Shown one piece after another: positions 1 to 64,000 of a stretch of DNA of 64,000 bases. The stretch is taken from the NCBI RefSeq assembly GCF_029478095.1, contig NZ_JAKOAV010000004.1:62001-126000 (forward strand), given 5' to 3'. The stretch is from Pelotomaculum isophthalicicum JI. Its GTDB lineage: Bacteria; Bacillota; Desulfotomaculia; Desulfotomaculales; Pelotomaculaceae. A model generated the notes under the pieces. That model worked only from the letters and a program-made list of their open reading frames with translations, was not told the origin of the DNA and made no database searches. The translations under genes were made by a program, and so were the position numbers. Numbering within the stretch: the stretch's first letter is position 1; every line of letters begins with the position of its first letter.

Positions 1-22
1 CAATAAACCATTCATTCTACCG

Positions 23-162
23 CTGAATTCTTAATCCTGACCTTAAACTACTTACCACTAGCTACTATCCCCTTACTCCCGCATACTGACTTCTTGCACC
101 TGTCTTGTTGCTCCCGACTTCTTTCTACTGAATACTGAATACTGACTACTGTCTTCTATTTT
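23..162. repeat. Degenerate tandem heptanucleotide array
   Basis: About twenty 7-bp units stay in register, most built on CTGAATA, CTGACTA, CTGACTT or CTTACTC, with the best-conserved units at the right end (126-151). The array lies just downstream of the mpg stop codon. Related short arrays occur at 820, 11042, 14302-14394 and 55121. No coding potential is seen. It looks like a decayed short tandem repeat rather than a coding or regulatory element. Confidence 0.7.
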
Positions 163-758
163 TTTGATACAAACCGGTTGCCTTTCAGGTAAAATCTCAG
201 CGGCATGTCTGCTCCTTCGCGAATACCGACACGGGTTGTCATAACGATTGGCTCGTTTGTCTCTTGAGCTTTATGAATAAAAAGCGTTCCTCCGGTCAGA
301 TCCATGCCGTTATGGCTGCGTGTTATCCCCATGGCCTGCACTAGTTTTGCCGGGCCTCCGCATAGTTCCTCCAGCCTCTCCCGCTTTCTTCTTAAACGCA
401 TCAACTGCAGCCCTTCGACCGGCTCCAGCGCCCGGATCAAAACAGCCTCCCCTACACCTTCCGGTGCCGAAACCACATTAAAACAGTAATACATACCGTA
501 AATAAAATATACATAAGCATAACCCGGCGCCCCGAACATCACCCGGTTGCGGCGAGTAATGCCGCGTGAGGCGTGACAGGCAGGATCACCTTGAAGATAA
601 GCCTCTGTTTCAACAATTTTGCCGGCGGTGATTCCTTCCGGGGACATATGAACAAGCAGGCTACCTAGCAGTTCTCTGGCTACTGTAACAGTATCACGGT
701 CGTAAAAAGCGCGGGGAAGGCTCTCTTTTTTTGCGACTGTCTCAGAAGTATCTAACAT
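156..758 (-). CDS. mpg: DNA-3-methyladenine glycosylase (AAG/Mpg family)
   Basis: A base-excision repair enzyme that removes alkylated purines such as 3-methyladenine from DNA. The protein shows the AAG-family core: [10 protein letters not shown] near the N-terminus, the catalytic-region motif [17 protein letters not shown], then a [15 protein letters not shown] segment and [12 protein letters not shown]. The open frame runs on to a TTG at 797. The ATG at 758 gives about 200 residues, the usual family length, and starts just before the conserved fold, so I prefer it. It reads towards the window edge, and polX lies about 100 bp upstream. The identification is firm; the start is less certain because neither candidate has a strong ribosome binding site. 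Confidence 0.9.
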
Positions 759-819
759 TTTTAGGCACCAAATTTTTGTTTCATTAAAACATTTCAAGGC
801 CGATAAAAAATCTGTTATT

Positions 820-847
820 CTGACTCCTGAATTCTGACTCCTGAGTC
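820..847. repeat. Short heptanucleotide repeat (CTGACTC/CTGAATT)
   Basis: Four in-register heptads, CTGACTC CTGAATT CTGACTC CTGAGTC, between mpg and polX. Same family as the array at 23-162. Confidence 0.65.
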
Positions 848-856
848 TTTAATCAG

Positions 857-2578
857 CTACTTATTTTTTTCATCCAGGTACAGGAGCAGTTTTTCCAACG
901 GCATCGTGTTGACAATATCGCCGGCTTCCAGCCAAGCCCGGCGCGCCACCGCCACTCCATAAGGCATTTCGTCCATCCTTTTCAGGTCATGAGCATCTGT
1001 GTTTACGGCTATTTTAATACCTTTATCTTTGGCTAAGCGGGCGTTTATATCATTCAAATCCAGACGGTCCGGAGATGAGTTAATCTCTAATATCGTACCA
1101 CAAGCGGCGGCGGCATCCAATACTCTTTCAAGATTAAGAGCGTATTCATCCCGCCTCCCCAGCAAACGTCCGGTCACATGACCGATGATGTCGACATTTT
1201 TATTATTTATCGCCGAAATAATCCTGCCGGTCATCGTTTCGCGGTCCTGTCTAAAAGCGCTATGGACCGACGCCACTACTATGTCGGTTTCTTCAAGTAT
1301 TTCATCGGGACAATCCAAATCCCCCTTGGGAAGGATATCCACTTCCATACCCGTAAGAATTCTAAAATCCTCATTATTTTCACTAAATTTCTCATTCATC
1401 ATTCTTATCTCTCGGTGCTGTTTTTTTAGCTTTTCCAGAGAAAGCCCTTTTGCGATTTTAAGAGACTGCGAGTGGTCGGTAATAGCCAAATACTTATAGC
1501 CTTTTTCTTTGGCCCTTTTCACAACTTGCTCAATGGTAGCGACGCCGTCGCTCCAAGTAGTATGAATATGCAAGTCGCCTATTATATCACTCTGTTCCAC
1601 TAACTGCGGAAGTCTGTCATTAATAGCGGATTCAATTTCGCCCCGGTCTTCCCGGATTTCAGGAGGTATATAGGACATGCCCAGGGCAGCGTATATATCC
1701 CCTTCATCATGGACCGCATCGGTTCGCTCTATCACTGAATGAGCAAAATCCACACCTTTTGCGCCTAATATTTCTTGCAATCGAGACAGATGCTTTTTAC
1801 TTCCGGTGCTTTTATGCAGCGCCAGAAAGAACATCTCCTCCGGCACAATTTCCAATTCGACGTCAATACCCCACCAGGTATGAAATCTGGCACGGTTTTC
1901 AACTATTTTCGCCGCCTCTTTTATGCGTGGATGGCTTTTAACTGCATCAAAAACCATGCTTGCGTCTTCAGCCTCAACCACCAGGTCAATATCTCCCACT
2001 GTTTCTCTCCACCTGCGAATGCTGCCCCCAACTTCAACTCTAGTAACGCTGGAGATAATATTTAGGTATTCCGTCAGTTCCGCGGCCAGTTCTCTCGCCG
2101 TAGCCAGCAAAACGTTGCCGGACCGTCTTTTGATCATTTCCACATTCCTGATTATATCCATTTCCAGTTTAACACCCATCCCCGGCAGGCCGCGCACACG
2201 CTTGGCCAGGGCTGCCTCAGCAAGTTCTTCGGGGTTGGATATGTTCAGTTTTTCCAGGAGCATGCTGGCCCGCTTTGGCCCGATCCCAGGCAACGACATA
2301 ATTTCTATTACACCTTGAGGGACTTCCCGCAACAACTCCTCGTGCTTCTGCAGACGCCCCGTTAGTAGAATTTCCTCTATCTTTTTTGCGATATTTTTGC
2401 CTATCCCGGGTATTTTTTTCAAATCAACTTTTTTTTTGATTTCTTCAACAGGTTCATTAAGACCAGCCAGTACTTTTGCCGCGTTACGGTAGGCGCGGAT
2501 CTTGAAAAAATCATCCCCTCTAAATTCATGAAGCTCAGCCAATTCATAAAATATCCGGGCTATTTCAGCATTTCGCAA
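857..2578 (-). CDS. polX: DNA polymerase X family protein (Pol beta-like with PHP domain)
   Basis: A repair-type, gap-filling DNA polymerase of the bacterial PolX family. The N-terminal third holds helix-hairpin-helix motifs (PGIGKNIAKKIEE and LPGIGPKRASMLLEKL). The nucleotidyltransferase core follows, with GGSIRRWRE and the metal-binding GDIDLVVE. The C-terminal part is a PHP phosphoesterase domain opening with LHIHTTWSDG and carrying AITDHS and NTDAHD, which in this family gives 3'-5' exonuclease or AP-endonuclease activity. At about 573 residues the length is normal. The frame is open to an ATG at 2614, but that ATG sits in a palindrome with no ribosome binding site. The TTG at 2578 follows a GGGGCGG sequence and matches the usual family N-terminus (xRNxEIA), so I start there. 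Confidence 0.93.
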   Translation of the reverse strand: MRNAEIARIFYELAELHEFRGDDFFKIRAYRNAAKVLAGLNEPVEEIKKKVDLKKIPGIGKNIAKKIEEILLTGRLQKHEELLREVPQGVIEIMSLPGIGPKRASMLLEKLNISNPEELAEAALAKRVRGLPGMGVKLEMDIIRNVEMIKRRSGNVLLATARELAAELTEYLNIISSVTRVEVGGSIRRWRETVGDIDLVVEAEDASMVFDAVKSHPRIKEAAKIVENRARFHTWWGIDVELEIVPEEMFFLALHKSTGSKKHLSRLQEILGAKGVDFAHSVIERTDAVHDEGDIYAALGMSYIPPEIREDRGEIESAINDRLPQLVEQSDIIGDLHIHTTWSDGVATIEQVVKRAKEKGYKYLAITDHSQSLKIAKGLSLEKLKKQHREIRMMNEKFSENNEDFRILTGMEVDILPKGDLDCPDEILEETDIVVASVHSAFRQDRETMTGRIISAINNKNVDIIGHVTGRLLGRRDEYALNLERVLDAAAACGTILEINSSPDRLDLNDINARLAKDKGIKIAVNTDAHDLKRMDEMPYGVAVARRAWLEAGDIVNTMPLEKLLLYLDEKNK

Positions 2579-2607
2579 ACTAACCGCCCCGTTTCGGTAT
2601 AAGATAA

Positions 2608-2633
2608 AACTCATGAAGTAAACTTCATGAGTT
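2608..2633 (-). terminator. Perfect 12-bp-arm palindrome, probable terminator after zapA
   Basis: Arms at 2608-2619 and 2622-2633 are perfectly complementary (AACTCATGAAGT and its complement). Read on the minus strand the hairpin is followed by TTTTATCTTAT and lies between zapA and polX. Most likely an intrinsic terminator or attenuator; an operator is the alternative. Confidence 0.55.
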
Positions 2634-2643
2634 CAAGTGCGTT

Positions 2644-2904
2644 CTACTTTGATTCCGGTTCAAGCATTCGAACCATATTTTCATATTCTTCCCGGAGTTT
2701 AATTAATTCATCCGCCATGTTTAAGGCGGCAAGCATAGCTACTTGCGACTTGCTCAATTTTGGGTTGCGTTCAGTCAACTGCTTCATTTTATGGTTGACA
2801 TACTGGGCAACCTTCAACATCTGTGCCGGGGAACTATCGCCTTTGAGTGTATAATACTCACCGAAGATTTCAACTTCAACCCGGAACTCCCGCTCCTCCG
2901 ACAT
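2644..2904 (-). CDS. zapA: Cell division protein ZapA
   Basis: A small FtsZ-associated protein that bundles FtsZ filaments and helps assemble the Z ring. The 86-residue length, the N-terminal beta region (FRVEVEIFGEYYTLKGD) and the helical C-terminal half (VAMLAALNMADELIKLREEYE) fit short Gram-positive ZapA. The start is an ATG with GGGGGAG upstream. It sits downstream of pheT, a common arrangement (pheT-zapA-polX) in this group, and is followed by a perfect palindrome. Confidence 0.88.
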   Translation of the reverse strand: MSEEREFRVEVEIFGEYYTLKGDSSPAQMLKVAQYVNHKMKQLTERNPKLSKSQVAMLAALNMADELIKLREEYENMVRMLEPESK

Positions 2905-3013
2905 AAAACTCCCCCAGGTGTTTCTCGAATTTAAATAATAGTTATTTCGTCATGTTGCTACATTTTCCTTCACCATAAAAAATTTTTCTGATTTTTGCAG
3001 ATTATGCCGCTTT

Positions 3014-5434
3014 TCAACCTCTTAGCTGCGCTCCAAAACGGTTGGATAACTCTGTGGCAATGGCATCAGTTGCTTCACTAACTTCCGCGTCAGTGAGGGT
3101 ACGGTCCGCAGCCTGAAATTTCAGCGAGAAGGCCATGCTCTGATAACCCTGGGGAACTTGCTCACCCTGGTAAATATCAAACAACGAAACAGATATAAGC
3201 AGTTCTCCACCGGTTTTTCGGATTGTTTCCAGGATATCACCGGTACGGTTTTCTCTTTTCAGCACAATCGCCAAATCCCGTTCGACACCGGGGAATTTCG
3301 GCAGCGGTTTGTATACTTTCGGCTGTCCTGAAACAGCATATAATTTTTCAAAATCAATTTCAAAGGCCACGACTCTCTCAGGCAACTCATATTTCTCCAG
3401 CACATCCGGGTGCAGTTCACCGATAACGCCAATTTTGCGCCCACCCGCATCCAATGCCGCCGTCCTGCCGGGGTGGAAACTTGGATTGTTGTTTTCCGGA
3501 TAGAAATTGACAACCTCTGTTCCAAAATCACTAAAAATACTTTCCAGCACACCTTTCAAGAAATAGAAGTCATACTCCTGTGACTGCATCTTCCAATTCC
3601 CGGGCGCTTTTCCCATGGCCACAGCCGCAAGGGCAGGCCGTTCTTCCGGGGGATGGTTGTCACCCCCAGGCAAAAATACCGTGCCAAGTTCAAAAATAGC
3701 GCCATCTTGCACCCTGCGGTTGAAATTTCTAGATAGCACCTCCAGCAACCCGGGGAGCATCATCGTACGCATTACTGAATGTTCTTCACTGAGTGGGTTC
3801 TGTATTTTTACAGTATTCCTGAACGGGCTGTCCGCAGGCAGGTTCATCAGATCAAAAACCCGCGGGTTGGTAAAACTATATGTGACCACCTCATAAAAAC
3901 CGGCGCCGGCCAGGGCATCGGCAATCAACGTCTTGAAAGACTGTTCCCGTGTTTTAGCCCCATGGCTGGAAGATCCGAACGGCAAGGTGGCGGGTATCTG
4001 GTGATAACCGTGAATCCTGGCTACTTCTTCAATAAGGTCTTCCTCTATGCTCACATCAACCCGGTAAGTCGGTACGGTAACCAGCAGGTCCTCGCCCGCA
4101 TCCTGTACATTAAAATGAAGCCTGGACAGGATATCAGACGCCTTTTCCTTTGGTATATCCAGTCCAAGAACATATGCTGCGCGTTTTGGCCTGAACATAA
4201 CCGTTTTTTCGTTTGCCGGTGAGATATAGTTGTCAACGACACCGGTCACAACTTCGCCCGCGTCCATATCATAAATAAGCTGTGCGGCCCGGTTAATCGC
4301 CATTAGACAACCGCCGAGATCGATTCCTTTTTCAAAACGCAGGGATGCCTCGGAGCGCAAGCCAAGCGCTTTTGAAGTCCGCCTGATGCTTACCGGATTG
4401 AAATAAGCCGACTCAAGCAATATCGAAGTTGTTTGATCTGTCACTTCTGTGGACAATCCGCCCATAACTCCCGCGACCGCGACCGGCCCGGACGGGTCGG
4501 TGATAACCAGCATATCCTTATTTAATTTCCGCAAAACATCGTCCAGAGAAACCATCTCCTCGTCCTCTCTGGCCCTGCGGACGATTATATGATGGTCGAC
4601 AAGTTTATCGTAATCAAAAGCATGCAAGGGCTGGCCCATTTCCAGCATGACATAGTTGGTAACGTCAACAATGTTACTAATCGGCCTCATTCCGGCGGCG
4701 CGCAAGCGCGACTGCATCCACAACGGTGAACGGCCCACACGGACATTTTTAATTAAACGCGCAACGTAACGCCGGCATAAATCGGGTTCGTCTATATCTA
4801 CCCGGACCTGTCCGCCGATATTTTCCCCTGCCTCCGGGAAAGACGGTTCAACCGGCCGGAACGGACGTCCAAGCAACGCAGCCACTTCACGCGCCACTCC
4901 GATAACTGACAGGCAGTCACCGCGGTTTGGCGTCAGGTCAAGCTCCAGGATGAAATCATTCAGACCCAATATTTCTTTTGCGTCACGGCCAAGTGGAGTT
5001 CCCGGCGGCAAGATCATGATTCCATGGGCCTGATCAGCCGGCATTGTTTTGGCGTCAATTCCCAACTCCTGGCCTGAGCACATCATCCCACGGGACTCCA
5101 CTCCTCTGAGTTTAGCCCGCTTAATCACAAATCCCCCCGCCAATTTGGCCCCTTCCAGGGCTACCGGTATGACATCGCCTTCCTTGACATTTGTAGCCGC
5201 TGTAATTATTTGCAGTTTTTCTTCACCAGTATTCACAGTGGTGATAACCAGCTTATCAGCATTGGGATGAGGGCTGATTGTTTCAATTCGACCTGTTACC
5301 ACCCCGGAAATATCCTTGCCCAATTCGGTTACACTTTCCACAGCAATACCCGCGAGAGTTAGACGCTCGGCAAGTTCTTGCGGCGGCAGATCAAGATCGA
5401 CAAAATCCTGCAACCAATTATAAGATATGTACAC
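3014..5434 (-). CDS. pheT: Phenylalanyl-tRNA synthetase beta subunit
   Basis: The larger subunit of the alpha2-beta2 phenylalanyl-tRNA synthetase, which charges tRNA-Phe. At 806 residues it is full length. In order: an N-terminal EMAP-like tRNA-binding domain (PHPNADKLVITTVN to roughly residue 150), the B3/B4 editing region, the B5 domain (GLRSEASLRFEKGID precedes it), a catalytic-like core, and the C-terminal anticodon-binding FDX-ACB domain (PLPKFPGVERDLAIVL onward). Translation starts at GTG, placed by an AGGAGG sequence eight bases upstream. The gap to pheS is 59 bp, so the two genes are one transcription unit under the T-box leader upstream of pheS. Confidence 0.96.
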   Translation of the reverse strand: MYISYNWLQDFVDLDLPPQELAERLTLAGIAVESVTELGKDISGVVTGRIETISPHPNADKLVITTVNTGEEKLQIITAATNVKEGDVIPVALEGAKLAGGFVIKRAKLRGVESRGMMCSGQELGIDAKTMPADQAHGIMILPPGTPLGRDAKEILGLNDFILELDLTPNRGDCLSVIGVAREVAALLGRPFRPVEPSFPEAGENIGGQVRVDIDEPDLCRRYVARLIKNVRVGRSPLWMQSRLRAAGMRPISNIVDVTNYVMLEMGQPLHAFDYDKLVDHHIIVRRAREDEEMVSLDDVLRKLNKDMLVITDPSGPVAVAGVMGGLSTEVTDQTTSILLESAYFNPVSIRRTSKALGLRSEASLRFEKGIDLGGCLMAINRAAQLIYDMDAGEVVTGVVDNYISPANEKTVMFRPKRAAYVLGLDIPKEKASDILSRLHFNVQDAGEDLLVTVPTYRVDVSIEEDLIEEVARIHGYHQIPATLPFGSSSHGAKTREQSFKTLIADALAGAGFYEVVTYSFTNPRVFDLMNLPADSPFRNTVKIQNPLSEEHSVMRTMMLPGLLEVLSRNFNRRVQDGAIFELGTVFLPGGDNHPPEERPALAAVAMGKAPGNWKMQSQEYDFYFLKGVLESIFSDFGTEVVNFYPENNNPSFHPGRTAALDAGGRKIGVIGELHPDVLEKYELPERVVAFEIDFEKLYAVSGQPKVYKPLPKFPGVERDLAIVLKRENRTGDILETIRKTGGELLISVSLFDIYQGEQVPQGYQSMAFSLKFQAADRTLTDAEVSEATDAIATELSNRFGAQLRG

Positions 5435-5493
5435 GGTGTATACCTCCTGAATCGGTCTTTATAAAAACTTAATTACTACGTATATAGAGTTAA

Positions 5494-6516
5494 TTAAAAC
5501 TGCCGTAAAAACCGCAAGTCGTTTTCGAATAAAATCCGTAAGTCATCAATGCCATATTTGAGCATGGTAATTCGCTCCACACCAAGTCCAAAGGCGAAGC
5601 CGGTGACCTCTTCCGAATTGTAGCCGGAAACTTCCAACACCCGCGGATGCACCATACCGCTGCCCAGGATCTCCAGCCAGCCTGTGTGCGAACAAACCCG
5701 GCACCCCTTACCGCCGCACATAACGCAGGAAATATCAACTTCCGCGCTGGGTTCGGTAAAAGGAAAATAACTGGGTCGGAAACGTGTTTTGGTTTTTGGC
5801 CCAAAGATTTCCCTCATAAAAAGGTCTAGCGTCCCCTTAAGATCACTGAAGGTAATCCTGCGGTCAATAGCCAGACCTTCCACTTGGCTAAACATGGGTG
5901 AATGAGTAGCGTCATCGTCACGCCGGTAGACCTTGCCGGGAGATATGACTTTCACCGGCAAATTTGGCGCTGTTTTTTCCATGGTGCGCACTTGTACTGA
6001 CGAGGTCTGAGTGCGTAATAATGTGTCGCTGCTGATAAAGAAAGTATCCTGCATGTCCCGCGCCGGGTGATCTTTGGGCAAATTAAGCGCCTCAAAGTTA
6101 TAATAATCAGTTTCTATTTCCGGCCCTTCAGCGATGTTATATCCCAACCCCAAAAAAAACTTCTGGATCTCTTCCGTCACGATGGAAAGGGGGTGCTTGC
6201 CGCCACGCAGTACCGGCGAGCCGGGGAGTGTTACATCAATCCCCTCATCTTTCAAACGTAGCTCCTTGGCCAGTTTTTTCAGGGCAGAGGTCCTCGTAGC
6301 CAATTCTTTTTCTATGGAAGCCCTTACTTCGTTGGCAATCTGGCCGATAAGCGGCCTTTCCGCCGCGCTCAGCGCTCCCATACCCCGCATTACCTGGGTT
6401 AGCTCACCCTTTTTACCTAAATATTTCACCCTTAGATCATTCAAATCTTCAAGAGTGCAGGCACTCGACAGGTCCTGGAGAGCGTCCGCGCCAATCCGCC
6501 GTAGCTTCTCTTCCAT
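5494..6516 (-). CDS. pheS: Phenylalanyl-tRNA synthetase alpha subunit
   Basis: The catalytic subunit of phenylalanyl-tRNA synthetase, a class II aminoacyl-tRNA synthetase. The N-terminal coiled coil is followed by the class II core with motif 2-type residues ([12 protein letters not shown]), the [16 protein letters not shown] stretch, and the motif 3 region [18 protein letters not shown] at the C-terminus. The open frame extends 40 codons upstream into the leader. The ATG at 6516 has AAAGGAGG directly upstream and yields 340 residues, the normal length, so it is the true start. Expression is controlled by the T-box leader just upstream. Confidence 0.96.
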
Positions 6517-6590
6517 CAAATCAACCTCCTTTAGCGCATTATACAATAATTGCATAAAAATAAAAAATCGCCTATAGCGACTCTCAATAA

Positions 6591-6840
6591 TAAAAAAACC
6601 GTCCTCCAGGGACGGACCGTTTTCCGAGATAACCACCCTATCAGGTACGGGGCAGAATAAAACCCGATACTATCTTCCATATAACGGTGGAAGTTCCGGC
6701 GGCACCTACTGATTGACACGTTCAGTTGCAGTTCCGGGGTGAATTTCAATGAACATTATTCTAGGCGGGCTTTCAGTCTACTGACCCACCCTCCCTGAAG
6801 AACATAGCACATCTACTTATCCCCTTCATCACCATTTTTT
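6591..6840 (-). promoter_or_regulatory. T-box riboswitch leader of pheST (Phe specifier)
   Basis: The untranslated leader of pheS has the T-box elements in order on the minus strand. A GGGG (6824-6821) and AAGTA (6818-6814) form the 5' side of the specifier loop. GAAATTCA followed by CCCC forms the 3' side and places a TTC codon (6743-6741), which reads Phe. The T-box sequence AGGGTGG comes near 6640, followed by a terminator with 6-bp arms CCGTCC/GGACGG (6615-6610 and 6604-6599) and seven Ts. Uncharged tRNA-Phe should stabilise the antiterminator and switch the operon on. Family assignment rests on these motifs, not on a covariance search. Confidence 0.9.
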
Positions 6841-6993
6841 GTTTAATTTATAAAACTAATGTATTGCCAGCCTCCTGTAAAGCATGTAAGCCCTGACTGA
6901 ACCTGTTGCCTCGAACAGCCTCCAAAAAAATTCGGCGGTTAAAAGCATTTAACCACAACCTTTCCTCAATTTTTTGGGGACCTTTCTTTAGTC

Positions 6994-7022
6994 ATTATAC
7001 CATACGCCAAAATTGATGACAA
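6994..7022 (-). promoter_or_regulatory. Sigma-A-type promoter of the pheST operon
   Basis: Minus strand: -35 TTGTCA (7022-7017), 17-bp spacer, -10 TATAAT (6999-6994). It lies about 150 bp upstream of the first T-box element and is the likely start of the pheST leader. Between it and the T-box I see only the remainder of the leader. Confidence 0.75.
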
Positions 7023-7056
7023 GAAAGTTTGCAATCAAAAATGTCTGAATTATTTA

Positions 7057-7860
7057 TTAACTATTTACTGAGTTGCGTTGGCGCACAGCTTCGTACAGCA
7101 GTATGGCTGTCGATATCGCAACATTTAAAGATTCAGCGCGGCCCGGCATCGGGATATGAACGCGTTCAAACACAGCGGACATAACATTTCCCCCGGGACC
7201 CCTGGGTTCACTGCCGACAACCAAGGCGCAAGATTCAGTCAAATTACTTTCAAATATAACCTTGCCGCCGTGTGGCATACCGGCAACAAGTTTGATGCCA
7301 TGACGATTAAAAAATGTTTCCACTTCATCAAACGCACTGTTACGAATAACCGGAATATGAAAAATTGAGCCCATGGTTGCCCGCAACGCTTTCGGGTTGA
7401 ATATATCGGCAGTTCCTTTCAGAAGAATAACGCCATCCGCGCCTGCCGCGTCAGCCGAACGCACAATGGTACCCAGATTTCCCGGATCCGCAACCCCGTC
7501 AACCAGCACCAGCAGCCAGGGTCTCACTCCCGCATGCAGGTCATTCAGCTTATACCACCGCCACTTTACAACAGCCAAAATGCCCTGTGGGGTGACAGTA
7601 TCAGCTAACTCTTCAAAAAGTGACTCTTCCACCTCCAAGACAGATATGCCTCTAACCGACGCAGCTTCCAGCAATGCCTGTCCACGGGCATTACACATTG
7701 CCTTCTCGCAATAAACTAGCATTTCCACGGAAAAGGATGATTCCAAAGCTTCTTCCACAAAACGCGTACCTTCGACCAGAAACTTTCCTTCTAAATCCCT
7801 GAAGCGGCGAGTTGCAAGGCGGCGCAAGTATTTTATGCGGGGATTTTGTCTGCTTATCAA
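7057..7860 (-). CDS. TrmH/SpoU family RNA 2'-O-ribose methyltransferase
   Basis: A SAM-dependent SPOUT methyltransferase that methylates ribose 2'-OH in rRNA or tRNA (RlmB/TrmH group). The N-terminal substrate-binding domain starts NPRIKYLRRL and carries FLVEGTRFVEEAL. The C-terminal SPOUT knot shows the family motifs DPGNLGTIVRSADAAG, NPKALRATMGS, VGSEPRGPGG and IPMPGRAESLNVAIS. Length is 267 residues. The start is TTG, 12 bp after the stop of the ktrA-like gene, so the two are probably co-transcribed. The exact target nucleotide cannot be told from sequence; the common pairing of this gene with pheST fits the Bacillus ysgA arrangement. Confidence 0.88.
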   Translation of the reverse strand: MISRQNPRIKYLRRLATRRFRDLEGKFLVEGTRFVEEALESSFSVEMLVYCEKAMCNARGQALLEAASVRGISVLEVEESLFEELADTVTPQGILAVVKWRWYKLNDLHAGVRPWLLVLVDGVADPGNLGTIVRSADAAGADGVILLKGTADIFNPKALRATMGSIFHIPVIRNSAFDEVETFFNRHGIKLVAGMPHGGKVIFESNLTESCALVVGSEPRGPGGNVMSAVFERVHIPMPGRAESLNVAISTAILLYEAVRQRNSVNS

Positions 7861-7871
7861 CCTATGGTAAC

Positions 7872-8519
7872 CTACCTCTCCTCCAAATCCCTGAGTTTTG
7901 CCGCCCGGCCCACCACTACTAGGACATCTCCAGATTTGATCACCTGTTTGGCTCCGGGGGAGATAATTACTTCATTACCGCGCCTGATTGCCAGCACAGT
8001 AACCCCGTGTTTCATCCTGACATCTGCCTCTTCCAGAGTTTTTCCGGCAAATTCTTCCGGCGTTATCAGTTCAACGATGCTATAATCCGAAGAAAGATTT
8101 ATCTGGTCAAGAATATTCTTGGAAACCAAAGCGTGAGCCACCCTGACCCCCATATCACGCTCAGGGAAGACCACATTATCGGCTCCGATTCTTTCCAGAA
8201 CTTTTCCGTGCAGTTCTGTAACCGCTTTTGCCACAACTCTTTTTACACCCATGTCTTTAAGCATCACCGTTACCAGTATGTTTGACTGAATATCCTGTCC
8301 AATCGCCACAATCACCACATCAAAGTTGCGTATACCTAACGCCTTTAAAGCCTGTTCATCCATTGCGTCTACTTGGACGGCATGGGTTACGCTATCTTTA
8401 ATATCATTTACTTTTTCTTCGTTAGTATCAACCGCCAGGACATCATAACCCATTTTGGCCAGAGTCAGCGCGACACTTCTGCCGAATCGCCCCAGTCCAA
8501 TCACTGCCAACTGTTTCAT
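7872..8519 (-). CDS. Potassium channel regulatory subunit, TrkA/KtrA family
   Basis: A cytoplasmic RCK protein that gates a KtrB/TrkH-type K+ channel in response to bound nucleotide. The first 140 residues form a Rossmann RCK-N domain: VIGLGRFGRSVALTL gives the GxGxxG loop and AVDTNEEKV the acidic residue at the end of beta-2. Residues from about 140 on are the TrkA-C domain (ELITPEEFAGKTLEE to the end). The start ATG at 8519 has GGAAGGAAAT upstream; the frame is open further up but has no conserved sequence there. No KtrB membrane partner is encoded next to it. Confidence 0.9.
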   Translation of the reverse strand: MKQLAVIGLGRFGRSVALTLAKMGYDVLAVDTNEEKVNDIKDSVTHAVQVDAMDEQALKALGIRNFDVVIVAIGQDIQSNILVTVMLKDMGVKRVVAKAVTELHGKVLERIGADNVVFPERDMGVRVAHALVSKNILDQINLSSDYSIVELITPEEFAGKTLEEADVRMKHGVTVLAIRRGNEVIISPGAKQVIKSGDVLVVVGRAAKLRDLEER

Positions 8520-8612
8520 ATTTCCTTCCTTCTTCCCTCTACATATAAAAATATCACAAGCTTCCACTGCCCTTTTTTAAACCTGAGCATATTCCAAAGC
8601 ACTTTATTTTTT

Positions 8613-8646
8613 TAAAAAAACATGATAATAGTTATCATGTTTTTTG
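8613..8646 (-). terminator. Intrinsic terminator after the infC-rpmI-rplT operon
   Basis: Perfect 9-bp stem ACATGATAA/TTATCATGT (8620-8628 and 8632-8640) with a 3-nt loop and T-runs on both sides, so it can act in both directions. It lies 29 bp past the rplT stop. Confidence 0.85.
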
Positions 8647-8668
8647 TCATTATTAAATTATAATATCC

Positions 8669-9022
8669 TTAGAGTTTGGCTTTGGCCATCTCAACCAGAC
8701 GGCCAAAGGATTGTGAGTCGTTAATTGCCATTTCCGCCAGTAACTTTCTGTTGATTTCAATACCCGCCAGTTTGAGACCGTTCATCAGGCGGCTGTATGA
8801 GATTCCGTTCATCCTGGCGGCCGCGTTGATCCTTGCTATCCAAAGCTTTCTAAAATCACGCTTTCTTGCTTTCCGGTCGCGATAGGCATAAACCAGCGAC
8901 TTCATCACTTGCTGGTTGGCAACCCTGTAAAGTTTGCTTTTTGAACCCCGGTAACCTTTGGCTAATTTTAATACTTTCTTATGTCTTCTATGTGAAACCA
9001 CACTGCTTTTAGCCCGTGGCAT
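8669..9022 (-). CDS. rplT: 50S ribosomal protein L20
   Basis: A 23S rRNA-binding protein needed early in assembly of the large ribosomal subunit; in Firmicutes it also represses its own operon by binding the leader. The 117-residue length and the [20 protein letters not shown] and [20 protein letters not shown] segments are diagnostic. It is the last gene of infC-rpmI-rplT, 42 bp after rpmI, and is followed by a strong terminator. Confidence 0.97.
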
Positions 9023-9064
9023 GTGAAATTCCTCCTTTATATGACCGAATCGATACAGGTATTG

Positions 9065-9256
9065 TTAGGGAATCAGCCTTTTCAGGCGACCGGCGTCGAC
9101 AGCGCTGACAACAATTGCCTTGCGTAGGTTGCGTTTTCTTTTGGCGCTCTTTTTGCCAAGGATATGGCTATGAAAAGAATGGGAACCTTTAAACTCCCCG
9201 GTAGCCGTTTTTTTAAATCTTTTTGCCGCCCCACGGTGTGTTTTTATTTTAGGCAA
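9065..9256 (-). CDS. rpmI: 50S ribosomal protein L35
   Basis: A small, very basic large-subunit protein of 63 residues. [20 protein letters not shown] at the N-terminus and [11 protein letters not shown] are the standard L35 signatures. It lies between infC (16 bp gap) and rplT in the conserved order. Confidence 0.97.
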
Positions 9257-9272
9257 TTCGATACACTCCTTC

Positions 9273-9788
9273 CTAGTTATCCTGTTTTGGTGCTAGAATC
9301 ATAATCATATTTTTTCCTTCTAATTTTGGCTGCCTTTCAACCGTTGAAAATTCTCCCAAGTACTCCGCCAGACGAGTAAGTAATTTCTGACCCAATTGAG
9401 TATGGACAATCTCACGTCCACGGAAGATAATGGTTGCCTTGACTTTATCGCCATCTTTTAAAAACCGGATAGCATTTTTGGCTTTTACATCAAAATCATG
9501 ATCTTCGATATTGGGCCGGAGTTTAACTTCTTTAATACTGACAATCTTCTGCTTTTTCCTGGCTTCCTTCTCCCGTTTGCTCTGCTCGTACTTATACTTG
9601 CCAATGTCCATGATCCGGCAAACCGGCGGTTTCGCAGCAGGAGCCACTTCCACAAGATCAAGTTGCCTTTCTTCGGCCAAGCGTTGAGCCTCTCTGGCAG
9701 ACATAATACCGAGTTGGGTGCCTTCGCTGTCAATCACCCTAACTTCCTTAGCCCTGATCTCCTCATTGACACGGAAATCTTTTGTGAT
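9273..9788 (-). CDS. infC: Translation initiation factor IF-3 with a probable ATC start codon
   Basis: IF-3 binds the 30S subunit, prevents premature subunit joining and rejects non-canonical start codons. Both domains are present: the N-terminal domain ([14 protein letters not shown]) and, after a lysine-rich linker near residue 80, the C-terminal domain ([36 protein letters not shown]). The nearest usual start is a TTG at 9806, but it is part of the GGGAGGT ribosome binding site itself. Ten bases after that site comes ATC, followed by Thr-Lys-Asp-Phe, which aligns with the normal IF-3 N-terminus. I therefore start at ATC (9788), giving 171 residues. A rare start codon is a known feature of infC and supports autoregulation. 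Confidence 0.93.
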
Positions 9789-9842
9789 AGCGTGTTCACC
9801 TCCCAATAAAAATAAAAAACGATAACTAAGACTATTTTAAAT

Positions 9843-9955
9843 AAAAAAGCGGGCGTAATCCCACCCGCTAAAAGCTAATCATTTCTCAAGAAACCTAATG
9901 GACAGCGTTTTCTAAAACGCGTCATAAGGTGAGAAGCGGATGGCTTCTACTTTTA
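9843..9955 (-). promoter_or_regulatory. L20 leader (ribosomal autoregulatory leader of infC-rpmI-rplT)
   Basis: The untranslated leader of infC carries, on the minus strand, an AGAAGC...GCTTCT helix, a GTCCATTAGG stretch, and then a terminator with AGCGGG/CCCGCT arms (9848-9853 and 9864-9869) followed by six Ts. This order fits the Firmicutes L20 leader, in which excess L20 binds the leader and causes premature termination. The assignment is by recalled consensus and position. Confidence 0.82.
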
Positions 9956-9978
9956 AATATTTGTCATTTAATGGCTGT

Positions 9979-10007
9979 ATTATAACATATCACATTTACC
10001 AAGTCAA
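9979..10007 (-). promoter_or_regulatory. Sigma-A promoter of infC-rpmI-rplT
   Basis: Minus strand: TTGACT (10007-10002), 17-bp spacer, TATAAT (9984-9979). A near-consensus promoter directly before the L20 leader. Confidence 0.88.
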
Positions 10008-10023
10008 TAAAAGCTTACAGACG

Positions 10024-10257
10024 TTAATCTTGACCTTCAATCGATCCCAGGCCGTGGGAGTAAAAATGCTCCCGCAGGTGATATATCATTTTTTCAGAGA
10101 CGTCAAACTCCGCAGCTATCTCAACGTCTGTTTTATCTTCTTTAAGATCTTCAATAAATCGATCAAAGTCCACTCCGACTTCACCCGTCATTTCTTTAAG
10201 ACTGGGCTCACTGCTCCAGGGGACACGGCTTTCTGTGACAAAGTCCATGTTGTCCAT
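10024..10257 (-). CDS. Small helix-turn-helix protein of unknown function
   Basis: A 77-residue acidic protein. The C-terminal half (about residues 43-66, DVEIAAEFDVSEKMIYHLREHF) has the spacing of a helix-turn-helix, like the DNA-binding part of small regulators. The N-terminal half has no motif I know. It starts at ATG with GGGGTG upstream and lies 49 bp after cobC, just before the infC promoter. A transcriptional or RNA-binding role is inference; it could be a Peptococcaceae-specific gene. Confidence 0.6.
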   Translation of the reverse strand: MDNMDFVTESRVPWSSEPSLKEMTGEVGVDFDRFIEDLKEDKTDVEIAAEFDVSEKMIYHLREHFYSHGLGSIEGQD

Positions 10258-10306
10258 TTATTCACCCCGTTTTTTCAGTATTCTACCCAGCATCGGTCAG
10301 TTTAAA

Positions 10307-10939
10307 TCAACCATTACAGCATTTTAGCGTTGTTAAATGGCTGCAATCATTTAATAACTTCAATATACCTTTTTCCCATTGCGGGAAATCAATCAGATTC
10401 AAACAGGCATTATCCAAGAATAGACGCCATTGCTCGTTAAGGTTAATCCCCAGCACACTACAGATAATAGCGCGAATCGCCCCTCCATGAGCCACTACTA
10501 GAACTTTTTCACCATCATGCTTTTTAATAATCTTTTTCACTTCGTTTACACAACGCTCCGCCATTTCTGACAGATTTTCCCCTTGAGGTATGCGTGTATC
10601 CAGAGGTCTGTTCCACCAACTCTTTATTTGTCCGGGATATGCCTCCTCAATTTCCTTCACGGTCATACCTTCCCAGACACCAAAATTCAGCTCTCTTAAT
10701 GCTGGAGTTGTAATTACATCCATACCATGTGGTTGTGCGATAATCCTTGCTGTTTCATAAGCCCTGGTTAAATCGCTGCTATAAAAACAATGGATTTTAT
10801 CACTGGCCAGGCGTTGAGACAACATCCCCGCCTGCTCGCGCCCCCGGTCAGATAGCAAGACATCTGAGTGGCCCTGTATTTTCATTATGGTATTCCATGA
10901 TGTTTCCCCGTGCCGCACAAAATAAATCCGGCAAGTCAT
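10307..10939 (-). CDS. cobC: Histidine phosphatase family protein, probable alpha-ribazole phosphatase
   Basis: A phosphoglycerate-mutase-like phosphatase. The catalytic RHGE motif is at residues 8-11 (FVRHGETSWN), the second arginine in YSSDLTRAYETA, and the second catalytic histidine in VVAHGGAIRAI. Genes of this family beside cobS and cobU usually encode CobC, which removes the phosphate from alpha-ribazole-5-phosphate or adenosylcobalamin-5-phosphate. That substrate assignment is from context only. The ATG at 10939 has GGAGGGAG upstream and starts right at the fold; an ATG 21 bases further up lacks a ribosome binding site. Confidence 0.85.
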   Translation of the reverse strand: MTCRIYFVRHGETSWNTIMKIQGHSDVLLSDRGREQAGMLSQRLASDKIHCFYSSDLTRAYETARIIAQPHGMDVITTPALRELNFGVWEGMTVKEIEEAYPGQIKSWWNRPLDTRIPQGENLSEMAERCVNEVKKIIKKHDGEKVLVVAHGGAIRAIICSVLGINLNEQWRLFLDNACLNLIDFPQWEKGILKLLNDCSHLTTLKCCNG

Positions 10940-11041
10940 TAATCTCCCTCCAGTATTCATTCCAGAAGAACCTGGATTTATTGCTAGGTTCCAGATATAT
11001 ACTATAAATAATTAACGTCTATATCTGTACCTTTCTTTTAT

Positions 11042-11069
11042 TCTGACTCCTGAATTCTGACTCCTGCAG
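11042..11069. repeat. Short heptanucleotide repeat
   Basis: CTGACTC CTGAATT CTGACTC CTGCAGT between cobC and cobS. The first three heptads are the same, in the same order, as at 820-840. Confidence 0.65.
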
Positions 11070-11080
11070 TTACGATACTA

Positions 11081-11827
11081 TTAAACTCTATTTATATTGA
11101 GCACCGGATATACTGCCAACAACAGCGTTACTTCCATTGCTTCATTGATAAAACCATATATATCCCCTGTAAGCCCACCTAACTTTTTCGTTATCAACAA
11201 GCCGGCCAGGCAGGTGAGCACAACACAAACCAGGATAAGCCAGAAACCTTGTACTCTAAATAAAACCCCCGTTATTGCAACCGCTATTAAAGTAGACACA
11301 GACAACTCTTTGGTTCCTGTATAAATCGCATATATTTTCCCCAAACCTTCCGGTCTGGCATAGGGAAACAATGTAATGGCAAATGTCATGGCCCAGCGGC
11401 TTAAAGACGGTACAATCAGTAAAATCCTTGTCAGTTCAGTGCCGGTTAGACCAAGCCATAAGTTGTATTTCAAAAGCAACAGGCACACAACCCCGACAAC
11501 ACCAAAAGCGCCTACCCTGCTATCATGCATAATATCCAATTTTCTTTCTCTTGACCGACCGCTAAATAAACCGTCAATACTATCCATAAAGCCGTCCAGG
11601 TGCACTCCGCCAGTCAAAACAACCATTCCTACGACAAGCAGCGCCGCCTCGACATTAACAGGGAAAAGCAACCTTACCGCCCAGTCTAAAACAGCCATGA
11701 GCGCGCCAAGGGTAAGTCCCACCAGTGGGAAAAACGCTGTTGACTTACCACAAGCGACTTCATCAAATTTTATGGTGGGTAAAGGCAATCTGGTAAGTTG
11801 ATAAAAAGCAAACAGGATACTTTTCAA
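11081..11827 (-). CDS. cobS: Adenosylcobinamide-GDP ribazoletransferase (cobalamin synthase)
   Basis: An integral membrane enzyme that joins adenosylcobinamide-GDP with alpha-ribazole(-phosphate), the last joining step of cobalamin synthesis. The 248-residue protein is almost entirely hydrophobic, with the family motifs LTRLPLP near the N-terminus, GGVHLDGFMDSIDGLFSGR near residue 80 and the following DSRVGAFGVV. The start is TTG with AGGGAGAC upstream. It follows cobU by 21 bp and precedes cobC; together the three genes cover much of nucleotide-loop assembly. CobT is not in the window. Confidence 0.94.
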   Translation of the reverse strand: MKSILFAFYQLTRLPLPTIKFDEVACGKSTAFFPLVGLTLGALMAVLDWAVRLLFPVNVEAALLVVGMVVLTGGVHLDGFMDSIDGLFSGRSRERKLDIMHDSRVGAFGVVGVVCLLLLKYNLWLGLTGTELTRILLIVPSLSRWAMTFAITLFPYARPEGLGKIYAIYTGTKELSVSTLIAVAITGVLFRVQGFWLILVCVVLTCLAGLLITKKLGGLTGDIYGFINEAMEVTLLLAVYPVLNINRV

Positions 11828-11848
11828 ATTATGTCTCCCTAAGCTCTT

Positions 11849-12430
11849 TCAAATATCAAACACAGAATCGTTCCGGGCAATAGATTTAAGTTCCAGGGGA
11901 AGCCCGGCGATTACAAGATAGACACGGTCAGCTTTGCTGGCTAAAACCTGATTGACTTTGCCTGCCAGATCCCTAAAGGACCTGCCCAAAGACGATTCCG
12001 GGACAACACCCATCCCTACTTCATTTGAAACAACTACTAGATGTGCTCCTGACTCAACAACATCAGCAATTCCGGCAGCTTGCTCCATGATAAACAATTC
12101 TTTTTTTGACTTCGTTGTTCCCGGCTCAGGTAATTGGTCATCCAGTAGAATATTAGTTAACCATAAAGTCAGACAGTCCAGCAGAAATACATCGCCTTTA
12201 CAGCCACTTAACATTACCTCAATTACATTTTTCTGTTCCTCAACAGTTATCCAGTCTTTAGGCCTAAAGGCCTGATGCAGCCGGATTCGTTCGGCCATTT
12301 CATCATCAAGCGATGCCGCGGTTGCAATATAAGTTATCTTGCTGCCTAAACCAATAGCTACCTTCTCGGCAAACTTGCTTTTACCGCTCCTAGCGCCGCC
12401 GATTATCAAGATTAGCTTGCCTTTCATCAT
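11849..12430 (-). CDS. cobU: Bifunctional adenosylcobinamide kinase / adenosylcobinamide-phosphate guanylyltransferase
   Basis: Phosphorylates adenosylcobinamide and transfers GMP to it, giving adenosylcobinamide-GDP for CobS. The P-loop GGARSGKSKFAE is at residues 10-21. The conserved RIRLHQAFRPKDWITVEE region carries the guanylylated histidine region of the family, followed by DCLTLWLTN and VVSNEVGMGVVP. At 193 residues it is slightly longer than enterobacterial CobU. It is first of the cobU-cobS-cobC run. No B12 riboswitch was recognised upstream, only a hairpin. Confidence 0.94.
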   Translation of the reverse strand: MMKGKLILIIGGARSGKSKFAEKVAIGLGSKITYIATAASLDDEMAERIRLHQAFRPKDWITVEEQKNVIEVMLSGCKGDVFLLDCLTLWLTNILLDDQLPEPGTTKSKKELFIMEQAAGIADVVESGAHLVVVSNEVGMGVVPESSLGRSFRDLAGKVNQVLASKADRVYLVIAGLPLELKSIARNDSVFDI

Positions 12431-12454
12431 TTTTCACCAATTAGTAATAATAAA

Positions 12455-12477
12455 CCCCGTGCCCACCTGGCCGGGGG
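12455..12477 (-). terminator. GC-rich hairpin between the DUF3842 gene and cobU
   Basis: On the minus strand CCCCGGCC pairs with GGC-A-CGGGG around an AGGT-containing loop, giving about 8 bp with one bulged A, followed by a T/A-rich stretch (TTTATTATTACT). A weak terminator or attenuator in front of the cob genes. Confidence 0.5.
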
Positions 12478-12510
12478 AAGACTATCTGATTGCATATCCC
12501 GTGAAATTTA

Positions 12511-12924
12511 CTAGCGCTCAATGATTTCTTTAACTTTTATTATTAATTCTTCGATCAAATGCGGCAGTGGTTCTGACTTTAGCCCCACTATGTCGACACC
12601 TGCCCTGGTTAACGGTAATAAGATCTTTCTGGCAGGGCTGGAGGCAATCGCCTCAGCCATTTTTGGCGTTAATTCACCCTGCATGGAATTGGCGAATAAA
12701 ATACTAATTGATCCAACAATTAGATCAACTCTTCCAGTGTTAAAAACTACGGCATTTTCACCGGTCGCGCCTTCATTCGCGCCTGCGCGCAACATTACTG
12801 AAGTAGCCAAAGCATTGGTTCCCAGCGCCAAGAGATCTACTTCTTCCGGCAAATCCCTTCGCAGCCTTTCGGTTATATGTTTACCTATACCGCCGCCCTG
12901 CCCGTCAATAACCGCAATTCGCAT
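12511..12924 (-). CDS. DUF3842 family protein
   Basis: A 137-residue protein of unknown biochemical function conserved in clostridia. It opens with a Rossmann-like IAVIDGQGGGIGKHI glycine loop, then carries LLALGTNALATSVMLRAGAN and TGRVDLIVGSISILFANSMQGE, all hallmarks of DUF3842. The ATG at 12924 has GGTGGTGG before it. In this group the family often lies near cobalamin genes, as here, which suggests but does not show a link to corrinoid or nucleotide metabolism. Confidence 0.85.
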   Translation of the reverse strand: MRIAVIDGQGGGIGKHITERLRRDLPEEVDLLALGTNALATSVMLRAGANEGATGENAVVFNTGRVDLIVGSISILFANSMQGELTPKMAEAIASSPARKILLPLTRAGVDIVGLKSEPLPHLIEELIIKVKEIIER

Positions 12925-12975
12925 AATCCACCACCAATAAAAAATCATATTGAATTATACCACATTTAGACAGAA

Positions 12976-13005
12976 AATAAAGACCCTTCGGGTCTTAGTT
13001 TTTTA
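12976..13005 (-). terminator. Bidirectional intrinsic terminator
   Basis: Stem AAGACCC/GGGTCTT (12980-12986 and 12990-12996) with a 3-nt loop. It is flanked by TTTATTTTC on the minus strand and by a T-run on the plus strand. It closes the coiled-coil gene transcript. Confidence 0.75.
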
Positions 13006-13082
13006 CCGTTATGAATGTTAAAATACGATAACTAACAAATATTAACATACTGTGTGTAAAATTGTGGATATGTTATTAATTT

Positions 13083-13370
13083 CTATTTTAACATGGCCGT
13101 TGCAAGTTCACCGGAGCTCATTTTCCCTAATTTTGACTCCAATTCAACAATCCGTAAATTTTTATCAAGCAAACGCCTTGCATAGCGGCAATTATCCCGG
13201 TGAAGCCTGTGGTTTTCCTTCTCCAATTTGTTAAGGAAACCGGTTCTTTCCCTTTCAGTTCTTTCGATTAAATTCATTAACACTCTCCGGCTAAGCCGGA
13301 GTTGCTCAACTTTTTCCTCCAACTCCATTATCCTTCGCCTCAAGTAACAAACATCAACATTATCTTCCAA
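13083..13370 (-). CDS. Small coiled-coil protein of unknown function
   Basis: A 95-residue, highly charged protein predicted to be nearly all helix, with heptad-spaced leucines and isoleucines through residues 10-80 (for example RRIMELEEKVEQLRLSRRVL). No signal peptide, membrane segment or known domain is visible. The start is TTG, with AAGGTGG seven bases upstream. It is a single-gene unit, with a terminator downstream and the PHP gene 90 bp upstream. A structural or adaptor role is possible but not supported by any motif. Confidence 0.6.
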   Translation of the reverse strand: MEDNVDVCYLRRRIMELEEKVEQLRLSRRVLMNLIERTERERTGFLNKLEKENHRLHRDNCRYARRLLDKNLRIVELESKLGKMSSGELATAMLK

Positions 13371-13460
13371 TGCAACACCACCTTACCAGAATTCCAATGC
13401 TAGTATATGCATGGGAAGTATTAAATAGACATTATGACCATGCTGCGCTGTTCTAAAGGA

Positions 13461-14279
13461 TTAGGTACCTTTTCTATTTTTCATTTCCTGAAGCACGGCA
13501 TAAGATACTGTAACCATTCCAAGACCTTGACCCTCTTTATGACCTACACCGTGGTAATCTGACCCGCCCGTTATAATCAGATTATATTCTTCACCCAACT
13601 TTCGATAGTATTCAGATAATTCCCTCGAGTGCGAAGGGTGATATGCTTCTATACCGATTAAACCCTTTTGGACCAGCTCCAGTATTGATTTGCTGGAATA
13701 ACTAAGTCCGGGATGGGCTAAAACAGGTAAGCCATTAGCTTTCCGGATTAGTTGAACAGCTTCAGCCGGCTCTATCTTATAACGTGGAACATATGCTGGA
13801 CATCCTTTGCCGATGAATTTATCAAACGCCTCCGCCAAATCATTAACTACACCTGCTTCAACCATTGCCGCAGCTAAATGTGGACGTCCAACCGAACCAG
13901 TTCCTGAAAAGGCCATTACTCTATCCATCACAACCGGTAAACCCAGTTTCTGCAGCTTTCCAACCATTTGCTCAACGCGCTTTAATCTGTAGCTGCGAAA
14001 CAACGAAATTGTTTTTAGAAATTCCTTATCAGTAATGTCCAGCAAATAACCAAGAATGTGTATTTCTTCCTCATTTGACTCTGTACTTAACTCAATGCCG
14101 GGGATAACTTCTATCCCAAAAACATGACCAGCTTCCATCGCTGGTTTAATACCTTCCACCGTATCATGATCTGTAATCGCAATCGCCTCTAGACCGATTT
14201 CTTTGGCACGGGCTACTACCTCCACGGGGCTGTCCGTGCCATCCGAGGCACTCGTATGTACATGCATATCCACTGGCAC
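13461..14279 (-). CDS. PHP domain phosphoesterase (RNase AM / nucleoside 3',5'-bisphosphate phosphatase-like)
   Basis: A stand-alone PHP-family metal-dependent phosphoesterase of 272 residues. The metal ligands are clear: DMHVHTSASDGTDSP (residues 4-18), AITDHDTVEG, GIELSTE, HILGYLLD, LAHPG and GGSDYHG. Family members hydrolyse nucleoside 3',5'-bisphosphates and 5' ends of short RNAs, but the substrate here is not shown by sequence. Translation starts at GTG with AGGTGA upstream. It is unrelated in operon structure to its neighbours and is flanked upstream by heptanucleotide repeats. Confidence 0.88.
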   Translation of the reverse strand: MPVDMHVHTSASDGTDSPVEVVARAKEIGLEAIAITDHDTVEGIKPAMEAGHVFGIEVIPGIELSTESNEEEIHILGYLLDITDKEFLKTISLFRSYRLKRVEQMVGKLQKLGLPVVMDRVMAFSGTGSVGRPHLAAAMVEAGVVNDLAEAFDKFIGKGCPAYVPRYKIEPAEAVQLIRKANGLPVLAHPGLSYSSKSILELVQKGLIGIEAYHPSHSRELSEYYRKLGEEYNLIITGGSDYHGVGHKEGQGLGMVTVSYAVLQEMKNRKGT

Positions 14280-14301
14280 AATTATTCACCTGCTTTTCAG
14301 G

Positions 14302-14394
14302 TATTCAGAACCCGGAAGTCAGAATTCAGCATATTTCGGGAGCATAAACCATTCTCTTATTCTGACTCCTGATTACTGACTACTGACTCCTATT
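14302..14394. repeat. Heptanucleotide repeats in inverted arrangement
   Basis: Reverse-orientation heptads (TATTCAG, AAGTCAG, AATTCAG) at 14302-14329 face forward heptads (CTGACTC, CTGATTA, CTGACTA, CTGACTC) at 14360-14394. The two halves could pair imperfectly. This lies between the PHP and dipeptidase genes. Confidence 0.6.
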
Positions 14395-15373
14395 TAATTA
14401 CCTGCCGGATTACCCTGATGAAGTTGCCACCGAGCACCTTTTTAATAACAAATTCATTATATCCCCGTTCTAATAAACCCGCTGTTATCACCGGCAAGCA
14501 CGAGCAATCAACTAATCCTGCCGGTAATTCCTCCGTGCCGTCAAAATCCGAGCCGATCCCCACACAGTCCGGCCCGCCAACCGCGATAACATGTTCAATA
14601 TGATCAAGAACATCATCTACTGAAGGGTTCTCGCCACCAAGAAAGTCAGGAACGAAAGTAACCCCCATTACCCCCCCATGCCCTGCGAGAGCTTTGATTT
14701 GCTCATCAGTTAAATTCCGGGGGTGGTCGCAAAGTGCCCTGCAGTTAGAATGAGAAGCAATTACCGGCTGCCGTGACGTTTTTATGACATCCCAAAAACC
14801 TTGTTCAGACAGGTGGGACACATCAACCAGCAAACCCAGTTCATTCATTTCTTCCACAACCGCTGTTCCAAACTCTGTCAATCCCTCTTCTGGACAATCT
14901 TCTCCAACACCGGTACCCAATTCATTACGCCCATTCCAGGTCAGGGTAATGCTGCGAACCCCCAACCTGTAAAAAACACGTAAAACTCCAAGACTCCCTG
15001 CCAGGGCCTCGCCTCCCTCAATAGAAAGGAAGGCGGCAATCTTACCGGACATTATTGCCTGATCAATTTCACCAATACTTTTTACATGTGAGATTACATC
15101 ATTATTGTTTTCCATCTCCCGATGAAATAAATCAATTAGTTCTAACGCTCGCTTGGTTGCCACATTTTTGTATTCCGGAGCAATAAACGCGGCAAAGAAC
15201 TGAACATTTACCTTCCCAACTTTCAGACGAGGCAGATCAATGTGACCAAGGCCCGAACAACCGGCGAGCGGCCTACCCTCATCAAGCATGGCGGTAAGCG
15301 CATCGCAATGGGTATCCAACACGATACTTTCATTATGTAAAGCTTCAGCTTTTTTATTAATTATTTTTTCCAA
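14390..15373 (-). CDS. Membrane-dipeptidase-like peptidase, family M19
   Basis: A zinc dipeptidase of the renal dipeptidase family, about 327 residues. Metal ligands are visible in DTHCDALTAM (HxD), in SIEGGEAL (bridging Glu), and in VDVSHLSEQGFWD, SHSNCRALCDHPRNLTD and GIGSDFDGTE. The frame is open to 15487, but that extension overlaps the spoVS terminator. The TTG at 15373 has TTGGAGGAAGAA upstream and starts just before the conserved domain, so I use it. No signal peptide is seen, so it is probably cytoplasmic. In spore formers such enzymes are often found near spoVS. Confidence 0.9.
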   Translation of the reverse strand: MEKIINKKAEALHNESIVLDTHCDALTAMLDEGRPLAGCSGLGHIDLPRLKVGKVNVQFFAAFIAPEYKNVATKRALELIDLFHREMENNNDVISHVKSIGEIDQAIMSGKIAAFLSIEGGEALAGSLGVLRVFYRLGVRSITLTWNGRNELGTGVGEDCPEEGLTEFGTAVVEEMNELGLLVDVSHLSEQGFWDVIKTSRQPVIASHSNCRALCDHPRNLTDEQIKALAGHGGVMGVTFVPDFLGGENPSVDDVLDHIEHVIAVGGPDCVGIGSDFDGTEELPAGLVDCSCLPVITAGLLERGYNEFVIKKVLGGNFIRVIRQVIK

Positions 15374-15401
15374 AATTCTTCCTCCAAGAACTAATTCGCT
15401 T

Positions 15402-15442
15402 AACAATAAAAAACCCTGTTTATAGATAATAAATAAACAGGA
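15402..15442 (-). terminator. Intrinsic terminator after spoVS
   Basis: Perfect 9-bp stem CCTGTTTAT/ATAAACAGG (15415-15423 and 15433-15441) followed on the minus strand by GTTTTTTATT. It separates spoVS from the dipeptidase gene. Confidence 0.88.
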
Positions 15443-15470
15443 TCTAACCAACCAGATGTAAATATAATAT

Positions 15471-15731
15471 TTATCTCGGTTCAACAATTAATTTAATGGC
15501 AGTTCTCTCTTCCCCGTCAATAATGATATCAGTAAACGCAGGTATACAAATTAAGTCAACACCACTGGGAGCTACAAATCCTCTGGCTATCGCTACAGCT
15601 TTAACTGCCTGGTTTAGCGCGCCTGCTCCGATTGCCTGCATTTCGGCACAACCCCGCTCCCGAAGCACACCAGCCAGGGCACCGGCAACAGAATTTGGAT
15701 TAGATTTTGCTGAAACTTTTAAGACATCCAT
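15471..15731 (-). CDS. spoVS: Stage V sporulation protein S
   Basis: A small Alba-like protein that affects asymmetric septation and spore coat or cortex formation; widespread in spore formers and some relatives. The 86 residues match SpoVS closely from MDVLKVSAKSNPNSVAGALAG through GAGALNQAVKAVAIARGFVAP to the C-terminal EERTAIKLIVEPR. A strong GAAGGAGG site precedes the ATG. It is followed by its own terminator and is preceded by ymdB 148 bp upstream. Confidence 0.96.
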   Translation of the reverse strand: MDVLKVSAKSNPNSVAGALAGVLRERGCAEMQAIGAGALNQAVKAVAIARGFVAPSGVDLICIPAFTDIIIDGEERTAIKLIVEPR

Positions 15732-15878
15732 TTAGCTACCTCCTTCATTACCATATATATATAAATATGCTGCAATGATTTGTCACCCTGAACTTCCTGT
15801 ATAAAAAATATATTCGCGAGCAGTTGGAAAATACCTCTTTACTTAATGAAAAATGTTTAATTAAAAACAAAAGCTAGG

Positions 15879-16658
15879 TTACTCATAGTTTTGAATCCTA
15901 CTAATCGACACTGCTTCTCCTGTAATTTCATCAATTTCAATAATTACACCGTTAAACTGGAAAAGACCGGACGCGACCTCAAATTTTAAGGGGATTTGGG
16001 TTATGAAACGTTTAATTACAATCTCCTTCTTAGCGCCGATCACTGATTCACAAGGACCGGTCATACCTAAATCAGTAATATAAGCAGTGCCCCCCGGCAG
16101 GATACGTTCGTCAGCAGTCTGTACATGCGTGTGAGTACCGCACACCGCAGAAACCCGCCCGGCAAGATACCACCCCATAGCAATTTTTTCCGAGGTTGCC
16201 TCGGCATGAAAATCCACAACTATTACTTTTGCTTTATCCGACAAGTTTTTTAACAACTCATCCACCTTACGGAAAGGACAGTCAATCGCTTGCATAAAAG
16301 CCCTGCCGGAGAGGTTTATTACTGCTACTTTTACCTTCCGTCTTGTTTCATAAATATTAACGCCGTTACCCGGAGTGCCGGGCGGGTAATTTGCCGGCCG
16401 CACTATTCGTTTTTCATGGTTAATGTATTCTAAAGCCTCTTTTTTGTTCCAGACATGATTACCCATTGTGAGGACATCTACCCCGGCAGAAAATAATTCC
16501 TGGGCAGTTTCTCTAGAGATGCCGTTACCACCAGCGGCGTTTTCACCGTTCGCAATAACCATATCCAATTCATGTTCATGTTTCAATTCGGTTAAGTTAA
16601 CCTGCACAGCTGTTCTGCCAGGGCGCCCGACAACATCGCCGATCATCAACAAACGCAC
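15879..16658 (-). CDS. ymdB: YmdB-type metallophosphoesterase (TIGR00282 family)
   Basis: A calcineurin-like phosphoesterase; the Bacillus homologue hydrolyses 2',3'-cyclic nucleotides and influences biofilm and sporulation decisions, probably through RNase Y. The dimetal site is intact: GDVVGRPGR, NGENAAGGNGI, GNHVWN, DFHAEATSEK and GTHTHVQTAD. Length is 259 residues. It starts at GTG with AAAGGAGG upstream. As in other Firmicutes it lies downstream of rny, but here one unknown gene separates them. Confidence 0.92.
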   Translation of the reverse strand: MRLLMIGDVVGRPGRTAVQVNLTELKHEHELDMVIANGENAAGGNGISRETAQELFSAGVDVLTMGNHVWNKKEALEYINHEKRIVRPANYPPGTPGNGVNIYETRRKVKVAVINLSGRAFMQAIDCPFRKVDELLKNLSDKAKVIVVDFHAEATSEKIAMGWYLAGRVSAVCGTHTHVQTADERILPGGTAYITDLGMTGPCESVIGAKKEIVIKRFITQIPLKFEVASGLFQFNGVIIEIDEITGEAVSISRIQNYE

Positions 16659-16673
16659 GTTTTTGACCCTCCT

Positions 16674-17204
16674 TTATTTGTCGAACACCAATACCTTGCC
16701 TTCCTCGCGAAAAGCAAACAGGTACTTGTCTTGACTGGTGCCTTTCATCCTCTCAAGCATATGCCCGATCATTTCTTCCTGAGCAACGATTTCTTCTTCG
16801 ATATAATAATCGTATCCTTCAGTTACAAGATTATTATTAAAATATTGACGAAATAATTCCACGATCAATGTTATTTCTTCCTGAACCAGGGTATTTACAT
16901 CACGCTGCACTTCTATAATAGTAAGATTATCACAGATCTGACTATTCAATAAAATAACATTATTATCCTTGCCTTCCAGCAAGTTGTATACTTCTATACT
17001 ACTCAGCAGCCTTGCTTTTAAATCATTCAATTCATTATCAATTAAAACCTTAGAATACATAAAAGTAAATCTTAACAACTGTTTCTCAGGGTCGAAGTTT
17101 ATAGCAGCCACTTCCGGGTAACAGACTAAAATTGAAATTAACAACCCGACACTGCTGTTAACATCGTTATTTTTACCTTTATAGCAAACTCCCAAAAAAG
17201 TCAC
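16674..17204 (-). CDS. Hypothetical protein between rny and ymdB
   Basis: A 176-residue acidic protein without signal peptide or membrane segment. The first half (VGLLISILVCYPEVAAINFDPEKQ and following) looks like an alternating alpha/beta fold; the second half is helical and acidic (YDYYIEEEIVAQEEMIGHML). I do not recognise the family. The frame begins at GTG (17204), but GGGAAGGTGA overlaps that codon, so the TTG three codons later (17195) may be the true start. The stop is 15 bp before ymdB, so the two are probably co-transcribed. Confidence 0.7.
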   Translation of the reverse strand: MTFLGVCYKGKNNDVNSSVGLLISILVCYPEVAAINFDPEKQLLRFTFMYSKVLIDNELNDLKARLLSSIEVYNLLEGKDNNVILLNSQICDNLTIIEVQRDVNTLVQEEITLIVELFRQYFNNNLVTEGYDYYIEEEIVAQEEMIGHMLERMKGTSQDKYLFAFREEGKVLVFDK

Positions 17205-17284
17205 CTTCCCTAAAATACCTACTAAAACATGTATAGATTCTGTTTCCTATAAAGGATTCCTGCTTTTTTTCAATCAAAGCGTCT

Positions 17285-17329
17285 AAAAAATATTTTCCAA
17301 AGAACAATTTGGCGACGAAAATATTTTTT
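17285..17329. repeat. A/T-rich inverted repeat upstream of the hypothetical gene
   Basis: 13-bp perfect arms AAAAAATATTTTC (17285-17297) and its complement (17317-17329) around a 19-nt loop. It lies between the rny terminator and the start of the 176-residue gene; operator or hairpin, function unknown. Confidence 0.5.
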
Positions 17330-17335
17330 TCAAGG

Positions 17336-17370
17336 AATAAAAAACGGCCCTTTGTAGAGCCGTTTTTTAT
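17336..17370 (-). terminator. Intrinsic terminator of rny
   Basis: Stem AACGGC/GCCGTT (17343-17348 and 17359-17364) with T-runs on both strands, directly after the rny stop codon. Confidence 0.85.
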
Positions 17371-18909
17371 TTATTTTGCGTATTCAACCACCCTTGTTTC
17401 CCGGATACTCACGACTTTGATCTGACCTGGATAATCCAACTCGTTTTCTATTCTTTTTGCGATATCCCGTACCAGCCTGATTGCGCCGATATCATCAATT
17501 TTATCAGGCTTAACCATAATGCGAACTTCACGTCCCGCTTGAATTGCGTAGGATTTCTCGACGCCCTCGAAGGAGTTGGCAATCTCCTCAAGTTTTGTGA
17601 GGCGCTTGATGTATGCTTCCAGCGTTTCCCTGCGTGCACCCGGTCGTGCGGCGGAAATAGCGTCGGCGGCCTGAACAAGAACAGCAATAGTTGTCTTCGG
17701 GTCTTCGTCTCCGTGGTGAGCGGCAATAGCATGAACAATATCATGCGATTCCTTGTATTTCTTAGCCAGGTCAACGCCGATAGTCACGTGCGGTCCTTCC
17801 ACTTCGTGGTCGACCGACTTGCCTATATCGTGTAATAAACCGGCTCTTTTTGCCATTTGGATATCAACACCCAGTTCAGAAGCCATTAGACCAGCCAAGT
17901 GGGCAACTTCAACTGAATGCTTTAATACATTCTGGCCGTAACTTGTACGGAATTTCAGCCGTCCCAAAAGAATAACCAATTCCGGATGAATACCGTGCAC
18001 ACCTGTTTCAAAAGTCGCTTGTTCTCCAGCCTCCCTAATTTGGTTGTTGACCTCTTTTCGGGCTTTTTCAACCATTTCCTCAATACGTGCCGGATGGATT
18101 CTGCCATCAACGATCAATTTTTCCAGAGCAATCCTTGCCACTTCTCTCCGGATCGGATCAAAACCTGACAAAATCACAGCTTCCGGTGTATCATCAATAA
18201 TAAGATCTATTCCTGTGAGCGTTTCAAAAGCGCGAATATTTCTACCTTCGCGTCCAATGATACGCCCTTTCATTTCATCACTGGGTAAAGGTATCACAGC
18301 TACTGTAGCCTCAGCGACATGATCCGCCGCACACCTCTGAATAGCTAAGGAAATAACATCACGAGCCCGCTTTTCCGCTTCTTCCTTAGCCTTGTTTTCC
18401 ATGTCCTTTATCATTATTGCTACTTCATGCTGTATTTCTTTTTCAATATCGGTAAGCAGGATCTGTCTAGCTTCTTCAGATGTCATGCCAGATATCCGTT
18501 CCAATTCACCTAGCTGCTTGTTATATACTTCCGTAAGTTGATTTTTAACAGCTTCTATTTCTGTTTCTTTCCGGCTCAGAACATCCTCCTTTTTTTCTAT
18601 TGAGTCAGCTTTGCGGTCCAGATTTTCTTCCTTCTGAACTAACCTGCGTTCCAGTCTTTGAAGTTCCGATCTGCGCTCCCGGTTCTCTCTCTCCACTTCA
18701 TTACGTAGTTTTAGAACCTCTTCTTTGGACTCCAGAATTGCTTCCCGCTTTTTCGCTTCAGCATTCTTTTCAGCTTCCTCCAGTATTTTCTTTGCCTCGT
18801 TCTCAGCGGAAGTAATTTTAGCTTCAGCCAGGTATTTTCTCAGGAAATATCCTATTACAAAAGCTGCCAATGCAGATCCTATAATAATTATAATTAAATT
18901 AAATTCCAA
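17371..18909 (-). CDS. rny: Ribonuclease Y
   Basis: A membrane-anchored endoribonuclease that starts decay of many mRNAs in Gram-positive bacteria. In order: one N-terminal membrane helix (residues 4-24), a long charged coiled coil (about 30-160), a KH RNA-binding domain ([19 protein letters not shown] near 217), and an HD domain with catalytic LLHDIGK and IAAHHGDE. At 512 residues it is full length. The start is TTG with GGGGGTG ten bases upstream. It has its own terminator and is separated from recX-recA by another. Confidence 0.96.
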
Positions 18910-18952
18910 TACTTTTTTTCACCCCCTTTTTTTATTAAATTTTGTATGGCAA

Positions 18953-18979
18953 CAAAAAAAAACCGAGTATAACTCGGTA
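18953..18979 (-). terminator. Intrinsic terminator upstream of rny
   Basis: Stem ACCGAGT/ACTCGGT (18962-18968 and 18972-18978), 3-nt loop, followed by nine or more Ts on the minus strand. It ends transcription coming from recA-recX. Confidence 0.85.
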
Positions 18980-19057
18980 GAAAATGAACTGATACTACTT
19001 TTTATTCTTGTCCAGATCACGGAAAGAAAAAAACCTCAAAATAGGTACCTTCCTAAA

Positions 19058-19083
19058 TCCGGTTTAAGTAAAACCAAACCGGA
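19058..19083 (-). terminator. Hairpin in the recX-rny gap
   Basis: 8-bp stem TCCGGTTT/AAACCGGA (19058-19065 and 19076-19083), weakly followed by ATTT on the minus strand. The rest of the 326-bp gap between recX and rny (18910-19235) is A/T-rich and holds nothing else I can support besides this hairpin and the stronger terminator at 18953. Confidence 0.4.
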
Positions 19084-19235
19084 CTTCGACCTTAGAAATA
19101 AATTATTGGATTTTATCTATAATAAAACCCGTACATAGTAGTATCTAATTCTATTTTCTCCCAAATTAAATTGTACAGGTTTCTTTAAAAAATGTCAAGC
19201 TAAAACCAGGCATTTAAGACCTCAGGAGTATAAAT

Positions 19236-19694
19236 TCAATATCTCTCGCCATCTTTGACTTTATGTTGGATCTTATTAATTACTTCACACGTAAAACCAC
19301 GCCTGTTAAGCAAACTTACCAGCCGCGGCAGATTGTATGCCCCGCTACTCCGCAACATTTCTTTTTCAACTAGTTTCATGGCAGCATGATATTCCTTATC
19401 AAACCCAAGTTCACCCAGAATATCGTCAATAATACTAGTACAGATCCCTTTACCCCGCAGTTCTTGCTTTAACCCCCTAAGCCCTCTTTTGCCTAGCCTC
19501 TGGTTTACCCAACAGCGGGCAAATTCCATATCATCAATATAGCCGTACTCTCCCAAAACATCTAAAACTGGTCGTGACACTTCAGGACTAAAACCCTTTC
19601 GCTTCAGACACTGTTCCAACTCATGCTTGGAACGCCGGCGAAAAACCAACATCCGTAAGGCTAAAGACCTGGCTTTTTCAAATTCACTTTTCAT
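19236..19694 (-). CDS. recX: Regulatory protein RecX
   Basis: Binds RecA filaments and modulates recombination and SOS induction. The 152-residue protein has three-helix tandem repeats typical of Rec[25 protein letters not shown], then [38 protein letters not shown], then the C-terminal repeat. It overlaps the end of recA by 11 bp (shared ATGAAAAGTGA), so it is translationally coupled to recA. Confidence 0.93.
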
Positions 19695-20736
19695 TATTAC
19701 TCAAATTGCCTTCTGCTATCCCTACAATTAAAGGCGTGTCTTTAACACTTGCAAGATTTTGAGCTATGCGAACTTTTTGTTCAACTTCTCTAGCTATGTC
19801 CGGATGCTCTTTCAAGAATTCCTTGACATTTTCCCGTCCTTGGCCGAGTCTTTCATCATTATAAGAATACCATGCCCCGCTTTTGTTGATTATGTTTAAA
19901 TCAGCGGCGATATCCAGAATGCTGCCTTCTTTGGATATTCCCGTTCCGTACATAATATCGAAATCAGCCTGTTTAAAAGGAGGAGCCATTTTATTTTTCA
20001 CCACCTTGACTCTGGTGCGGCTCCCAATAATATCAGCGCCTTGCTTGATATTTTCCTGTTTACGCACCTCCATGCGAATCGAAGCGTAGAATTTCAAGGC
20101 GCGCCCCCCGGTGGTAGTTTCAGGCGAGCCGTACATTATGCCAACTTTTTCCCTGATTTGATTAATAAAGACCACTGTAGTGTGCGACTTACTGATCGAT
20201 CCGGTGAGCTTCCGCAGCGCCTGAGACATTAGCCGCGCCTGCAATCCGACGTGTGAGTCTCCCATCTCCCCCTCAATCTCAGCACGGGGTACCAGGGCAG
20301 CCACAGAATCAATAACGATGACATCTATAGCCCCGCTGCGCACCAAAGCCTCGGCAATTTCCAGCGCCTGTTCGCCGGTATCCGGCTGGGACACCAGCAG
20401 GTTCTCAATATCGACGCCCAGGTTCCTTGCATACGACGGATCGAGGGCGTGCTCGGCATCGATGAAAGCCGCTGCCCCACCTGTCTTCTGTGCCTCGGCG
20501 ATGATGTGCAAAGCCACAGTTGTTTTCCCGGAAGACTCCGGTCCAAATATCTCTATAACCCTGCCGCGCGGCACTCCTCCGATGCCAAGAGCGATATCCA
20601 GCGCCAAAGTGCCTGTTGGAATAACCTCTACATTTAAATTAGCGGAGGCTTCCCCCAGCTTCATGATCGAACCCTTGCCGAATTGCCGTTCTATTTGCAT
20701 AAGCGCCAGTTCTAAAGCTTTTTGTTTATCCGACAA
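19684..20736 (-). CDS. recA: Recombinase RecA
   Basis: The central strand-exchange protein and SOS co-protease. At 350 residues it is complete. Walker A GPESSGKT is at residues 65-72, Walker B in [11 protein letters not shown], and loop L2 in [20 protein letters not shown]; the C-terminal domain ends in an acidic-polar tail. An intact coding sequence, no intein or intron. Transcription is driven by a near-consensus promoter with an SOS box near the start site; recX overlaps its 3' end. Confidence 0.98.
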
Positions 20737-20773
20737 AATATTACCTCCATTTTAGGGTGTTATTTTTACGGCA

Positions 20774-20787
20774 TGAACACATGTTCG
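20774..20787. promoter_or_regulatory. SOS box (LexA/DinR operator) of recA
   Basis: CGAAC-ATGT-GTTCA on the minus strand, a perfect GAAC-N4-GTTC core (20775-20786). It sits just downstream of the -10 element, over the expected transcription start, where LexA would block initiation. Confidence 0.9.
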
Positions 20788-20799
20788 GTCCATTAATTA

Positions 20800-20828
20800 A
20801 TTATATGGCGCTTTTTGGTTTGTGTCAA
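20800..20828 (-). promoter_or_regulatory. Sigma-A promoter of recA
   Basis: Minus strand: TTGACA (20828-20823), 17-bp spacer, TATAAT (20805-20800). Exact consensus hexamers. Confidence 0.92.
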
Positions 20829-20850
20829 TAACAATAATCAGATCATCTTA

Positions 20851-22089
20851 TTATTTTTCTTGAAGGAAAGACCTTACCATACTTAACGCGGCATTAACTG
20901 TACCCATTCTTACAGCCAGCCGGTTACCGGGAAAGTGGAACTTCCGGTAAGAGGCGCCCTTTTCCGACGCCAGGGCAATATAAACCAACCCTATTGGTTT
21001 GTTCGGAGTGTCGCCATCCGGCCCGGCGATACCTGTTACGGCAAGACCCAGGCTTGTGTGAATCAGGTTCCGCACACCTTCAGCCATAGCCACTGCCGTC
21101 TCTTTACTGACGGCCCCGTGCGAGTCAATTATGTCGGGGGCCACTCCGAGGATCGCTTTTTTCACCTCATTGCTGTACGCAGCCACACCACCTATAAAGT
21201 ATGCTGAACTACCGGGAATGTCAGTCAACCTCGCGGCAATTAATCCGCTGGTGCACGATTCTGCCACACCTATTGACATCCCTTTATCAAGCAGTTGTTT
21301 ACCAACAATAACCTCTATATTTTCATCACCATAACCAAAAATATAATCTTTAAGACGACAACTTACCTTTTCCGATAGTTCTTCCACCATCTTTTCAGCT
21401 TGTTCCGCACTTGCCGCTTGCGCAGTTATCCGCACTTGCACCTGGCCCGGGCTGGCTAAATAAGTGATGCCTGGATTACCTTGCCCGCCCAGGTCTTTAA
21501 TCAGATCCTGAACAGCTGACTCGGAAATACCGGTAACTTTGATTGCTTTAAACCGGGTAACCGCCCCGGAACCGGCTTTTTGGGACAAAATAGGCATTAG
21601 AGTATCCTCAAACATTGCAGTCAATTCGTGCGGCGGCCCGGGCAAAAGAGCAATAATTTTATTTCCCTTTTCAATTAATATGCCGGGCGCGGTTCCCCGT
21701 TTATTTGGTAAAATGGTTGCTCCTTGCGGAATATAGGCCTGCCTGATATTTGATTCCGGCATGGTCATGCCGCGGCGGTCAAAAAAATTCCTAATCCCGT
21801 CCAGCGATTTTTCATCAAGGACCAGGGGCAAGCCAAGCACGTGAGCGACAGTATCCTTGGTAAGATCGTCCGTGGTCGGACCAAGTCCCCCGGTGATTAG
21901 TATTAAATCAGACCGTTCCAGCGCCTGCCTGACAACCTGCTCCAGTCTTTCGAAATGATCTCCTACCGTGATATGCAATGCGACATCAAAATTAAGCTCT
22001 GACAACCATCTTCCTAAATACTGGGCATGGCTGTTCACAATACGGCCCTGGGTAAGTTCCGAACCGGTAAAAATAAGTTCTGCTTTCAA
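20851..22089 (-). CDS. cinA: CinA family protein (nicotinamide-nucleotide amidase / ADP-ribose pyrophosphatase type)
   Basis: A two-domain protein of 412 residues. The N-terminal MoeA/MogA-like domain ([35 protein letters not shown]) corresponds to the pyrophosphatase part. The C-terminal CinA domain ([54 protein letters not shown]) corresponds to NMN deamidase. It recycles pyridine nucleotides and is often co-regulated with competence genes. It is upstream of recA in the usual cinA-recA-recX order, but recA has its own promoter. Confidence 0.95.
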
Positions 22090-22170
22090 ATCATCACACC
22101 CCGATATTAACTTTCAAGTCAAATTATAGCATAAACTGAAACGATACAGTAGGCTCAATATACTAAGAGG

Positions 22171-22209
22171 AAACGGATCAGCTCGAAAATTATTCAGGCC
22201 GATCCGTTT
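22171..22209. other. 9-bp-arm hairpin between the FtsH-like gene and cinA
   Basis: Arms AAACGGATC (22171-22179) and GATCCGTTT (22201-22209) are perfectly complementary with a 21-nt loop. No clear T-run follows on either strand, so it may be a processing or operator element rather than a terminator. Confidence 0.45.
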
Positions 22210-22249
22210 ACCTAATGGATAATATTTATGGATAATATGTTGAAAATAA

Positions 22250-23737
22250 TTAATTCAGCGCATTATATTCCCCGATGACTTTACGGAATTGCTCCCCAGT
22301 GATTTTTTCATTTTCCAACAGGATTTCTGAAATTTTTTTAAATACCTGTCGCGCTTCCGAAATTTGTTTTTTTACCCGTTGCTCCTGCTCCTGTATTATG
22401 CCGGTCAGAGTATTGTGTTTTAATTCCTGGGGAAGATTGTCAAAGCTTATTACGCCCAAATCCGACATGCCTGAACGCAACATTGTCTCGGCTGTGCGCA
22501 TTGCTTGTTCAAAGTCATTGGCGGAACCAGTGCTGTGGTTACCCAAGATGGTTTCCTCAGCAACCGCGCCTGCCAGCATAACAGAAATTTGATTCTCAAG
22601 GTAATCTTTAGTATACAAGTAAGTATCATCTTCCGGGGTCTGGCGCATATACCCCAGAGCATCACCGCGGGGGGTAATGGTCAGGGTGGAAACAGAACCT
22701 GCCCGGACATGTTCGCTAATCAAAGCATGGCCAATCTCATGAATGGCTATTCGCTTCATTTCAGCCTCTGACGGACGTTTATCCAGCTTTCCGCCCATCA
22801 TTACCTTATCAATTGACTCGTTAAAATGATGTTGCTTTATTACCGATGATTTTTCGCGCATAGCCAGGATAGCCGCTTCGTTTGCCAGGCTCTCCAAGTG
22901 GGCGCCTGAAAAACCAAAAGTTTCCCTGGCAATTACGTTCAATTTCACATCTTCAGCCAGTGGTTTGTTTCTTGTATGAATTTTTAGGATCTCCAGCCTG
23001 CCGTCTTTGTCAGGCAGGTCAACTTTAACAATCCGGTCAAAACGCCCCGGCCGCATAAGCGCCGGGTCAAGCATGTCAGACCGGTTAGTGGCGGCTACAA
23101 GCAATATCCTCACGTTATCATCAACTTTCAGACCGTCTATTTCCACAAGGAGCTGGTTTAGAGTCTGATCATACTCCAAATGACTGGTAGTTTGTCCACG
23201 CTTGCCGCCCAAGATTTCAATTTCATCTATGAAAATCAAGGCATAATTCTTTTTTTGGCGGGGTGCTGAATCTCTTGCTGTTTGAAACAATTTTCTTACT
23301 CGTTGAGCGCCGACTCCCGCATACATTTCAATAAATTCCGATCCGGAAGCAGCTATAAAGACAGCGTCTGTATAACTAGCCGCGGCCTTAGCCATCAGCG
23401 TCTTGCCGGTTCCGGGCGGCCCCGTAAGCAGGATACCCTTAAGCGGGCGAATACCCAAACTTCTAATGCTCTGGTGGTTTTTAATAAAGTCTAAAGCCTC
23501 GCGCAATTCATGGATTGCTGAGAATTGCCCGCCAATATCACTGAAGGAAATTTCGTAACGCCCCGCGCCTACCGGGCTGTCAAAATTTTTGGCGCCGACC
23601 ATGCCCCTCATCCTGGCAACATAATAAAGTCCGCCGCCGGCAGCCAAAACAAATAAAAAAGGTGTTACATCATAGCCCATGATTATCATGGAAACTATCA
23701 GGGCAAGACTCAACCCTATGCTAATTTCCTTGAGCAT
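22250..23737 (-). CDS. Compact FtsH-like membrane AAA+ zinc metalloprotease
   Basis: A membrane-bound ATP-dependent protease related to FtsH. Two close membrane helices at residues about 6-40 are joined by only a few residues, so the extracytoplasmic domain of classic FtsH is missing. The AAA+ module has Walker A LLTGPPGTGKT (residues 106-113 for the core), Walker B ALIFIDEIE and a conserved MRPGRFDR. The protease domain has the zinc motif HEIGH (333-337) and the third ligand region GSANDFEQA. Length is 495 residues against about 600-650 for FtsH. The ATG at 23737 is placed by GGAGGTGG; it overlaps the upstream gene by 17 bp, which implies coupling. Its substrate is unknown. Confidence 0.88.
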   Translation of the reverse strand: MLKEISIGLSLALIVSMIIMGYDVTPFLFVLAAGGGLYYVARMRGMVGAKNFDSPVGAGRYEISFSDIGGQFSAIHELREALDFIKNHQSIRSLGIRPLKGILLTGPPGTGKTLMAKAAASYTDAVFIAASGSEFIEMYAGVGAQRVRKLFQTARDSAPRQKKNYALIFIDEIEILGGKRGQTTSHLEYDQTLNQLLVEIDGLKVDDNVRILLVAATNRSDMLDPALMRPGRFDRIVKVDLPDKDGRLEILKIHTRNKPLAEDVKLNVIARETFGFSGAHLESLANEAAILAMREKSSVIKQHHFNESIDKVMMGGKLDKRPSEAEMKRIAIHEIGHALISEHVRAGSVSTLTITPRGDALGYMRQTPEDDTYLYTKDYLENQISVMLAGAVAEETILGNHSTGSANDFEQAMRTAETMLRSGMSDLGVISFDNLPQELKHNTLTGIIQEQEQRVKKQISEARQVFKKISEILLENEKITGEQFRKVIGEYNALN

Positions 23738-24296
23738 TTGTTCCACCTCCGGCAAGGGGCGCCTTAATGCTGCCATTAGGCTGCCCTGTATCCCTGGCAA
23801 TCACCTCGTCTAGGGTCCGCCCATCTTTTTTTAATCTGATGTAAATGTTCTTTTCGTCAATATTAATTTTCGCCTCAGCTCCTGCCGCACCGGCCTCCCG
23901 TTTGATCTCTTCCGCCATACTCCGGTAACTTCCCTGGGCAATCGCCTGGTAAACGGCAAACTGACTGTTGTACCACACCTGTTGCAAACTGTCATCCCTG
24001 TTGTCTTTCAACACGAGATAGTAAGGCCGCTGGCCCATTTTTTGGGTTAGCTCTTTCTGCAGTTCATTATATGACTGCATCAAATCCGCAGTGTCTTTAA
24101 ATGTCAGCGTTATCTTGACCTGTTTGCCCTCGGTGCTTATTTGATAAGATTCGACAGCCTCATTACTGGACAAAACCATATTTAAGGGATTTTGAAAACT
24201 GTATTTTTGATAAACCCACTGGACGCTGAAGATAACAACAAGCCCTGCCAATAGCGAGAAGATAATTACCGGTATCTTTAAACCTTGCCATTGCAT
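23721..24296 (-). CDS. Hypothetical single-pass membrane protein co-encoded with the FtsH-like protease
   Basis: A 191-residue protein I do not recognise. Residues 8-27 form one membrane helix (IPVIIFSLLAGLVVIFSVQW) with a short cytoplasmic N-terminus, so the remaining about 160 residues probably face outward. That part has alternating beta/alpha character (VKITLTFKDTADLMQSYNEL, NIDEKNIYIRLKK) and ends in a Gly/Ala/Asn-rich tail. Its stop overlaps the start of the protease gene, so it may be a partner, adaptor or missing extracytoplasmic domain supplied in trans. That role is inference. Confidence 0.75.
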   Translation of the reverse strand: MQWQGLKIPVIIFSLLAGLVVIFSVQWVYQKYSFQNPLNMVLSSNEAVESYQISTEGKQVKITLTFKDTADLMQSYNELQKELTQKMGQRPYYLVLKDNRDDSLQQVWYNSQFAVYQAIAQGSYRSMAEEIKREAGAAGAEAKINIDEKNIYIRLKKDGRTLDEVIARDTGQPNGSIKAPLAGGGTNAQGN

Positions 24297-24339
24297 GGCG
24301 ATCCCCTTTCCGAATGTTTGGAATGCTATACCGCCAATA

Positions 24340-24348
24340 ATTATAGCA
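24340..24348 (-). promoter_or_regulatory. Extended -10 promoter candidate
   Basis: TGC-TATAAT on the minus strand about 45 bp before the 191-residue membrane protein gene. No good -35 is seen. Confidence 0.4.
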
Positions 24349-24396
24349 TAAAAGGGTATTTTGTTTCCCTAGTGAATAACTGGATGAAGCCATGTA

Positions 24397-24942
24397 TCAA
24401 TAACCGCTTTTTTTAAATATTTTCCATGTGTTGTTAAAGTAATCGAAACCGGACCAAACAGTAAATATAACTGCGAAAGCCATGGTAATGCCGGCAATCG
24501 GCAAGTGAAACAAGCCATTTAAATGATCCCCGACAAACATGGCAACAATAGCCACTATCTGGGTAACAGTTTTGATCTTACCGAGCCTGCTGGCGGATAA
24601 TATCTCCCCTTCGGCAGCGGCGACAGCCCGTAAACCGGTCACTGCGAATTCCCTGCTGATGATTACTACGGCAATCCAACCGGACAACCGGCCCATCTCG
24701 ACCAAGATGATCAGGGCAGTTGATACCAATATTTTATCAGCCAACGGGTCCATAAATTTACCCAGCAGGGTTACTTGATTGTTTCGCCTCGCAAAATAAC
24801 CGTCGAGTCCATCAGTAGCTGCGCCCAGTACAAAAACAAAGACAGCTAGATAGTCAGCGTAATGATATTTTAGTGAAGCAATTAATAAAAAAAAAGGTAT
24901 GAGGAGTATACGGGCCATAGTTAAACGGTTGGGCAAATTCAT
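24397..24942 (-). CDS. pgsA: CDP-diacylglycerol--glycerol-3-phosphate 3-phosphatidyltransferase
   Basis: A membrane enzyme that makes phosphatidylglycerol phosphate, the first committed step to phosphatidylglycerol and cardiolipin. The CDP-alcohol phosphotransferase signature DG-x2-AR-x8-G-x3-D-x3-D is present as DGLDGYFARRNNQVTLLGKFMDPLADK (residues about 44-70). The 181-residue hydrophobic protein opens with the typical NLPNRLTMARI. Its ATG overlaps the rimO stop by one base, the usual rimO-pgsA pair. Confidence 0.95.
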   Translation of the reverse strand: MNLPNRLTMARILLIPFFLLIASLKYHYADYLAVFVFVLGAATDGLDGYFARRNNQVTLLGKFMDPLADKILVSTALIILVEMGRLSGWIAVVIISREFAVTGLRAVAAAEGEILSASRLGKIKTVTQIVAIVAMFVGDHLNGLFHLPIAGITMAFAVIFTVWSGFDYFNNTWKIFKKSGY

Positions 24943-26273
24943 TAAATTAATTCTCCAGTCAGATCATACTCCGAAGCATTGACTACCAGGACCTGCACAA
25001 TATCACCCGGGCTCAACTTTACTCCTGACATAATATAAACCTTCCCGTCAATGTCAGGCGCATCCCCTTCACTACGGCCAAAATATTTCAACGGATCCAT
25101 AGAATGAAATCCTTCAATCAGGACAGAAATTACGCTGCCAATCTTTTTCATATTTCTCTCAAGGGAAACTTCTTGTTGAATAGCCATGGCACGGTCCCGC
25201 CGTTCCGATTTTACTTCTTCAGGTATCTGGTCCGGCATACTGGCGGCGGCAGTATGTTCTTCCTGCGAATAAGTAAATATGCCGACTCGATCAAACTTAA
25301 CTTCCCGTATAAAATCCAACAAATCTAAAAAATCAGCTTCGGTTTCACCGGGGAATCCCGTAATGAAAGATGTGCGTAAAGTTATGCCGGGTAAAGCCGT
25401 ACGCAACTTTTCCACCAACCGTATTATCTCTTCACGGTTTCCACGTCTGTTCATCCGGGCCAACACATCATTGCTGGCGTGCTGGAGCGGCAGGTCCAGA
25501 TAACGGCACACTTTTCTTTCGGATATCATTAAATTTATTAGTTCGTCCGTTAGTAGATCCGGGTAAGTATAAAGAAGCCTCAACCAGGCCGGCCCGTCAA
25601 GCGCCGCAAGATGTTTAAGCAAACCCACCAGAGAGGGTTTGCCGTAAAGATCAACTCCGTAACGGGTTGTATCCTGGGCAACCAGAACCAGTTCTTTTAC
25701 ACCACCTGCGGCAAGGCTTGCGGCTTCACTTGCTATATCATCAACAGGCCTGCTTCTAAATGGCCCCCTAATCCTCGGGATTACACAATAAGAACAGCAA
25801 TTATCGCACCCTTCCGCTATTTTCAAAAACGCGGTGTATGATGGTGTAGATGTCAATCGCGGCAAACCGGCATCATGTAGAAAGCCGGGCGAGCCAACCA
25901 TGGATACTTTTTTCCCCGCCAATATATTTTTTACTGCCCCGGCAATTTCCCTTATTGCCCCAGTACCGAGCAAACCGTCAATTTCAGGCATTTCATCCGT
26001 TAGTTCCCTGGGGTAGCGCTGGGCCAGACACCCGCAAACTAAAATTGCTTTGCAGGAACCCTCTTTCTTCAAACGGGCCAGCTCAAGTATTGTTTTGATG
26101 GACTCTTCCTTAGCATCGTTAATAAACGAACAGGTATTGATGATCAAAACGTCAGCTTCTTTTTCCCGGTTCGTTATGGCAAATCCGTCTTTTTTTAAAA
26201 TGCCCAGCATGATTTCAGAATCGACCAGATTCTTTGGGCAACCCAAGCTAACCAGACCAATTTTTACACTCAT
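24942..26273 (-). CDS. rimO: Ribosomal protein S12 methylthiotransferase RimO
   Basis: A radical-SAM enzyme that adds a methylthio group to an aspartate of ribosomal protein S12. The N-terminal UPF0004 domain has SLGCPKNLVDSE, NTCSFI and CGCLAQRYP, which bind the auxiliary Fe-S cluster. The radical-SAM motif is CDNCCSYC (CxxxCxxC), and a TRAM domain closes the C-terminus. Length is 443 residues. A consensus promoter lies about 30 bp upstream, so rimO-pgsA starts a transcript here. Confidence 0.96.
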   Translation of the reverse strand: MSVKIGLVSLGCPKNLVDSEIMLGILKKDGFAITNREKEADVLIINTCSFINDAKEESIKTILELARLKKEGSCKAILVCGCLAQRYPRELTDEMPEIDGLLGTGAIREIAGAVKNILAGKKVSMVGSPGFLHDAGLPRLTSTPSYTAFLKIAEGCDNCCSYCVIPRIRGPFRSRPVDDIASEAASLAAGGVKELVLVAQDTTRYGVDLYGKPSLVGLLKHLAALDGPAWLRLLYTYPDLLTDELINLMISERKVCRYLDLPLQHASNDVLARMNRRGNREEIIRLVEKLRTALPGITLRTSFITGFPGETEADFLDLLDFIREVKFDRVGIFTYSQEEHTAAASMPDQIPEEVKSERRDRAMAIQQEVSLERNMKKIGSVISVLIEGFHSMDPLKYFGRSEGDAPDIDGKVYIMSGVKLSPGDIVQVLVVNASEYDLTGELI

Positions 26274-26304
26274 TTACCAAACCCCTCTTTAAGAGCACAG
26301 TTTA

Positions 26305-26333
26305 AGTATAATCTTGGTTTGGTAATTTGTCAA
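26305..26333 (-). promoter_or_regulatory. Sigma-A promoter of rimO-pgsA
   Basis: Minus strand: TTGACA (26333-26328), 17-bp spacer, TATACT (26310-26305), about 30 bp before the rimO ATG. Confidence 0.85.
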
Positions 26334-26476
26334 AACATGGAATAATCTGGTCTTTATATAGTCGAATGGAGCAAGGCGCCGGAAGGATATATTTATTTGG
26401 CATAAGCAAATATGAAATAATAAAGTCATACGAATCGGAGATATTTGAAGATTTTATCGAAGCCAAGATAAATTGT

Positions 26477-27100
26477 TCACCCTAATTTTATATTATCCAC
26501 AAATGAAATTAATTTATGACCTTGTTTGGTGAGCATCAAACTCAACCATACTATACATACAACAATGCACATTTGTAATTGCCGGGCGTAATCCCATGTA
26601 ATTTGACTAAGGACAACCAATAATGCCGACAATGTCAGCATTATTATCAATGCTGATATTTTTAATCTTTTTCGCCTTGAGGGGGAAATTATCGGCGCTG
26701 CCGGCGAGTCCACAGGCGCCAGCAGGATCATCGCCACAAAACCCAATATAATGGCTGAAGCAGTTAGTATATCGGCATATGATTTTCCCAATGTGGAAAG
26801 CTTAACCGCCGACAGCGCAATCAGGGGATATATGGTAATGGTTATTATCCCGCAGCGCCAGGGGGAATTAGAATGGGCTCCTCCCGCTGTATGCCTGTAC
26901 AATGTTGCAATAAAAATGCCGGTGGCTGTACCGGGCAATACGCCAAACAACATTCCAAGCATTAACGCGGCCACAATATTGATCAAGTTAAGCGTCAATA
27001 CTTCAATTACATAAGTTAAAACCAGTTCCTTTTCATGCGAAAGTCCTGTTCTTACCGTTAAATAATTTGCCCAGCGTTTACTAAAAGCAAGATAACTCAA
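26477..27100 (-). CDS. agrB: AgrB-type accessory gene regulator, peptide-processing membrane protease
   Basis: An integral membrane cysteine endopeptidase of the AgrB family, which in quorum-sensing systems cuts and cyclises the AgrD propeptide. Four to five hydrophobic segments are visible. The catalytic pair is in YRHTAGGAHSNSPWRC: a histidine at about residue 76 and a cysteine at about 83. The GTG at 27109 is overlapped by AAAGGTGG, so the TTG nine bases later (27100) is the better start. No agrD peptide gene or AgrC/AgrA pair is found on either side, so the substrate is unknown. Confidence 0.85.
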   Translation of the reverse strand: MSYLAFSKRWANYLTVRTGLSHEKELVLTYVIEVLTLNLINIVAALMLGMLFGVLPGTATGIFIATLYRHTAGGAHSNSPWRCGIITITIYPLIALSAVKLSTLGKSYADILTASAIILGFVAMILLAPVDSPAAPIISPSRRKRLKISALIIMLTLSALLVVLSQITWDYARQLQMCIVVCIVWLSLMLTKQGHKLISFVDNIKLG

Positions 27101-27344
27101 ATTCTTCACCCACCTTTAGAAATATAAGTATTGTTTTATAAAATGTAGTTTCACAATATCCAATATTATAATTTATTTCCTCAAATGACCTCAAAATCCT
27201 GCAAAATAGCTGATTAAATTTCTTCAATATTCCAACACATTTCGACAATTATTACAATATTACTTGATAATTAATTTTTACATAAAGCAGGAATTTAGGA
27301 ATTATTTATAGAAAAAACCATAAAATAAATTTCTGGAGTTCCCA

Positions 27345-28904
27345 ATGATTACTATTGTAAAAAGCACTGCCCTGCATGGCCTGGAAGGTCAAATAGTTGA
27401 AGTGGAAGTAGATGTTTCCAAAGGTTTGCCCAGCTTTGACCTGGTTGGACTGCCAGATGCCTCCGTCAGGGAGGCCAAAGACCGCGTTCGCTCCGCAATA
27501 AAAAATTCCGGCTTCGAATTTCCAGTAAGGCGGATTACAGTAAACCTGGCGCCGGCCGACATTAAAAAAGAGGGACCGATGTACGATTTACCCATTGCGG
27601 TAGGGATACTCGCCGCCACCGAACAGCTTGACCCGGCACGTTGCGGCAGTTATGTGTATCTGGGTGAGCTGTCGTTAAACGGCTCTTTGAGAGGAGTTTC
27701 CGGCGTACTACCCAACATTTTGGCAGCCAGGGAAGCATTTATAAATGAAATAATCGTCCCTATGGAAAACGCGGAGGAAGCAGCGCTGGTTGAGGGGATG
27801 AAAATTTTCCCTGCTTGTTCTCTCTCAGAACTGGCCGGATTTTTGCGCGGGGTAAACGATATTGAACCCTATAAAATGGATCTTGATAAATTAATGGTCT
27901 TGAATAACGATAATGAGCTTGATTTCGCGGACGTTAGAGGACAGCAGGCAGCCAGGCGGGCGCTGGAAGTTGCGGCGGCCGGAGGCCACAATATTATCAT
28001 GTTGGGCAGCCCGGGCTCCGGGAAAACCATGCTGGCAAGACGCTTGCCAGGTATCCTCCCCGATCTGACTTTTCCTGAAGCTATTGAAGCGACAAAAATT
28101 CACAGCCTGGCCGGTTTGCTGCCACCAGACCGGCCGCTGATTACCAGGCGGCCTTTCAGATCCCCCCACCACACCGCATCCACGGCCAGTATCATCGGCG
28201 GAGGCAGGGTTCCTAAGCCAGGAGAGGTCTCACTGGCTCACCATGGTGTACTATTCCTTGATGAGATGCCTGAATTTCACAAGGACGCCCTGGAAGCCTT
28301 GCGCCAGCCCTTGGAAGACGGCGTTGTAACAATATCCCGGGTGAGCGCGAGTATTAACTATCCAGCCGGTTTAATGCTGGTAGCCGCCTGCAACCCCTGC
28401 CCTTGCGGCTACTACGGCGATTCCGCGCGAGAATGCAAATGCACCCCTTACCAGGTTGAGCGTTACATTTCACGCCTCTCTGGCCCGCTTCTGGACCGCG
28501 TGGACATTCACATCGAGGTGCCTAGACTATCTTTCGAGGATATAGCCACAGGTAATAAGCCGGAAGGTTCAAAAGCGATCAAAAAGAGAGTGGAAGCAGC
28601 CCGCGCGCGTCAGCGAGCGAGGTTCGGCGCGGGAGAACAAGACGGATTTACAAAGAATACAGCACCGGCAAACAATGCCCGGATGGGTCCCGGAGAAGTG
28701 CGCCGTTACTGCAAGATGACCAAAGCCGCCCGCAGCCTGCTCAAAGAAGCCTTCAAGCAATTATCATTAAGCGCCCGCAGCCACGACCGGATCTTGAAAG
28801 TTGCCCGCACTGTCGCTGATCTGGAAGGTTCCGAACTGATCGAAGAATCCCACGTGGCTGAAGCGATTCAATACCGTTCTTTAGACAGGCGTCACTTAAT
28901 TTAA
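27345..28904 (+). CDS. comM: YifB/ComM family Mg-chelatase-like AAA+ ATPase
   Basis: A RecA-independent branch-migration helicase related to ComM, which helps integrate incoming DNA in transformable bacteria. The N-terminal ChlI-type Lon-protease-like fold (residues 1-170; VDVSKGLPSFDLVGLPDASVREA) is followed by the AAA+ domain with Walker A GSPGSGKT near residue 225 and Walker B LFLDEMPEF, and a C-terminal Mg-chelatase domain. A four-cysteine patch (CNPCPCGYYGDSARECKC) is intact. At 519 residues it is full length. It is transcribed opposite to agrB from a 235-bp A/T-rich gap in which I could not define a promoter. Confidence 0.94.
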   Translation: MITIVKSTALHGLEGQIVEVEVDVSKGLPSFDLVGLPDASVREAKDRVRSAIKNSGFEFPVRRITVNLAPADIKKEGPMYDLPIAVGILAATEQLDPARCGSYVYLGELSLNGSLRGVSGVLPNILAAREAFINEIIVPMENAEEAALVEGMKIFPACSLSELAGFLRGVNDIEPYKMDLDKLMVLNNDNELDFADVRGQQAARRALEVAAAGGHNIIMLGSPGSGKTMLARRLPGILPDLTFPEAIEATKIHSLAGLLPPDRPLITRRPFRSPHHTASTASIIGGGRVPKPGEVSLAHHGVLFLDEMPEFHKDALEALRQPLEDGVVTISRVSASINYPAGLMLVAACNPCPCGYYGDSARECKCTPYQVERYISRLSGPLLDRVDIHIEVPRLSFEDIATGNKPEGSKAIKKRVEAARARQRARFGAGEQDGFTKNTAPANNARMGPGEVRRYCKMTKAARSLLKEAFKQLSLSARSHDRILKVARTVADLEGSELIEESHVAEAIQYRSLDRRHLI

Positions 28905-29014
28905 TAATGGTTGCCGTCATTATTGAAAAACCATCAATCGTTGAATATCATTCGTTAGCGCTGGAAAAGATAAAATTTATTAATGATAATAATGACACTA
29001 TTGGAGGGCTACAA

Positions 29015-30073
29015 ATGAAGGGTACTTACTATGACCCGGGCAAAATGGAATCGAGAGCCGTTGACATCATTGATAACGTACCTTTAAATGCGACAGAAAT
29101 AGGCGCGTGTTGGAATACTTATATGCAATATACGATGTTTGTCTGTATCTTTAAATACTTCAGTCAGACGGCTGAGGATAACGAAATACGCCCTATTATG
29201 GAAGATGCTGTTGATATATGCGCCAAGAGAGTTAAATGGGTTACTGAACTCTTTAATAAGGAAGGCCTGCCTATACCATTCGGTTTTTCCGATAACGATG
29301 TAGATCTAACAGCACCTAGACTCTTCACGGACCCTTATTACCTTTATTACATGATTAACGCCAATAAAATTTCCGTCGGGATAAGTGGCTTGTCTTTCGT
29401 AACTTCGGGACGCGCCGATGTTCGCGATTTCTATGACCGCTGTATAAATTCAACTATACATCTTTTTAACAATTCAATAAATGTTTTATTATCTAAAGGG
29501 CTGTATGTAAGGCCGCCTCTTATAACCGTCTCGAAGAACGCTGATTATGTGAAAAATCAGGACTTTTTAGGGGGTTTCCTAGGTGAGCGAAGGACCCTTC
29601 TAGCCCAGGAAATATCGGCGCTTTTCTATGGCATCGTGACAAATAATGTCGGTAAAAGGCTATTGATGGGATTCAGGCAGACAGCCCGTTCTAATCAAGT
29701 GAGAAAGTATATGGACCGGGGAATTAAGTTGGCCAATAATCTGATAGAAACTTTCAGTTCCTCCCTAACCCAGGAAGATATACCTGATCCAGTCCAGTGG
29801 GATTTCATGGTTACGGATTCAACAACCCCACCTTTTTCGGATAAGCTAATGATGTACCATACCATACTAATCACTACCGCCGGCATTTTAAACTACGCGG
29901 CATCTTTAGCAACCAGCCCACGGCATGATTTAGTCGTCCACTACACCAAAGCTCTCAACGAAGTGGCTAATTATTCTGAGGATGGTATAAATATAATGAT
30001 TGATAACGGCTGGTATGAAGAACCGCCCAGGACCGTGGATCGGCGGAAACTGGTAAATAAACCGAAGCATTAG
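29015..30073 (+). CDS. DUF3231 family protein
   Basis: A 352-residue protein with two ferritin-like helical repeats, the pattern of DUF3231, a family found in spore-forming Firmicutes whose Bacillus members are spore-associated. The first repeat includes ATEIGACWNTYMQYTMFVCIF and the second LLAQEISALFYGIVTNNVG; each ends with a region like GLPIPFGFSDNDV or GLYVRPPLI. The frame is open from 28907, but the ATG at 29015 has TTGGAGG upstream and begins the conserved domain. It is transcribed in the same direction as comM, 110 bp after it. Function is unknown. Confidence 0.85.
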   Translation: MKGTYYDPGKMESRAVDIIDNVPLNATEIGACWNTYMQYTMFVCIFKYFSQTAEDNEIRPIMEDAVDICAKRVKWVTELFNKEGLPIPFGFSDNDVDLTAPRLFTDPYYLYYMINANKISVGISGLSFVTSGRADVRDFYDRCINSTIHLFNNSINVLLSKGLYVRPPLITVSKNADYVKNQDFLGGFLGERRTLLAQEISALFYGIVTNNVGKRLLMGFRQTARSNQVRKYMDRGIKLANNLIETFSSSLTQEDIPDPVQWDFMVTDSTTPPFSDKLMMYHTILITTAGILNYAASLATSPRHDLVVHYTKALNEVANYSEDGINIMIDNGWYEEPPRTVDRRKLVNKPKH

Positions 30074-30088
30074 CCGGTAGGGCGATAG

Positions 30089-30451
30089 TCAAAAAGCGTT
30101 TTCAATATGTTCCAATCTTTTGACCTTGCTTTCGCCGTCAAACAAAATCGCCACAACGTCAAACCGGCATGCGGAGCCGGTTTTTCCAGAGGCTTTCAGG
30201 TAGTGCCAGGCTAACTGGCGAAGCTTGTTTTGCTTGCGGCTGGTAATACTTTCTTGAGCTGAACCGTACTGCTCTCCGCTTCTTGCCCGAACTTCCACAA
30301 AAACAAGAACACCGCCATCAAGGGCTATTAGATCAATTTCACCCAACTGGCAGCGATAATTCCTGCATAGTATCCTATAGCCGTTTTTTTCAAGGTATTT
30401 TGCCGCGGTTTCTTCACCCTGCCGCCCCAAAAGCTTTCGCTGTATCGTCAT
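30089..30451 (-). CDS. yraN: YraN family (UPF0102) predicted endonuclease
   Basis: A 120-residue protein with a restriction-endonuclease-like core: GRQGEETAAKYLEKNGY, then CQLGEIDLIALDGGVLVFVEVRAR with the D-x(n)-E-x-R/K active-site spacing. UPF0102 proteins resemble archaeal Holliday junction resolvases; the true substrate is not known. It lies 24 bp after rnhB, the usual rnhB-yraN pair, and converges with the DUF3231 gene. Confidence 0.9.
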   Translation of the reverse strand: MTIQRKLLGRQGEETAAKYLEKNGYRILCRNYRCQLGEIDLIALDGGVLVFVEVRARSGEQYGSAQESITSRKQNKLRQLAWHYLKASGKTGSACRFDVVAILFDGESKVKRLEHIENAF

Positions 30452-30475
30452 CCAATCTCACCTGGCGAGAATTTG

Positions 30476-31264
30476 CTAACCATTGATTAATACCGAATCC
30501 ATCACCGGGCGGAAACCCGCCCGGTGAATCGGACACGGCCCCAAACGGGCCAGCGCATTCAAGTGCTCCGGTGTCGCGTAACCCTTGTGCCGGTTAAAAC
30601 CATATTCGGGATAGGATTCATGATATGAATCCATTATATGGTCCCGCTCCACCTTGGCCAGTATTGAGCCTGCAGCAATGGAAGCGCTTAAGCCATCGCC
30701 CCCGACTATCGGCATCTGCGGAATCACCAGCTTTTCAATACGGAAACCGTCCACCAGAACGTAAGCAGGCTTCACCTTGAGTCCCAGCACGGCCCTGCGC
30801 ATGGCGGTCAAACCCGCGTGGTGAATATTTTGACGGTATATTTCTTCGACCGTCGAGATCCCGACGGCCCAAGCCAAAGCTGTTTCTTTAATCTGTCCGG
30901 CCAGCAGTTCCCTTTTCTGCGGTGTGAGTTTTTTTGAGTCATTCAAATCAGGCAGGTGAACTTTGTCGGGCAATATCACCGCAGCGGCTACCACTGGACC
31001 AGCCAGCGGTCCACGGCCCGCCTCGTCTACTCCGGCCACCGGGTGATAACCGTTGGCTCTAAGATCGTCCTCATACACAAATAATTTTGCCAACCGCTGC
31101 GCTTCCGCTATCGCGGCGCTTTCAGCCTTTTTTAACTTGCGGTAAATTTCCCGTACTCCAGCTCTTTGATCTCTCGCCAAAGCAATAATGAATTCTTCGC
31201 TAGCTCCCGCCGAACTTTTTACAAGTTCTTTTATCTCAGTTACAGATAAACCGGATATATCCAA
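30476..31264 (-). CDS. rnhB: Ribonuclease HII
   Basis: Removes RNA and misincorporated ribonucleotides from RNA/DNA hybrids. The RNase HII active-site loop is GVDEAGRGPLAGPVVAAA (about residues 79-96), with further acidic residues in LVDGF and AGSILAKVERD. An N-terminal helical extension of about 70 residues is typical of Firmicutes RnhB. Length is 262 residues. A terminator after rbgA separates it from the upstream operon. Confidence 0.95.
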   Translation of the reverse strand: MDISGLSVTEIKELVKSSAGASEEFIIALARDQRAGVREIYRKLKKAESAAIAEAQRLAKLFVYEDDLRANGYHPVAGVDEAGRGPLAGPVVAAAVILPDKVHLPDLNDSKKLTPQKRELLAGQIKETALAWAVGISTVEEIYRQNIHHAGLTAMRRAVLGLKVKPAYVLVDGFRIEKLVIPQMPIVGGDGLSASIAAGSILAKVERDHIMDSYHESYPEYGFNRHKGYATPEHLNALARLGPCPIHRAGFRPVMDSVLING

Positions 31265-31427
31265 GGTGCTGATTTACCCCCAAAAACATATAAATTTTGC
31301 ATGCCTAGATTTGTTTATTTCGATAACTTGTCTAAATATTCCTGCCCTGTTAATAATATATTTTTTACACCTTGTTACATACCCAAAGCTCGGCGAAAGC
31401 GAATTTGTTGTTTCGATATAAGCAAAT

Positions 31428-31454
31428 AAAAAATCCAACCGCTGCTCAGTTGGA
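31428..31454 (-). terminator. Terminator overlapping the rbgA stop codon
   Basis: Stem TCCAAC/GTTGGA (31434-31439 and 31449-31454) followed by TTTTTTATT on the minus strand. The 5' arm is inside the last codons of rbgA. The rest of the gap to rnhB (31265-31427) shows nothing further. Confidence 0.8.
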
Positions 31455-32315
31455 CTGAAGTTGCTTAATGTCTTCCGGATAATCTAACGTTATTCTGCCG
31501 AATTTTCCTTCGCGAAACTCTTTAAGAACATTATGCGCGGACTTTTGCAAATCCACTACACCGCCCGTACCGATAAACCCCCTGCTCGTGCCAATCAATT
31601 CAAGCATTTCCCCTGTTTCTACCGGCAAACGTTGTAATTTATAACGCTTTTTGATAGCTTCCGGATAGTTTTCCGCCATCCACTTGACCAATTGCCCGGC
31701 AACATCATAAATATTAAAAACTTCTTCTTTAATGGCGCCGGTAACCGCCAAGCGGAAGGCAGCCTCCGGATCAGTGAACTTTGGCCACAAAATGCCCGGC
31801 GTATCCATCAGTTCAAGGTTGCCGGCCATTCTGACCCATTGTTGCCCCCGGGTAACACCCGGTTTATACCCGGTTCTAGCAGCCCGCCGATCCGCAAGTT
31901 TATTAATAAGAAATGATTTCCCCACATTAGGGATGCCCAACACAATACAACGCGCGGCCCTTGGCCGGCGGCCGGCTGATATTAGCGACTCCATCTTAGG
32001 CGCGGCTAACTGCTTGACCAAAACCGGCACGGCCCGCACTCCGCTGCCGCTGATTAAGTCGACCGCCGCCGCGGGTGTACCTGAATTTATAAATTTATTC
32101 AGCCAAAGTCCGGTTAATTTCGGATCAGCCAGATCGCTTTTATTTAAAACCACAAGTTTCGGTTTTGGGCCAGTTATTTCATTAATGTCGGGGTTGCGGC
32201 TGCTAGCCGGAATCCTGGCGTCCAACACCTCAATTACCACGTCAACCAGCTTTAAGTTTTCCTTAACTTCCCTTTTGGCTTTGGCCATGTGGCCGGGGTA
32301 CCATTGGATATCCAT
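31446..32315 (-). CDS. rbgA: Ribosome biogenesis GTPase RbgA (YlqF)
   Basis: A circularly permuted GTPase needed for late 50S assembly. The permuted order is visible: G4 NKSDL (near residue 58) comes before G1 GIPNVGKSFLINKL (near 122), G2-like TRGQQW and G3 DTPGIL. The first residues MDIQWYPGHMAKAKRE are the family signature, which places the ATG at 32315 just after the lepB stop. Length is 289 residues. It belongs to the rplS-lepB-rbgA unit. Confidence 0.95.
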   Translation of the reverse strand: MDIQWYPGHMAKAKREVKENLKLVDVVIEVLDARIPASSRNPDINEITGPKPKLVVLNKSDLADPKLTGLWLNKFINSGTPAAAVDLISGSGVRAVPVLVKQLAAPKMESLISAGRRPRAARCIVLGIPNVGKSFLINKLADRRAARTGYKPGVTRGQQWVRMAGNLELMDTPGILWPKFTDPEAAFRLAVTGAIKEEVFNIYDVAGQLVKWMAENYPEAIKKRYKLQRLPVETGEMLELIGTSRGFIGTGGVVDLQKSAHNVLKEFREGKFGRITLDYPEDIKQLQSN

Positions 32316-32316
32316 G

Positions 32317-32871
32317 TCACTGTACCACACCGGCCCGGCCCGGCGGCCAGTAAATTACCACTGCCTTGCCCACAATCAATTCCTTTGGCAGGAACCCCCA
32401 GACGCGGCTGTCGTCGCTGTTATTCCGGTTGTCACCCATCATAAAATAACTGCCGGCAGGTACTTCCACCGGTCCATAATCCGCAAAACGCAGTCCTTGA
32501 GGTAGATAATCTTCCGACACACGCTGACCGTTTATATAAAGAACACTATTTTTTATCGCAACGGTTTCCCCGCCCACTGCGATCATTCTTTTAACAAAGT
32601 TTCGTTTCGTGTCAAGCGGATATTTGAATACTACCACATCTCCGCGTTTAGGTTCCTGAAAGTGGTAATTTAGTTTGCTTACGATAATCCGGTCATTCTC
32701 CTTCAATGTAGGTTCCATGGAGCCGGAAGGAATATAAAACGGCTCCAAAATAAACAACCTGATGATTACGGCCAGCAGGACCGCGATTGCCACGGACTCC
32801 AAAACTTCTCTAAAAAAAGGCCGGTTATCTTTTTGCGGGGAAGATACCTCATTGTTACTTTCAAACTGCAC
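32317..32871 (-). CDS. lepB: Signal peptidase I
   Basis: The membrane protease that removes signal peptides from Sec- and Tat-exported proteins. One N-terminal membrane helix (residues about 22-45) is followed by the catalytic serine in YIPSGSMEPTL and the catalytic lysine in KRMIAVGGE; GDNRNNSDDSR is the conserved box E. The 184-residue length is typical of Gram-positive type I enzymes. It lies between rplS and rbgA. Confidence 0.96.
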   Translation of the reverse strand: MQFESNNEVSSPQKDNRPFFREVLESVAIAVLLAVIIRLFILEPFYIPSGSMEPTLKENDRIIVSKLNYHFQEPKRGDVVVFKYPLDTKRNFVKRMIAVGGETVAIKNSVLYINGQRVSEDYLPQGLRFADYGPVEVPAGSYFMMGDNRNNSDDSRVWGFLPKELIVGKAVVIYWPPGRAGVVQ

Positions 32872-32944
32872 TTTACTGCCCCCTCAGAATGAAAAAAATG
32901 ATAGCGTAAAAAACAGGGACTGCTTATGACCAGTCCCTTTTTCA

Positions 32945-33295
32945 TCACCTTTTATCGCGCTTATCCTGGATGCGAGCAGCTTTACCATGCAGCTTGCGCA
33001 AGTAATAGAGTCTGGCCCGGCGAACCCGGCCTCTTCTAACGACATCAATGCGTTCAATTTTCGGTGTGTGCAGGGGGAATGTTCTTTCTACTCCCACCCC
33101 GTATGAAACCCGCCTAACTGTAAATGTTTCGCTAAGGCCGCCGCCCCTGCGTCTAATCACGACACCTTCAAAAACCTGGACTCTTTCCCGGCCGCCTTCA
33201 ACAACTTTAACATGCACCCGGACAGTGTCACCAGGGCTGAATTTTACAATATCCTTCTTAACTTGTTCTTGTTCAATCATATTTATTAGATTCAT
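32945..33295 (-). CDS. rplS: 50S ribosomal protein L19
   Basis: A large-subunit protein at the 30S-50S interface. The 116 residues carry [33 protein letters not shown] and [15 protein letters not shown], all L19 signatures. It follows trmD by 94 bp in the conserved rpsP-rimM-trmD-rplS order. Confidence 0.97.
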
Positions 33296-33389
33296 CTCTG
33301 ATGTTCCCTCCTTCCATTACTACACTCAACAAAAGCAATTATATCATAATATTTCAGAATACGGCAAGAATTTTCCTGATAAATAGATG

Positions 33390-34145
33390 TTAACTTAAAT
33401 CAAGCTTTTGCAAATCATTAATCACTTTTTTTATTATTTCTTTGTCTTCATTATTTAATACCGCTTGTTCCATTATTTCGGGGCGACTGGCCATGGTACG
33501 CAGCAAGGACTGCCTTCTGCGCCAAAGTCTGATCTGCTCATGGTGTCCGCTCATCAGCACATCAGGAACAACCATGCCACGGTATTCTCTTGGCCTGGTG
33601 TAGTGGGGATATTCCAATAAGCCATCACTAAATGATTCTTCCTCAGTAGAAGCTGACTCACCCAACACTCCGGGAATTAACCGGGCTATTACATCCACCA
33701 TAACCATCGCCGGCAATTCACCGCCGGTGAGAACATAATCTCCGATAGACATCTCATCGGTTACCAGGTATTCCCGCACCCGCTCATCCACACCCTCGTA
33801 ATGTCCGCAGATTAATACAAGATGCTTCTCCCCGGCAAGTTCGACGGCCAGATCATGGTTTAAAGGCCTGCCCTGTGGGCACATCAACACCACGCGCCGA
33901 GGCTTGCAGCCACGCAGCGCGGTAACATGCTCTATCGCGCCGAAAACAGGTTCGGGACCAATAACCATCCCCGCGCCACCCCCATAAGGGGTGTCATCAA
34001 CAGTATGATGCTTGTTGGTAGAAAAATCCCTGATGTTAACCAGATTGATTTTAATCAAGTCACGCTCTTGCGCCCTTTTCAATATGCTTGAGCTAAATGG
34101 CCCGGCAAACATTTCCGGGAAAAGTGTCAGAATATCAATAATCAT
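33390..34145 (-). CDS. trmD: tRNA (guanine-N1-)-methyltransferase
   Basis: Makes m1G37 in tRNAs, preventing +1 frameshifts. This SPOUT enzyme begins IDILTLFPEMFAGPF and shows GGGAGMV, LMCPQGRPL, LICGHYEGVDERV and the knot region IGDYVLTGGELPAMVMVD. Length is 251 residues, normal for the family. It lies 61 bp after rimM. Confidence 0.97.
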   Translation of the reverse strand: MIIDILTLFPEMFAGPFSSSILKRAQERDLIKINLVNIRDFSTNKHHTVDDTPYGGGAGMVIGPEPVFGAIEHVTALRGCKPRRVVLMCPQGRPLNHDLAVELAGEKHLVLICGHYEGVDERVREYLVTDEMSIGDYVLTGGELPAMVMVDVIARLIPGVLGESASTEEESFSDGLLEYPHYTRPREYRGMVVPDVLMSGHHEQIRLWRRRQSLLRTMASRPEIMEQAVLNNEDKEIIKKVINDLQKLDLS

Positions 34146-34206
34146 AAAAGGCCACCATTATAAATCTTGCCGCCGGTCTAACGTCGCGGTAATCACATAC
34201 CAGGCT

Positions 34207-34716
34207 TTAATCATCAAGTCCTTCCGGTATCTGAACCACAATCCGTCGCCCGTCAAGGTCAATCTCCTTCACTACTTGTTTTAAAGCAGGGATGAGCAAT
34301 GGCTTGGCTTCAGTTTCAACCACATAAACATCATTGGAACCGGTCTGGATTATATCGGTCATTATACCCAGACGCCCACCGCCCGAGTCAAATACTTCTA
34401 TCCCTATCAGGTCGAAGATATAATAGCTGTCTTCCGGCAAAGGCACCAGTTCATCACGGGTGACAACCAGAAATCCTCCTTTTAATTCACCGGCAGCGTT
34501 CATATCTTGAATTTCTTTAAATTTTATAATGATATACTTTTTATGAAAAAAACTATCCTCAATACTCAGCTCACGCAACTGATCATTAATAGAAACCTGG
34601 ACACGCGCCATCTTTTGGAAGCGCTCGGGGTAGTCTGTCAGCGGCAATACCCGGAGGGCGCCACGGTTGCCTTGGGTGTTCAGAATCTTGCCTATGCGTA
34701 TATATTTTTCGCCCAT
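34207..34716 (-). CDS. rimM: 16S rRNA processing protein RimM
   Basis: A 30S assembly factor that binds S19 and helps form the 3' domain. The N-terminal RimM domain opens with [28 protein letters not shown]; the C-terminal PRC-barrel part is [20 protein letters not shown] to the end. The frame is open for 33 codons further up, overlapping ylqD, but the ATG at 34716 starts the family and gives 169 residues. Confidence 0.94.
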
Positions 34717-34744
34717 TGAAATTTCCCTTCTACAGGAACCATCC

Positions 34745-35149
34745 TTATCTGATTTCAGTAATAACTCCGTCCTGCAACACAACTTCCACTCCAAGCACCC
34801 GCCGCCAATCATCACCTACTTTAATTTCCACAGGGCTTTCCATTTTTCCATAAAGCACTTCAGCCCCCAGAGACAGCTCTCCCACTTCTTTAAGCCTGTC
34901 GATCAATTTGTGCCGGTTCTCCGCCATGCGCTGCCTTTCCTGATCAAGATGCTGCCTTGCCGCGGGTATCCCCTGCGGGTTTTTCTTTTCCAATTCGACA
35001 ACCAACCGCTTCTCCTGATAATCCAAACGTTGCAGGTCAATTTCGATCCGGCGTATAGCATCCTGGAGTTCTGCGATAGCGTTTTTTTTATAATTATCAG
35101 TAACCTTTACCTTGACCAGAACCGGTCTGATCAGGGTTAGACTTTCCAT
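34745..35149 (-). CDS. ylqD: YlqD family protein
   Basis: A 134-residue protein of unknown function found in the rpsP-rimM-trmD operon of many Firmicutes. The N-terminus ([13 protein letters not shown]) and C-terminus ([11 protein letters not shown] and following) look beta-rich and are joined by a long charged helix ([19 protein letters not shown]). Its constant place between khpA and rimM suggests a ribosome- or RNA-related role. Confidence 0.88.
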
Positions 35150-35177
35150 CCCGGAAACCTCCCGCGAAACCGGCTAT

Positions 35178-35405
35178 TTAAACAATTTCAACCAATACCC
35201 TTTTTTTATGCTTGGTTGCCGCAGCCTTGACTACCGTACGAATGGCTCTGGCAATGCGGCCTTGTTTCCCGATTACTTTCCCTATATCCTCCTGAGCTAC
35301 TTTAAGTTCTATTACAATGGATTTTTCTTTCTCCACCAAATGCACATTAACTTTTTCAGGCTGGTCAACGAGGGCTTTGGCCAGAATTTCCACCAGTTCT
35401 TTCAT
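35178..35405 (-). CDS. khpA: KH domain RNA-binding protein KhpA (YlqC)
   Basis: A 75-residue single KH-domain protein; in other Gram-positives it pairs with KhpB and influences cell elongation and division. The GxxG loop is GKQGRIAR, preceded by [11 protein letters not shown]. It lies 18 bp after rpsP. Confidence 0.93.
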
Positions 35406-35423
35406 AAGCAGAAGCCTCCTAAC

Positions 35424-35687
35424 CTACTGACCCTCTCCCGGAGCATTTTTCAATACACCTGCTTTATTAAACAAAGCCTTTGCTGTTTCGGACAGCTGAA
35501 CCCCCTTATTCAGCCAATCCTTGGCCCTTTCCTCATTGATGCTGATTACCACCGGATCTTTCAACGGATCATAAAACCCGATTTCTTCAATGAACCGGCC
35601 GTCCCGCGGAGAGCGTGAATCAGTGACCACAATGCGGTAAAACGGTTTTTTCTTTGCGCCCATTCTCTTTAAACGAATTTTAACCAT
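35424..35687 (-). CDS. rpsP: 30S ribosomal protein S16
   Basis: A small-subunit assembly protein. [20 protein letters not shown] and the following [19 protein letters not shown] are diagnostic. A GTG three codons upstream is in frame, but the ribosome binding site GAGGTG overlaps it, so the ATG at 35687 is the start (87 residues). It is 30 bp after ffh. Confidence 0.97.
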
Positions 35688-35717
35688 GTCTTTCACCTCT
35701 GTCTTATTGTTTATCTC

Positions 35718-37064
35718 TTAGAAGAAAGGATTTTTCGGCATTTTGCCGCCTTTCTTTAAAGTTTTTTCCATACTGACGAACTGTTTCATTATTTTTTTGG
35801 TTTGATCAAACTGTTTTAACAAACGGTTAACTTCTTGCACGGAAGTACCGCTCCCTTTGGCAATCCGCCTTTTCCTGCTGCCGTTCAGCACTTTCTCCGG
35901 ATCCTGCCGCTCAGGCGGCGTCATTGACTGGATTATCGCCTCAATGCCTGCCAGTTCTTTCTCGTCGACTTGCAGGTCTTTTATTTTCTTCGCTCCGCCC
36001 AGGCCGGGGATCATACCCAGCACCTGTTCAATGGGACCCATTTTCTTTACCTGAGAGAGCTGCTCCAGAAAATCATCCAGCGTAAACTCCATGTTCCGGA
36101 TTCTTTTCTGTATAATCGCCATCTGCTCGGCGTCATAATTCTCCTGAGCCTTTTCAATTAAGGTTAACATGTCGCCCATACCCAGGATTCGCTCAGACAT
36201 CCGGTCCGGGTGAAAGGGCTCCAGCGCGTCCAATTTTTCACCGACACCGGCAAACTTGATCGGCTTTCCCGTAATTGCCCGTACAGAGAGGGCCGCGCCT
36301 CCCCTGGAATCTCCGTCCAGCTTGGTCAGCACAACCCCGTCCAGGTTGAGACGCTTGTTAAACTGCTCGGCAACATGCACGGCCGTCTGACCGGTCATGG
36401 CGTCAATAACCAGAAGAATTTCATCTGGTTCCAGCACCCGATTCATATTTTCCAGCTCGCTCATCAGCTCATCGTTGACTTCCTGGCGGCCGGCGGTATC
36501 AATAATGACCAGGTCATGACCATTGGCCGCCGCGTTTTTCACCGCAGCCTGGCCGATGGCCACCGGGTCCTGTTTTTCTCCTATGGTAAACACAGGTACA
36601 TTCAACTGATTGCCCAGCACCTGCAACTGCTTGATGGCAGCCGGCCGGTAGACATCCGCCGCAACCAGCAAGGGCCGCTTGCCCTGCTTGCGCAGCAGGT
36701 TGGCCAACTTGGCGGACGTGGTAGTTTTACCAGCCCCGTTTAAACCAACCATAACTACTACGGTAGGTGGTTTTGGCGCGATTTTGATTTTACTGTTGGC
36801 GCCGCCCATCAGTCCGGTAAGTTCATCATGCACTATTTTAATAACGTGTTGGGTTGGATTCAGACTGGCGTGTAATTCCTGTCCCACCGCCCTTTCTCTA
36901 ATGCGGGCCACAAAATCCTTAACAACCTTGAAATTAACGTCGGCCTCAAGCAGCGCGATACGCACCTCTCGCAGCGCCTCGTTTACATCGGCCTCGGTAA
37001 GCCGTCCTTTTCCTCTCAACTTTTTAAAGGTTTCCTGTAATCTTTCAGCCAGACCGGTAAACAC
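35718..37064 (-). CDS. ffh: Signal recognition particle protein Ffh
   Basis: The GTPase that binds signal peptides and SRP RNA and delivers ribosomes to the membrane. Domains: N (to about residue 90), G with GLNGAGKTTTSAKLA, DTAGRQEVN, TKLDGDSRGGAAL and the closing GVGEKLDALEPF, then the methionine-rich M domain with GSGTSVQEVNRLLKQF. The GTG at 37064 is placed by GGGAGGGG and precedes the typical FTGLAERLQETFKKLRG. Length is 448 residues. ylxM is 66 bp upstream. Confidence 0.96.
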   Translation of the reverse strand: MFTGLAERLQETFKKLRGKGRLTEADVNEALREVRIALLEADVNFKVVKDFVARIRERAVGQELHASLNPTQHVIKIVHDELTGLMGGANSKIKIAPKPPTVVVMVGLNGAGKTTTSAKLANLLRKQGKRPLLVAADVYRPAAIKQLQVLGNQLNVPVFTIGEKQDPVAIGQAAVKNAAANGHDLVIIDTAGRQEVNDELMSELENMNRVLEPDEILLVIDAMTGQTAVHVAEQFNKRLNLDGVVLTKLDGDSRGGAALSVRAITGKPIKFAGVGEKLDALEPFHPDRMSERILGMGDMLTLIEKAQENYDAEQMAIIQKRIRNMEFTLDDFLEQLSQVKKMGPIEQVLGMIPGLGGAKKIKDLQVDEKELAGIEAIIQSMTPPERQDPEKVLNGSRKRRIAKGSGTSVQEVNRLLKQFDQTKKIMKQFVSMEKTLKKGGKMPKNPFF

Positions 37065-37130
37065 ACGGAACCCCTCCCAACAACCACGCAAATTTAATCT
37101 TCAGTGAAAAAGAGGCTTAAATCCCCGTTG

Positions 37131-37490
37131 TTAATCAGCGGATAATGACAGTTCCAAGATTTCGTTCAATATTTCGCTGGCATGCAGCACTTTCCCGGCT
37201 TCTCCGGTGGTTTTATATTCATTAAGCAAGGAAACCGCCTCAAGCAGCTTGTCTCTTTCTGCAAGGAATTTTTCTACCAGTCCTAATTTTACTTCATATT
37301 CTTCAAGCAATTGGCCGGCTCTTTTCAGAGTGTCATGAACGGCCTGGCGGGTAACGTCGAACTCGCCGGCTATTTCACCAAGAGACAGGTTCTGACCGTA
37401 ATACAGCTCAGTAAAATTTTTTTGTCGGTCTGTTAAAAGTTGTCCGTAAAAATCAAAAAGCAGATTTATCCAAGCAACTTTTTCCAACAC
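37131..37490 (-). CDS. ylxM: YlxM family putative DNA-binding / SRP-associated protein
   Basis: A 119-residue helix-turn-helix protein resembling sigma-70 region 4: FTELYYGQNLSLGEIAGEFDVTRQAVHDTLKRAGQLL holds the HTH. It is almost always upstream of ffh in Firmicutes, and streptococcal YlxM interacts with SRP. A consensus promoter upstream makes it the first gene of the ylxM-ffh-rpsP-khpA-ylqD-rimM-trmD unit. Confidence 0.92.
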   Translation of the reverse strand: MLEKVAWINLLFDFYGQLLTDRQKNFTELYYGQNLSLGEIAGEFDVTRQAVHDTLKRAGQLLEEYEVKLGLVEKFLAERDKLLEAVSLLNEYKTTGEAGKVLHASEILNEILELSLSAD

Positions 37491-37542
37491 CGGTCCTTCA
37501 CCTGCTTAATCTTAGTATCAAGGTGTTCTACTTTACAGATAT

Positions 37543-37571
37543 ATAATACTCAATACTAGCCGCCGTGTCAA
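37543..37571 (-). promoter_or_regulatory. Sigma-A promoter of the ylxM-ffh operon
   Basis: Minus strand: TTGACA (37571-37566), 17-bp spacer, TATTAT (37548-37543), about 50 bp before ylxM. Confidence 0.85.
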
Positions 37572-37670
37572 GAAAATAACTTGATATTTTGGTATTCTGA
37601 AGGTTTTTTTAGCCAGATAGAGAAAATAATATATTATCAAACTTAACCATTAATCCATCTTTTTAACGAG

Positions 37671-39077
37671 GTGAGTAATATAAAAAAGCCCGATGCTTTT
37701 ATCTCCTTGCCGGAAGCCGTCAGGCAGAACCGGGAGCAGGTCGCGGAAAATCATAAAAAATATCTTAATTCAGGCTTGGCTATGATGTTGAGTCTCTTGA
37801 ATTTTGACAAACAGTTCGTCAAGGCGGAAGGAATTAATGTCTGGGACAGCCAGGGCAACGTGTACCTGGACTTTTTAGGCGCTTACGGCGCTTTGAATTT
37901 AGGACACAATCACCCGCGCATATTGGCGGCGCTGGACCAGGTAAAAGAGCTGCCCAACATGCTGCAGGCGTCGCTAGGCACCGTCATCGGCGCGCTGGCC
38001 CGCAACTTGGCTGCGATAACCCCGGGCGACTTGCAACGCTCCTTCTTTTGCAACAGCGGGGCGGAAGCCGTGGAAGGCGCCTTGAAGCTGGCGCGGGCGG
38101 CGACCGGGCGGCGGAAGCTGGTTTACTGCAACGACTCCTTTCACGGCAAAACGATAGGCGCCCTGTCGGTAACGGGAAGGGAGAAATACCAGAAAGCTTT
38201 TCAGCCGCTGATACCGGACGCTGATTCAATACCTTTCGGCGACTTAACCGCTCTTGAGGGCAAATTAAGAGAAAAAACCGCGGCGGCCTTTATCGTCGAG
38301 CCCATTCAGGGCGAAGGCGGCATTATCCTTCCGCCGGCGGGCTACTTGTCCGGCGCCAGGCAGATAGGCACTAAATATAACACCTTGCTTATATTTGATG
38401 AAATTCAAACCGGATTGGGCCGTACCGGAAAGATGTTTGCATGTCAGCACGAAAATGTCACGCCCGACATAATGTGTCTCGCCAAATCCCTGGGCGGCGG
38501 CATTATGCCTGTCGGCGCCTTTATTACCACAAACGATATCTGGGAAAGAGCATACGGAGGCATGGAAAAAGCGCTGCTGCACACTTCCACTTTCGGCGGC
38601 AATACCAGGGCGGCCGCCGCGGCTATAGCGACGCTGGAAGTAATATATGATGAGGATTTGCCTGAACGGGCCCGGGAAAACGGCGACTACCTGCTGGCCG
38701 GGCTGCGCCGGTTAAAAGATAATTACCCTTTGCTCAAAGATGTGCGCGGCTGCGGCCTGATGGCCGGGATTGAATTCAATCAGCCGGAAGGCTTTGTCGT
38801 AAAAGCGACTATGGGACTGGTCAACAAAATTTCACAAGAGTACCTGGGCAGCCTGATCGCCGGGGAGTTGCTCAATAAGTACCGGATCATCACCGCTTAT
38901 ACCTTGAACAACCCCAACGTCATCCGCCTGGAGCCGCCCCTGACGGTAACCAGGGAGCAGATAGACACTCTGCTGGAGGCCCTGGACGGCATTTTGGGAA
39001 AGCATAAAGATTTTATCAGCGTGGCCGCATCCAGCGCCAAAACAATTTTCCAGTCGTTTACGAAAAAGTCTTCATAA
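37671..39077 (+). CDS. Class III PLP-dependent aminotransferase (putrescine/ornithine type)
   Basis: A fold-type I, class III aminotransferase of 468 residues. CNSGAEAVEGALKLARAATG, FIVEPIQGEGGI, the PLP-contacting LLIFDEIQTGLGRTGKMFA, the Schiff-base lysine in DIMCLAKSLGGGIMPVGAF and TSTFGGNTRAAAAA are all present. It is closest in pattern to putrescine or acetylornithine aminotransferases, but the substrate is not settled. The start is unclear: the GTG at 37671 is also the end of a GAGGTG ribosome binding site. The gene is visibly richer in G+C than its neighbours and on the opposite strand, which hints at transfer. Confidence 0.9.
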   Translation: MSNIKKPDAFISLPEAVRQNREQVAENHKKYLNSGLAMMLSLLNFDKQFVKAEGINVWDSQGNVYLDFLGAYGALNLGHNHPRILAALDQVKELPNMLQASLGTVIGALARNLAAITPGDLQRSFFCNSGAEAVEGALKLARAATGRRKLVYCNDSFHGKTIGALSVTGREKYQKAFQPLIPDADSIPFGDLTALEGKLREKTAAAFIVEPIQGEGGIILPPAGYLSGARQIGTKYNTLLIFDEIQTGLGRTGKMFACQHENVTPDIMCLAKSLGGGIMPVGAFITTNDIWERAYGGMEKALLHTSTFGGNTRAAAAAIATLEVIYDEDLPERARENGDYLLAGLRRLKDNYPLLKDVRGCGLMAGIEFNQPEGFVVKATMGLVNKISQEYLGSLIAGELLNKYRIITAYTLNNPNVIRLEPPLTVTREQIDTLLEALDGILGKHKDFISVAASSAKTIFQSFTKKSS

Positions 39078-39169
39078 GCTATAGACCCAGACCCTCTTCA
39101 GCTTGCCGGGAGCCGGATACATATCCAGAATAATAATCGATAACTCAGAACCGTATCGTTCACACCGGT

Positions 39170-39910
39170 TCACGCAACATGACGGCCGCCGTCCACATAT
39201 AAGATTTGTCCGGTGACGTAACTGGTTTCTTCGTCACAGAAAAATAACACCGCGTTGGCCACGTCCTCAATCCTGCCCGGTCTCTTAATCGGCTGAGCGT
39301 TAATCACTTTTTCTTGTGTTTCAGGCGGCAGCCTGCGAGCCATCGGCGCTTCAATGAAGCCCGGCGCCACACTATTTACCGTGACGCCGTGACTGGCAAA
39401 CTCCAGGGCCAGGGAGCTTGTCAGCCCCACCACTCCGGCCTTGGCTGACGAATAATTTGACTGGCCGGGGTTTCCCAGCCAGGCGCGGGAGGCTATATTC
39501 ACCACGCGCCCGAATCCCTGCGCCCGCATATGGCCTAAAACGGCTTTACAGCATAACCACGCTCCTTTAAGACAGGTATTGATTACCAGCTCCCAGTCTT
39601 CCAAAGGCATTCTTAGTATCGAGTTGTCCTTTAAAGCACCGGCGTTGTTAACCAGAATATCCACGCTTCCGAAAACATGGACTGTTTCTTCCGCCATGGC
39701 GCTGACTTCTTCCCAATTAGTGACATCAGCACTGACGGCTATTGCCCTGCCACCCGCAGTATTAATTTTTTCGGCCACGGATTTGGCGCTGTCACCGTTG
39801 AGGTCGCATACGACAAGATTAGCGCCGTGTTTAGCCAGTTTTGCCGCGATACCGGCGCCTATTCCGCTGCCTGCGCCGGTTACAATGGCGGTTTTGTTTG
39901 ACACACCCAT
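39170..39910 (-). CDS. SDR family oxidoreductase (FabG-like)
   Basis: A classical short-chain dehydrogenase/reductase of 246 residues. The cofactor loop is TGAGSGIGAGIA (residues 11-22), with NNAG at about 89-92 and the catalytic Ser, Tyr and Lys in VNIASRAWLGNPGQSNYSSAKAGV. An aspartate at the end of beta-2 followed by a neutral residue (VVCDLNGD) suggests NAD rather than NADP. It resembles 3-oxoacyl-ACP reductase and 3-hydroxyacyl dehydrogenases; the substrate cannot be named. It converges with the aminotransferase gene and has a structured leader. Confidence 0.88.
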   Translation of the reverse strand: MGVSNKTAIVTGAGSGIGAGIAAKLAKHGANLVVCDLNGDSAKSVAEKINTAGGRAIAVSADVTNWEEVSAMAEETVHVFGSVDILVNNAGALKDNSILRMPLEDWELVINTCLKGAWLCCKAVLGHMRAQGFGRVVNIASRAWLGNPGQSNYSSAKAGVVGLTSSLALEFASHGVTVNSVAPGFIEAPMARRLPPETQEKVINAQPIKRPGRIEDVANAVLFFCDEETSYVTGQILYVDGGRHVA

Positions 39911-39933
39911 AATCTTCTTCCTCCCCTCGCTAT

Positions 39934-39947
39934 CTGTTCAGTAGTCA
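39934..39947. repeat. Isolated heptanucleotide repeat pair
   Basis: Reverse-orientation CTGACTA CTGAACA upstream of the SDR gene; the smallest member of the heptad family in the window. Confidence 0.4.
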
Positions 39948-39952
39948 GACCC

Positions 39953-39997
39953 CCACGCCGCTAAATGCGGCACCATCAGAAGATGGAAACCGCGTGG
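39953..39997. other. Three-way-junction-like structured sequence upstream of the SDR gene
   Basis: An outer helix CCACGC/GCGTGG (39953-39958 and 39992-39997) can enclose two inner hairpins: GCCGC/GCGGC (39957-39961 and 39967-39971, sharing two bases with the outer arm) and CCATC/GATGG (39973-39977 and 39982-39986). A further GC-rich structured stretch runs to about 40070. It is in the 230-bp leader of the SDR gene. I cannot match it to a known riboswitch. Confidence 0.4.
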
Positions 39998-40080
39998 TTG
40001 CACCTGTCCCGGCCAGCGATTTGCGGGAGCACCGGTAACGGCGCCCGGCGCTACGGGCTCATGCTCGGCCTTTATAAGTA

Positions 40081-40115
40081 ATAAGAGAACCCTCTGATAT
40101 TTTGGGTTCTCTTAT
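40081..40115. terminator. 12-bp-arm hairpin after the MBL hydrolase gene
   Basis: Perfect arms ATAAGAGAACCC/GGGTTCTCTTAT (40081-40092 and 40104-40115), 11-nt loop, with A/T-rich flanks. Likely ends the rel-dtd-MBL transcript. Confidence 0.7.
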
Positions 40116-40142
40116 TATATAACATAAAGCAGCGCTTATTTT

Positions 40143-40769
40143 TTAATAAATTAAAAACGGGTTATAACGTTTTTCCGTCCCGATCGTGGTCGCGGGACCG
40201 TGGCCCGGGTATACCTTTGTTTCCGGCGGAAACTGCAGCAGTTTTTTCTTGATTGAAGAAATGAGCTGGCTGTGACTGCCCCCGGGAAAATCCGAGCGTC
40301 CAACCGAGCCCGCGAAAAGTGTGTCTCCGGAAAATATCACGTCAGGACCGCACTTGAGGCTGATTCCCCCTCTTGTGTGACCCGGCGTGTGAATCACTTC
40401 CATAGTTTCCTTACCAAAGGTGATAATATCACCGTCTTTCAACAGTTGGTCCGCTGTGTGCATTTTCGCCGCGGGCCCCACATAAACCGAAAGGTTTTTA
40501 CCCGCATCAGTCAGCATGTCGGCGTCTTCAGCGTGGATCAGCACTTTAGCGCCGGTGCCCCGCTGTACTTCATCAAGCCCGCCGATATGGTCGATGTGTC
40601 CGTGGGTTAAAACAATATACCGGACTTTAAGACCTAAAGATTCGATCCTTTTCAAAATCCTTTTACCTTCCGCCCCCGGGTCTATTACTACCGCCTCTTT
40701 CGTTTCCTCACATCCGACGAGGTAACAGTTTGAATCTATCGCGCCTACCGAAAATCCATCCAAGATCAT
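40143..40769 (-). CDS. Metallo-beta-lactamase fold hydrolase (glyoxalase II-like)
   Basis: A 208-residue zinc hydrolase. The dimetal motif is HGHIDHIGG (residues about 57-65), then HTPGHTRGG, FSGDTLFAGSVGR and the C-terminal YPGHGPAT, the full set for a glyoxalase II or related thioesterase. The protein lacks the C-terminal substrate-binding helices of true glyoxalase II, so the thioester substrate is uncertain. It lies 17 bp after dtd. Confidence 0.9.
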   Translation of the reverse strand: MILDGFSVGAIDSNCYLVGCEETKEAVVIDPGAEGKRILKRIESLGLKVRYIVLTHGHIDHIGGLDEVQRGTGAKVLIHAEDADMLTDAGKNLSVYVGPAAKMHTADQLLKDGDIITFGKETMEVIHTPGHTRGGISLKCGPDVIFSGDTLFAGSVGRSDFPGGSHSQLISSIKKKLLQFPPETKVYPGHGPATTIGTEKRYNPFLIY

Positions 40770-40786
40770 GAATTCAACCTCCGCAA

Positions 40787-41236
40787 CTAAAATATCTTAT
40801 TACTGTCCAGCAGTATTGTTACCGGCCCGTCATTTATTATTTCCACAACCATATGCTCGCGAAAACAACCCTTTGCCACTCTTAAGCCGAGTTTTTCCAA
40901 CTCTCCGTTAAATATTTCATAAAGACACCGCGCTTCTTCGGGAGACGCGGCTTCGAAAAAATTCGGCCGCCTTCCTTTGCGGCAGTCACCATAAATGGTA
41001 AACTGTGATACTGATAAAACTTCTCCTCCGACATCCTTGACAGAAAGATTCATTTTGCTGCCGGCGTCTTCAAACACTCTTAAATTGGCTATTTTATCCG
41101 CTAGGTACGCTGCTCCTGCCACGGTGTCGCCGCGTCCGACACCCAGCAGCACCACCACACCCTGTCCGATTTCGCCCGCAATTTTATTGCCGACCGTTAC
41201 CGAACCTCTGACAACTCTCTGAACAACCGCCCGCAA
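40787..41236 (-). CDS. dtd: D-aminoacyl-tRNA deacylase
   Basis: Hydrolyses D-amino acids mischarged on tRNA. The 149-residue protein shows [27 protein letters not shown], the [17 protein letters not shown] catalytic motif and C-terminal [11 protein letters not shown], with the invariant NxGPVT. It follows rel by 29 bp, a widely kept rel-dtd pair. Confidence 0.96.
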
Positions 41237-41265
41237 TTTCTACCTCCCTGTTTCTTTAATTAACT

Positions 41266-43575
41266 TCAGTTAGTCGTTTCCAAAGTGTTTCCACCCACCG
41301 GCCGGCTGCTGAAGCTGACCCGCCTAATATCGTAAATATCCTTGATCCGCCTTATTTTATTCATGATGAACTCAAGTTGCTCCAGCCCTTTTGTTTCCAA
41401 CACCAAATCTATCACGGCGCCCCGGTCTTTTTTGCCCCTCGCGGTAACCCAGTTGGCGCTGATCTTCATTTCCAAAAGCACTGACATCACGTCATTTAAA
41501 AGTCCGGCCCGGTCCATACCGGTTACCTCAAGTTTGACCTGGAAGGGCTCTCCGAATTCTTTGTCCCAGGCGACTTCCACCAATCGCTCTGCTTCTTCCT
41601 GGACCGCATACGCAATGTTTCTGCAGTCGTTACGGTGGATGGATACCCCCCTTCCCCTGGTTATATAACCGATGATTAAATCGCCCGGCACCGGGTTGCA
41701 GCAATGCGACAACCTGATCAGCAGGTTGTCTATACCTTTGATGCGAATTCCCTGAGTGGGCTTGCCCCATCCGCCGGAAGGCCTTGTTTCATTGATTAAT
41801 GTTTGGGCTTCTTCAGCCAGCAAACCTTTCTTTTCAGTTTTTGCTTCCTCTATCTTTATTTTTGACAAAATATTATTAGCGGTGATTACTCCGTCACCGA
41901 TAGCCGCGTATAAATCCTCAATAGTCAATATATTAAAACGCCTGCTGATATCCAGGAGCTTTTCGTTTTTTAGCTGTTCCGCCTCAATTCCCTGCTTCTT
42001 TACTTCCCGGTCAAAGCTTTCTTTTCCTTTCAGGATGTTTTCCTCACGCTTTTCCCTTTTAAACCATTGTCTAATTTTAGTCTTTGCCTGGGAGGTTTTC
42101 GTTATATTAAGCCAATCTCTTTTGGGAGCGCTGTTTTTGGATGCCATTATTTCAATAATATCGCCGTTCTTCAACTTATATTCAAGCGGCACGATGCGGC
42201 TGTTTACCTTTGCCCCAATGCACCTGTGGCCGACCGCCGTATGAATCCTGTAAGCAAAATCCAGCGGCATTGAGCCCGCCGGCAGTTCAATCACATCACC
42301 TTTGGGTGAGAAAACAAAAACTGTGTCCGCAAAAATATCTATCTTTAAACTTTCCATGAATTCCCTGGCGTCCCGCAAGTCATGCTGCCATTCCAGGAGC
42401 TGACGCAGCCAGGCTAACTTTTTATCAAAATCACTATCGCTGCGGCCGCCTTCTTTATAGCGCCAGTGGGCGGCAATACCGTATTCAGCGGTCCGGTGCA
42501 TTTCCCATGTGCGTATCTGTATTTCCAGAGGTTCACCATTCGGCCCGATTACTGTTGTATGAAGGGATTGATACATATTTGACTTCGGCATGGCGATAAA
42601 ATCCTTAAACCGCCCCGGTATAGGAGTCCATAGGGTGTGAATGATACCCAGCGCGGCATAGCAGTCCCGCACCGTTTTCACGAGGCAACGCACAGCCATT
42701 ACGTCAAAAATCTCATTTAAGTCTTTTTGCTGTTTAATCATCTTTTCGTTAATGCTGTACAAATGCTTGGGGCGGCCCTTGATATCTGCGTCAACCCCCA
42801 TAGCCGCCAGTTTTTCTTTCAACATTGAACTCACCGAGCAGATGTATTCCTCACGCTTGCTACGTGTCTTAGCAATCTTATCTACAAGAGATAAGTATTT
42901 TAACGGATCTTTAAAGCTAAAAGCCAAATCTTCCAATTCCCACTTGATCCGGTAAATACCTAAGCGGTGCGCTAATGGAGCGAATATTTCCAAAGTTTCC
43001 TCGGCTATTTCCACTTGCTTTGCGGCGGGATGATATTTCAATGTGCGCAGATTGTGCAAACGGTCGGCCAGCTTGATTAGAATTACCCTGATGTCCTTAG
43101 CCATGGCGAGAAACATTTTACGAAGATTTTCCGCCTGCTGTTCTTCTTTAGATTTATACTCGATCCGGCTGAGCTTGGTCACTCCGTCCACCAATAGGGC
43201 TACTTCATGCCCAAAACGCTCTTTAATATCGTCCAAAGGCACTCCGGTATCCTCCACCACGTCGTGCAGCAGGCCGGCGATTAAAGTTTCTTGGTCCAGT
43301 TCGAGTTCCGCCAGGATCTTTGCCACTTCCACCGGATGGACGATAAAAGGTTCCCCTGAAAACCTCTTTTGCTCCCGGTGCGCTGTTTCGGCATACTTAT
43401 AGGCGTCACGGATAGACGTTAAGTCAGCTTTAGAGCGATATTTCTCTAATTGCTGAATTAAACCGTCCAAATATGTCTCATTTTCTCCGCTTAAACGCTC
43501 CAACCGGCCGGGTGCGTTATTGGCTGCGGGAACACAAACCTCAATTGTATCCTGAATACCATCCATAACCTTCAT
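41266..43575 (-). CDS. rel: Bifunctional (p)ppGpp synthetase/hydrolase (Rel)
   Basis: The stringent-response enzyme that makes and degrades (p)ppGpp. Domains in order over 769 residues: an N-terminal HD hydrolase domain (HPVEVAKILAELELDQET, LLHDVVEDT, LIKLADRLHNLRTL), a synthetase domain (INEKMIKQQKDLNEIFDVMAVR, AMPKSNMYQSLHTTVIG), a TGS domain (VFSPKGDVIELPAGSMPLDFAYRIHT), a zinc-finger-like helical region with CCNPVPGD, and a C-terminal ACT domain. The HD motif is intact, so both activities are expected. Confidence 0.96.
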   Translation of the reverse strand: MKVMDGIQDTIEVCVPAANNAPGRLERLSGENETYLDGLIQQLEKYRSKADLTSIRDAYKYAETAHREQKRFSGEPFIVHPVEVAKILAELELDQETLIAGLLHDVVEDTGVPLDDIKERFGHEVALLVDGVTKLSRIEYKSKEEQQAENLRKMFLAMAKDIRVILIKLADRLHNLRTLKYHPAAKQVEIAEETLEIFAPLAHRLGIYRIKWELEDLAFSFKDPLKYLSLVDKIAKTRSKREEYICSVSSMLKEKLAAMGVDADIKGRPKHLYSINEKMIKQQKDLNEIFDVMAVRCLVKTVRDCYAALGIIHTLWTPIPGRFKDFIAMPKSNMYQSLHTTVIGPNGEPLEIQIRTWEMHRTAEYGIAAHWRYKEGGRSDSDFDKKLAWLRQLLEWQHDLRDAREFMESLKIDIFADTVFVFSPKGDVIELPAGSMPLDFAYRIHTAVGHRCIGAKVNSRIVPLEYKLKNGDIIEIMASKNSAPKRDWLNITKTSQAKTKIRQWFKREKREENILKGKESFDREVKKQGIEAEQLKNEKLLDISRRFNILTIEDLYAAIGDGVITANNILSKIKIEEAKTEKKGLLAEEAQTLINETRPSGGWGKPTQGIRIKGIDNLLIRLSHCCNPVPGDLIIGYITRGRGVSIHRNDCRNIAYAVQEEAERLVEVAWDKEFGEPFQVKLEVTGMDRAGLLNDVMSVLLEMKISANWVTARGKKDRGAVIDLVLETKGLEQLEFIMNKIRRIKDIYDIRRVSFSSRPVGGNTLETTN

Positions 43576-43641
43576 GTTCCTTCATCATAATTGCACTTCG
43601 TTATTTGTATTATAATCTATAAGTTACCATATTGCCTAAAC

Positions 43642-46317
43642 CTAAAATAAATTATTTAATGGGTCTTTTAGCAGTTTAATCATCCAGGCCATTGATTCTT
43701 CTCTCAGCAGTTGAAGGTTCGTATAGGTTTGGGAACTGTTTAAATCCTGTTTTCCCTTGGGCGCCAGCATTAAAACGACATCTATCGCTTCGCCGGTTCT
43801 TTCCGCTTCCAGCAGCCCGAGCTCCGAAAGAACTTTTATCGATACTTGCACAGTATATTCGCGCACATGAGGGCAACCGGACTCTGTCAACAACCGGGCG
43901 ATCCGGTAAGGCTCCGCTATAAACCGCCCATACCGGTCTGCCTCACGGCGCATAACCGTATAAAAACGGGCCAGGCAATCCCGGTCCGGCGTCAGGGCGG
44001 CAAGATGGGAGCTATTGCTGTCGAAATCAGCCGCGCCAAAAAATAAATAAACCTGGCCTTCCGGTTTGGATATGTTTATGATCCTATTTAATATTTCCCG
44101 GCTATAGGGCAGGTGGTAAATGATCAGGCGGCCGGCTGTAATATCTAAAGAACTTGCCATGGCCGGAGTGGCAACCAGTATTTTTATTTCGCCGTTCTGA
44201 AATTTTGCGGCGTTCTCCAATATTTTATTTTCCGGCAGCAGGCTATGGCAGCAGGCGGCTTTACCTTGCAGAAACGGATAAGACATCTGTAAGTAATAGG
44301 CAATCTCTATTGTTTGGCAGCCGTTCGCGGTGATAATCACCGTTGGAATTTCATCAGAAACCAAATTCCCCAGTCTGACCTGTCTGTCTATAGATTCGCG
44401 GAGGTCAATAAATTCAGGCCTTGCGTCATGTTTTTGGGGTTTATATAAATGATGCCGCATTTCCGGCGGGTTGTCGTTATTCAGTGTTTCGAGGATGAAT
44501 TCCGGTATGAAAAGCTCGTCTTTATCTTTAGATAAATTTTTCGTTACATACCAGTTTTCCTGATGGCCTTGCTCCTGCCCTGAAAACTCCAATATTGCCG
44601 GCATCCCCACGTCTTTGACTTCCAGTTGCAGTGAGCGGCGCCCGTTATATTCATTTACGCCGGGTACGAAAGCCAGATCAATTGCTTCATTCGCAGCCAG
44701 CACCTCCGCGTATGCGCCAAGATCAAAGCCGATACCGTCAACAGACGCCCCTTCAGAATGCAAGAGCATCTTCAAGTGCGCGGAGTCCCTGCCTACTCCC
44801 CGGAAAGTCTTTACCAATGCTTCCCGGCAGCCTAACAGAGGGGTTGGATTACTAAAGCCAAAAGGCTGCATAAGCTTTATTTCATCTACCAGTATTTCTG
44901 AAACCTGGTTTAGACTAATTAAGCCGTCAAGGCATAAACGGGGAGCCATCTTGTTTTCGTCAAGCACACTGCCGGCATATTGATTTATTTTTCCGGCCAA
45001 ATCCTCGATCCTTCCCGCCTGGATGGAAAACCCTGCCGCCAGCGCGTGCCCTCCGTAATTAAGCAAACATTCCCGGCAATGATTGAACGCGTCGTATATG
45101 TTAAAAGCCGGAATACTTCTCGCCGATCCTTTGCCTGTTTCTCCTTCCAAAGCGATCAAGAGAACCGGGCGGGAAAAACGTTCCACCAAGCGGGAAGCGA
45201 CAATGCCGATTACTCCCTGGTGCCAGCCGGCCGAGGCCAGCACGATAACTTTTTCCTCCGCTATACCCGGCCGGCTGCTAAGCATGGCCAGGGACTCCTG
45301 CAAAACATTCGCTTCTATTTCTTGCCTGACCTTGTTCCCCGCATGTAACTCGTTAGCTAATTCCCACGCCTCTCCGACGTTATCGGTAAGCAATAGCCGG
45401 GCCGCCAAATCCGGGTTGCCGATACGTCCCGCCGCGTTTATGCGGGGCGCGAGCCGGAAACCCACCTCACTGCTTCCGAGCATATCTTTAACTCCGCTTA
45501 CCCTGATCAAGGCCTGGAGTCCCGGTCTAGCGGAATTCGCGAGCATTGACAACCCGTGCTTAACAAGAATGCGGTTTTCACCGTGCAGAGGAACAATGTC
45601 AGCTATTGTGCCGAGACAGCAGAGGTCGATATAATCATGCCAGGCTTGTTTTTCATAACCATTGCCTTCCAAAAGCGCCTGCGCAAGTTTCAACGCGACA
45701 CCTACCCCCGCTAAGTCTTTAAAAGGGTAGGCGCAGTCCGGTCTTTTCGGGTTAACCACCGCCGCCGCCTGAGGCAGGATGGGGGGAGGTTCATGGTGAT
45801 CGGTAATAACCAGGTCCAATCCGTTTGCATATGCCCAGGCCGATTCTTCCAGGGAGCTGATGCCACAGTCGACAGTAACAACCAGCCCGACACCTTTTTC
45901 CTTATACTGCCGCAGGACGTTAAGATGCAATCCGTAACCATCATCCAAGCGGTTTGGAATATAATACTCAACCATTCCGCCTAAATGCCGGATTACCTGG
46001 ATCAGCAGCACTGACGCCGTAATCCCATCGGCGTCATAATCACCGTAAACCAATATTTTTTTTCTTGCCCGCATCGCCTGGTTAATTATCGTGACAGCTT
46101 TATCCATATCCTTCAATAACAGCGGGGGATAAAGCCTGTCCAGCCCGGAGTCAAAAAAAGCGCGGCATTGTTCAACTGTATATATGCCCCGGTTTATCAG
46201 CAACTGAGCCGTAATTAAAGATATCCCCAATTCACGCGCCAATATTTGCTGCAAATCCGGGAAAGGGGTTCTAACCTGCCAAATTTTTTTCTGTTTAATC
46301 TTCGAAGAATATTCCAT
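43642..46317 (-). CDS. recJ: Single-stranded-DNA-specific exonuclease RecJ
   Basis: A 5'-3' exonuclease used in recombination and repair. DHH-phosphoesterase motifs are clear: VYGDYDADGITASVLL, DCGIS, VITDHHEPP, then the DHHA1 domain with YGGHALAAGFSIQ. An OB-like segment and a C-terminal extension of about 300 residues follow (from about 590), in which a helicase-like remnant (VIITANGCQTIEIAYYLQMS, ILVATPAMASS) is seen. At about 891 residues it is longer than E. coli RecJ (about 577) but in line with long Firmicutes forms. The ATG at 46317 begins the protein; its ribosome binding site is poor. Confidence 0.94.
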   Translation of the reverse strand: MEYSSKIKQKKIWQVRTPFPDLQQILARELGISLITAQLLINRGIYTVEQCRAFFDSGLDRLYPPLLLKDMDKAVTIINQAMRARKKILVYGDYDADGITASVLLIQVIRHLGGMVEYYIPNRLDDGYGLHLNVLRQYKEKGVGLVVTVDCGISSLEESAWAYANGLDLVITDHHEPPPILPQAAAVVNPKRPDCAYPFKDLAGVGVALKLAQALLEGNGYEKQAWHDYIDLCCLGTIADIVPLHGENRILVKHGLSMLANSARPGLQALIRVSGVKDMLGSSEVGFRLAPRINAAGRIGNPDLAARLLLTDNVGEAWELANELHAGNKVRQEIEANVLQESLAMLSSRPGIAEEKVIVLASAGWHQGVIGIVASRLVERFSRPVLLIALEGETGKGSARSIPAFNIYDAFNHCRECLLNYGGHALAAGFSIQAGRIEDLAGKINQYAGSVLDENKMAPRLCLDGLISLNQVSEILVDEIKLMQPFGFSNPTPLLGCREALVKTFRGVGRDSAHLKMLLHSEGASVDGIGFDLGAYAEVLAANEAIDLAFVPGVNEYNGRRSLQLEVKDVGMPAILEFSGQEQGHQENWYVTKNLSKDKDELFIPEFILETLNNDNPPEMRHHLYKPQKHDARPEFIDLRESIDRQVRLGNLVSDEIPTVIITANGCQTIEIAYYLQMSYPFLQGKAACCHSLLPENKILENAAKFQNGEIKILVATPAMASSLDITAGRLIIYHLPYSREILNRIINISKPEGQVYLFFGAADFDSNSSHLAALTPDRDCLARFYTVMRREADRYGRFIAEPYRIARLLTESGCPHVREYTVQVSIKVLSELGLLEAERTGEAIDVVLMLAPKGKQDLNSSQTYTNLQLLREESMAWMIKLLKDPLNNLF

Positions 46318-46397
46318 GATTACTAAAATTATAGCCGACCCGATATGGTTTGGCAACGCATCGCAGTTTAAAATATATACCTGAAACCAAGGTAGAA

Positions 46398-47360
46398 TTA
46401 TTTATTACCAGGTTTTCCACCCAGCAATTTATTCTTATCTAATATTTCACATGAAACGCTGTTAGATTTTCCAGCCGCAGTCTGGCGGCAGTCACTGCAA
46501 TTCAGGGCGCATGGCTCCGCGTGAATTAAGACATGAATGCCGGAGAGCCGGTCTGAAATCTCCTCTTCAATTTGGTCGCAGATATTGTGCGCTTTATTAA
46601 TAAGCATGTGTCCGGGCACCACCAGATGAAGATCGACATAACGTTGAGAACCGGCTTTTCTGGTTCTGAGTTTATGGAATTCAACAAATTCAGGGGAATA
46701 TTTATTGAGAACTTCTTTGATAACTCTCTCGTCGGCTTCCGGCAGGCGCGCGTCTAATATACTTTGCATGGAGTTCCTGATCAGTCTTATCGCGGCATTG
46801 AAAATCAGCAGGGACACTCCGATGGCGATTAGCGGATCGATGATGGTGAGGCCGGTAATTTTGATGGCGACAATCCCGGCCAAAACTCCTAATGACGTGT
46901 ATACATCGGTAAGCAGATGCCAAGCGTCAGCTTCCAGGGCCGGCGAATCGGTCCTTCTGCCGACATTAAACAATTTTCTAGAAACAAGGAAGTTTACTAC
47001 GGCAGATATCCCCATTACGGCGGCGCCCATGTCCAGGGAATGAATTTCCGTCCGGCCGAAAAGCTTCGGGTAGGCGTTGTGGATGATGATTACCGCGGCG
47101 CCCAGGATTAATATTGCTTCAGTAATGCCGGCGACATTCTCAAACTTGCCGTGACCGTAGTGATGACGCTCGTCGGCCGGTTTGGCTGATTCCCTGACTG
47201 AGAAAAAGGCAATTAAAGCGGCAATTAAATCCAGCCCGGAATGAATGGCCTCTGATATTACGCTAACGGAATTCATGGTAATTCCTATGGCCAGTTTTCC
47301 TAACGTTAATGCCGCGTTTGAAGCTATTGACAAATGGGCAACCTTTATCTTATCATTCAT
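46398..47360 (-). CDS. Cation diffusion facilitator family metal efflux transporter
   Basis: A membrane proton/divalent-metal antiporter, 320 residues. About six membrane helices are predicted; the metal site residues are in TM2 (HSGLDLIAAL, HxxxD) and TM5 (HLLTDVYTSLG, HxxxD). The cytoplasmic C-terminal domain carries DLHLVVPG, followed by a cysteine-rich tail (CALNCSDCRQ) that is unusual and could bind metal. The metal (Zn, Fe, Mn, Co or Ni) cannot be told. A leader with mutually exclusive hairpins lies upstream. Confidence 0.92.
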   Translation of the reverse strand: MNDKIKVAHLSIASNAALTLGKLAIGITMNSVSVISEAIHSGLDLIAALIAFFSVRESAKPADERHHYGHGKFENVAGITEAILILGAAVIIIHNAYPKLFGRTEIHSLDMGAAVMGISAVVNFLVSRKLFNVGRRTDSPALEADAWHLLTDVYTSLGVLAGIVAIKITGLTIIDPLIAIGVSLLIFNAAIRLIRNSMQSILDARLPEADERVIKEVLNKYSPEFVEFHKLRTRKAGSQRYVDLHLVVPGHMLINKAHNICDQIEEEISDRLSGIHVLIHAEPCALNCSDCRQTAAGKSNSVSCEILDKNKLLGGKPGNK

Positions 47361-47407
47361 ATTGCACTACCCCTATAAGAAATTGCAAATATATTTCCCC
47401 GGTAAAT

Positions 47408-47479
47408 GAAAAAAGCCCTCAGAACTCATCTTATTCGGATAGATGTAGTCCTACGGGCAATACCGCTGCCTTGCGGCCC
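47408..47479 (-). promoter_or_regulatory. Switch-like transcription attenuator in the leader of the cation efflux gene
   Basis: On the minus strand a long terminator hairpin (GCCC/GGGC ends at 47458-47455 and 47418-47415, then paired AGGACT/AGTTCT and CATCT/AGATG) is followed by six Ts. The GCCC of its 5' arm can instead pair with a GGGC at 47479-47476, enclosing a CCGC/GCGG hairpin. These pairings exclude each other, as in an antiterminator/terminator switch. I could not match it to NiCo, Mn or other known riboswitches. Confidence 0.6.
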
Positions 47480-47509
47480 GACCGGTTTTAACCGGCCTGA
47501 CTTGAAATT

Positions 47510-47538
47510 AGTATAGCATAATCCTTTTTTCCCGGCAA
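47510..47538 (-). promoter_or_regulatory. Promoter of the cation efflux gene
   Basis: Minus strand: TTGCCG (47538-47533), 17-bp spacer ending TGC (extended -10), TATACT (47515-47510). It places a leader of roughly 140 nt before the gene. Confidence 0.7.
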
Positions 47539-47568
47539 CTGTTGTCCAGGCATAATTTTAAAAGAAAA

Positions 47569-47598
47569 TTGACATTTTTAAGACAAAGCATTTAGAAT
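47569..47598 (+). promoter_or_regulatory. Sigma-A-type promoter of the DUF151 gene
   Basis: TTGACA (47569-47574), 18-bp spacer, TAGAAT (47593-47598), about 45 bp before the GTG start. It diverges from the efflux-gene promoter. Confidence 0.7.
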
Positions 47599-47642
47599 AT
47601 AACATATTATTTTATTAGCAGTTTTGAAAAGCAGGTGAGGTC

Positions 47643-48122
47643 GTGGTTCTCGTAAAGGTAACGGAAATCGCTTACGATATTATGATGAATCCGGTGGTAT
47701 TGTTAATTGATGAGAACGAATTAAAAGCACTGCCGATCTGGGTCGGCCCGTTCGAAGCGCACTCTATATCATTGGCCCTGCAGGGAATTTGCCTGGACCG
47801 GCCTTTGACCCATGACTTGTTAATAGGTATCTGCGACAAACTCGAAGCTAAATTCAGCATGGTAATTATCAATGACGTGATTGAAGGAACTTATATGGCA
47901 GAACTGCACATGTGGCATCATGACCAGGAATTGGTAATCGACTCGCGTCCCAGCGACGCTATCGCCGTAGCTATTCGCACCAAGACACCTATATATCTGA
48001 GCGAGAAAGTAGCGGAGGGCTTTTTGGCCCTAAAGGATTTATTAAATGAGGAACAGCAGAAGGAGTTAAAAAAACTCCTGGATCCCGGCAGAGCAAACGA
48101 ATTCAAGAAATCCCTTCACTAG
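47643..48122 (+). CDS. Bifunctional nuclease (DUF151) family protein
   Basis: A 159-residue protein of the bifunctional nuclease family; plant and thermophile homologues show RNase and DNase activity. The core is conserved: PVVLLIDENELKALPIWVGPFEAHSISLALQG, RPLTHDLL and DSRPSDAIAVAIRTKTPIYL, then a short helical C-terminal region. The GTG start lies two bases after GGTGAGG. It is on the plus strand and its 3' end overlaps the 3' end of recN by 20 bp. Confidence 0.9.
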   Translation: MVLVKVTEIAYDIMMNPVVLLIDENELKALPIWVGPFEAHSISLALQGICLDRPLTHDLLIGICDKLEAKFSMVIINDVIEGTYMAELHMWHHDQELVIDSRPSDAIAVAIRTKTPIYLSEKVAEGFLALKDLLNEEQQKELKKLLDPGRANEFKKSLH

Positions 48123-49815
48123 CAAGATTTTTTGAGGCTGAACTCAACATTTGTCTTGCGTGGCGTCTGGATATATCGGTTACCTCTTTGCCGCCCAGCA
48201 TCCTTGCCAGTTCATCCACCCTGTCCGGCAGAGCAAGTTTATCCACTTTTGTAACCGTGCGTTCACCGTCAAACTCTTTCCTCACCCGGTAGTGAACACT
48301 TGCGAAACTGGCTACTTGAGCCGCATGGGTGACACATATAATCTGATGATGTTTACTAATTTTAGCCAGCTTTTCAGCGACAGCATGCAGCGATCGACCG
48401 CCAATACCGGCGTCCACCTCGTCGAATATGATCACTGGAATATCGTCAGCTTCCGCCAGCAGCGCTTTCAAGGCCAGCATGATCCGGGAAAGCTCACCTC
48501 CCGAGGCGATCTTAGCCAGGGGTTTCAACGGTTCACCTGGATTTGGCGATATTAAGAACTCCACACGTTCCGCCCCCCCTGGCGACAGGCCGTCAACTCT
48601 GGTAAAAACCACTTGGAATTTCACCCGCCCCATTTCTAAATCAACTAGTTCGCGTGATACCTCCTCTTCAAGTTTTTCAGCTGCCTGCAAGCGGCGGGAG
48701 CTCAAGATTTCGGCGGCCTTCATGTAAGACTGCTCGATTTTTTTCAGTTCCTCAGCATAAGTGGCGGCTAGCTCTTTTTTATTCTCAAGCTTTTCCAGTT
48801 CATCCCTGGCTTTTGCGAGATAATCAAATATTTCTGGAATCGTGGGCGCATATTTATTTTTTAAATTATTAAGCAGCTCCAGTCTTTCTTCAACAGCTTC
48901 CAGCCTTTGTGGATCGTGTTCAACTTTGCTATTTAAAACGGCCAACTCCCGGGCGGCATCTTCTACTTGATAAAAAACACTTTCAAGGGATTTATACAAG
49001 TGTTCCGTGTGTTCGTCTAAAAGCGCCAGATTTTTAAGCAGATCCATGGCTTTTGACAACAAATCAGTTACCGGCGCCTGCCCGTGCGTGCCCTCATAAA
49101 TCAAGGAATAGGATTCAGCGGCGAGAAGGCATATTTTCTCCGCGTTAACCAGCACTTTCTTCTCTGACGCTAATTCTTCATCTTCTCCCGGTTTTGGATC
49201 AATTTTTTCGATTTCATTTATTTCATAGCGCAGTAAATCCGCTTGTTTAACTCTTTCTTCATCGTTACGGCTGAGTTTTTTGAATGTATTAAAGGTTTCC
49301 TTCCAAAGTGAGTATAAATTGGTTACCTCTTTTAGCGTGTCGGTAACCAGAGCGCCGCCAAACCGGTCAAGCAGTTCCCTGTGCCGGTTCTGATCAAGCA
49401 ACGAATGCTGTTCGTGCTGGACATGCGAGTCTACAAGATTTCTCCCAATTCCCCGGTAACAACTCAGAGTTACCGTTTGCCCGTTTAGACGGCAAACATT
49501 TTTTCCTGAACGATTAATTTCCCTTGTTAATATTAAGATACTGTCTTCAGGAACTCCTACCCCTTGCTCCTCAAGCATTAAAATGACTTTTTTATTATTA
49601 TTGATATCAAAAGTAGCCTGTATCCACATTCTCTCTGACCCGGCACGGATTTGTTCGCCTGCCGCGGCCCGGCCGCCTAACGCTACTTGCAGCGCTTCGA
49701 TAATAATGGATTTTCCCGCTCCTGTTTCCCCGGTAATGATATTTAGGCCATTTTGCAGATCCACTATCAACAGATCAATAAGTCCGAAATTCTTGATATA
49801 TAGATTAATTAACAT
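48103..49815 (-). CDS. recN: DNA repair protein RecN
   Basis: An SMC-like ATPase for double-strand-break repair. Walker A ITGETGAGKS is at about residues 28-37; a long coiled coil (about 150-350) with its turn separates it from the C-terminal signature LSRIMLALKALL and Walker B VIIFDEVDAGIGG. The ATG at 49815 follows AGGGGGT; an upstream TTG/ATG in the frame overlaps argR. Length is 570 residues. It ends the argR-recN pair. Confidence 0.96.
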   Translation of the reverse strand: MLINLYIKNFGLIDLLIVDLQNGLNIITGETGAGKSIIIEALQVALGGRAAAGEQIRAGSERMWIQATFDINNNKKVILMLEEQGVGVPEDSILILTREINRSGKNVCRLNGQTVTLSCYRGIGRNLVDSHVQHEQHSLLDQNRHRELLDRFGGALVTDTLKEVTNLYSLWKETFNTFKKLSRNDEERVKQADLLRYEINEIEKIDPKPGEDEELASEKKVLVNAEKICLLAAESYSLIYEGTHGQAPVTDLLSKAMDLLKNLALLDEHTEHLYKSLESVFYQVEDAARELAVLNSKVEHDPQRLEAVEERLELLNNLKNKYAPTIPEIFDYLAKARDELEKLENKKELAATYAEELKKIEQSYMKAAEILSSRRLQAAEKLEEEVSRELVDLEMGRVKFQVVFTRVDGLSPGGAERVEFLISPNPGEPLKPLAKIASGGELSRIMLALKALLAEADDIPVIIFDEVDAGIGGRSLHAVAEKLAKISKHHQIICVTHAAQVASFASVHYRVRKEFDGERTVTKVDKLALPDRVDELARMLGGKEVTDISRRHARQMLSSASKNLASEGIS

Positions 49816-49819
49816 CGTT

Positions 49820-50275
49820 TTACCCCCTATGCAGGTCCTCAAACCTCCTCATCACAGTTTCTGCGACCTGTTTTGGTTTGACAACCACCAGGATAGTGTC
49901 ATCTCCGCCCACAGTGCCTATTATCTCCCGCCAGCCAATTTTATCTATTGCTGATGCGACACCTTGCGCCTCGCCGGGATGCGTTTTAATTACAAGCAAG
50001 TTTTCGCTTATGGCCAAGCTGACAACAGAGTCGCGGAAATACCGCTTCAAGCGATCTTTCGTGCTTTGGGTAGTCTGTTCTCCGGGGTAAGCATATTTAA
50101 AATGATTGTTTTCACATGGTATTTTGATTAAACCCAGTTCTTTGATATCCCTTGAGACTGTTGCCTGGGTAACCTCAAAGCCACATTTCCTTAAGTTTAC
50201 GGCAAGCTCTTCCTGCGTTTCAATTATTTCTTGCTGGATAAGCTCAAGGATTTTGTGTTGCCGCCTGGCTTTCAT
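49820..50275 (-). CDS. argR: Arginine repressor ArgR
   Basis: A hexameric arginine-responsive regulator of arginine synthesis and catabolism. The N-terminal winged helix ([37 protein letters not shown]) binds ARG boxes; the C-terminal domain has the arginine-binding [12 protein letters not shown]. The ATG at 50275 starts the family; it overlaps the end of mnmM by 32 bp. In this position, before recN, it is often called AhrC in Bacillus. Confidence 0.95.
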
Positions 50276-50852
50276 GCGGAGCACCTGCTTTCTCAATAAC
50301 GATTATCACCGGCGCTTGAGCAGAACGATTTAAATAACTTATTTTAATTACGTTAAATTCAGACCCTTCCAGGCCAGACGTGAACTGTTCCACGGCATAA
50401 AGTTCTTCAGCGCCGCCCGGATGGCCGGTATAGATAACCATGCCGATTCTTCCACCCTGGCGGAGCAATCCAATCGCGGATTTTAACGCGCCAATGGTGG
50501 TGTCAGGTCTGGTAACCAGAGCATGGTCGCCCCCCGGCAGGTAACCAAGATTAAATACGACTGCGTCCACCGGTACAGGCACCGACTTGTCTAATCCTTC
50601 ATGTCCCGTGTTTAGCAATGTAACTTGCCTCGCGGCATTATGACGTTCAAGTAATTTTCTTGTAGTTTTTAAAGCCTTTTCTTGTATGTCAAAAGCATAG
50701 ACCCGCCCTTCGGAACCAACCGTTTGAGCCAGAAACAGGGTGTCGTTTCCATTTCCCGCTGTAGCATCCACTGCTGTCCCGCCACTTTTTAACACTTTGG
50801 CAATAATCATTTGGACTATGTGGACGGCGCTCCCCAAATCCTTGTTAATCAC
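50244..50852 (-). CDS. mnmM: Class I SAM-dependent methyltransferase, MnmM (YtqB) type
   Basis: A Rossmann-fold methyltransferase of 202 residues. SAM-binding motif I is [16 protein letters not shown], motif [12 protein letters not shown], and motif [19 protein letters not shown]. This pattern fits the YtqB family, recently assigned as MnmM, which methylates the wobble uridine modification of some tRNAs. It overlaps nadK by 8 bp upstream. Confidence 0.85.
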
Positions 50853-51714
50853 CGGAGCGGTCTCCTTCTTCTCTTAGTTTCTTCCCCAGTAATTCAAAAA
50901 AGCCTCTCCCCTTAAGTCTCAGGAACCGGGCCTTTTGAGAAGCTTGCCTGATCATCACTTGATCAGACTGAAGCAGCTTAAAGCCCAGTTGACCGTCCAT
51001 GGTTAGCATGACTTCCTCCCGGCCGGACAGGATCACTACTTTAACCGTGCTTTCAGGCGCGACAACCAGCGGCCGCGCCCAGAGGGTGTGCGGGCAAATC
51101 GGAGTGATCAGCATCAGATTCAAATCAGGAGTAACCAGGGGCCCCCCGGCAGAGAGGGAGTAAGCTGTGGAACCGGTTGGACTGGCTATGATCAAGCCAT
51201 CTGAAGGATAAGTGTTGACATACTCATTATTAACATAAGTTTCCAGGTGAATTAGCCTGGCAAAAGCTCCATTTGTAATCACGGCATCATTTAGCCCGAG
51301 TGCACGCTCAACTATCTTATTTTCCCGATATACCAACGCTTCAAGCATCATTCGCTCTTCTATGTAATACTGCCCCGCAAGCAATTTTTCCAGGGCAGGG
51401 ATAACCTCCGGAATATCTATTTCTGTCAGAAAGCCCAGGTGTCCCAGGTTTATGCCGGTAATAGGCTTACCTGACTCCGCTAATTCGCGGGTCGTCCTGA
51501 GCAGCGTACCGTCGCCCCCAAGCACGATCACGCATTCAGCTTGCTCAATCAGGTGTTTCTCCGTCACGCCTAATCTGGCAAAGCCTATGGAAGCGGCAGT
51601 TTCTTGAGCAATTAATACTGTACAACCCCTGTCCTCAAGCCAATTGACAATATTCTCAACCAGGCTGACAACTCCTCTTTTATTTAAATTTATCACAAGC
51701 CCGATTGTGTTCAA
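50845..51714 (-). CDS. nadK: NAD kinase
   Basis: Phosphorylates NAD+ to NADP+. The 289-residue protein has the [14 protein letters not shown] motif (about residues 67-80), [24 protein letters not shown] and the [19 protein letters not shown] nucleotide-binding loop. It lies in tlyA-nadK-mnmM-argR-recN order, common in Firmicutes. Confidence 0.95.
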
Positions 51715-51738
51715 TCCGGAACCTCCCCATAAAACATT

Positions 51739-52545
51739 TCAATACAATTCAGCATGCGCACGTTCAACTATAACCTTACAGTCTTTTATTTCTGATTCCT
51801 GTTTCTCAGTTTTTTTAAAGTAGATCAAATATTCAATATTTCCTTCCGGTCCGGTAACGGGTGAAAAATCAAGGCCGATTACTGACCAACCCAAGGTTAC
51901 GACAAGCATTGCGATATTTTGAATTACTTCAATTTGAACCTGAGGATCGCGGACAACCCCTCTTTTACCGATTTTTTCACGGCCGGCCTCAAACTGTGGC
52001 TTAATTAACGCTACACCGGCTGCTTCCGGGATAATCAATTCTTTAACTTTCGGCAGCACTTTAGCAAGTGAGATAAATGAAACATCAATAGTTGTAAAAT
52101 CCGGCGTCTCAGTTAGGATATCTTTTGCAAGGTAGCGAATATTGGTTCGTTCAAGGACAATCACTCGCGGATCATTCCTCAACGACCAGGCAAGCTGCCC
52201 GTAGCCGACATCCACAGCATAAACCAGTCTGGCTCCATGCTTTAGGGCACAGTCGGTAAAACCGCCCGTGGAGGCGCCGACGTCAAGAACCACTTTCCCG
52301 GTCAAATCAAGGCTAAAAGCTTTTATTGCCTTTTCCAGTTTAAGCCCGCCGCGGCTAACATAAGGAGTCACTTCACCGCGCACCACAATTTCAGCTTCCT
52401 GTTTTATTGTCCGGCCGGGTTTGTCCACCAGTTCGTTATCTACAAAGACAAGGCCGGCCATGATTGCTGCGCGGGCTTTCTCACGGCTGGGGAAAAAACC
52501 GCCCTCTACTAACCTGACATCCAACCTTTGCTTTATCGGGGACAA
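51739..52545 (-). CDS. tlyA: TlyA family rRNA 2'-O-methyltransferase
   Basis: An rRNA methyltransferase related to mycobacterial TlyA (16S/23S ribose methylation); often mislabelled hemolysin. The N-terminal S4 RNA-binding domain (residues about 4-65, LDVRLVEGGFFPSREKARAAIMAG) is followed by a FtsJ-like domain with DVGASTGGFTDCALKHGA and TIDVSFISL. Length is 268 residues. It is 21 bp after dxs. Confidence 0.94.
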   Translation of the reverse strand: MSPIKQRLDVRLVEGGFFPSREKARAAIMAGLVFVDNELVDKPGRTIKQEAEIVVRGEVTPYVSRGGLKLEKAIKAFSLDLTGKVVLDVGASTGGFTDCALKHGARLVYAVDVGYGQLAWSLRNDPRVIVLERTNIRYLAKDILTETPDFTTIDVSFISLAKVLPKVKELIIPEAAGVALIKPQFEAGREKIGKRGVVRDPQVQIEVIQNIAMLVVTLGWSVIGLDFSPVTGPEGNIEYLIYFKKTEKQESEIKDCKVIVERAHAELY

Positions 52546-52566
52546 GCTGAATACCTCCGCGCCGTC

Positions 52567-54474
52567 TTAATCGAGAACCACCTTTAGCTTATTAGGTACT
52601 TTCCTTGGCACACATTTACCAGCGACAACATCGACTATATGTTCCACATTAAGGCCATACTTTTCCATTAACAATGCATGGCTGCCATGTTCAATAAAGC
52701 AGTCGGGAATGCCGAAACGGTGTACCAAGACATCTTTTTTCCCTTTAGCTGACAATAATTCTAAAACAGCGCTTCCAAAACCATTTTTTAATACGTGTTC
52801 CTCAATTGTAAAAACCTTTCCTGTAATTGCGGCATATTTAAGGATTATTTCCTCATCAAGAGGTTTAATAAAACGGGCGTTGATTACAGTAGCTTCAATA
52901 CCCATTCCGGACAGAATCCCGGCCGCATTTTCAGCCCTGCTCACCATACTCCCCACCGCAAGCAAAGTGAGGTCCGCCCCTTCTCTTAGCACTTGGGCCT
53001 TACCGATAGGCAGTAATTTTAATTCCTTGTCCATTTTGCAGCCTATTCCAGCACCCCGCGGGTAGCGTACAGCCGCCGGCCCATGGTGGTTCACCGCTGT
53101 GGCAATCATATGCTGCAGCTCATTTTCATTTCCCGGCGCCATGATAATCATATTGGGAATTGTTCCGAGATAAGAAAAGTCAAAAAGGCCATGATGAGTA
53201 GGGCCATCCTCCCCAACAATGCCAGCCCGGTCAATAGCAAAAGTAACCGGCAGGTTTTGGAGACAAATATCATGCAAGATCTGATCAAAAGCGCGTTGGA
53301 GGAAGGTTGAATATATTGCCACAACGGGGTGATAACCCCCGGCGGCAAGTCCGGCGGCCAAAGTAACCCCATGCTGTTCAGCAATACCCACATCAAAAAA
53401 ACGTTCCGGAAAAAGTCGCGCGAATTTTGTCAAACCCGTGCCGCCCGGCATAGCGGCAGTGATCGCAAGGACGTTCCGCTCCCTGCCGGCAAGCTTCACC
53501 ATAGTTCTGCCAAACACTTCAGTGTATGAAGGAATGCTGATACTCTTCTTAATCTCTCCACTGGCAACGTCAAACGGACCGACTCCGTGAAACTTGTCCG
53601 GGTTGTTTTCAGCCGGTTTGTAGCCCTTGCCTTTCTTTGTTAAAATATGAACCAGCACCGGCCCTTTAATAGTCCTGGCCCGTTGCAGAACATTAGTGAC
53701 TGCCTTTATATCGTGGCCGTCTATTGGCCCCAGGTAAAAAAAACCCAATTCCTCAAAAATCATTCCAGGCACCACAAGATATTTTAAGCTGTCTTTTAAT
53801 TTATCAATTAAACGTAATAGTTTGGGGCCCGCCGGTAACTTGCGCAAGATTTGCTCTATTTCCTCCTTGCCCTTTGAATACATCGGATCAGTGCGCAAGC
53901 GGTTTAAATAACCGGACATAGCCCCAACATTCTGGGCAATTGACATTTCATTGTCATTTAAAACCACGATCAAGTCTTTTTGCATATGGCCGGCATGGTT
54001 AAGCGCCTCATAGGCCATTCCGCCGGTCATGGCGCCGTCGCCGATTACCGCGATTACAGAATAATTATCTCCTTTTAAATCCCGCGCCACCGCCATACCG
54101 AGGGCGGCGGAAATAGACGTGCTGCTGTGCCCCGTACCAAACACGTCGTGCGCGCTTTCAGTAGGCCGGGGGAATCCGCTGATGCCTCCGATTTGACGCA
54201 AAGTATCAAATTCATTATAGCGTCCCGTAAGCAGTTTGTGAGTGTAGCTTTGATGCCCCACATCCCAAATAATCTTATCTACGGGTGAGTTAAACACATA
54301 GTGAAGAGCCAGCGTTAATTCGACGACTCCCAAACTGGGTGAAAGGTGCCCCCCGTTCTTAGCCACGGTATTAATAATTTCCTGACGTATCTCTCCGGCT
54401 AATTCCTGAAGTTGGGCAAAATTTAGCGAGCGAATTACATACGGCGCATGAACTTGTCTTAAAAGTCTACTCAC
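52567..54474 (-). CDS. dxs: 1-deoxy-D-xylulose-5-phosphate synthase
   Basis: The thiamine-diphosphate enzyme that starts the MEP isoprenoid pathway from pyruvate and glyceraldehyde-3-phosphate. The N-terminus has [20 protein letters not shown] and [15 protein letters not shown]; the ThDP motif is [18 protein letters not shown] with its downstream NDN; the transketolase pyrimidine domain has [14 protein letters not shown]. Length is 635 residues. Its GTG overlaps the oapA stop by four bases, so the two are coupled. It sits with ispA around the OLE locus. Confidence 0.96.
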
Positions 54475-55100
54475 TGTTTACCCACCTTTTGTTTGTTCTT
54501 TGATCCCCGTTGCTTCTGGAATGGGCTATAACCGGTAGCCCTTTCTATTTTCGCCAGGATAGTGCCGACAAAAAAAATAATTTCATCGGGATGGCTAAGA
54601 GATAATTTTTTTCCTACCGCTTTGCCGGTAACGATAAAAACAGAAATAAGGGCGGTAAGCAGCACATTCAGCCAAAACTGATCGAACTGCGGTCCCACCC
54701 TCATGATTTGCACTACGATTGATATACCCAGCGCGCCGCTTACCGTGGTGGTTATGTCACCAATAATATCATTTGCGATATTAGCCACTCTATCGGCGTT
54801 TTTGATTAATTGCAATCCCTGGGGGGCGCCTTTTACACGTTTAGCCGCTTTCGCGTTGAAAGGAGTATGAGAGGCAGCTGTCACAGCCGTACCTACAAGA
54901 TCGGCCAGAATGTTTATCGTGATGATAACAGCCAAAAAAACAAAAGATAACAGCAGGTTATTAAATTTAGAGGCGAAAGTTTCCGATAACAAGGTAAATA
55001 TAACTGCTAAAATAAACGATCCTATAGCAACCACGAAAATATATCTACTGGAAACAGTAGATTTATTATTGCCCAAAAATGTCACCTCATACCGCGACAA
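54471..55100 (-). CDS. oapA: OLE-associated protein A (OapA), DUF21-like membrane protein
   Basis: A 209-residue integral membrane protein with four predicted helices (about 20-38, 49-72, 114-131 and 141-160) and a basic C-terminal tail. The intramembrane sequence [31 protein letters not shown] resembles the DUF21 domain of CNNM/CorB Mg2+ transporters. In other OLE-containing bacteria the gene directly downstream of the RNA encodes OapA, which binds OLE and anchors the complex at the membrane. Its position, size and fold here match. It is followed without a gap by dxs. Confidence 0.85.
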
Positions 55101-55120
55101 TTAACATATCTATTTTGCCC

Positions 55121-55145
55121 TACTCAGTAGTCAGTAATCAGAATA
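55121..55145. repeat. Heptanucleotide repeats between oapA and OLE
   Basis: Reverse-orientation heptads CTGATTA CTGACTA CTGAGTA, between the oapA start codon and the OLE 3' end. Confidence 0.6.
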
Positions 55146-55178
55146 TTACAAGACATGAAAAACTTTTTTATTATGTAT

Positions 55179-55793
55179 GATAAGTGACGGCAGATTGGGT
55201 AAATATTGTGGCTTAGGTCTAGTAGGTTTTCCCAAACAGCTACCGGCTGTCACCAAACCGGCGGTTACCCTTTACAACTGTCTCCGACCGTCACCGGTAC
55301 CGGGACTAGATTACCACTTAGTCCACACTGCAATCCCCAACCTGCCCTGGAATTCCAGACAGCCTAGGAGTTTTCCTCAACAGAATTTACCTCTTTTAGC
55401 CTCTTTTGCAATAAAGGTTTCAATCATCAAGCCAACCGAGCATGGGCCCACGCCGGCCGGCTCCGTAAAAACTGAAATCCACCCTTACCACTCAAGGCAG
55501 GCTACACTGCACGCAGCTTCGACCACATGCAGGTTTAATCCCAAGCCATAGTATACCGCGCCGCCAGTGCGGCATGGCTTTCCACATACTTGGGTCTCCA
55601 CGGAGGCAGGGTCAACGCCCGCATGCCATTGCGGGTCGCCCAACCACCTTAACTCCCAGTACCGACCCCCGACTGGGCGTCAGCAGCCAGCACCAGGAAC
55701 TTCATCGTTGTGCCCTTAACGGATTTTTAGGCCCGCCTTCAAAAAGGTGTATCTGACTAGGATACTGTGTCACTTATCTAATAAACCGTTTAT
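55179..55793 (-). ncRNA. ole: OLE RNA (ornate, large, extremophilic RNA)
   Basis: A long, G+C-richer, structured non-coding locus on the minus strand between ispA and oapA. The ends close on themselves: GATAAGTGAC (55778-55769) pairs perfectly with GTCACTTATC (55188-55179), bounding 600 nt, the known OLE length. Internal hairpins include CCCGCA/TGCGGG (55635-55630 and 55623-55618), GGACTA/TAGTCC (55324-55319 and 55308-55303) and ACAGC/GCTGT (55250-55246 and 55240-55236). The ispA-OLE-oapA-dxs order is the hallmark of the family. OLE forms a membrane ribonucleoprotein with OapA that is linked to cold, alcohol and Mg2+ tolerance in Halalkalibacterium. No protein gene is supported in this stretch. 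Identification is from context and structure, not a covariance search. Confidence 0.88.
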
Positions 55794-55799
55794 TTTGTT

Positions 55800-55828
55800 A
55801 TTATAACAAAACATCTTTTCTCTTTCAA
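55800..55828 (-). promoter_or_regulatory. Sigma-A-type promoter directly upstream of OLE RNA
   Basis: Minus strand: TTGAAA (55828-55823), 17-bp spacer, TATAAT (55805-55800). It would start transcription near 55793, about 15 nt before the closing helix of OLE. The remaining 55829-55946 holds nothing else I recognise. Confidence 0.78.
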
Positions 55829-55946
55829 ATGCCGGTTTTTCTCCCTATACGCCGTTTAATTGCTTATTAGCCTAAAAAAGAATACCCGCCATATCGCAAA
55901 TCCTAATGGTATCGGTGTGTTCCGATAGATTTAATTCTCATCAAAC

Positions 55947-56825
55947 TCAATGATCCCGGTCAATAATATATTGAACCAGCATTCTCAAAAATTCCGCTTC
56001 ATTTCCGAAACAGCTCAATGCGGACAACGCCCTGTCCGCCGCTTGCCGCGCTTTTCTTCTCGCTTCCTCCAGGCCGAAAAGCGAGGGATATGTCGCTTTT
56101 TTATTCTTAACATCGCTTCCAAGCGGTTTGCCAATTTTTGCCGCGTCACCTTCAATATCGAGAATATCATCAATTATTTGAAAAGCAAGCCCGAAATTAT
56201 CAGCATAGCTTGTTAGTTTATTTATTTTTTCATCACCCGCGCCGGCCAGGATCGCTCCCGTACGAACCGCGGCACGATAAAGAGCGCCTGTTTTGCGACT
56301 ATGAATATATTCAAGCGTGTTCTCATTGATATCCTCTCCCGCGGAAAACGTATCGACAACCTGGCCGCCAATCATACCAAACGTCCCCGCCGCAAGAGCG
56401 ATTTCACCAATAATTTTTACTACAGCGTCCGGATTGCTGCCGCGTATGCCGGCCAGCGTGGAAAATGCCAGCGTCAAAAGGGCGTCACCCGCTAAAATCG
56501 CCACAGCGTCCCCGTATACTTTGTGGTTTGCCGGCTTGCCTCTGCGATAATCATCGTTATCCATAGCAGGCAAGTCATCATGAATCAGCGAATAAGCATG
56601 AATCATTTCCAGAGCGCAGGCCGCCGGCAATACATCCTCAGCTTTGCTCCCCACTGTTTCGGCAGCCTTCATTACCAGAACAGGCCTGAGCCGTTTGCCG
56701 CCCGTGACGCTATAACGCATCGCCTGGTGAATCAGCGCCGGGTAGGCGTCGGCTGGCGGCAGGTAACGCTCAAGCGCCTCATCTACAATTGAACTCAGTT
56801 TGTCAAACGTTTCTTTAAAACTCAA
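55947..56825 (-). CDS. ispA: Farnesyl diphosphate synthase / polyprenyl synthetase
   Basis: Condenses isopentenyl diphosphate with allylic diphosphates to give farnesyl (or geranylgeranyl) diphosphate. Both aspartate-rich motifs are present: first LIHDDLPAMDNDDYRRG, second FQIIDDILDIEGD, with GGKRLRPVL near residue 43. The TTG at 56825 has AGGGGGAC upstream, overlaps the end of xseB, and gives 292 residues, as usual for IspA. The frame continues upstream without conserved sequence. Confidence 0.95.
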   Translation of the reverse strand: MSFKETFDKLSSIVDEALERYLPPADAYPALIHQAMRYSVTGGKRLRPVLVMKAAETVGSKAEDVLPAACALEMIHAYSLIHDDLPAMDNDDYRRGKPANHKVYGDAVAILAGDALLTLAFSTLAGIRGSNPDAVVKIIGEIALAAGTFGMIGGQVVDTFSAGEDINENTLEYIHSRKTGALYRAAVRTGAILAGAGDEKINKLTSYADNFGLAFQIIDDILDIEGDAAKIGKPLGSDVKNKKATYPSLFGLEEARRKARQAADRALSALSCFGNEAEFLRMLVQYIIDRDH

Positions 56826-57096
56826 CTTTTTGTCCCCCTGCCGCCAAGGGCAACTCATTAATTTCTTTCAGGCTTATTTCATCTCTTTCATCAGCGGTCA
56901 GCACGGCAATGCGCTGCTCGGCTGATGCCAGATACTCATTACAGATGCGGGTAAGCCCGATTCCCTCAGTAAACATTTCCAGCGCTTTTTCCAGCGGCAG
57001 CCTGCTGTCTTCCAACTCCCGCACCAGTGTTTCCAAACGCGCTATGGCTTCTTCAAATGATATCTTTTTGCCTTCGACGGTGTTTTTAGCAACCAT
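56815..57096 (-). CDS. xseB: Exodeoxyribonuclease VII small subunit
   Basis: The small subunit that stabilises and activates XseA. The 93-residue protein shows SFEEAIARLETLVRELEDSRLPLEKALEMFTEGIGL, the family core of two helices. Its end overlaps ispA by 11 bp. Here it is separated from xseA by folD and fchA. Confidence 0.93.
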   Translation of the reverse strand: MVAKNTVEGKKISFEEAIARLETLVRELEDSRLPLEKALEMFTEGIGLTRICNEYLASAEQRIAVLTADERDEISLKEINELPLAAGGQKVEF

Positions 57097-57125
57097 GCAA
57101 AAGTCCTCCTCGCCGTAACCTTTCC

Positions 57126-57764
57126 TTAAGACTCCTTAATCCGCGCCCGTACCGCAGCCATGGACTCATCCTTTAACCGCCTGGCTTCGGCGGTAATTGT
57201 CTTTATTTCATTAATAATCTTTTTTACATAATCCTGATCTTCGATCGCCGGGATGTTTATCTCGGCGCTTAGAAGCACGCCGTTAAGGGCGGCGTCAAAT
57301 ACAACGGCGGCTACCCCGGCGTCGCTTATGGCTGTTTTGTTGCCCATACCGGAGAGTCGCACGGTAATACGCAACGCTTCCAAACAGACACGGGCAATTT
57401 TTAACGGCGTTTCTGTAGCTCCTATTAAAGCTTTTTGCATAGCTTCATCACGTATTCTTTTTTCAGCGTCGCTTTCTTTAGGCATCCGGAATGCCGTCAT
57501 GTAGTTATTAAACTCAGCCATGTCCTTGTCAGCCAACTCTTCCATCCTTTTCATCAAATCGCTGGCAGTACCAAGTATTTCTTTGACCTGCGGCTCGACA
57601 TCCCGGTACTTTTTTTTCCCTATGGTCAGATTACAGACCATAGCGGTCATAGCCAGACCGAAACACGCCACTATGGCGGAAACACTGCCGCCGCCCGGCG
57701 TGGGGGAAGCGGAAGCGGAAAGCTCTATTACTTCCCGCAAGGTTTTATTAAATAAAGCGCTCAC
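57126..57764 (-). CDS. fchA: Cyclodeaminase/cyclohydrolase family protein (FchA-like)
   Basis: Related to formimidoyl-tetrahydrofolate cyclodeaminase and methenyl-tetrahydrofolate cyclohydrolase (FchA). The signature SPTPGGGSVSAIVACFGLAM is at the N-terminus, and the helical bundle runs to the end. The frame is open to 57794, but that TTG falls inside a repeat; the GTG at 57764, after AAAGGGG, starts next to the family N-terminus and gives 212 residues. Placed directly after folD, it could supply the cyclohydrolase step of one-carbon metabolism. Confidence 0.85.
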   Translation of the reverse strand: MSALFNKTLREVIELSASASPTPGGGSVSAIVACFGLAMTAMVCNLTIGKKKYRDVEPQVKEILGTASDLMKRMEELADKDMAEFNNYMTAFRMPKESDAEKRIRDEAMQKALIGATETPLKIARVCLEALRITVRLSGMGNKTAISDAGVAAVVFDAALNGVLLSAEINIPAIEDQDYVKKIINEIKTITAEARRLKDESMAAVRARIKES

Positions 57765-57789
57765 AGGCAACAACCCCTTTGCCAAGGTT

Positions 57790-57856
57790 GTCAAGGGGAC
57801 GGTTCTCTTGACAACTTATTAATCTTTCGATTGTCAGGGAGAACCGTCCCCTTGAC
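57790..57856. repeat. Palindromic repeat with 18-bp arms (GTCAAGGGGACGGTTCTC)
   Basis: Perfect inverted arms at 57790-57807 and 57839-57856 around a 31-nt centre, with a partial extra copy of the arm end (CCCCTTGAC) at 57859-57867. It fills most of the folD-fchA gap. Similar GGGGACGGTTCT palindromes are common between genes in Peptococcaceae and near IS200-type REP transposases, from memory. Only one copy is in this window. Confidence 0.75.
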
Positions 57857-57882
57857 ATCCCCTTGACACACTGATGACCGAG

Positions 57883-58728
57883 TTATTTCTTCTGAAGTTT
57901 GATTGCTTTCAACAGGTTTCTCTGGAGCAGAACGGTGGTAAGGCTGCCGACACCGCCCGGTACGGGCGAAATCGCGCCGGCAACTTTTTGCGCCTGCGCA
58001 AAGTCGACATCCCCGCAAATCCCCGCCGCCGTCTCATTAATACCGGCATCAATTACTACCGCGCCGGGTCTGATCAAGTCAGCCGTAATCATGTTGGCCT
58101 TGCCCACGGCGGCGATCAGTATGTCCGCCTGTCTGGTGTACCGGCCAAGGTCGCCGGTTTTGGTGTGGCATACCGTCACTGTGGCGTTTTGTTTCAGGAG
58201 CATCAAGATCAGAGGCTTGCCCACTGTTTCACCACGGCCGACCAGGACGGCGTGTTTACCTTCTATCTCTATTCCGCTATGCGACATAATTTCAATACAG
58301 CTTTGCGGTGTTACCGAAAAAAGACCGTCGCCGTCACCAAGCAGATTACCCCGGTTGACCGGATGCGCTCCGTCGACGTCTTTAAGCGGTGATATTGCCG
58401 CCAATACTCTTTTTTTATTTATTCCCCCAGGTAAAGGCAATTCAACCATAATTCCATGTACATCAGCATCTTTGTTCAACTTATTAATTAGGTCCAAAAG
58501 TTCATTTTCAGGAACTCCACCCGGCAAGTTGAAGAGTTCGTAGTCGATGCCCGTATTAATGCAGGCTTTTTTTTTGGAACGGGCATAAATTACTGAAGCC
58601 GGGTCATCGCCGGCCAGGATAACGGCAAGCTTAGGGACAATACCCTTCTCACGCAGTTGTCCGACTTCCTTTTTTATTTCTTCTTTAATTAATCCGGCGA
58701 TTTTTTTGCCGTCAATGATCATTGCCAT
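57883..58728 (-). CDS. folD: Methylenetetrahydrofolate dehydrogenase/cyclohydrolase FolD, with altered active-site motif
   Basis: Oxidises methylene-THF to methenyl-THF and usually hydrolyses it to formyl-THF. Full length at 281 residues. The catalytic Tyr and Lys are in SVIYARSKKKA (Tyr48, Lys52), and KDVDGAHPVNRGN holds the conserved Asp (119). The NAD(P) loop is VGRGETVGKPL. Two signature positions differ from the usual form: the conserved Gln of VQLPLP is Glu (Glu96 in VELPLP), and PGGVGPMT reads PGGVGSLT. The Gln is tied to the active site, so cyclohydrolase activity may be reduced. A cyclohydrolase-family gene is next door. Confidence 0.93.
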   Translation of the reverse strand: MAMIIDGKKIAGLIKEEIKKEVGQLREKGIVPKLAVILAGDDPASVIYARSKKKACINTGIDYELFNLPGGVPENELLDLINKLNKDADVHGIMVELPLPGGINKKRVLAAISPLKDVDGAHPVNRGNLLGDGDGLFSVTPQSCIEIMSHSGIEIEGKHAVLVGRGETVGKPLILMLLKQNATVTVCHTKTGDLGRYTRQADILIAAVGKANMITADLIRPGAVVIDAGINETAAGICGDVDFAQAQKVAGAISPVPGGVGSLTTVLLQRNLLKAIKLQKK

Positions 58729-58757
58729 TTTAACTAACCAAGCTCTCTTTTTTCTTC

Positions 58758-59963
58758 TTATTGTAACCTTTTATCTTCAACCATACACTGCAGCGACCCT
58801 TTTTGCAAGCGCACAACCAGTTTGTCGCCGGTATTCACCTCATTTATGTCACTAATGACGCGCTCACCATCTGGTGTTGTGCAAATACTGTATCCCCTGG
58901 CCAAGGTGGCCAGCGGGCTCAAAGTGTTAAGCCGGGCGGCGAGCGCTGCGAGGTGCTCGCCTTCAGTTCCTATAGCATTATTTATACTCTGGGTTAGTCG
59001 GTGGATGAGGAAATCAACTGATTGCTGCCTGGCGCCGCAAAAAGTTTCCACCGGCCGGGCAAAAGTCCTGCCAGCCAGACAATAATCCAGCCTTTGTCTG
59101 CCTTCATTAACTTTTCGTTCTGCTGCGTGTTTTAGCTTGCTTACAATTGTCTGGACATAGCGATCCATTTCCTTTTTATCGGGAACAGCCATTTCAGCGG
59201 CGGCTGAAGGAGTAGCGGCGCGGGCGTCAGCCACAAAGTCGGATATGGTAACATCTGTTTCATGCCCCACCGCTGAAATAACGGGAACCTTAGAGAGAAA
59301 TATGGAGCGGGCGACAATTTCCGTGTTGAAAGCCCACAAATCCTCAATAGACCCGCCACCCCGGCCGACGATTATCAGTTCAACCCCACCAAGTTTGTTT
59401 AACAACTGGATCCCCCGCGCCACCGCGAGAGGCGCGCTTTCGCCCTGCACCAGAACCGGCGCCAGAATAACCTCCAGGCCGGCCCAGCGGCGCCGGATTA
59501 TTTCCACCATATCGCGTACCGCCGCCCCGGTCAGCGAAGTAACAATACCGATCCGGCGGGGCAGCAGCGGCAAGTTTTTTTTATGTTTCCGGTCGAATAG
59601 CCCTTCCCGTTGCAGCTTGTTTTTCAGCTGTTCAAACGCCAGATACAACGCGCCGGTTCCGTCCGGCTCCATCTCATCAGCATAAAGCTGGTATACGCCG
59701 TCCCTTTCATAAACTGAAATGTAGCCGCGCACCAGCACGGACATGCCGTTCTCCGGCCGGAAAGTCACGCTGCGGCTACGGGAACGGAACATAACCACTT
59801 TCAAGCTGCTTGATTCATCTTTCAAAGTGAAGTAATAGTGCCCGGACGAGGCGGGTTTAAAGTTGGATATTTCCCCCTTTACCCAGATATCAGCCAACAG
59901 GCAATCATTTTCGAATATTGTTTTAACGTACCTGGTCAACTCCTGAACACCTAGAACCCGCAC
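58758..59963 (-). CDS. xseA: Exodeoxyribonuclease VII large subunit
   Basis: The catalytic subunit of exonuclease VII, which degrades single-stranded DNA. An N-terminal OB-fold (LADIWVKGEISNFKPASSGHYYFTLKDE, about residues 20-48) precedes the nuclease core with PRRIGIVTSLTGAAVRDM, IIVGRGGGSIEDLWAFN and PVISAVGHETDVTISDFVADARAATPSAAAE. The C-terminal coiled coil ends in LARGYSI. Length is 401 residues. GTG start with TAAGGAG upstream. A 296-bp stretch of this gene (58834-59129) is repeated exactly at the window end. Confidence 0.95.
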   Translation of the reverse strand: MRVLGVQELTRYVKTIFENDCLLADIWVKGEISNFKPASSGHYYFTLKDESSSLKVVMFRSRSRSVTFRPENGMSVLVRGYISVYERDGVYQLYADEMEPDGTGALYLAFEQLKNKLQREGLFDRKHKKNLPLLPRRIGIVTSLTGAAVRDMVEIIRRRWAGLEVILAPVLVQGESAPLAVARGIQLLNKLGGVELIIVGRGGGSIEDLWAFNTEIVARSIFLSKVPVISAVGHETDVTISDFVADARAATPSAAAEMAVPDKKEMDRYVQTIVSKLKHAAERKVNEGRQRLDYCLAGRTFARPVETFCGARQQSVDFLIHRLTQSINNAIGTEGEHLAALAARLNTLSPLATLARGYSICTTPDGERVISDINEVNTGDKLVVRLQKGSLQCMVEDKRLQ

Positions 59964-59994
59964 TGTCTTAGCTCCTTATAATTAAATGAAAGCA

Positions 59995-60039
59995 ACCGGG
60001 CTGCCGCGCTGAAAACTGCAACAGCGCATCTAGCCCGGT
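59995..60039 (-). terminator. Strong hairpin between nfnB and xseA
   Basis: Outer arms ACCGGGCT/AGCCCGGT (minus strand 60039-60032 and 60002-59995) with an inner GCGCTG/CAGCGC pair; no long T-run follows. The rest of the 178-bp gap (60040-60141) also contains short complementary stretches but no gene. Confidence 0.6.
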
Positions 60040-60141
60040 CAAAAGCGACTCGTTCTAATTTCCGGTGTGATCGCCAATATGATGGGACAACGCCGTACTT
60101 GCGTGTAGTCCGCGGATATAGAAACAATTAACTAACAACAA

Positions 60142-61557
60142 CTATTTTTCAGATAAATACGCGTGAATTGATCTTGCAGCGGCGCGCCCCGCACCCATAG
60201 CCAGAATGACGGTAGCCGCACCGGTAACCACGTCGCCACCGGCATAAACACCAGGTTTGGAAGTAGCTCCAGTTTCCAGATTGGCAACGATATTGCCTTT
60301 TTTATTGCAATCGAGTCCTTTGGTGGTCTTCGGCACCAGCGGGTTTGGCCCCTGCCCGATTGCCACTACCACTGTTTCGACGTCAATAATAAATTCCGAC
60401 CCCTTGACAGGAACTGGGCTGCGGCGGCCTGAAGCATCGGGTTCACCCAGCTCATAACGCAGGCACTCCATACCGGTCACCCAGTAATTATCGTCATAGA
60501 TAATTTTAGTAGGGCTGGTCAAAAAAGCAAATTTGACGCCTTCTTCTTCAGCGTGTTCTGCTTCCTCGTGCCGCGCCGGGAGCTCATTTTTAGACCGGCG
60601 GTAAACGATCCAGGATTCTTCGGCGCCTAAGCGCAACGCTGTACGGGCGGCGTCCATAGCCACGTTGCCACCGCCCAGCACGGCAACTTTTTTACCTACG
60701 CGGATCGGTGTATCATTACCAGGGAAGAGATATGCTTTCATCAAGTTGGTACGCGTAAGAAACTCGTTAGCCGAGTATACACCGCAAGCGTTTTCTCCCG
60801 GGATATTCATAAAGTAAGGCAAGCCGGCGCCCGTTCCTAAAAAGACAGCGTCAAAACCGCCTTCCTCCATAAGTTCATCCACCGTAGCGAATTTACCTAC
60901 AACAGCATTGACCTGGATGTCAACGCCAAGCTTCTTGAGATTCTGTACTTCGGCCTGGACAACCGCTTTAGGAAGACGGAACTCAGGGATACCGTACATC
61001 AGTACGCCACCCGCCACATGCAACGCCTCAAAGATAGTGACGGCATGGCCCTGTTTCGCCAGATCGGCGGCGCAGGTCAGCCCCGACGGGCCAGAACCGA
61101 CAATCGCCACTTTCTTGCCGGTCGGTGGGGCTACTTTTTGCGGCAGCACACCGTTAGCAAGTTCCCAATCAGCGCAAAAACGCTCAATCCGTCCAATACC
61201 AACCGGTTCGTTTTTCTTTCCTACGGTACAGTATTTTTCACACTGGTTTTCCTGAGGGCAAACCCGTCCACAAACAGCAGGCAGGGCGTTTTTTTCTTTT
61301 AATTTCATGATCGCGCCAGCAAAATCCCGCTCGGCAGCCAGCTTGATAAAAGCAGGGATGTCAACTTCCACCGGACAGCCCTGCCGGCAAGGCTCCTTCT
61401 TGCACTGAAGACACCGCCGAGCCTCGGCAACTACGGTTTCCTCATTATAGCCCAGTGCCACTTCGTTAAAATTTTTTGCCCGTACGACCGCGTCCTGAGC
61501 TGGCATTGGGTGTTTATTAGGAACAATAGTTTTATTACCGGTTTTCTCATCAGCCAT
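60142..61557 (-). CDS. nfnB: NfnB: NADPH-binding subunit of NADH-dependent ferredoxin:NADP+ oxidoreductase
   Basis: The large subunit of the electron-bifurcating transhydrogenase NfnAB, in the family often annotated as glutamate synthase small chain. Two 4Fe-4S clusters are bound by cysteines in CLQCKKEPCRQGCPVEVDIP and CGRVCPQENQCEKYC. FAD and NADPH loops follow: VAIVGSGPSGLTCAADLA and AVLGGGNVAMDAARTA. Length is 471 residues. The ATG overlaps the nfnA stop (TAATG). No glutamate synthase large subunit is present, which supports the Nfn role. Confidence 0.9.
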   Translation of the reverse strand: MADEKTGNKTIVPNKHPMPAQDAVVRAKNFNEVALGYNEETVVAEARRCLQCKKEPCRQGCPVEVDIPAFIKLAAERDFAGAIMKLKEKNALPAVCGRVCPQENQCEKYCTVGKKNEPVGIGRIERFCADWELANGVLPQKVAPPTGKKVAIVGSGPSGLTCAADLAKQGHAVTIFEALHVAGGVLMYGIPEFRLPKAVVQAEVQNLKKLGVDIQVNAVVGKFATVDELMEEGGFDAVFLGTGAGLPYFMNIPGENACGVYSANEFLTRTNLMKAYLFPGNDTPIRVGKKVAVLGGGNVAMDAARTALRLGAEESWIVYRRSKNELPARHEEAEHAEEEGVKFAFLTSPTKIIYDDNYWVTGMECLRYELGEPDASGRRSPVPVKGSEFIIDVETVVVAIGQGPNPLVPKTTKGLDCNKKGNIVANLETGATSKPGVYAGGDVVTGAATVILAMGAGRAAARSIHAYLSEK

Positions 61558-62408
61558 TATTTGCCACCCCCACAACCGCAGCTGCAGGTATGATTAAATC
61601 TTTCCACAGCAGCTTGTTCCTGAGATTTATATATAACCGATCGGCGTGCCATTTCGGCAAAGTCGACTGCATGACCGTCAAATTCCGGCCCGTCGACACA
61701 GGCAAATTTGGTCTGACCGCCAACTGTCACACGGCAACAGCCGCACATCCCTGTACCGTCCACCATAATCGAGTTCAGGCTGACAATGGTCTTAATATTA
61801 TACTCTTTGGTCATGTTGCACACGGCCCGCATCATCGGCAACGGCCCGATAGCCACACAGAGTGCTATATCGCCTTTTTCTTCAACGACTTCTTTTAACA
61901 CATCGGTGACAAAACCTTGTCTCACGTAAGAACCGTCATCAGTGGTCACCCGCAACTCTGTACAGGCATTGCGCATTTTATCCTCCCAAAAGAGGAGTTC
62001 CTTGGTTCTCGCCCCGATAATACCAATTACCTCATTTCCCGCTTCTTTTAATGCCCTGGCAATAGGGTGAACCGGTGCTACACCCACTCCTCCACCAACA
62101 CAGACGATTTTTCCTAATTTCTCAATGTGGGAAGGCTCACCGAGCGGACCGACAAAATCCCTTACACTATCTCCCTCATTAAGCGTTGCGAGTTCCATAG
62201 TGGTCTTGCCCACTTCCTGGAATACACAGGTAATAGTACCCTTTTCCCGGTCAAAATCGGCGATAGTTAGAGGTATCCGTTCGCCTTCGTCATGTATGCG
62301 AAGGATAATAAACTGGCCCGGTTTTGCTTTTCTGGCAACCAGCGGCGCTTCGATGTCAAATAAGAATAATGTTGGCGCCAGAACCTCTCTCTTCAAAATC
62401 TTGTACAT
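61557..62408 (-). CDS. nfnA: NfnA: NADH-binding subunit of NADH-dependent ferredoxin:NADP+ oxidoreductase
   Basis: A dihydroorotate-dehydrogenase-electron-transfer-like protein with an FAD domain (RIPLTIADFD), an NAD domain (GKIVCVGGGVGVAPVHPIARAL), and a 2Fe-2S region near the C-terminus (GMCGCCRVTVGGQTKFACVDG). It pairs with nfnB to couple NADH and reduced ferredoxin to NADP+ reduction, or the reverse. A Cys/Gly-rich tail (CSCGCGGGK) is at the very end. Start ATG with GGGGGAGGGG upstream, 283 residues. Confidence 0.9.
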   Translation of the reverse strand: MYKILKREVLAPTLFLFDIEAPLVARKAKPGQFIILRIHDEGERIPLTIADFDREKGTITCVFQEVGKTTMELATLNEGDSVRDFVGPLGEPSHIEKLGKIVCVGGGVGVAPVHPIARALKEAGNEVIGIIGARTKELLFWEDKMRNACTELRVTTDDGSYVRQGFVTDVLKEVVEEKGDIALCVAIGPLPMMRAVCNMTKEYNIKTIVSLNSIMVDGTGMCGCCRVTVGGQTKFACVDGPEFDGHAVDFAEMARRSVIYKSQEQAAVERFNHTCSCGCGGGK

Positions 62409-62506
62409 TAAAATCCCCTCCCCCCGCTAATTAACAATGCAATCTATTATTATTCTATAAAGAGAAGGAAATCCCTGCCGTTGATTTAATAAAATACAAT
62501 GCAAAA

Positions 62507-62536
62507 AGAGCAGTTGCCGGAATAAACAACCACTCT
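62507..62536 (-). terminator. Intrinsic terminator of nusB
   Basis: 10-bp stem AGAGTGGTTG/CAACTGCTCT with two G-U pairs (minus strand 62536-62527 and 62516-62507) followed by TTTTTG; it starts just past the nusB stop. Confidence 0.8.
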
Positions 62537-62537
62537 T

Positions 62538-62963
62538 CTAAAGCTCAATATTTTCTTGGTATATTTCCGGTTTTTCCACAACGCGCCCAAGGATGCCGTT
62601 GATAAACTTCGCCGATTCCTCGCTTCCGAATATCTTACCTAATTCTATAGCTTCATTTACAGAAACGTTGTTTGGTATATCCTTACAGTACAGTATCTCA
62701 AAAAGCGCCAAGCGCATTATATTTCTATCGACATTCGCCATCCTCTTAATGTTCCAGTCTTTGCTTATCCCTTCGATAACCCGGTCGATGGACATCAAGT
62801 TGGCCAAGGTTCCGCTGACAAGCTGCTGCGCGAATTCTTCATTCTTTTTTAACTTGCCCAAACTCCCGTCCATTTTGCTAAAAGCCTCGTCCGGCTCAAC
62901 GTTACCCAGATCAACTTGGAACAGGACCTGAAGAGCCCTTTCTCTGGCCTGTCTCCTGCTCAT
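62538..62963 (-). CDS. nusB: Transcription antitermination protein NusB
   Basis: Binds boxA RNA with NusE (S10) in rRNA antitermination. The 141-residue all-helical protein shows MSRRQARERALQVLFQVD, WNIKRMANVDRNIMRLALFEILYC and NEAIELGKIFGSEESAKFINGILG. The ATG at 62963 has AGGAGG upstream. It is followed by its own terminator. Confidence 0.95.
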   Translation of the reverse strand: MSRRQARERALQVLFQVDLGNVEPDEAFSKMDGSLGKLKKNEEFAQQLVSGTLANLMSIDRVIEGISKDWNIKRMANVDRNIMRLALFEILYCKDIPNNVSVNEAIELGKIFGSEESAKFINGILGRVVEKPEIYQENIEL

Positions 62964-63024
62964 TAAGATCCTCCTTGTATGCATTAAAGGCATATAATTG
63001 TGAAGGTCAAAATCACCCTAATAC

Positions 63025-63267
63025 CTACCGCTCACCAAAAATTTTTAAAATGAATTCCCGGAAATCAATTTTTTCATCAAGACGCTTACCCAGATAGTAG
63101 CCCGCAACAACGCATGCCGCAACAAACAACGCTTTAAAAAAGCCGTACTTGATAGCAAACCAGCCAAAAATCAGACCCAATAAAACACCTGCTGCCTTAC
63201 CCAGGTGCTTGTCCAATATCTCCTGAATTATGCTCAAATCGATCCCTCTTTTCTCCGGCAATTTCAC
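63025..63267 (-). CDS. DUF2273 family small membrane protein
   Basis: An 80-residue protein with two close hydrophobic segments (about residues 25-42 and 45-65) and a charged C-terminus, typical of DUF2273. These proteins lie with AmaP and Asp23 in Gram-positives and are thought to be part of the Asp23/AmaP membrane envelope-stress complex. It overlaps amaP by four bases. Confidence 0.85.
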   Translation of the reverse strand: MKLPEKRGIDLSIIQEILDKHLGKAAGVLLGLIFGWFAIKYGFFKALFVAACVVAGYYLGKRLDEKIDFREFILKIFGER

Positions 63268-63704
63268 TCAACTCTTGGCTTTTGCGCCGATATGTTATCA
63301 ATAGAAACCCTAACGCTGCCGACGGTGATACCGGTTATTTCAAAAACCTTTTCCTTTACCAGGACTTGTATTCTTTCAGAAACATCCGGGACATTAATGT
63401 CGGGGGTTACCACAGCGCGGATTTGGATCCCGACGCCTTGAGACACCGACACTATCCGGGGCTTCACTTCTCTTACCCCGTTAACCTGAGTCACAACTTT
63501 TACAACAAGATTCTCAATTGCTTGAATTGACACCCGGATTTGACCCAAAGCGCTTTCCGTAAGAACTACATACCGGCCAACCCGGTCGGATTTACTTACC
63601 CCTATCCAGAACAGCCTGACGCCGGCAAGAATTAAAATTGCCATAAGCGCCCAAAATATTCCCGCCCGGTCGGGATAGAACAGGCCCCTCAGCAAGAACT
63701 GGGG
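63264..63704 (-). pseudogene. amaP: Asp23 membrane-anchor protein AmaP, 5' end missing
   Basis: The C-terminal part of AmaP, the membrane anchor of alkaline shock protein Asp23. One hydrophobic segment remains (IFWALMAILILAGVRLF), then an Asp23-like domain (QIRVSIQAIENLVVKVV, VQVLVKEKVFEITGI region). The frame has no native start: at 63705 the sequence switches to a copy of xseA, and a stop lies at 63711-63713. The usual first membrane helix (about 30 residues) is lost. More likely a contig-end artefact than a true pseudogene. Confidence 0.7.
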
Positions 63705-64000
63705 TTCACCTCATTTATGTCACTAATGACGCGCTCACCATCTGGTGTTGTGCAAATACTGTATCCCCTGGCCAAGGTGGCCAGCGGGCTCAAAGTGTTA
63801 AGCCGGGCGGCGAGCGCTGCGAGGTGCTCGCCTTCAGTTCCTATAGCATTATTTATACTCTGGGTTAGTCGGTGGATGAGGAAATCAACTGATTGCTGCC
63901 TGGCGCCGCAAAAAGTTTCCACCGGCCGGGCAAAAGTCCTGCCAGCCAGACAATAATCCAGCCTTTGTCTGCCTTCATTAACTTTTCGTTCTGCTGCGTG
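63705..64000 (-). repeat. Exact 296-bp copy of an internal part of xseA
   Basis: Bases 63705-64000 are identical to 58834-59129, same orientation, 4,871 bp apart, running to the window edge. In the minus strand it encodes part of the C-terminal region of XseA and runs out of frame at the junction. Either an assembly loop or the junction of a tandem duplication. Confidence 0.95.

What the first reader, a model, noticed from the sequence alone, without database searches (positions are those of the whole stretch)
55121..55830. OLE RNA locus with its own promoter and the partner gene oapA
A 600-nt structured, non-coding stretch lies between ispA and a DUF21-like membrane protein gene. Seen directly: perfect closing helix (55769-55778 with 55179-55188), internal hairpins, and a TTGAAA-17-TATAAT promoter just upstream. 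Established: OLE RNA of anaerobic and extremophilic Firmicutes is about 600 nt, lies by isoprenoid genes, and acts with OapA at the membrane. Inference: this organism makes a full OLE ribonucleoprotein, and the RNA can be transcribed independently of ispA.
Basis: partly seen in the sequence, partly recalled or inferred. Interest (0 to 1): 0.9.

Follow-up and report, generated by a model that had tools for sequence, protein, structure and literature searches.

The report
OLE RNA gene with toxin-cut site
This is a genuine copy of a large, mysterious bacterial RNA called OLE, with its partner-protein gene beside it; just past its end, here and in many relatives, lies a short sequence that matches the cutting site of an RNA-cutting toxin, which could explain how the RNA's end is made and tie it to stress.

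Summary
Window 55789-55168 (minus strand) is a full-length OLE RNA (RF01071, 525.5 bits) of a Pelotomaculum, between ispA and oapA. Its closing helix covaries and its promoter is conserved. OapB, and family members of OapC and bS21, are encoded elsewhere in the genome. So far this is a new member of a known kind; an own promoter is already reported for Halalkalibacterium halodurans OLE.

Not found in my paper searches: the hexamer UACAUA just 3' of the closing helix. It is in 48 of 132 loci (shuffles 3.1) and in 28 of 79 loci fetched afterwards (shuffles 1.5), and in H. halodurans OLE, read from a published primer. It is the reported in vivo cutting site of Bacillus subtilis EndoA/MazF. Loci of genomes without an EndoA orthologue carry it in 2 of 36 cases, the others in 74 of 174; one tree-based test gives p 0.004, another is inconclusive. 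I propose that EndoA cuts the OLE-oapA transcript there and makes OLE's 3' end. Cutting is inferred, not shown; 100 of the 174 EndoA-bearing loci lack the motif.

The parts
55168..55789 (-). OLE RNA, span of the Rfam match
   Evidence: RF01071, 525.5 bits, model 1-616 of 616; single copy in G000
55800..55828 (-). promoter TTGAAA-17-TATAAT with TG before the -10; start inferred near 55793
   Evidence: site of at least 10 of 12 in the same place in 133 of 207 loci
55769..55778 (-). closing helix P1, 5' strand
   Evidence: 10 bp with 55188-55179; covariation
55179..55188 (-). closing helix P1, 3' strand
55757..55768 (-). P3 helix, 5' strand (ACAG and CCUAG)
   Evidence: pairs with 55370-55359; 98.3% and 100% of cells paired, mostly invariant
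55359..55370 (-). P3 helix, 3' strand
55172..55177 (-). UACAUA, candidate EndoA (MazF) site; predicted cut between 55177 and 55176
   Evidence: position; conservation; predicted unpaired probability 0.95
54471..55076 (-). oapA-type gene, TTG start, 201 aa
   Evidence: relatives match residues 1-201 or nearly; downstream of OLE in 205 of 214 loci
55947..56822 (-). ispA (farnesyl diphosphate synthase)
   Evidence: NF045485, 372.7 bits, cut-off 275
52567..54474 (-). dxs
   Evidence: TIGR00204, 868.6 bits, cut-off 466
56815..57096 (-). xseB
   Evidence: TIGR01280, 68.6 bits, cut-off 35

Best explanation
The stretch encodes an OLE RNA that works with OapA (the next gene), OapB, OapC and bS21 in a membrane ribonucleoprotein. 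Transcription starts near 55793 at its own extended -10 promoter, and may also arrive from ispA, and runs on into oapA. The RNA folds so that its two ends close in helix P1. The UACAUA just outside P1 is then cut by the chromosomal MazF-family RNase EndoA (gene at G000:C8:66238-66585), between 55177 and 55176. This sets the 3' end of an RNA of about 617 nt and frees the oapA message with its ribosome-binding site intact. Shown by computation: OLE identity, helix, conserved promoter, conserved hexamer, presence of an EndoA orthologue. Inferred: the RNP in this organism, the cut, the enzyme, and any tie to stress. The OLE part alone stands at 0.99; the confidence given is for the whole statement.
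For: OLE; P1; promoter. Hexamer: 43 of 132 loci within 30 nt of P1 (shuffle mean 1.7, highest of 300 runs 6; the next three 30-nt windows 4, 3, 2); 48 of 132 in a fixed 50-nt window (shuffles 3.1, highest 10); 28 of 79 loci fetched later (shuffles 1.5, highest 6). It is the commonest hexamer and first of its 60 anagrams in both sets. It is in H. halodurans OLE nt 619-624, by primer KH014 (PMC12054373 Table 1). Enzyme: B. subtilis EndoA cuts only UACAU followed by A in vivo (PMC11780869, passages), and S. thermophilum MazF prefers UACAUA (PMC10893535, passages); the window's genome has an orthologue (4mdx, 4me7, E about 1e-48). Co-occurrence: EndoA-lacking 1 of 15 against 47 of 117 (p 0.010); hold-out 1 of 21 against 27 of 58 (p 0.0004); always-lacking families 0 of 8 against 23 of 49 (p 0.016); rates dependent on EndoA on an OLE tree, LRT 11.1, 2 df, p 0.004. 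The hexamer is predicted mostly unpaired (mean 0.69 against 0.54 for the flank, 76 loci). OLE is reported as processed at its 3' end in H. halodurans (PMC11332333, passage).
Against: No cutting was shown. 100 of 174 EndoA-bearing loci lack the exact hexamer, so it is not required. Two EndoA-lacking loci have it (L116, L218). The independent-pairs test on the tree is inconclusive (7 pairs, median p 1), and the simulation of motif evolution gives 0.19 over all runs and 0.012 only among 251 runs with similar motif totals. The hold-out shares genera and families with the first set. MazF-Da of Ca. Desulforudis prefers UACAAA (PMC8634880, passages), and the specificity of the Pelotomaculum enzyme is inferred from homology. 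The hexamer is not specially rare inside OLE (rank 13 of 60 anagrams). Predicted accessibility exceeds 0.7 in 38 of 76 loci only. RNase P has been shown to cut OLE (PMC11332333, passage).
Confidence: 0.5

Rival explanations
1. UACAUA is a conserved part of the OLE transcript that another factor recognises (a protein partner of OLE, another RNase, or an enzyme that trims 3' ends). Its identity with the EndoA site is coincidental, and the link with EndoA reflects shared ancestry of lineages.
For: The hexamer is conserved but absent from 100 of 174 EndoA-bearing loci; the independent-pairs test is inconclusive. Other RNA enzymes, RNase PH and RNase P, are discussed for OLE in PMC11332333 (passage).
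Against: All six letters match the revised in vivo EndoA motif, the last A included (43 of the 46 TACAT loci have the A). EndoA-lacking families that never bear the motif: 8 of 8.
Confidence: 0.28
2. EndoA does cut at the hexamer, but as a switch rather than as normal maturation: only when the toxin is free, under stress, are OLE and oapA separated, and the OLE 3' end is otherwise made in another way.
For: MazF toxins are held by antitoxins and act when set free (established knowledge of MazEF; abstracts of PMC8634880 and PMC7291052 in the listing speak of stress). The OLE complex is a stress factor (PMC11332333 part 1). The site lies between OLE and oapA.
Against: OLE is among the most abundant transcripts of H. 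halodurans under standard growth, and a ~630-nt RNA is seen (PMC9723947, passage), so an end is made without stress.
Confidence: 0.14
3. This is an ordinary OLE locus. The 3' end is made by exonucleases that stop at P1, or by RNase P or a terminator, and the hexamer has no role of its own.
For: Many OLE loci do without the hexamer (134 of 210). In 7 of 8 loci without a downstream oapA the script finds a terminator-like hairpin soon after P1 and none of the 8 has the hexamer.
Against: Enrichment about 15-fold to 19-fold over shuffles in two sets, and few copies in the next 50 nt (8 of 132).
Confidence: 0.08

Closest known systems
OLE RNA (Rfam RF01071) and the OLE ribonucleoprotein of Halalkalibacterium halodurans
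   Same: Full-length model match, oapA directly downstream, own promoter, OapB, an L7Ae-family protein and bS21 in the genome, isoprenoid genes beside it, and UACAUA near the 3' end also in H. halodurans.
   Different: Nothing in the RNA sets it apart as a new class; the hexamer is not mentioned in the passages that I read.
EndoA (MazF) of Bacillus subtilis, site U^ACAUA
   Same: Exact six-letter site; an orthologue in the window's genome.
   Different: Here the site is kept at a fixed place beside a noncoding RNA. In the passages read, EndoA sites lie across the transcriptome.
MazF of Symbiobacterium thermophilum, site UACAUA
   Same: Same six-base preference.
   Different: The targets proposed there are 31 coding sequences with one site each; no noncoding RNA is named in the passages read.

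Membership tests
OLE RNA (RF01071) | match to the covariance model above the gathering score | tested here: met
   525.5 bits against 50, model 1-616
OLE RNA (RF01071) | closing helix P1 kept by compensatory change | tested here: met
   7 of 10 pairs changed on both sides in 30 sequences
OLE RNA (RF01071) | A-rich P4 loop (CUAAAAA) that makes the dimer contact | tested here: met
   present in the window and in 206 of 210 loci; the role is taken from PMC12286853 passages
OLE RNA (RF01071) | palindromic P9 loop (GGCC) for the kissing contact | tested here: met
   GGGCCC in the window's P9 loop; GGCC in the searched stretch of 193 of 210 loci
OLE RNA (RF01071) | oapA downstream | tested here: met
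   window 54471-55076; 205 of 214 loci
OLE RNA (RF01071) | kink turn for OapC | not tested
   the region is covered by the model match only
OLE ribonucleoprotein | OapB, OapC and bS21 encoded in the genome | tested here: met
   OapB 7k9b E 1.9e-10; L7Ae family 56.8 bits, family level only; bS21 85 bits
OLE ribonucleoprotein | stable RNA at the membrane, stress phenotype | not testable with these tools
   needs RNA and cells
EndoA (MazF) cleavage site | exact U^ACAUA in an unpaired stretch | tested here: met
   55177-55172; predicted unpaired 0.95 here, mean 0.69 in 76 loci
EndoA (MazF) cleavage site | EndoA orthologue in the same genome | tested here: met
EndoA (MazF) cleavage site | motif follows the presence of EndoA across genomes, kinship taken into account | tested here: inconclusive
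   for: rate test; inconclusive: independent pairs, simulation
EndoA (MazF) cleavage site | cut by EndoA | not testable with these tools
   needs end mapping with and without EndoA

The most novel reading that the evidence does not exclude
OLE RNA is a dedicated substrate of the EndoA/MazF toxin, kept by selection: the toxin completes the 3' end of OLE and separates it from oapA, so that a toxin-antitoxin RNase controls assembly of the OLE stress complex.
Probability: 0.3. Interest if true: 0.88.

Novelty: new variant of a known kind. Interest (0 to 1): 0.62.

Why it matters
How OLE RNA gets its 3' end, and how its complex is tied to stress, are open questions. A conserved EndoA site at a fixed place beside the RNA, also in the experimental model species, makes both testable with one deletion strain and one end-mapping experiment. 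It would also give the chromosomal EndoA toxin a specific noncoding RNA target kept by selection.

Tried and rejected
A perfect 19-base palindrome overlaps the -10 box in the window; in relatives the -10 is kept but the right arm is not (by eye), so I rejected it as an operator.

Pairing of the P1 3' strand with the oapA Shine-Dalgarno region, suggested by one fold, is no better for a locus's own pair than for pairs swapped between loci (-6.76 against -6.73, 147 loci): rejected as generic.

I first suspected a Negativicute, which would have gone against PMC11332333; OapA matches Pelotomaculum at 100%, so I dropped it.

A general link between terminators and a missing hexamer among EndoA-bearing loci is not significant (p 0.22). 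The 8 tested loci without a downstream oapA have no hexamer (0 of 8), but 7 belong to one family code (f5) and one to f10, so these are one or two events.

Depletion of the hexamer inside OLE looked strong against shuffles (2 of 132 loci, shuffles 12.9) but is weak against anagrams (rank 13 of 60); I do not use it. The split OLE match of G026 ends 27 nt before its contig end, so it is no insertion.

Rows dropped: L002-L006, L040 and L041 as repeats or near copies of other loci; 3 of 135 loci as near-duplicates; L043, the second OLE of G042, from the tree set; L245, whose anchors were not found. EndoA presence was called at E <= 1e-40, after I had seen that best hits fall into two groups, <= 2.4e-43 and >= 4.3e-31. 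The hexamer was first seen by eye in part of the first set.

Full report
What is there. The Rfam OLE model matches window 55789-55168, minus strand, over its full length (525.5 bits); it is the only OLE match in the 3.6-Mb assembly. The OapA-type protein is 100% identical to that of the MAG Pelotomaculum sp. PtaB.Bin013 and 87% to that of P. terephthalicicum. Neighbours by family search are folD, a cyclodeaminase, xseB and ispA upstream and dxs downstream of oapA. The next downstream ORFs look like tlyA, nadK and argR (names by eye, recalled). oapA is 54471-55076 with a TTG start: 201 aa, 21.6 kDa, four hydrophobic stretches. This fits the published 21-kDa OapA with four predicted membrane helices (PMC9723947, passages; PMC12265935, part 2 of 5). 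It has no NCBIfam match at E 0.1 and no Pfam match above cut-off.

The closing helix 55778-55769 with 55188-55179 is a perfect 10 bp and covaries: in 30 sequences 7 of 10 pairs have changes on both sides. The promoter is conserved: 133 of 207 loci have a site of at least 10 of 12 matches within 90 nt 5' of the CAGTAT anchor, against 6 of 207 in the stretch before it and 3 of 207 after shuffling. An own promoter is already reported for H. halodurans (PMC9723947, passage).

Partners and spread. The genome has OapB between ORFs that look like map and infA (L256 2368-2736; 7k9b, E 1.9e-10), one L7Ae-family protein that may be OapC and one bS21. OLE is found in 55 of 60 relatives, 93 of 101 genomes of the order and 289 of 398 of the phylum sample. 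A homologue of the window's OapA follows OLE in 205 of 214 loci.

The 3' element. While checking the closing helix I saw TACATA just beyond it in many relatives (then). Counted: within 30 nt of the helix in 43 of 132 loci, against a shuffle mean of 1.7 (highest of 300 runs 6); the next three 30-nt windows give 4, 3 and 2. In a fixed 50-nt window it is in 48 of 132 (shuffles 3.1, highest 10), with 8 in the next 50 nt. I then took 80 further loci; 79 could be placed and 28 of the 79 carry it (shuffles 1.5, highest 6). It is the commonest hexamer and first of its 60 anagrams in both sets. The second set shares families and genera with the first, so it is not independent by descent. As a control, tmRNA 3' flanks of relatives carry it in 2 of 30. 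A source outside my search: in the primer table of PMC12054373 (section read) the reverse primer KH014 of H. halodurans OLE1-637 reads back as RNA with UACAUA at nt 619-624.

What the hexamer is. B. subtilis EndoA, a MazF toxin, cuts U^ACAUA in vivo, and only where UACAU is followed by A (PMC11780869, passages). MazF of Symbiobacterium thermophilum prefers UACAUA (PMC10893535, passages). MazF-Da of Ca. Desulforudis prefers UACAAA (PMC8634880, passages). The window's genome has four MazF-family matches. One matches B. subtilis EndoA structures at E about 1e-48 and has an ORF directly upstream that looks like an antitoxin (by eye).

Does the hexamer follow EndoA? EndoA was sought in 134 genomes of the first set and 80 of the second. 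First set: hexamer in 1 of 15 EndoA-lacking and 47 of 117 EndoA-bearing loci, p 0.010; within the order 0 of 8 and 25 of 41, p 0.0016. Second set: 1 of 21 and 27 of 58, p 0.0004. Pooled without L043: 2 of 36 and 74 of 174 (Fisher 6.5e-6, not corrected for kinship). By family code: 0 of 8 families that lack EndoA throughout and 23 of 49 that have it throughout, p 0.016. On an OLE tree a model in which the hexamer's rates depend on EndoA fits better (LRT 11.1, 2 df, p 0.004). Against this, treekit counts only 9 changes of EndoA and its independent-pairs test is inconclusive (7 pairs, median p 1), and a simulation with fitted rates gives 0.19 over all runs, 0.012 among the 251 runs with similar motif totals. 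I take the association as likely, not proven.

Details that fit. P1 is predicted to form (its 3' strand paired 0.94 on average) and the hexamer to be more open than its flank (0.69 against 0.54, 76 loci; 0.95 here; above 0.7 in 38 of 76). In the 8 tested loci where no oapA follows OLE within the fetched stretch (7 of family code f5, 1 of f10) the hexamer is absent, and 7 of them have a terminator-like hairpin. A cut between 55177 and 55176 with a start near 55793 gives about 617 nt; about 630 nt is reported for H. halodurans.

What is in print. Searches for OLE RNA with MazF (1 paper), with toxin-antitoxin (4) and with UACAU (5) gave listings; I did not open those papers, and by title and start of abstract none is about an EndoA site at OLE. 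Of the OLE papers I saw: PMC12265935 parts 1-2 of 5; PMC11332333 parts 1-2 of 7 and passages; PMC9723947 passages; PMC12286853 passages; PMC12054373 passages and one section; PMC10898510 one passage. Figures and supplementary alignments were not seen, so a 3' tail drawn in a published consensus would have escaped me.

Verdict. The OLE locus is a new member of a known kind. The conserved UACAUA element and its tie to EndoA are, as far as these searches show, unreported. EndoA processing of OLE is my best explanation, at about one in two.

Noticed in passing
L043 (G042:C26), OLE on the minus strand at about 6893-7488: A second OLE (407 bits) in a genome that also has a usual OLE-oapA pair (L042). 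It lies on the opposite strand between ORFs that look like rpmA and obg, has a terminator-like hairpin, and no OapA match was found in the 14 kb fetched.
   Followed up: partly
L248-L255 (family codes f10 and f5): Eight OLE loci with no OapA homologue in the roughly 530 nt fetched downstream, seven with a terminator-like hairpin, none with UACAUA: OLE apparently uncoupled from oapA.
   Followed up: partly
genomes G047, G056, G481, G482 (genus code g33): Four genomes of one genus, 92-96% complete, have no OLE match although 93 of 101 genomes of the order do: a candidate loss.
   Followed up: no
window 55793-55811 (minus strand): Perfect 19-base palindrome over the -10 box; not kept in relatives.
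   Followed up: yes
L154 (tmRNA of G023): TACATA directly after the CCA end of the tmRNA gene; 2 of 30 tmRNA flanks carry the hexamer.
   Followed up: no
G170, G227, G257, G275, G302: OLE matches counted as two or three pieces with weaker scores; insertions or contig ends, not looked at.
   Followed up: no
window 49820-50296 (minus strand): An ORF that looks like ArgR (by eye) lies further down the same gene string; ArgR is named as an OLE partner from unpublished work in PMC12265935.
   Followed up: no
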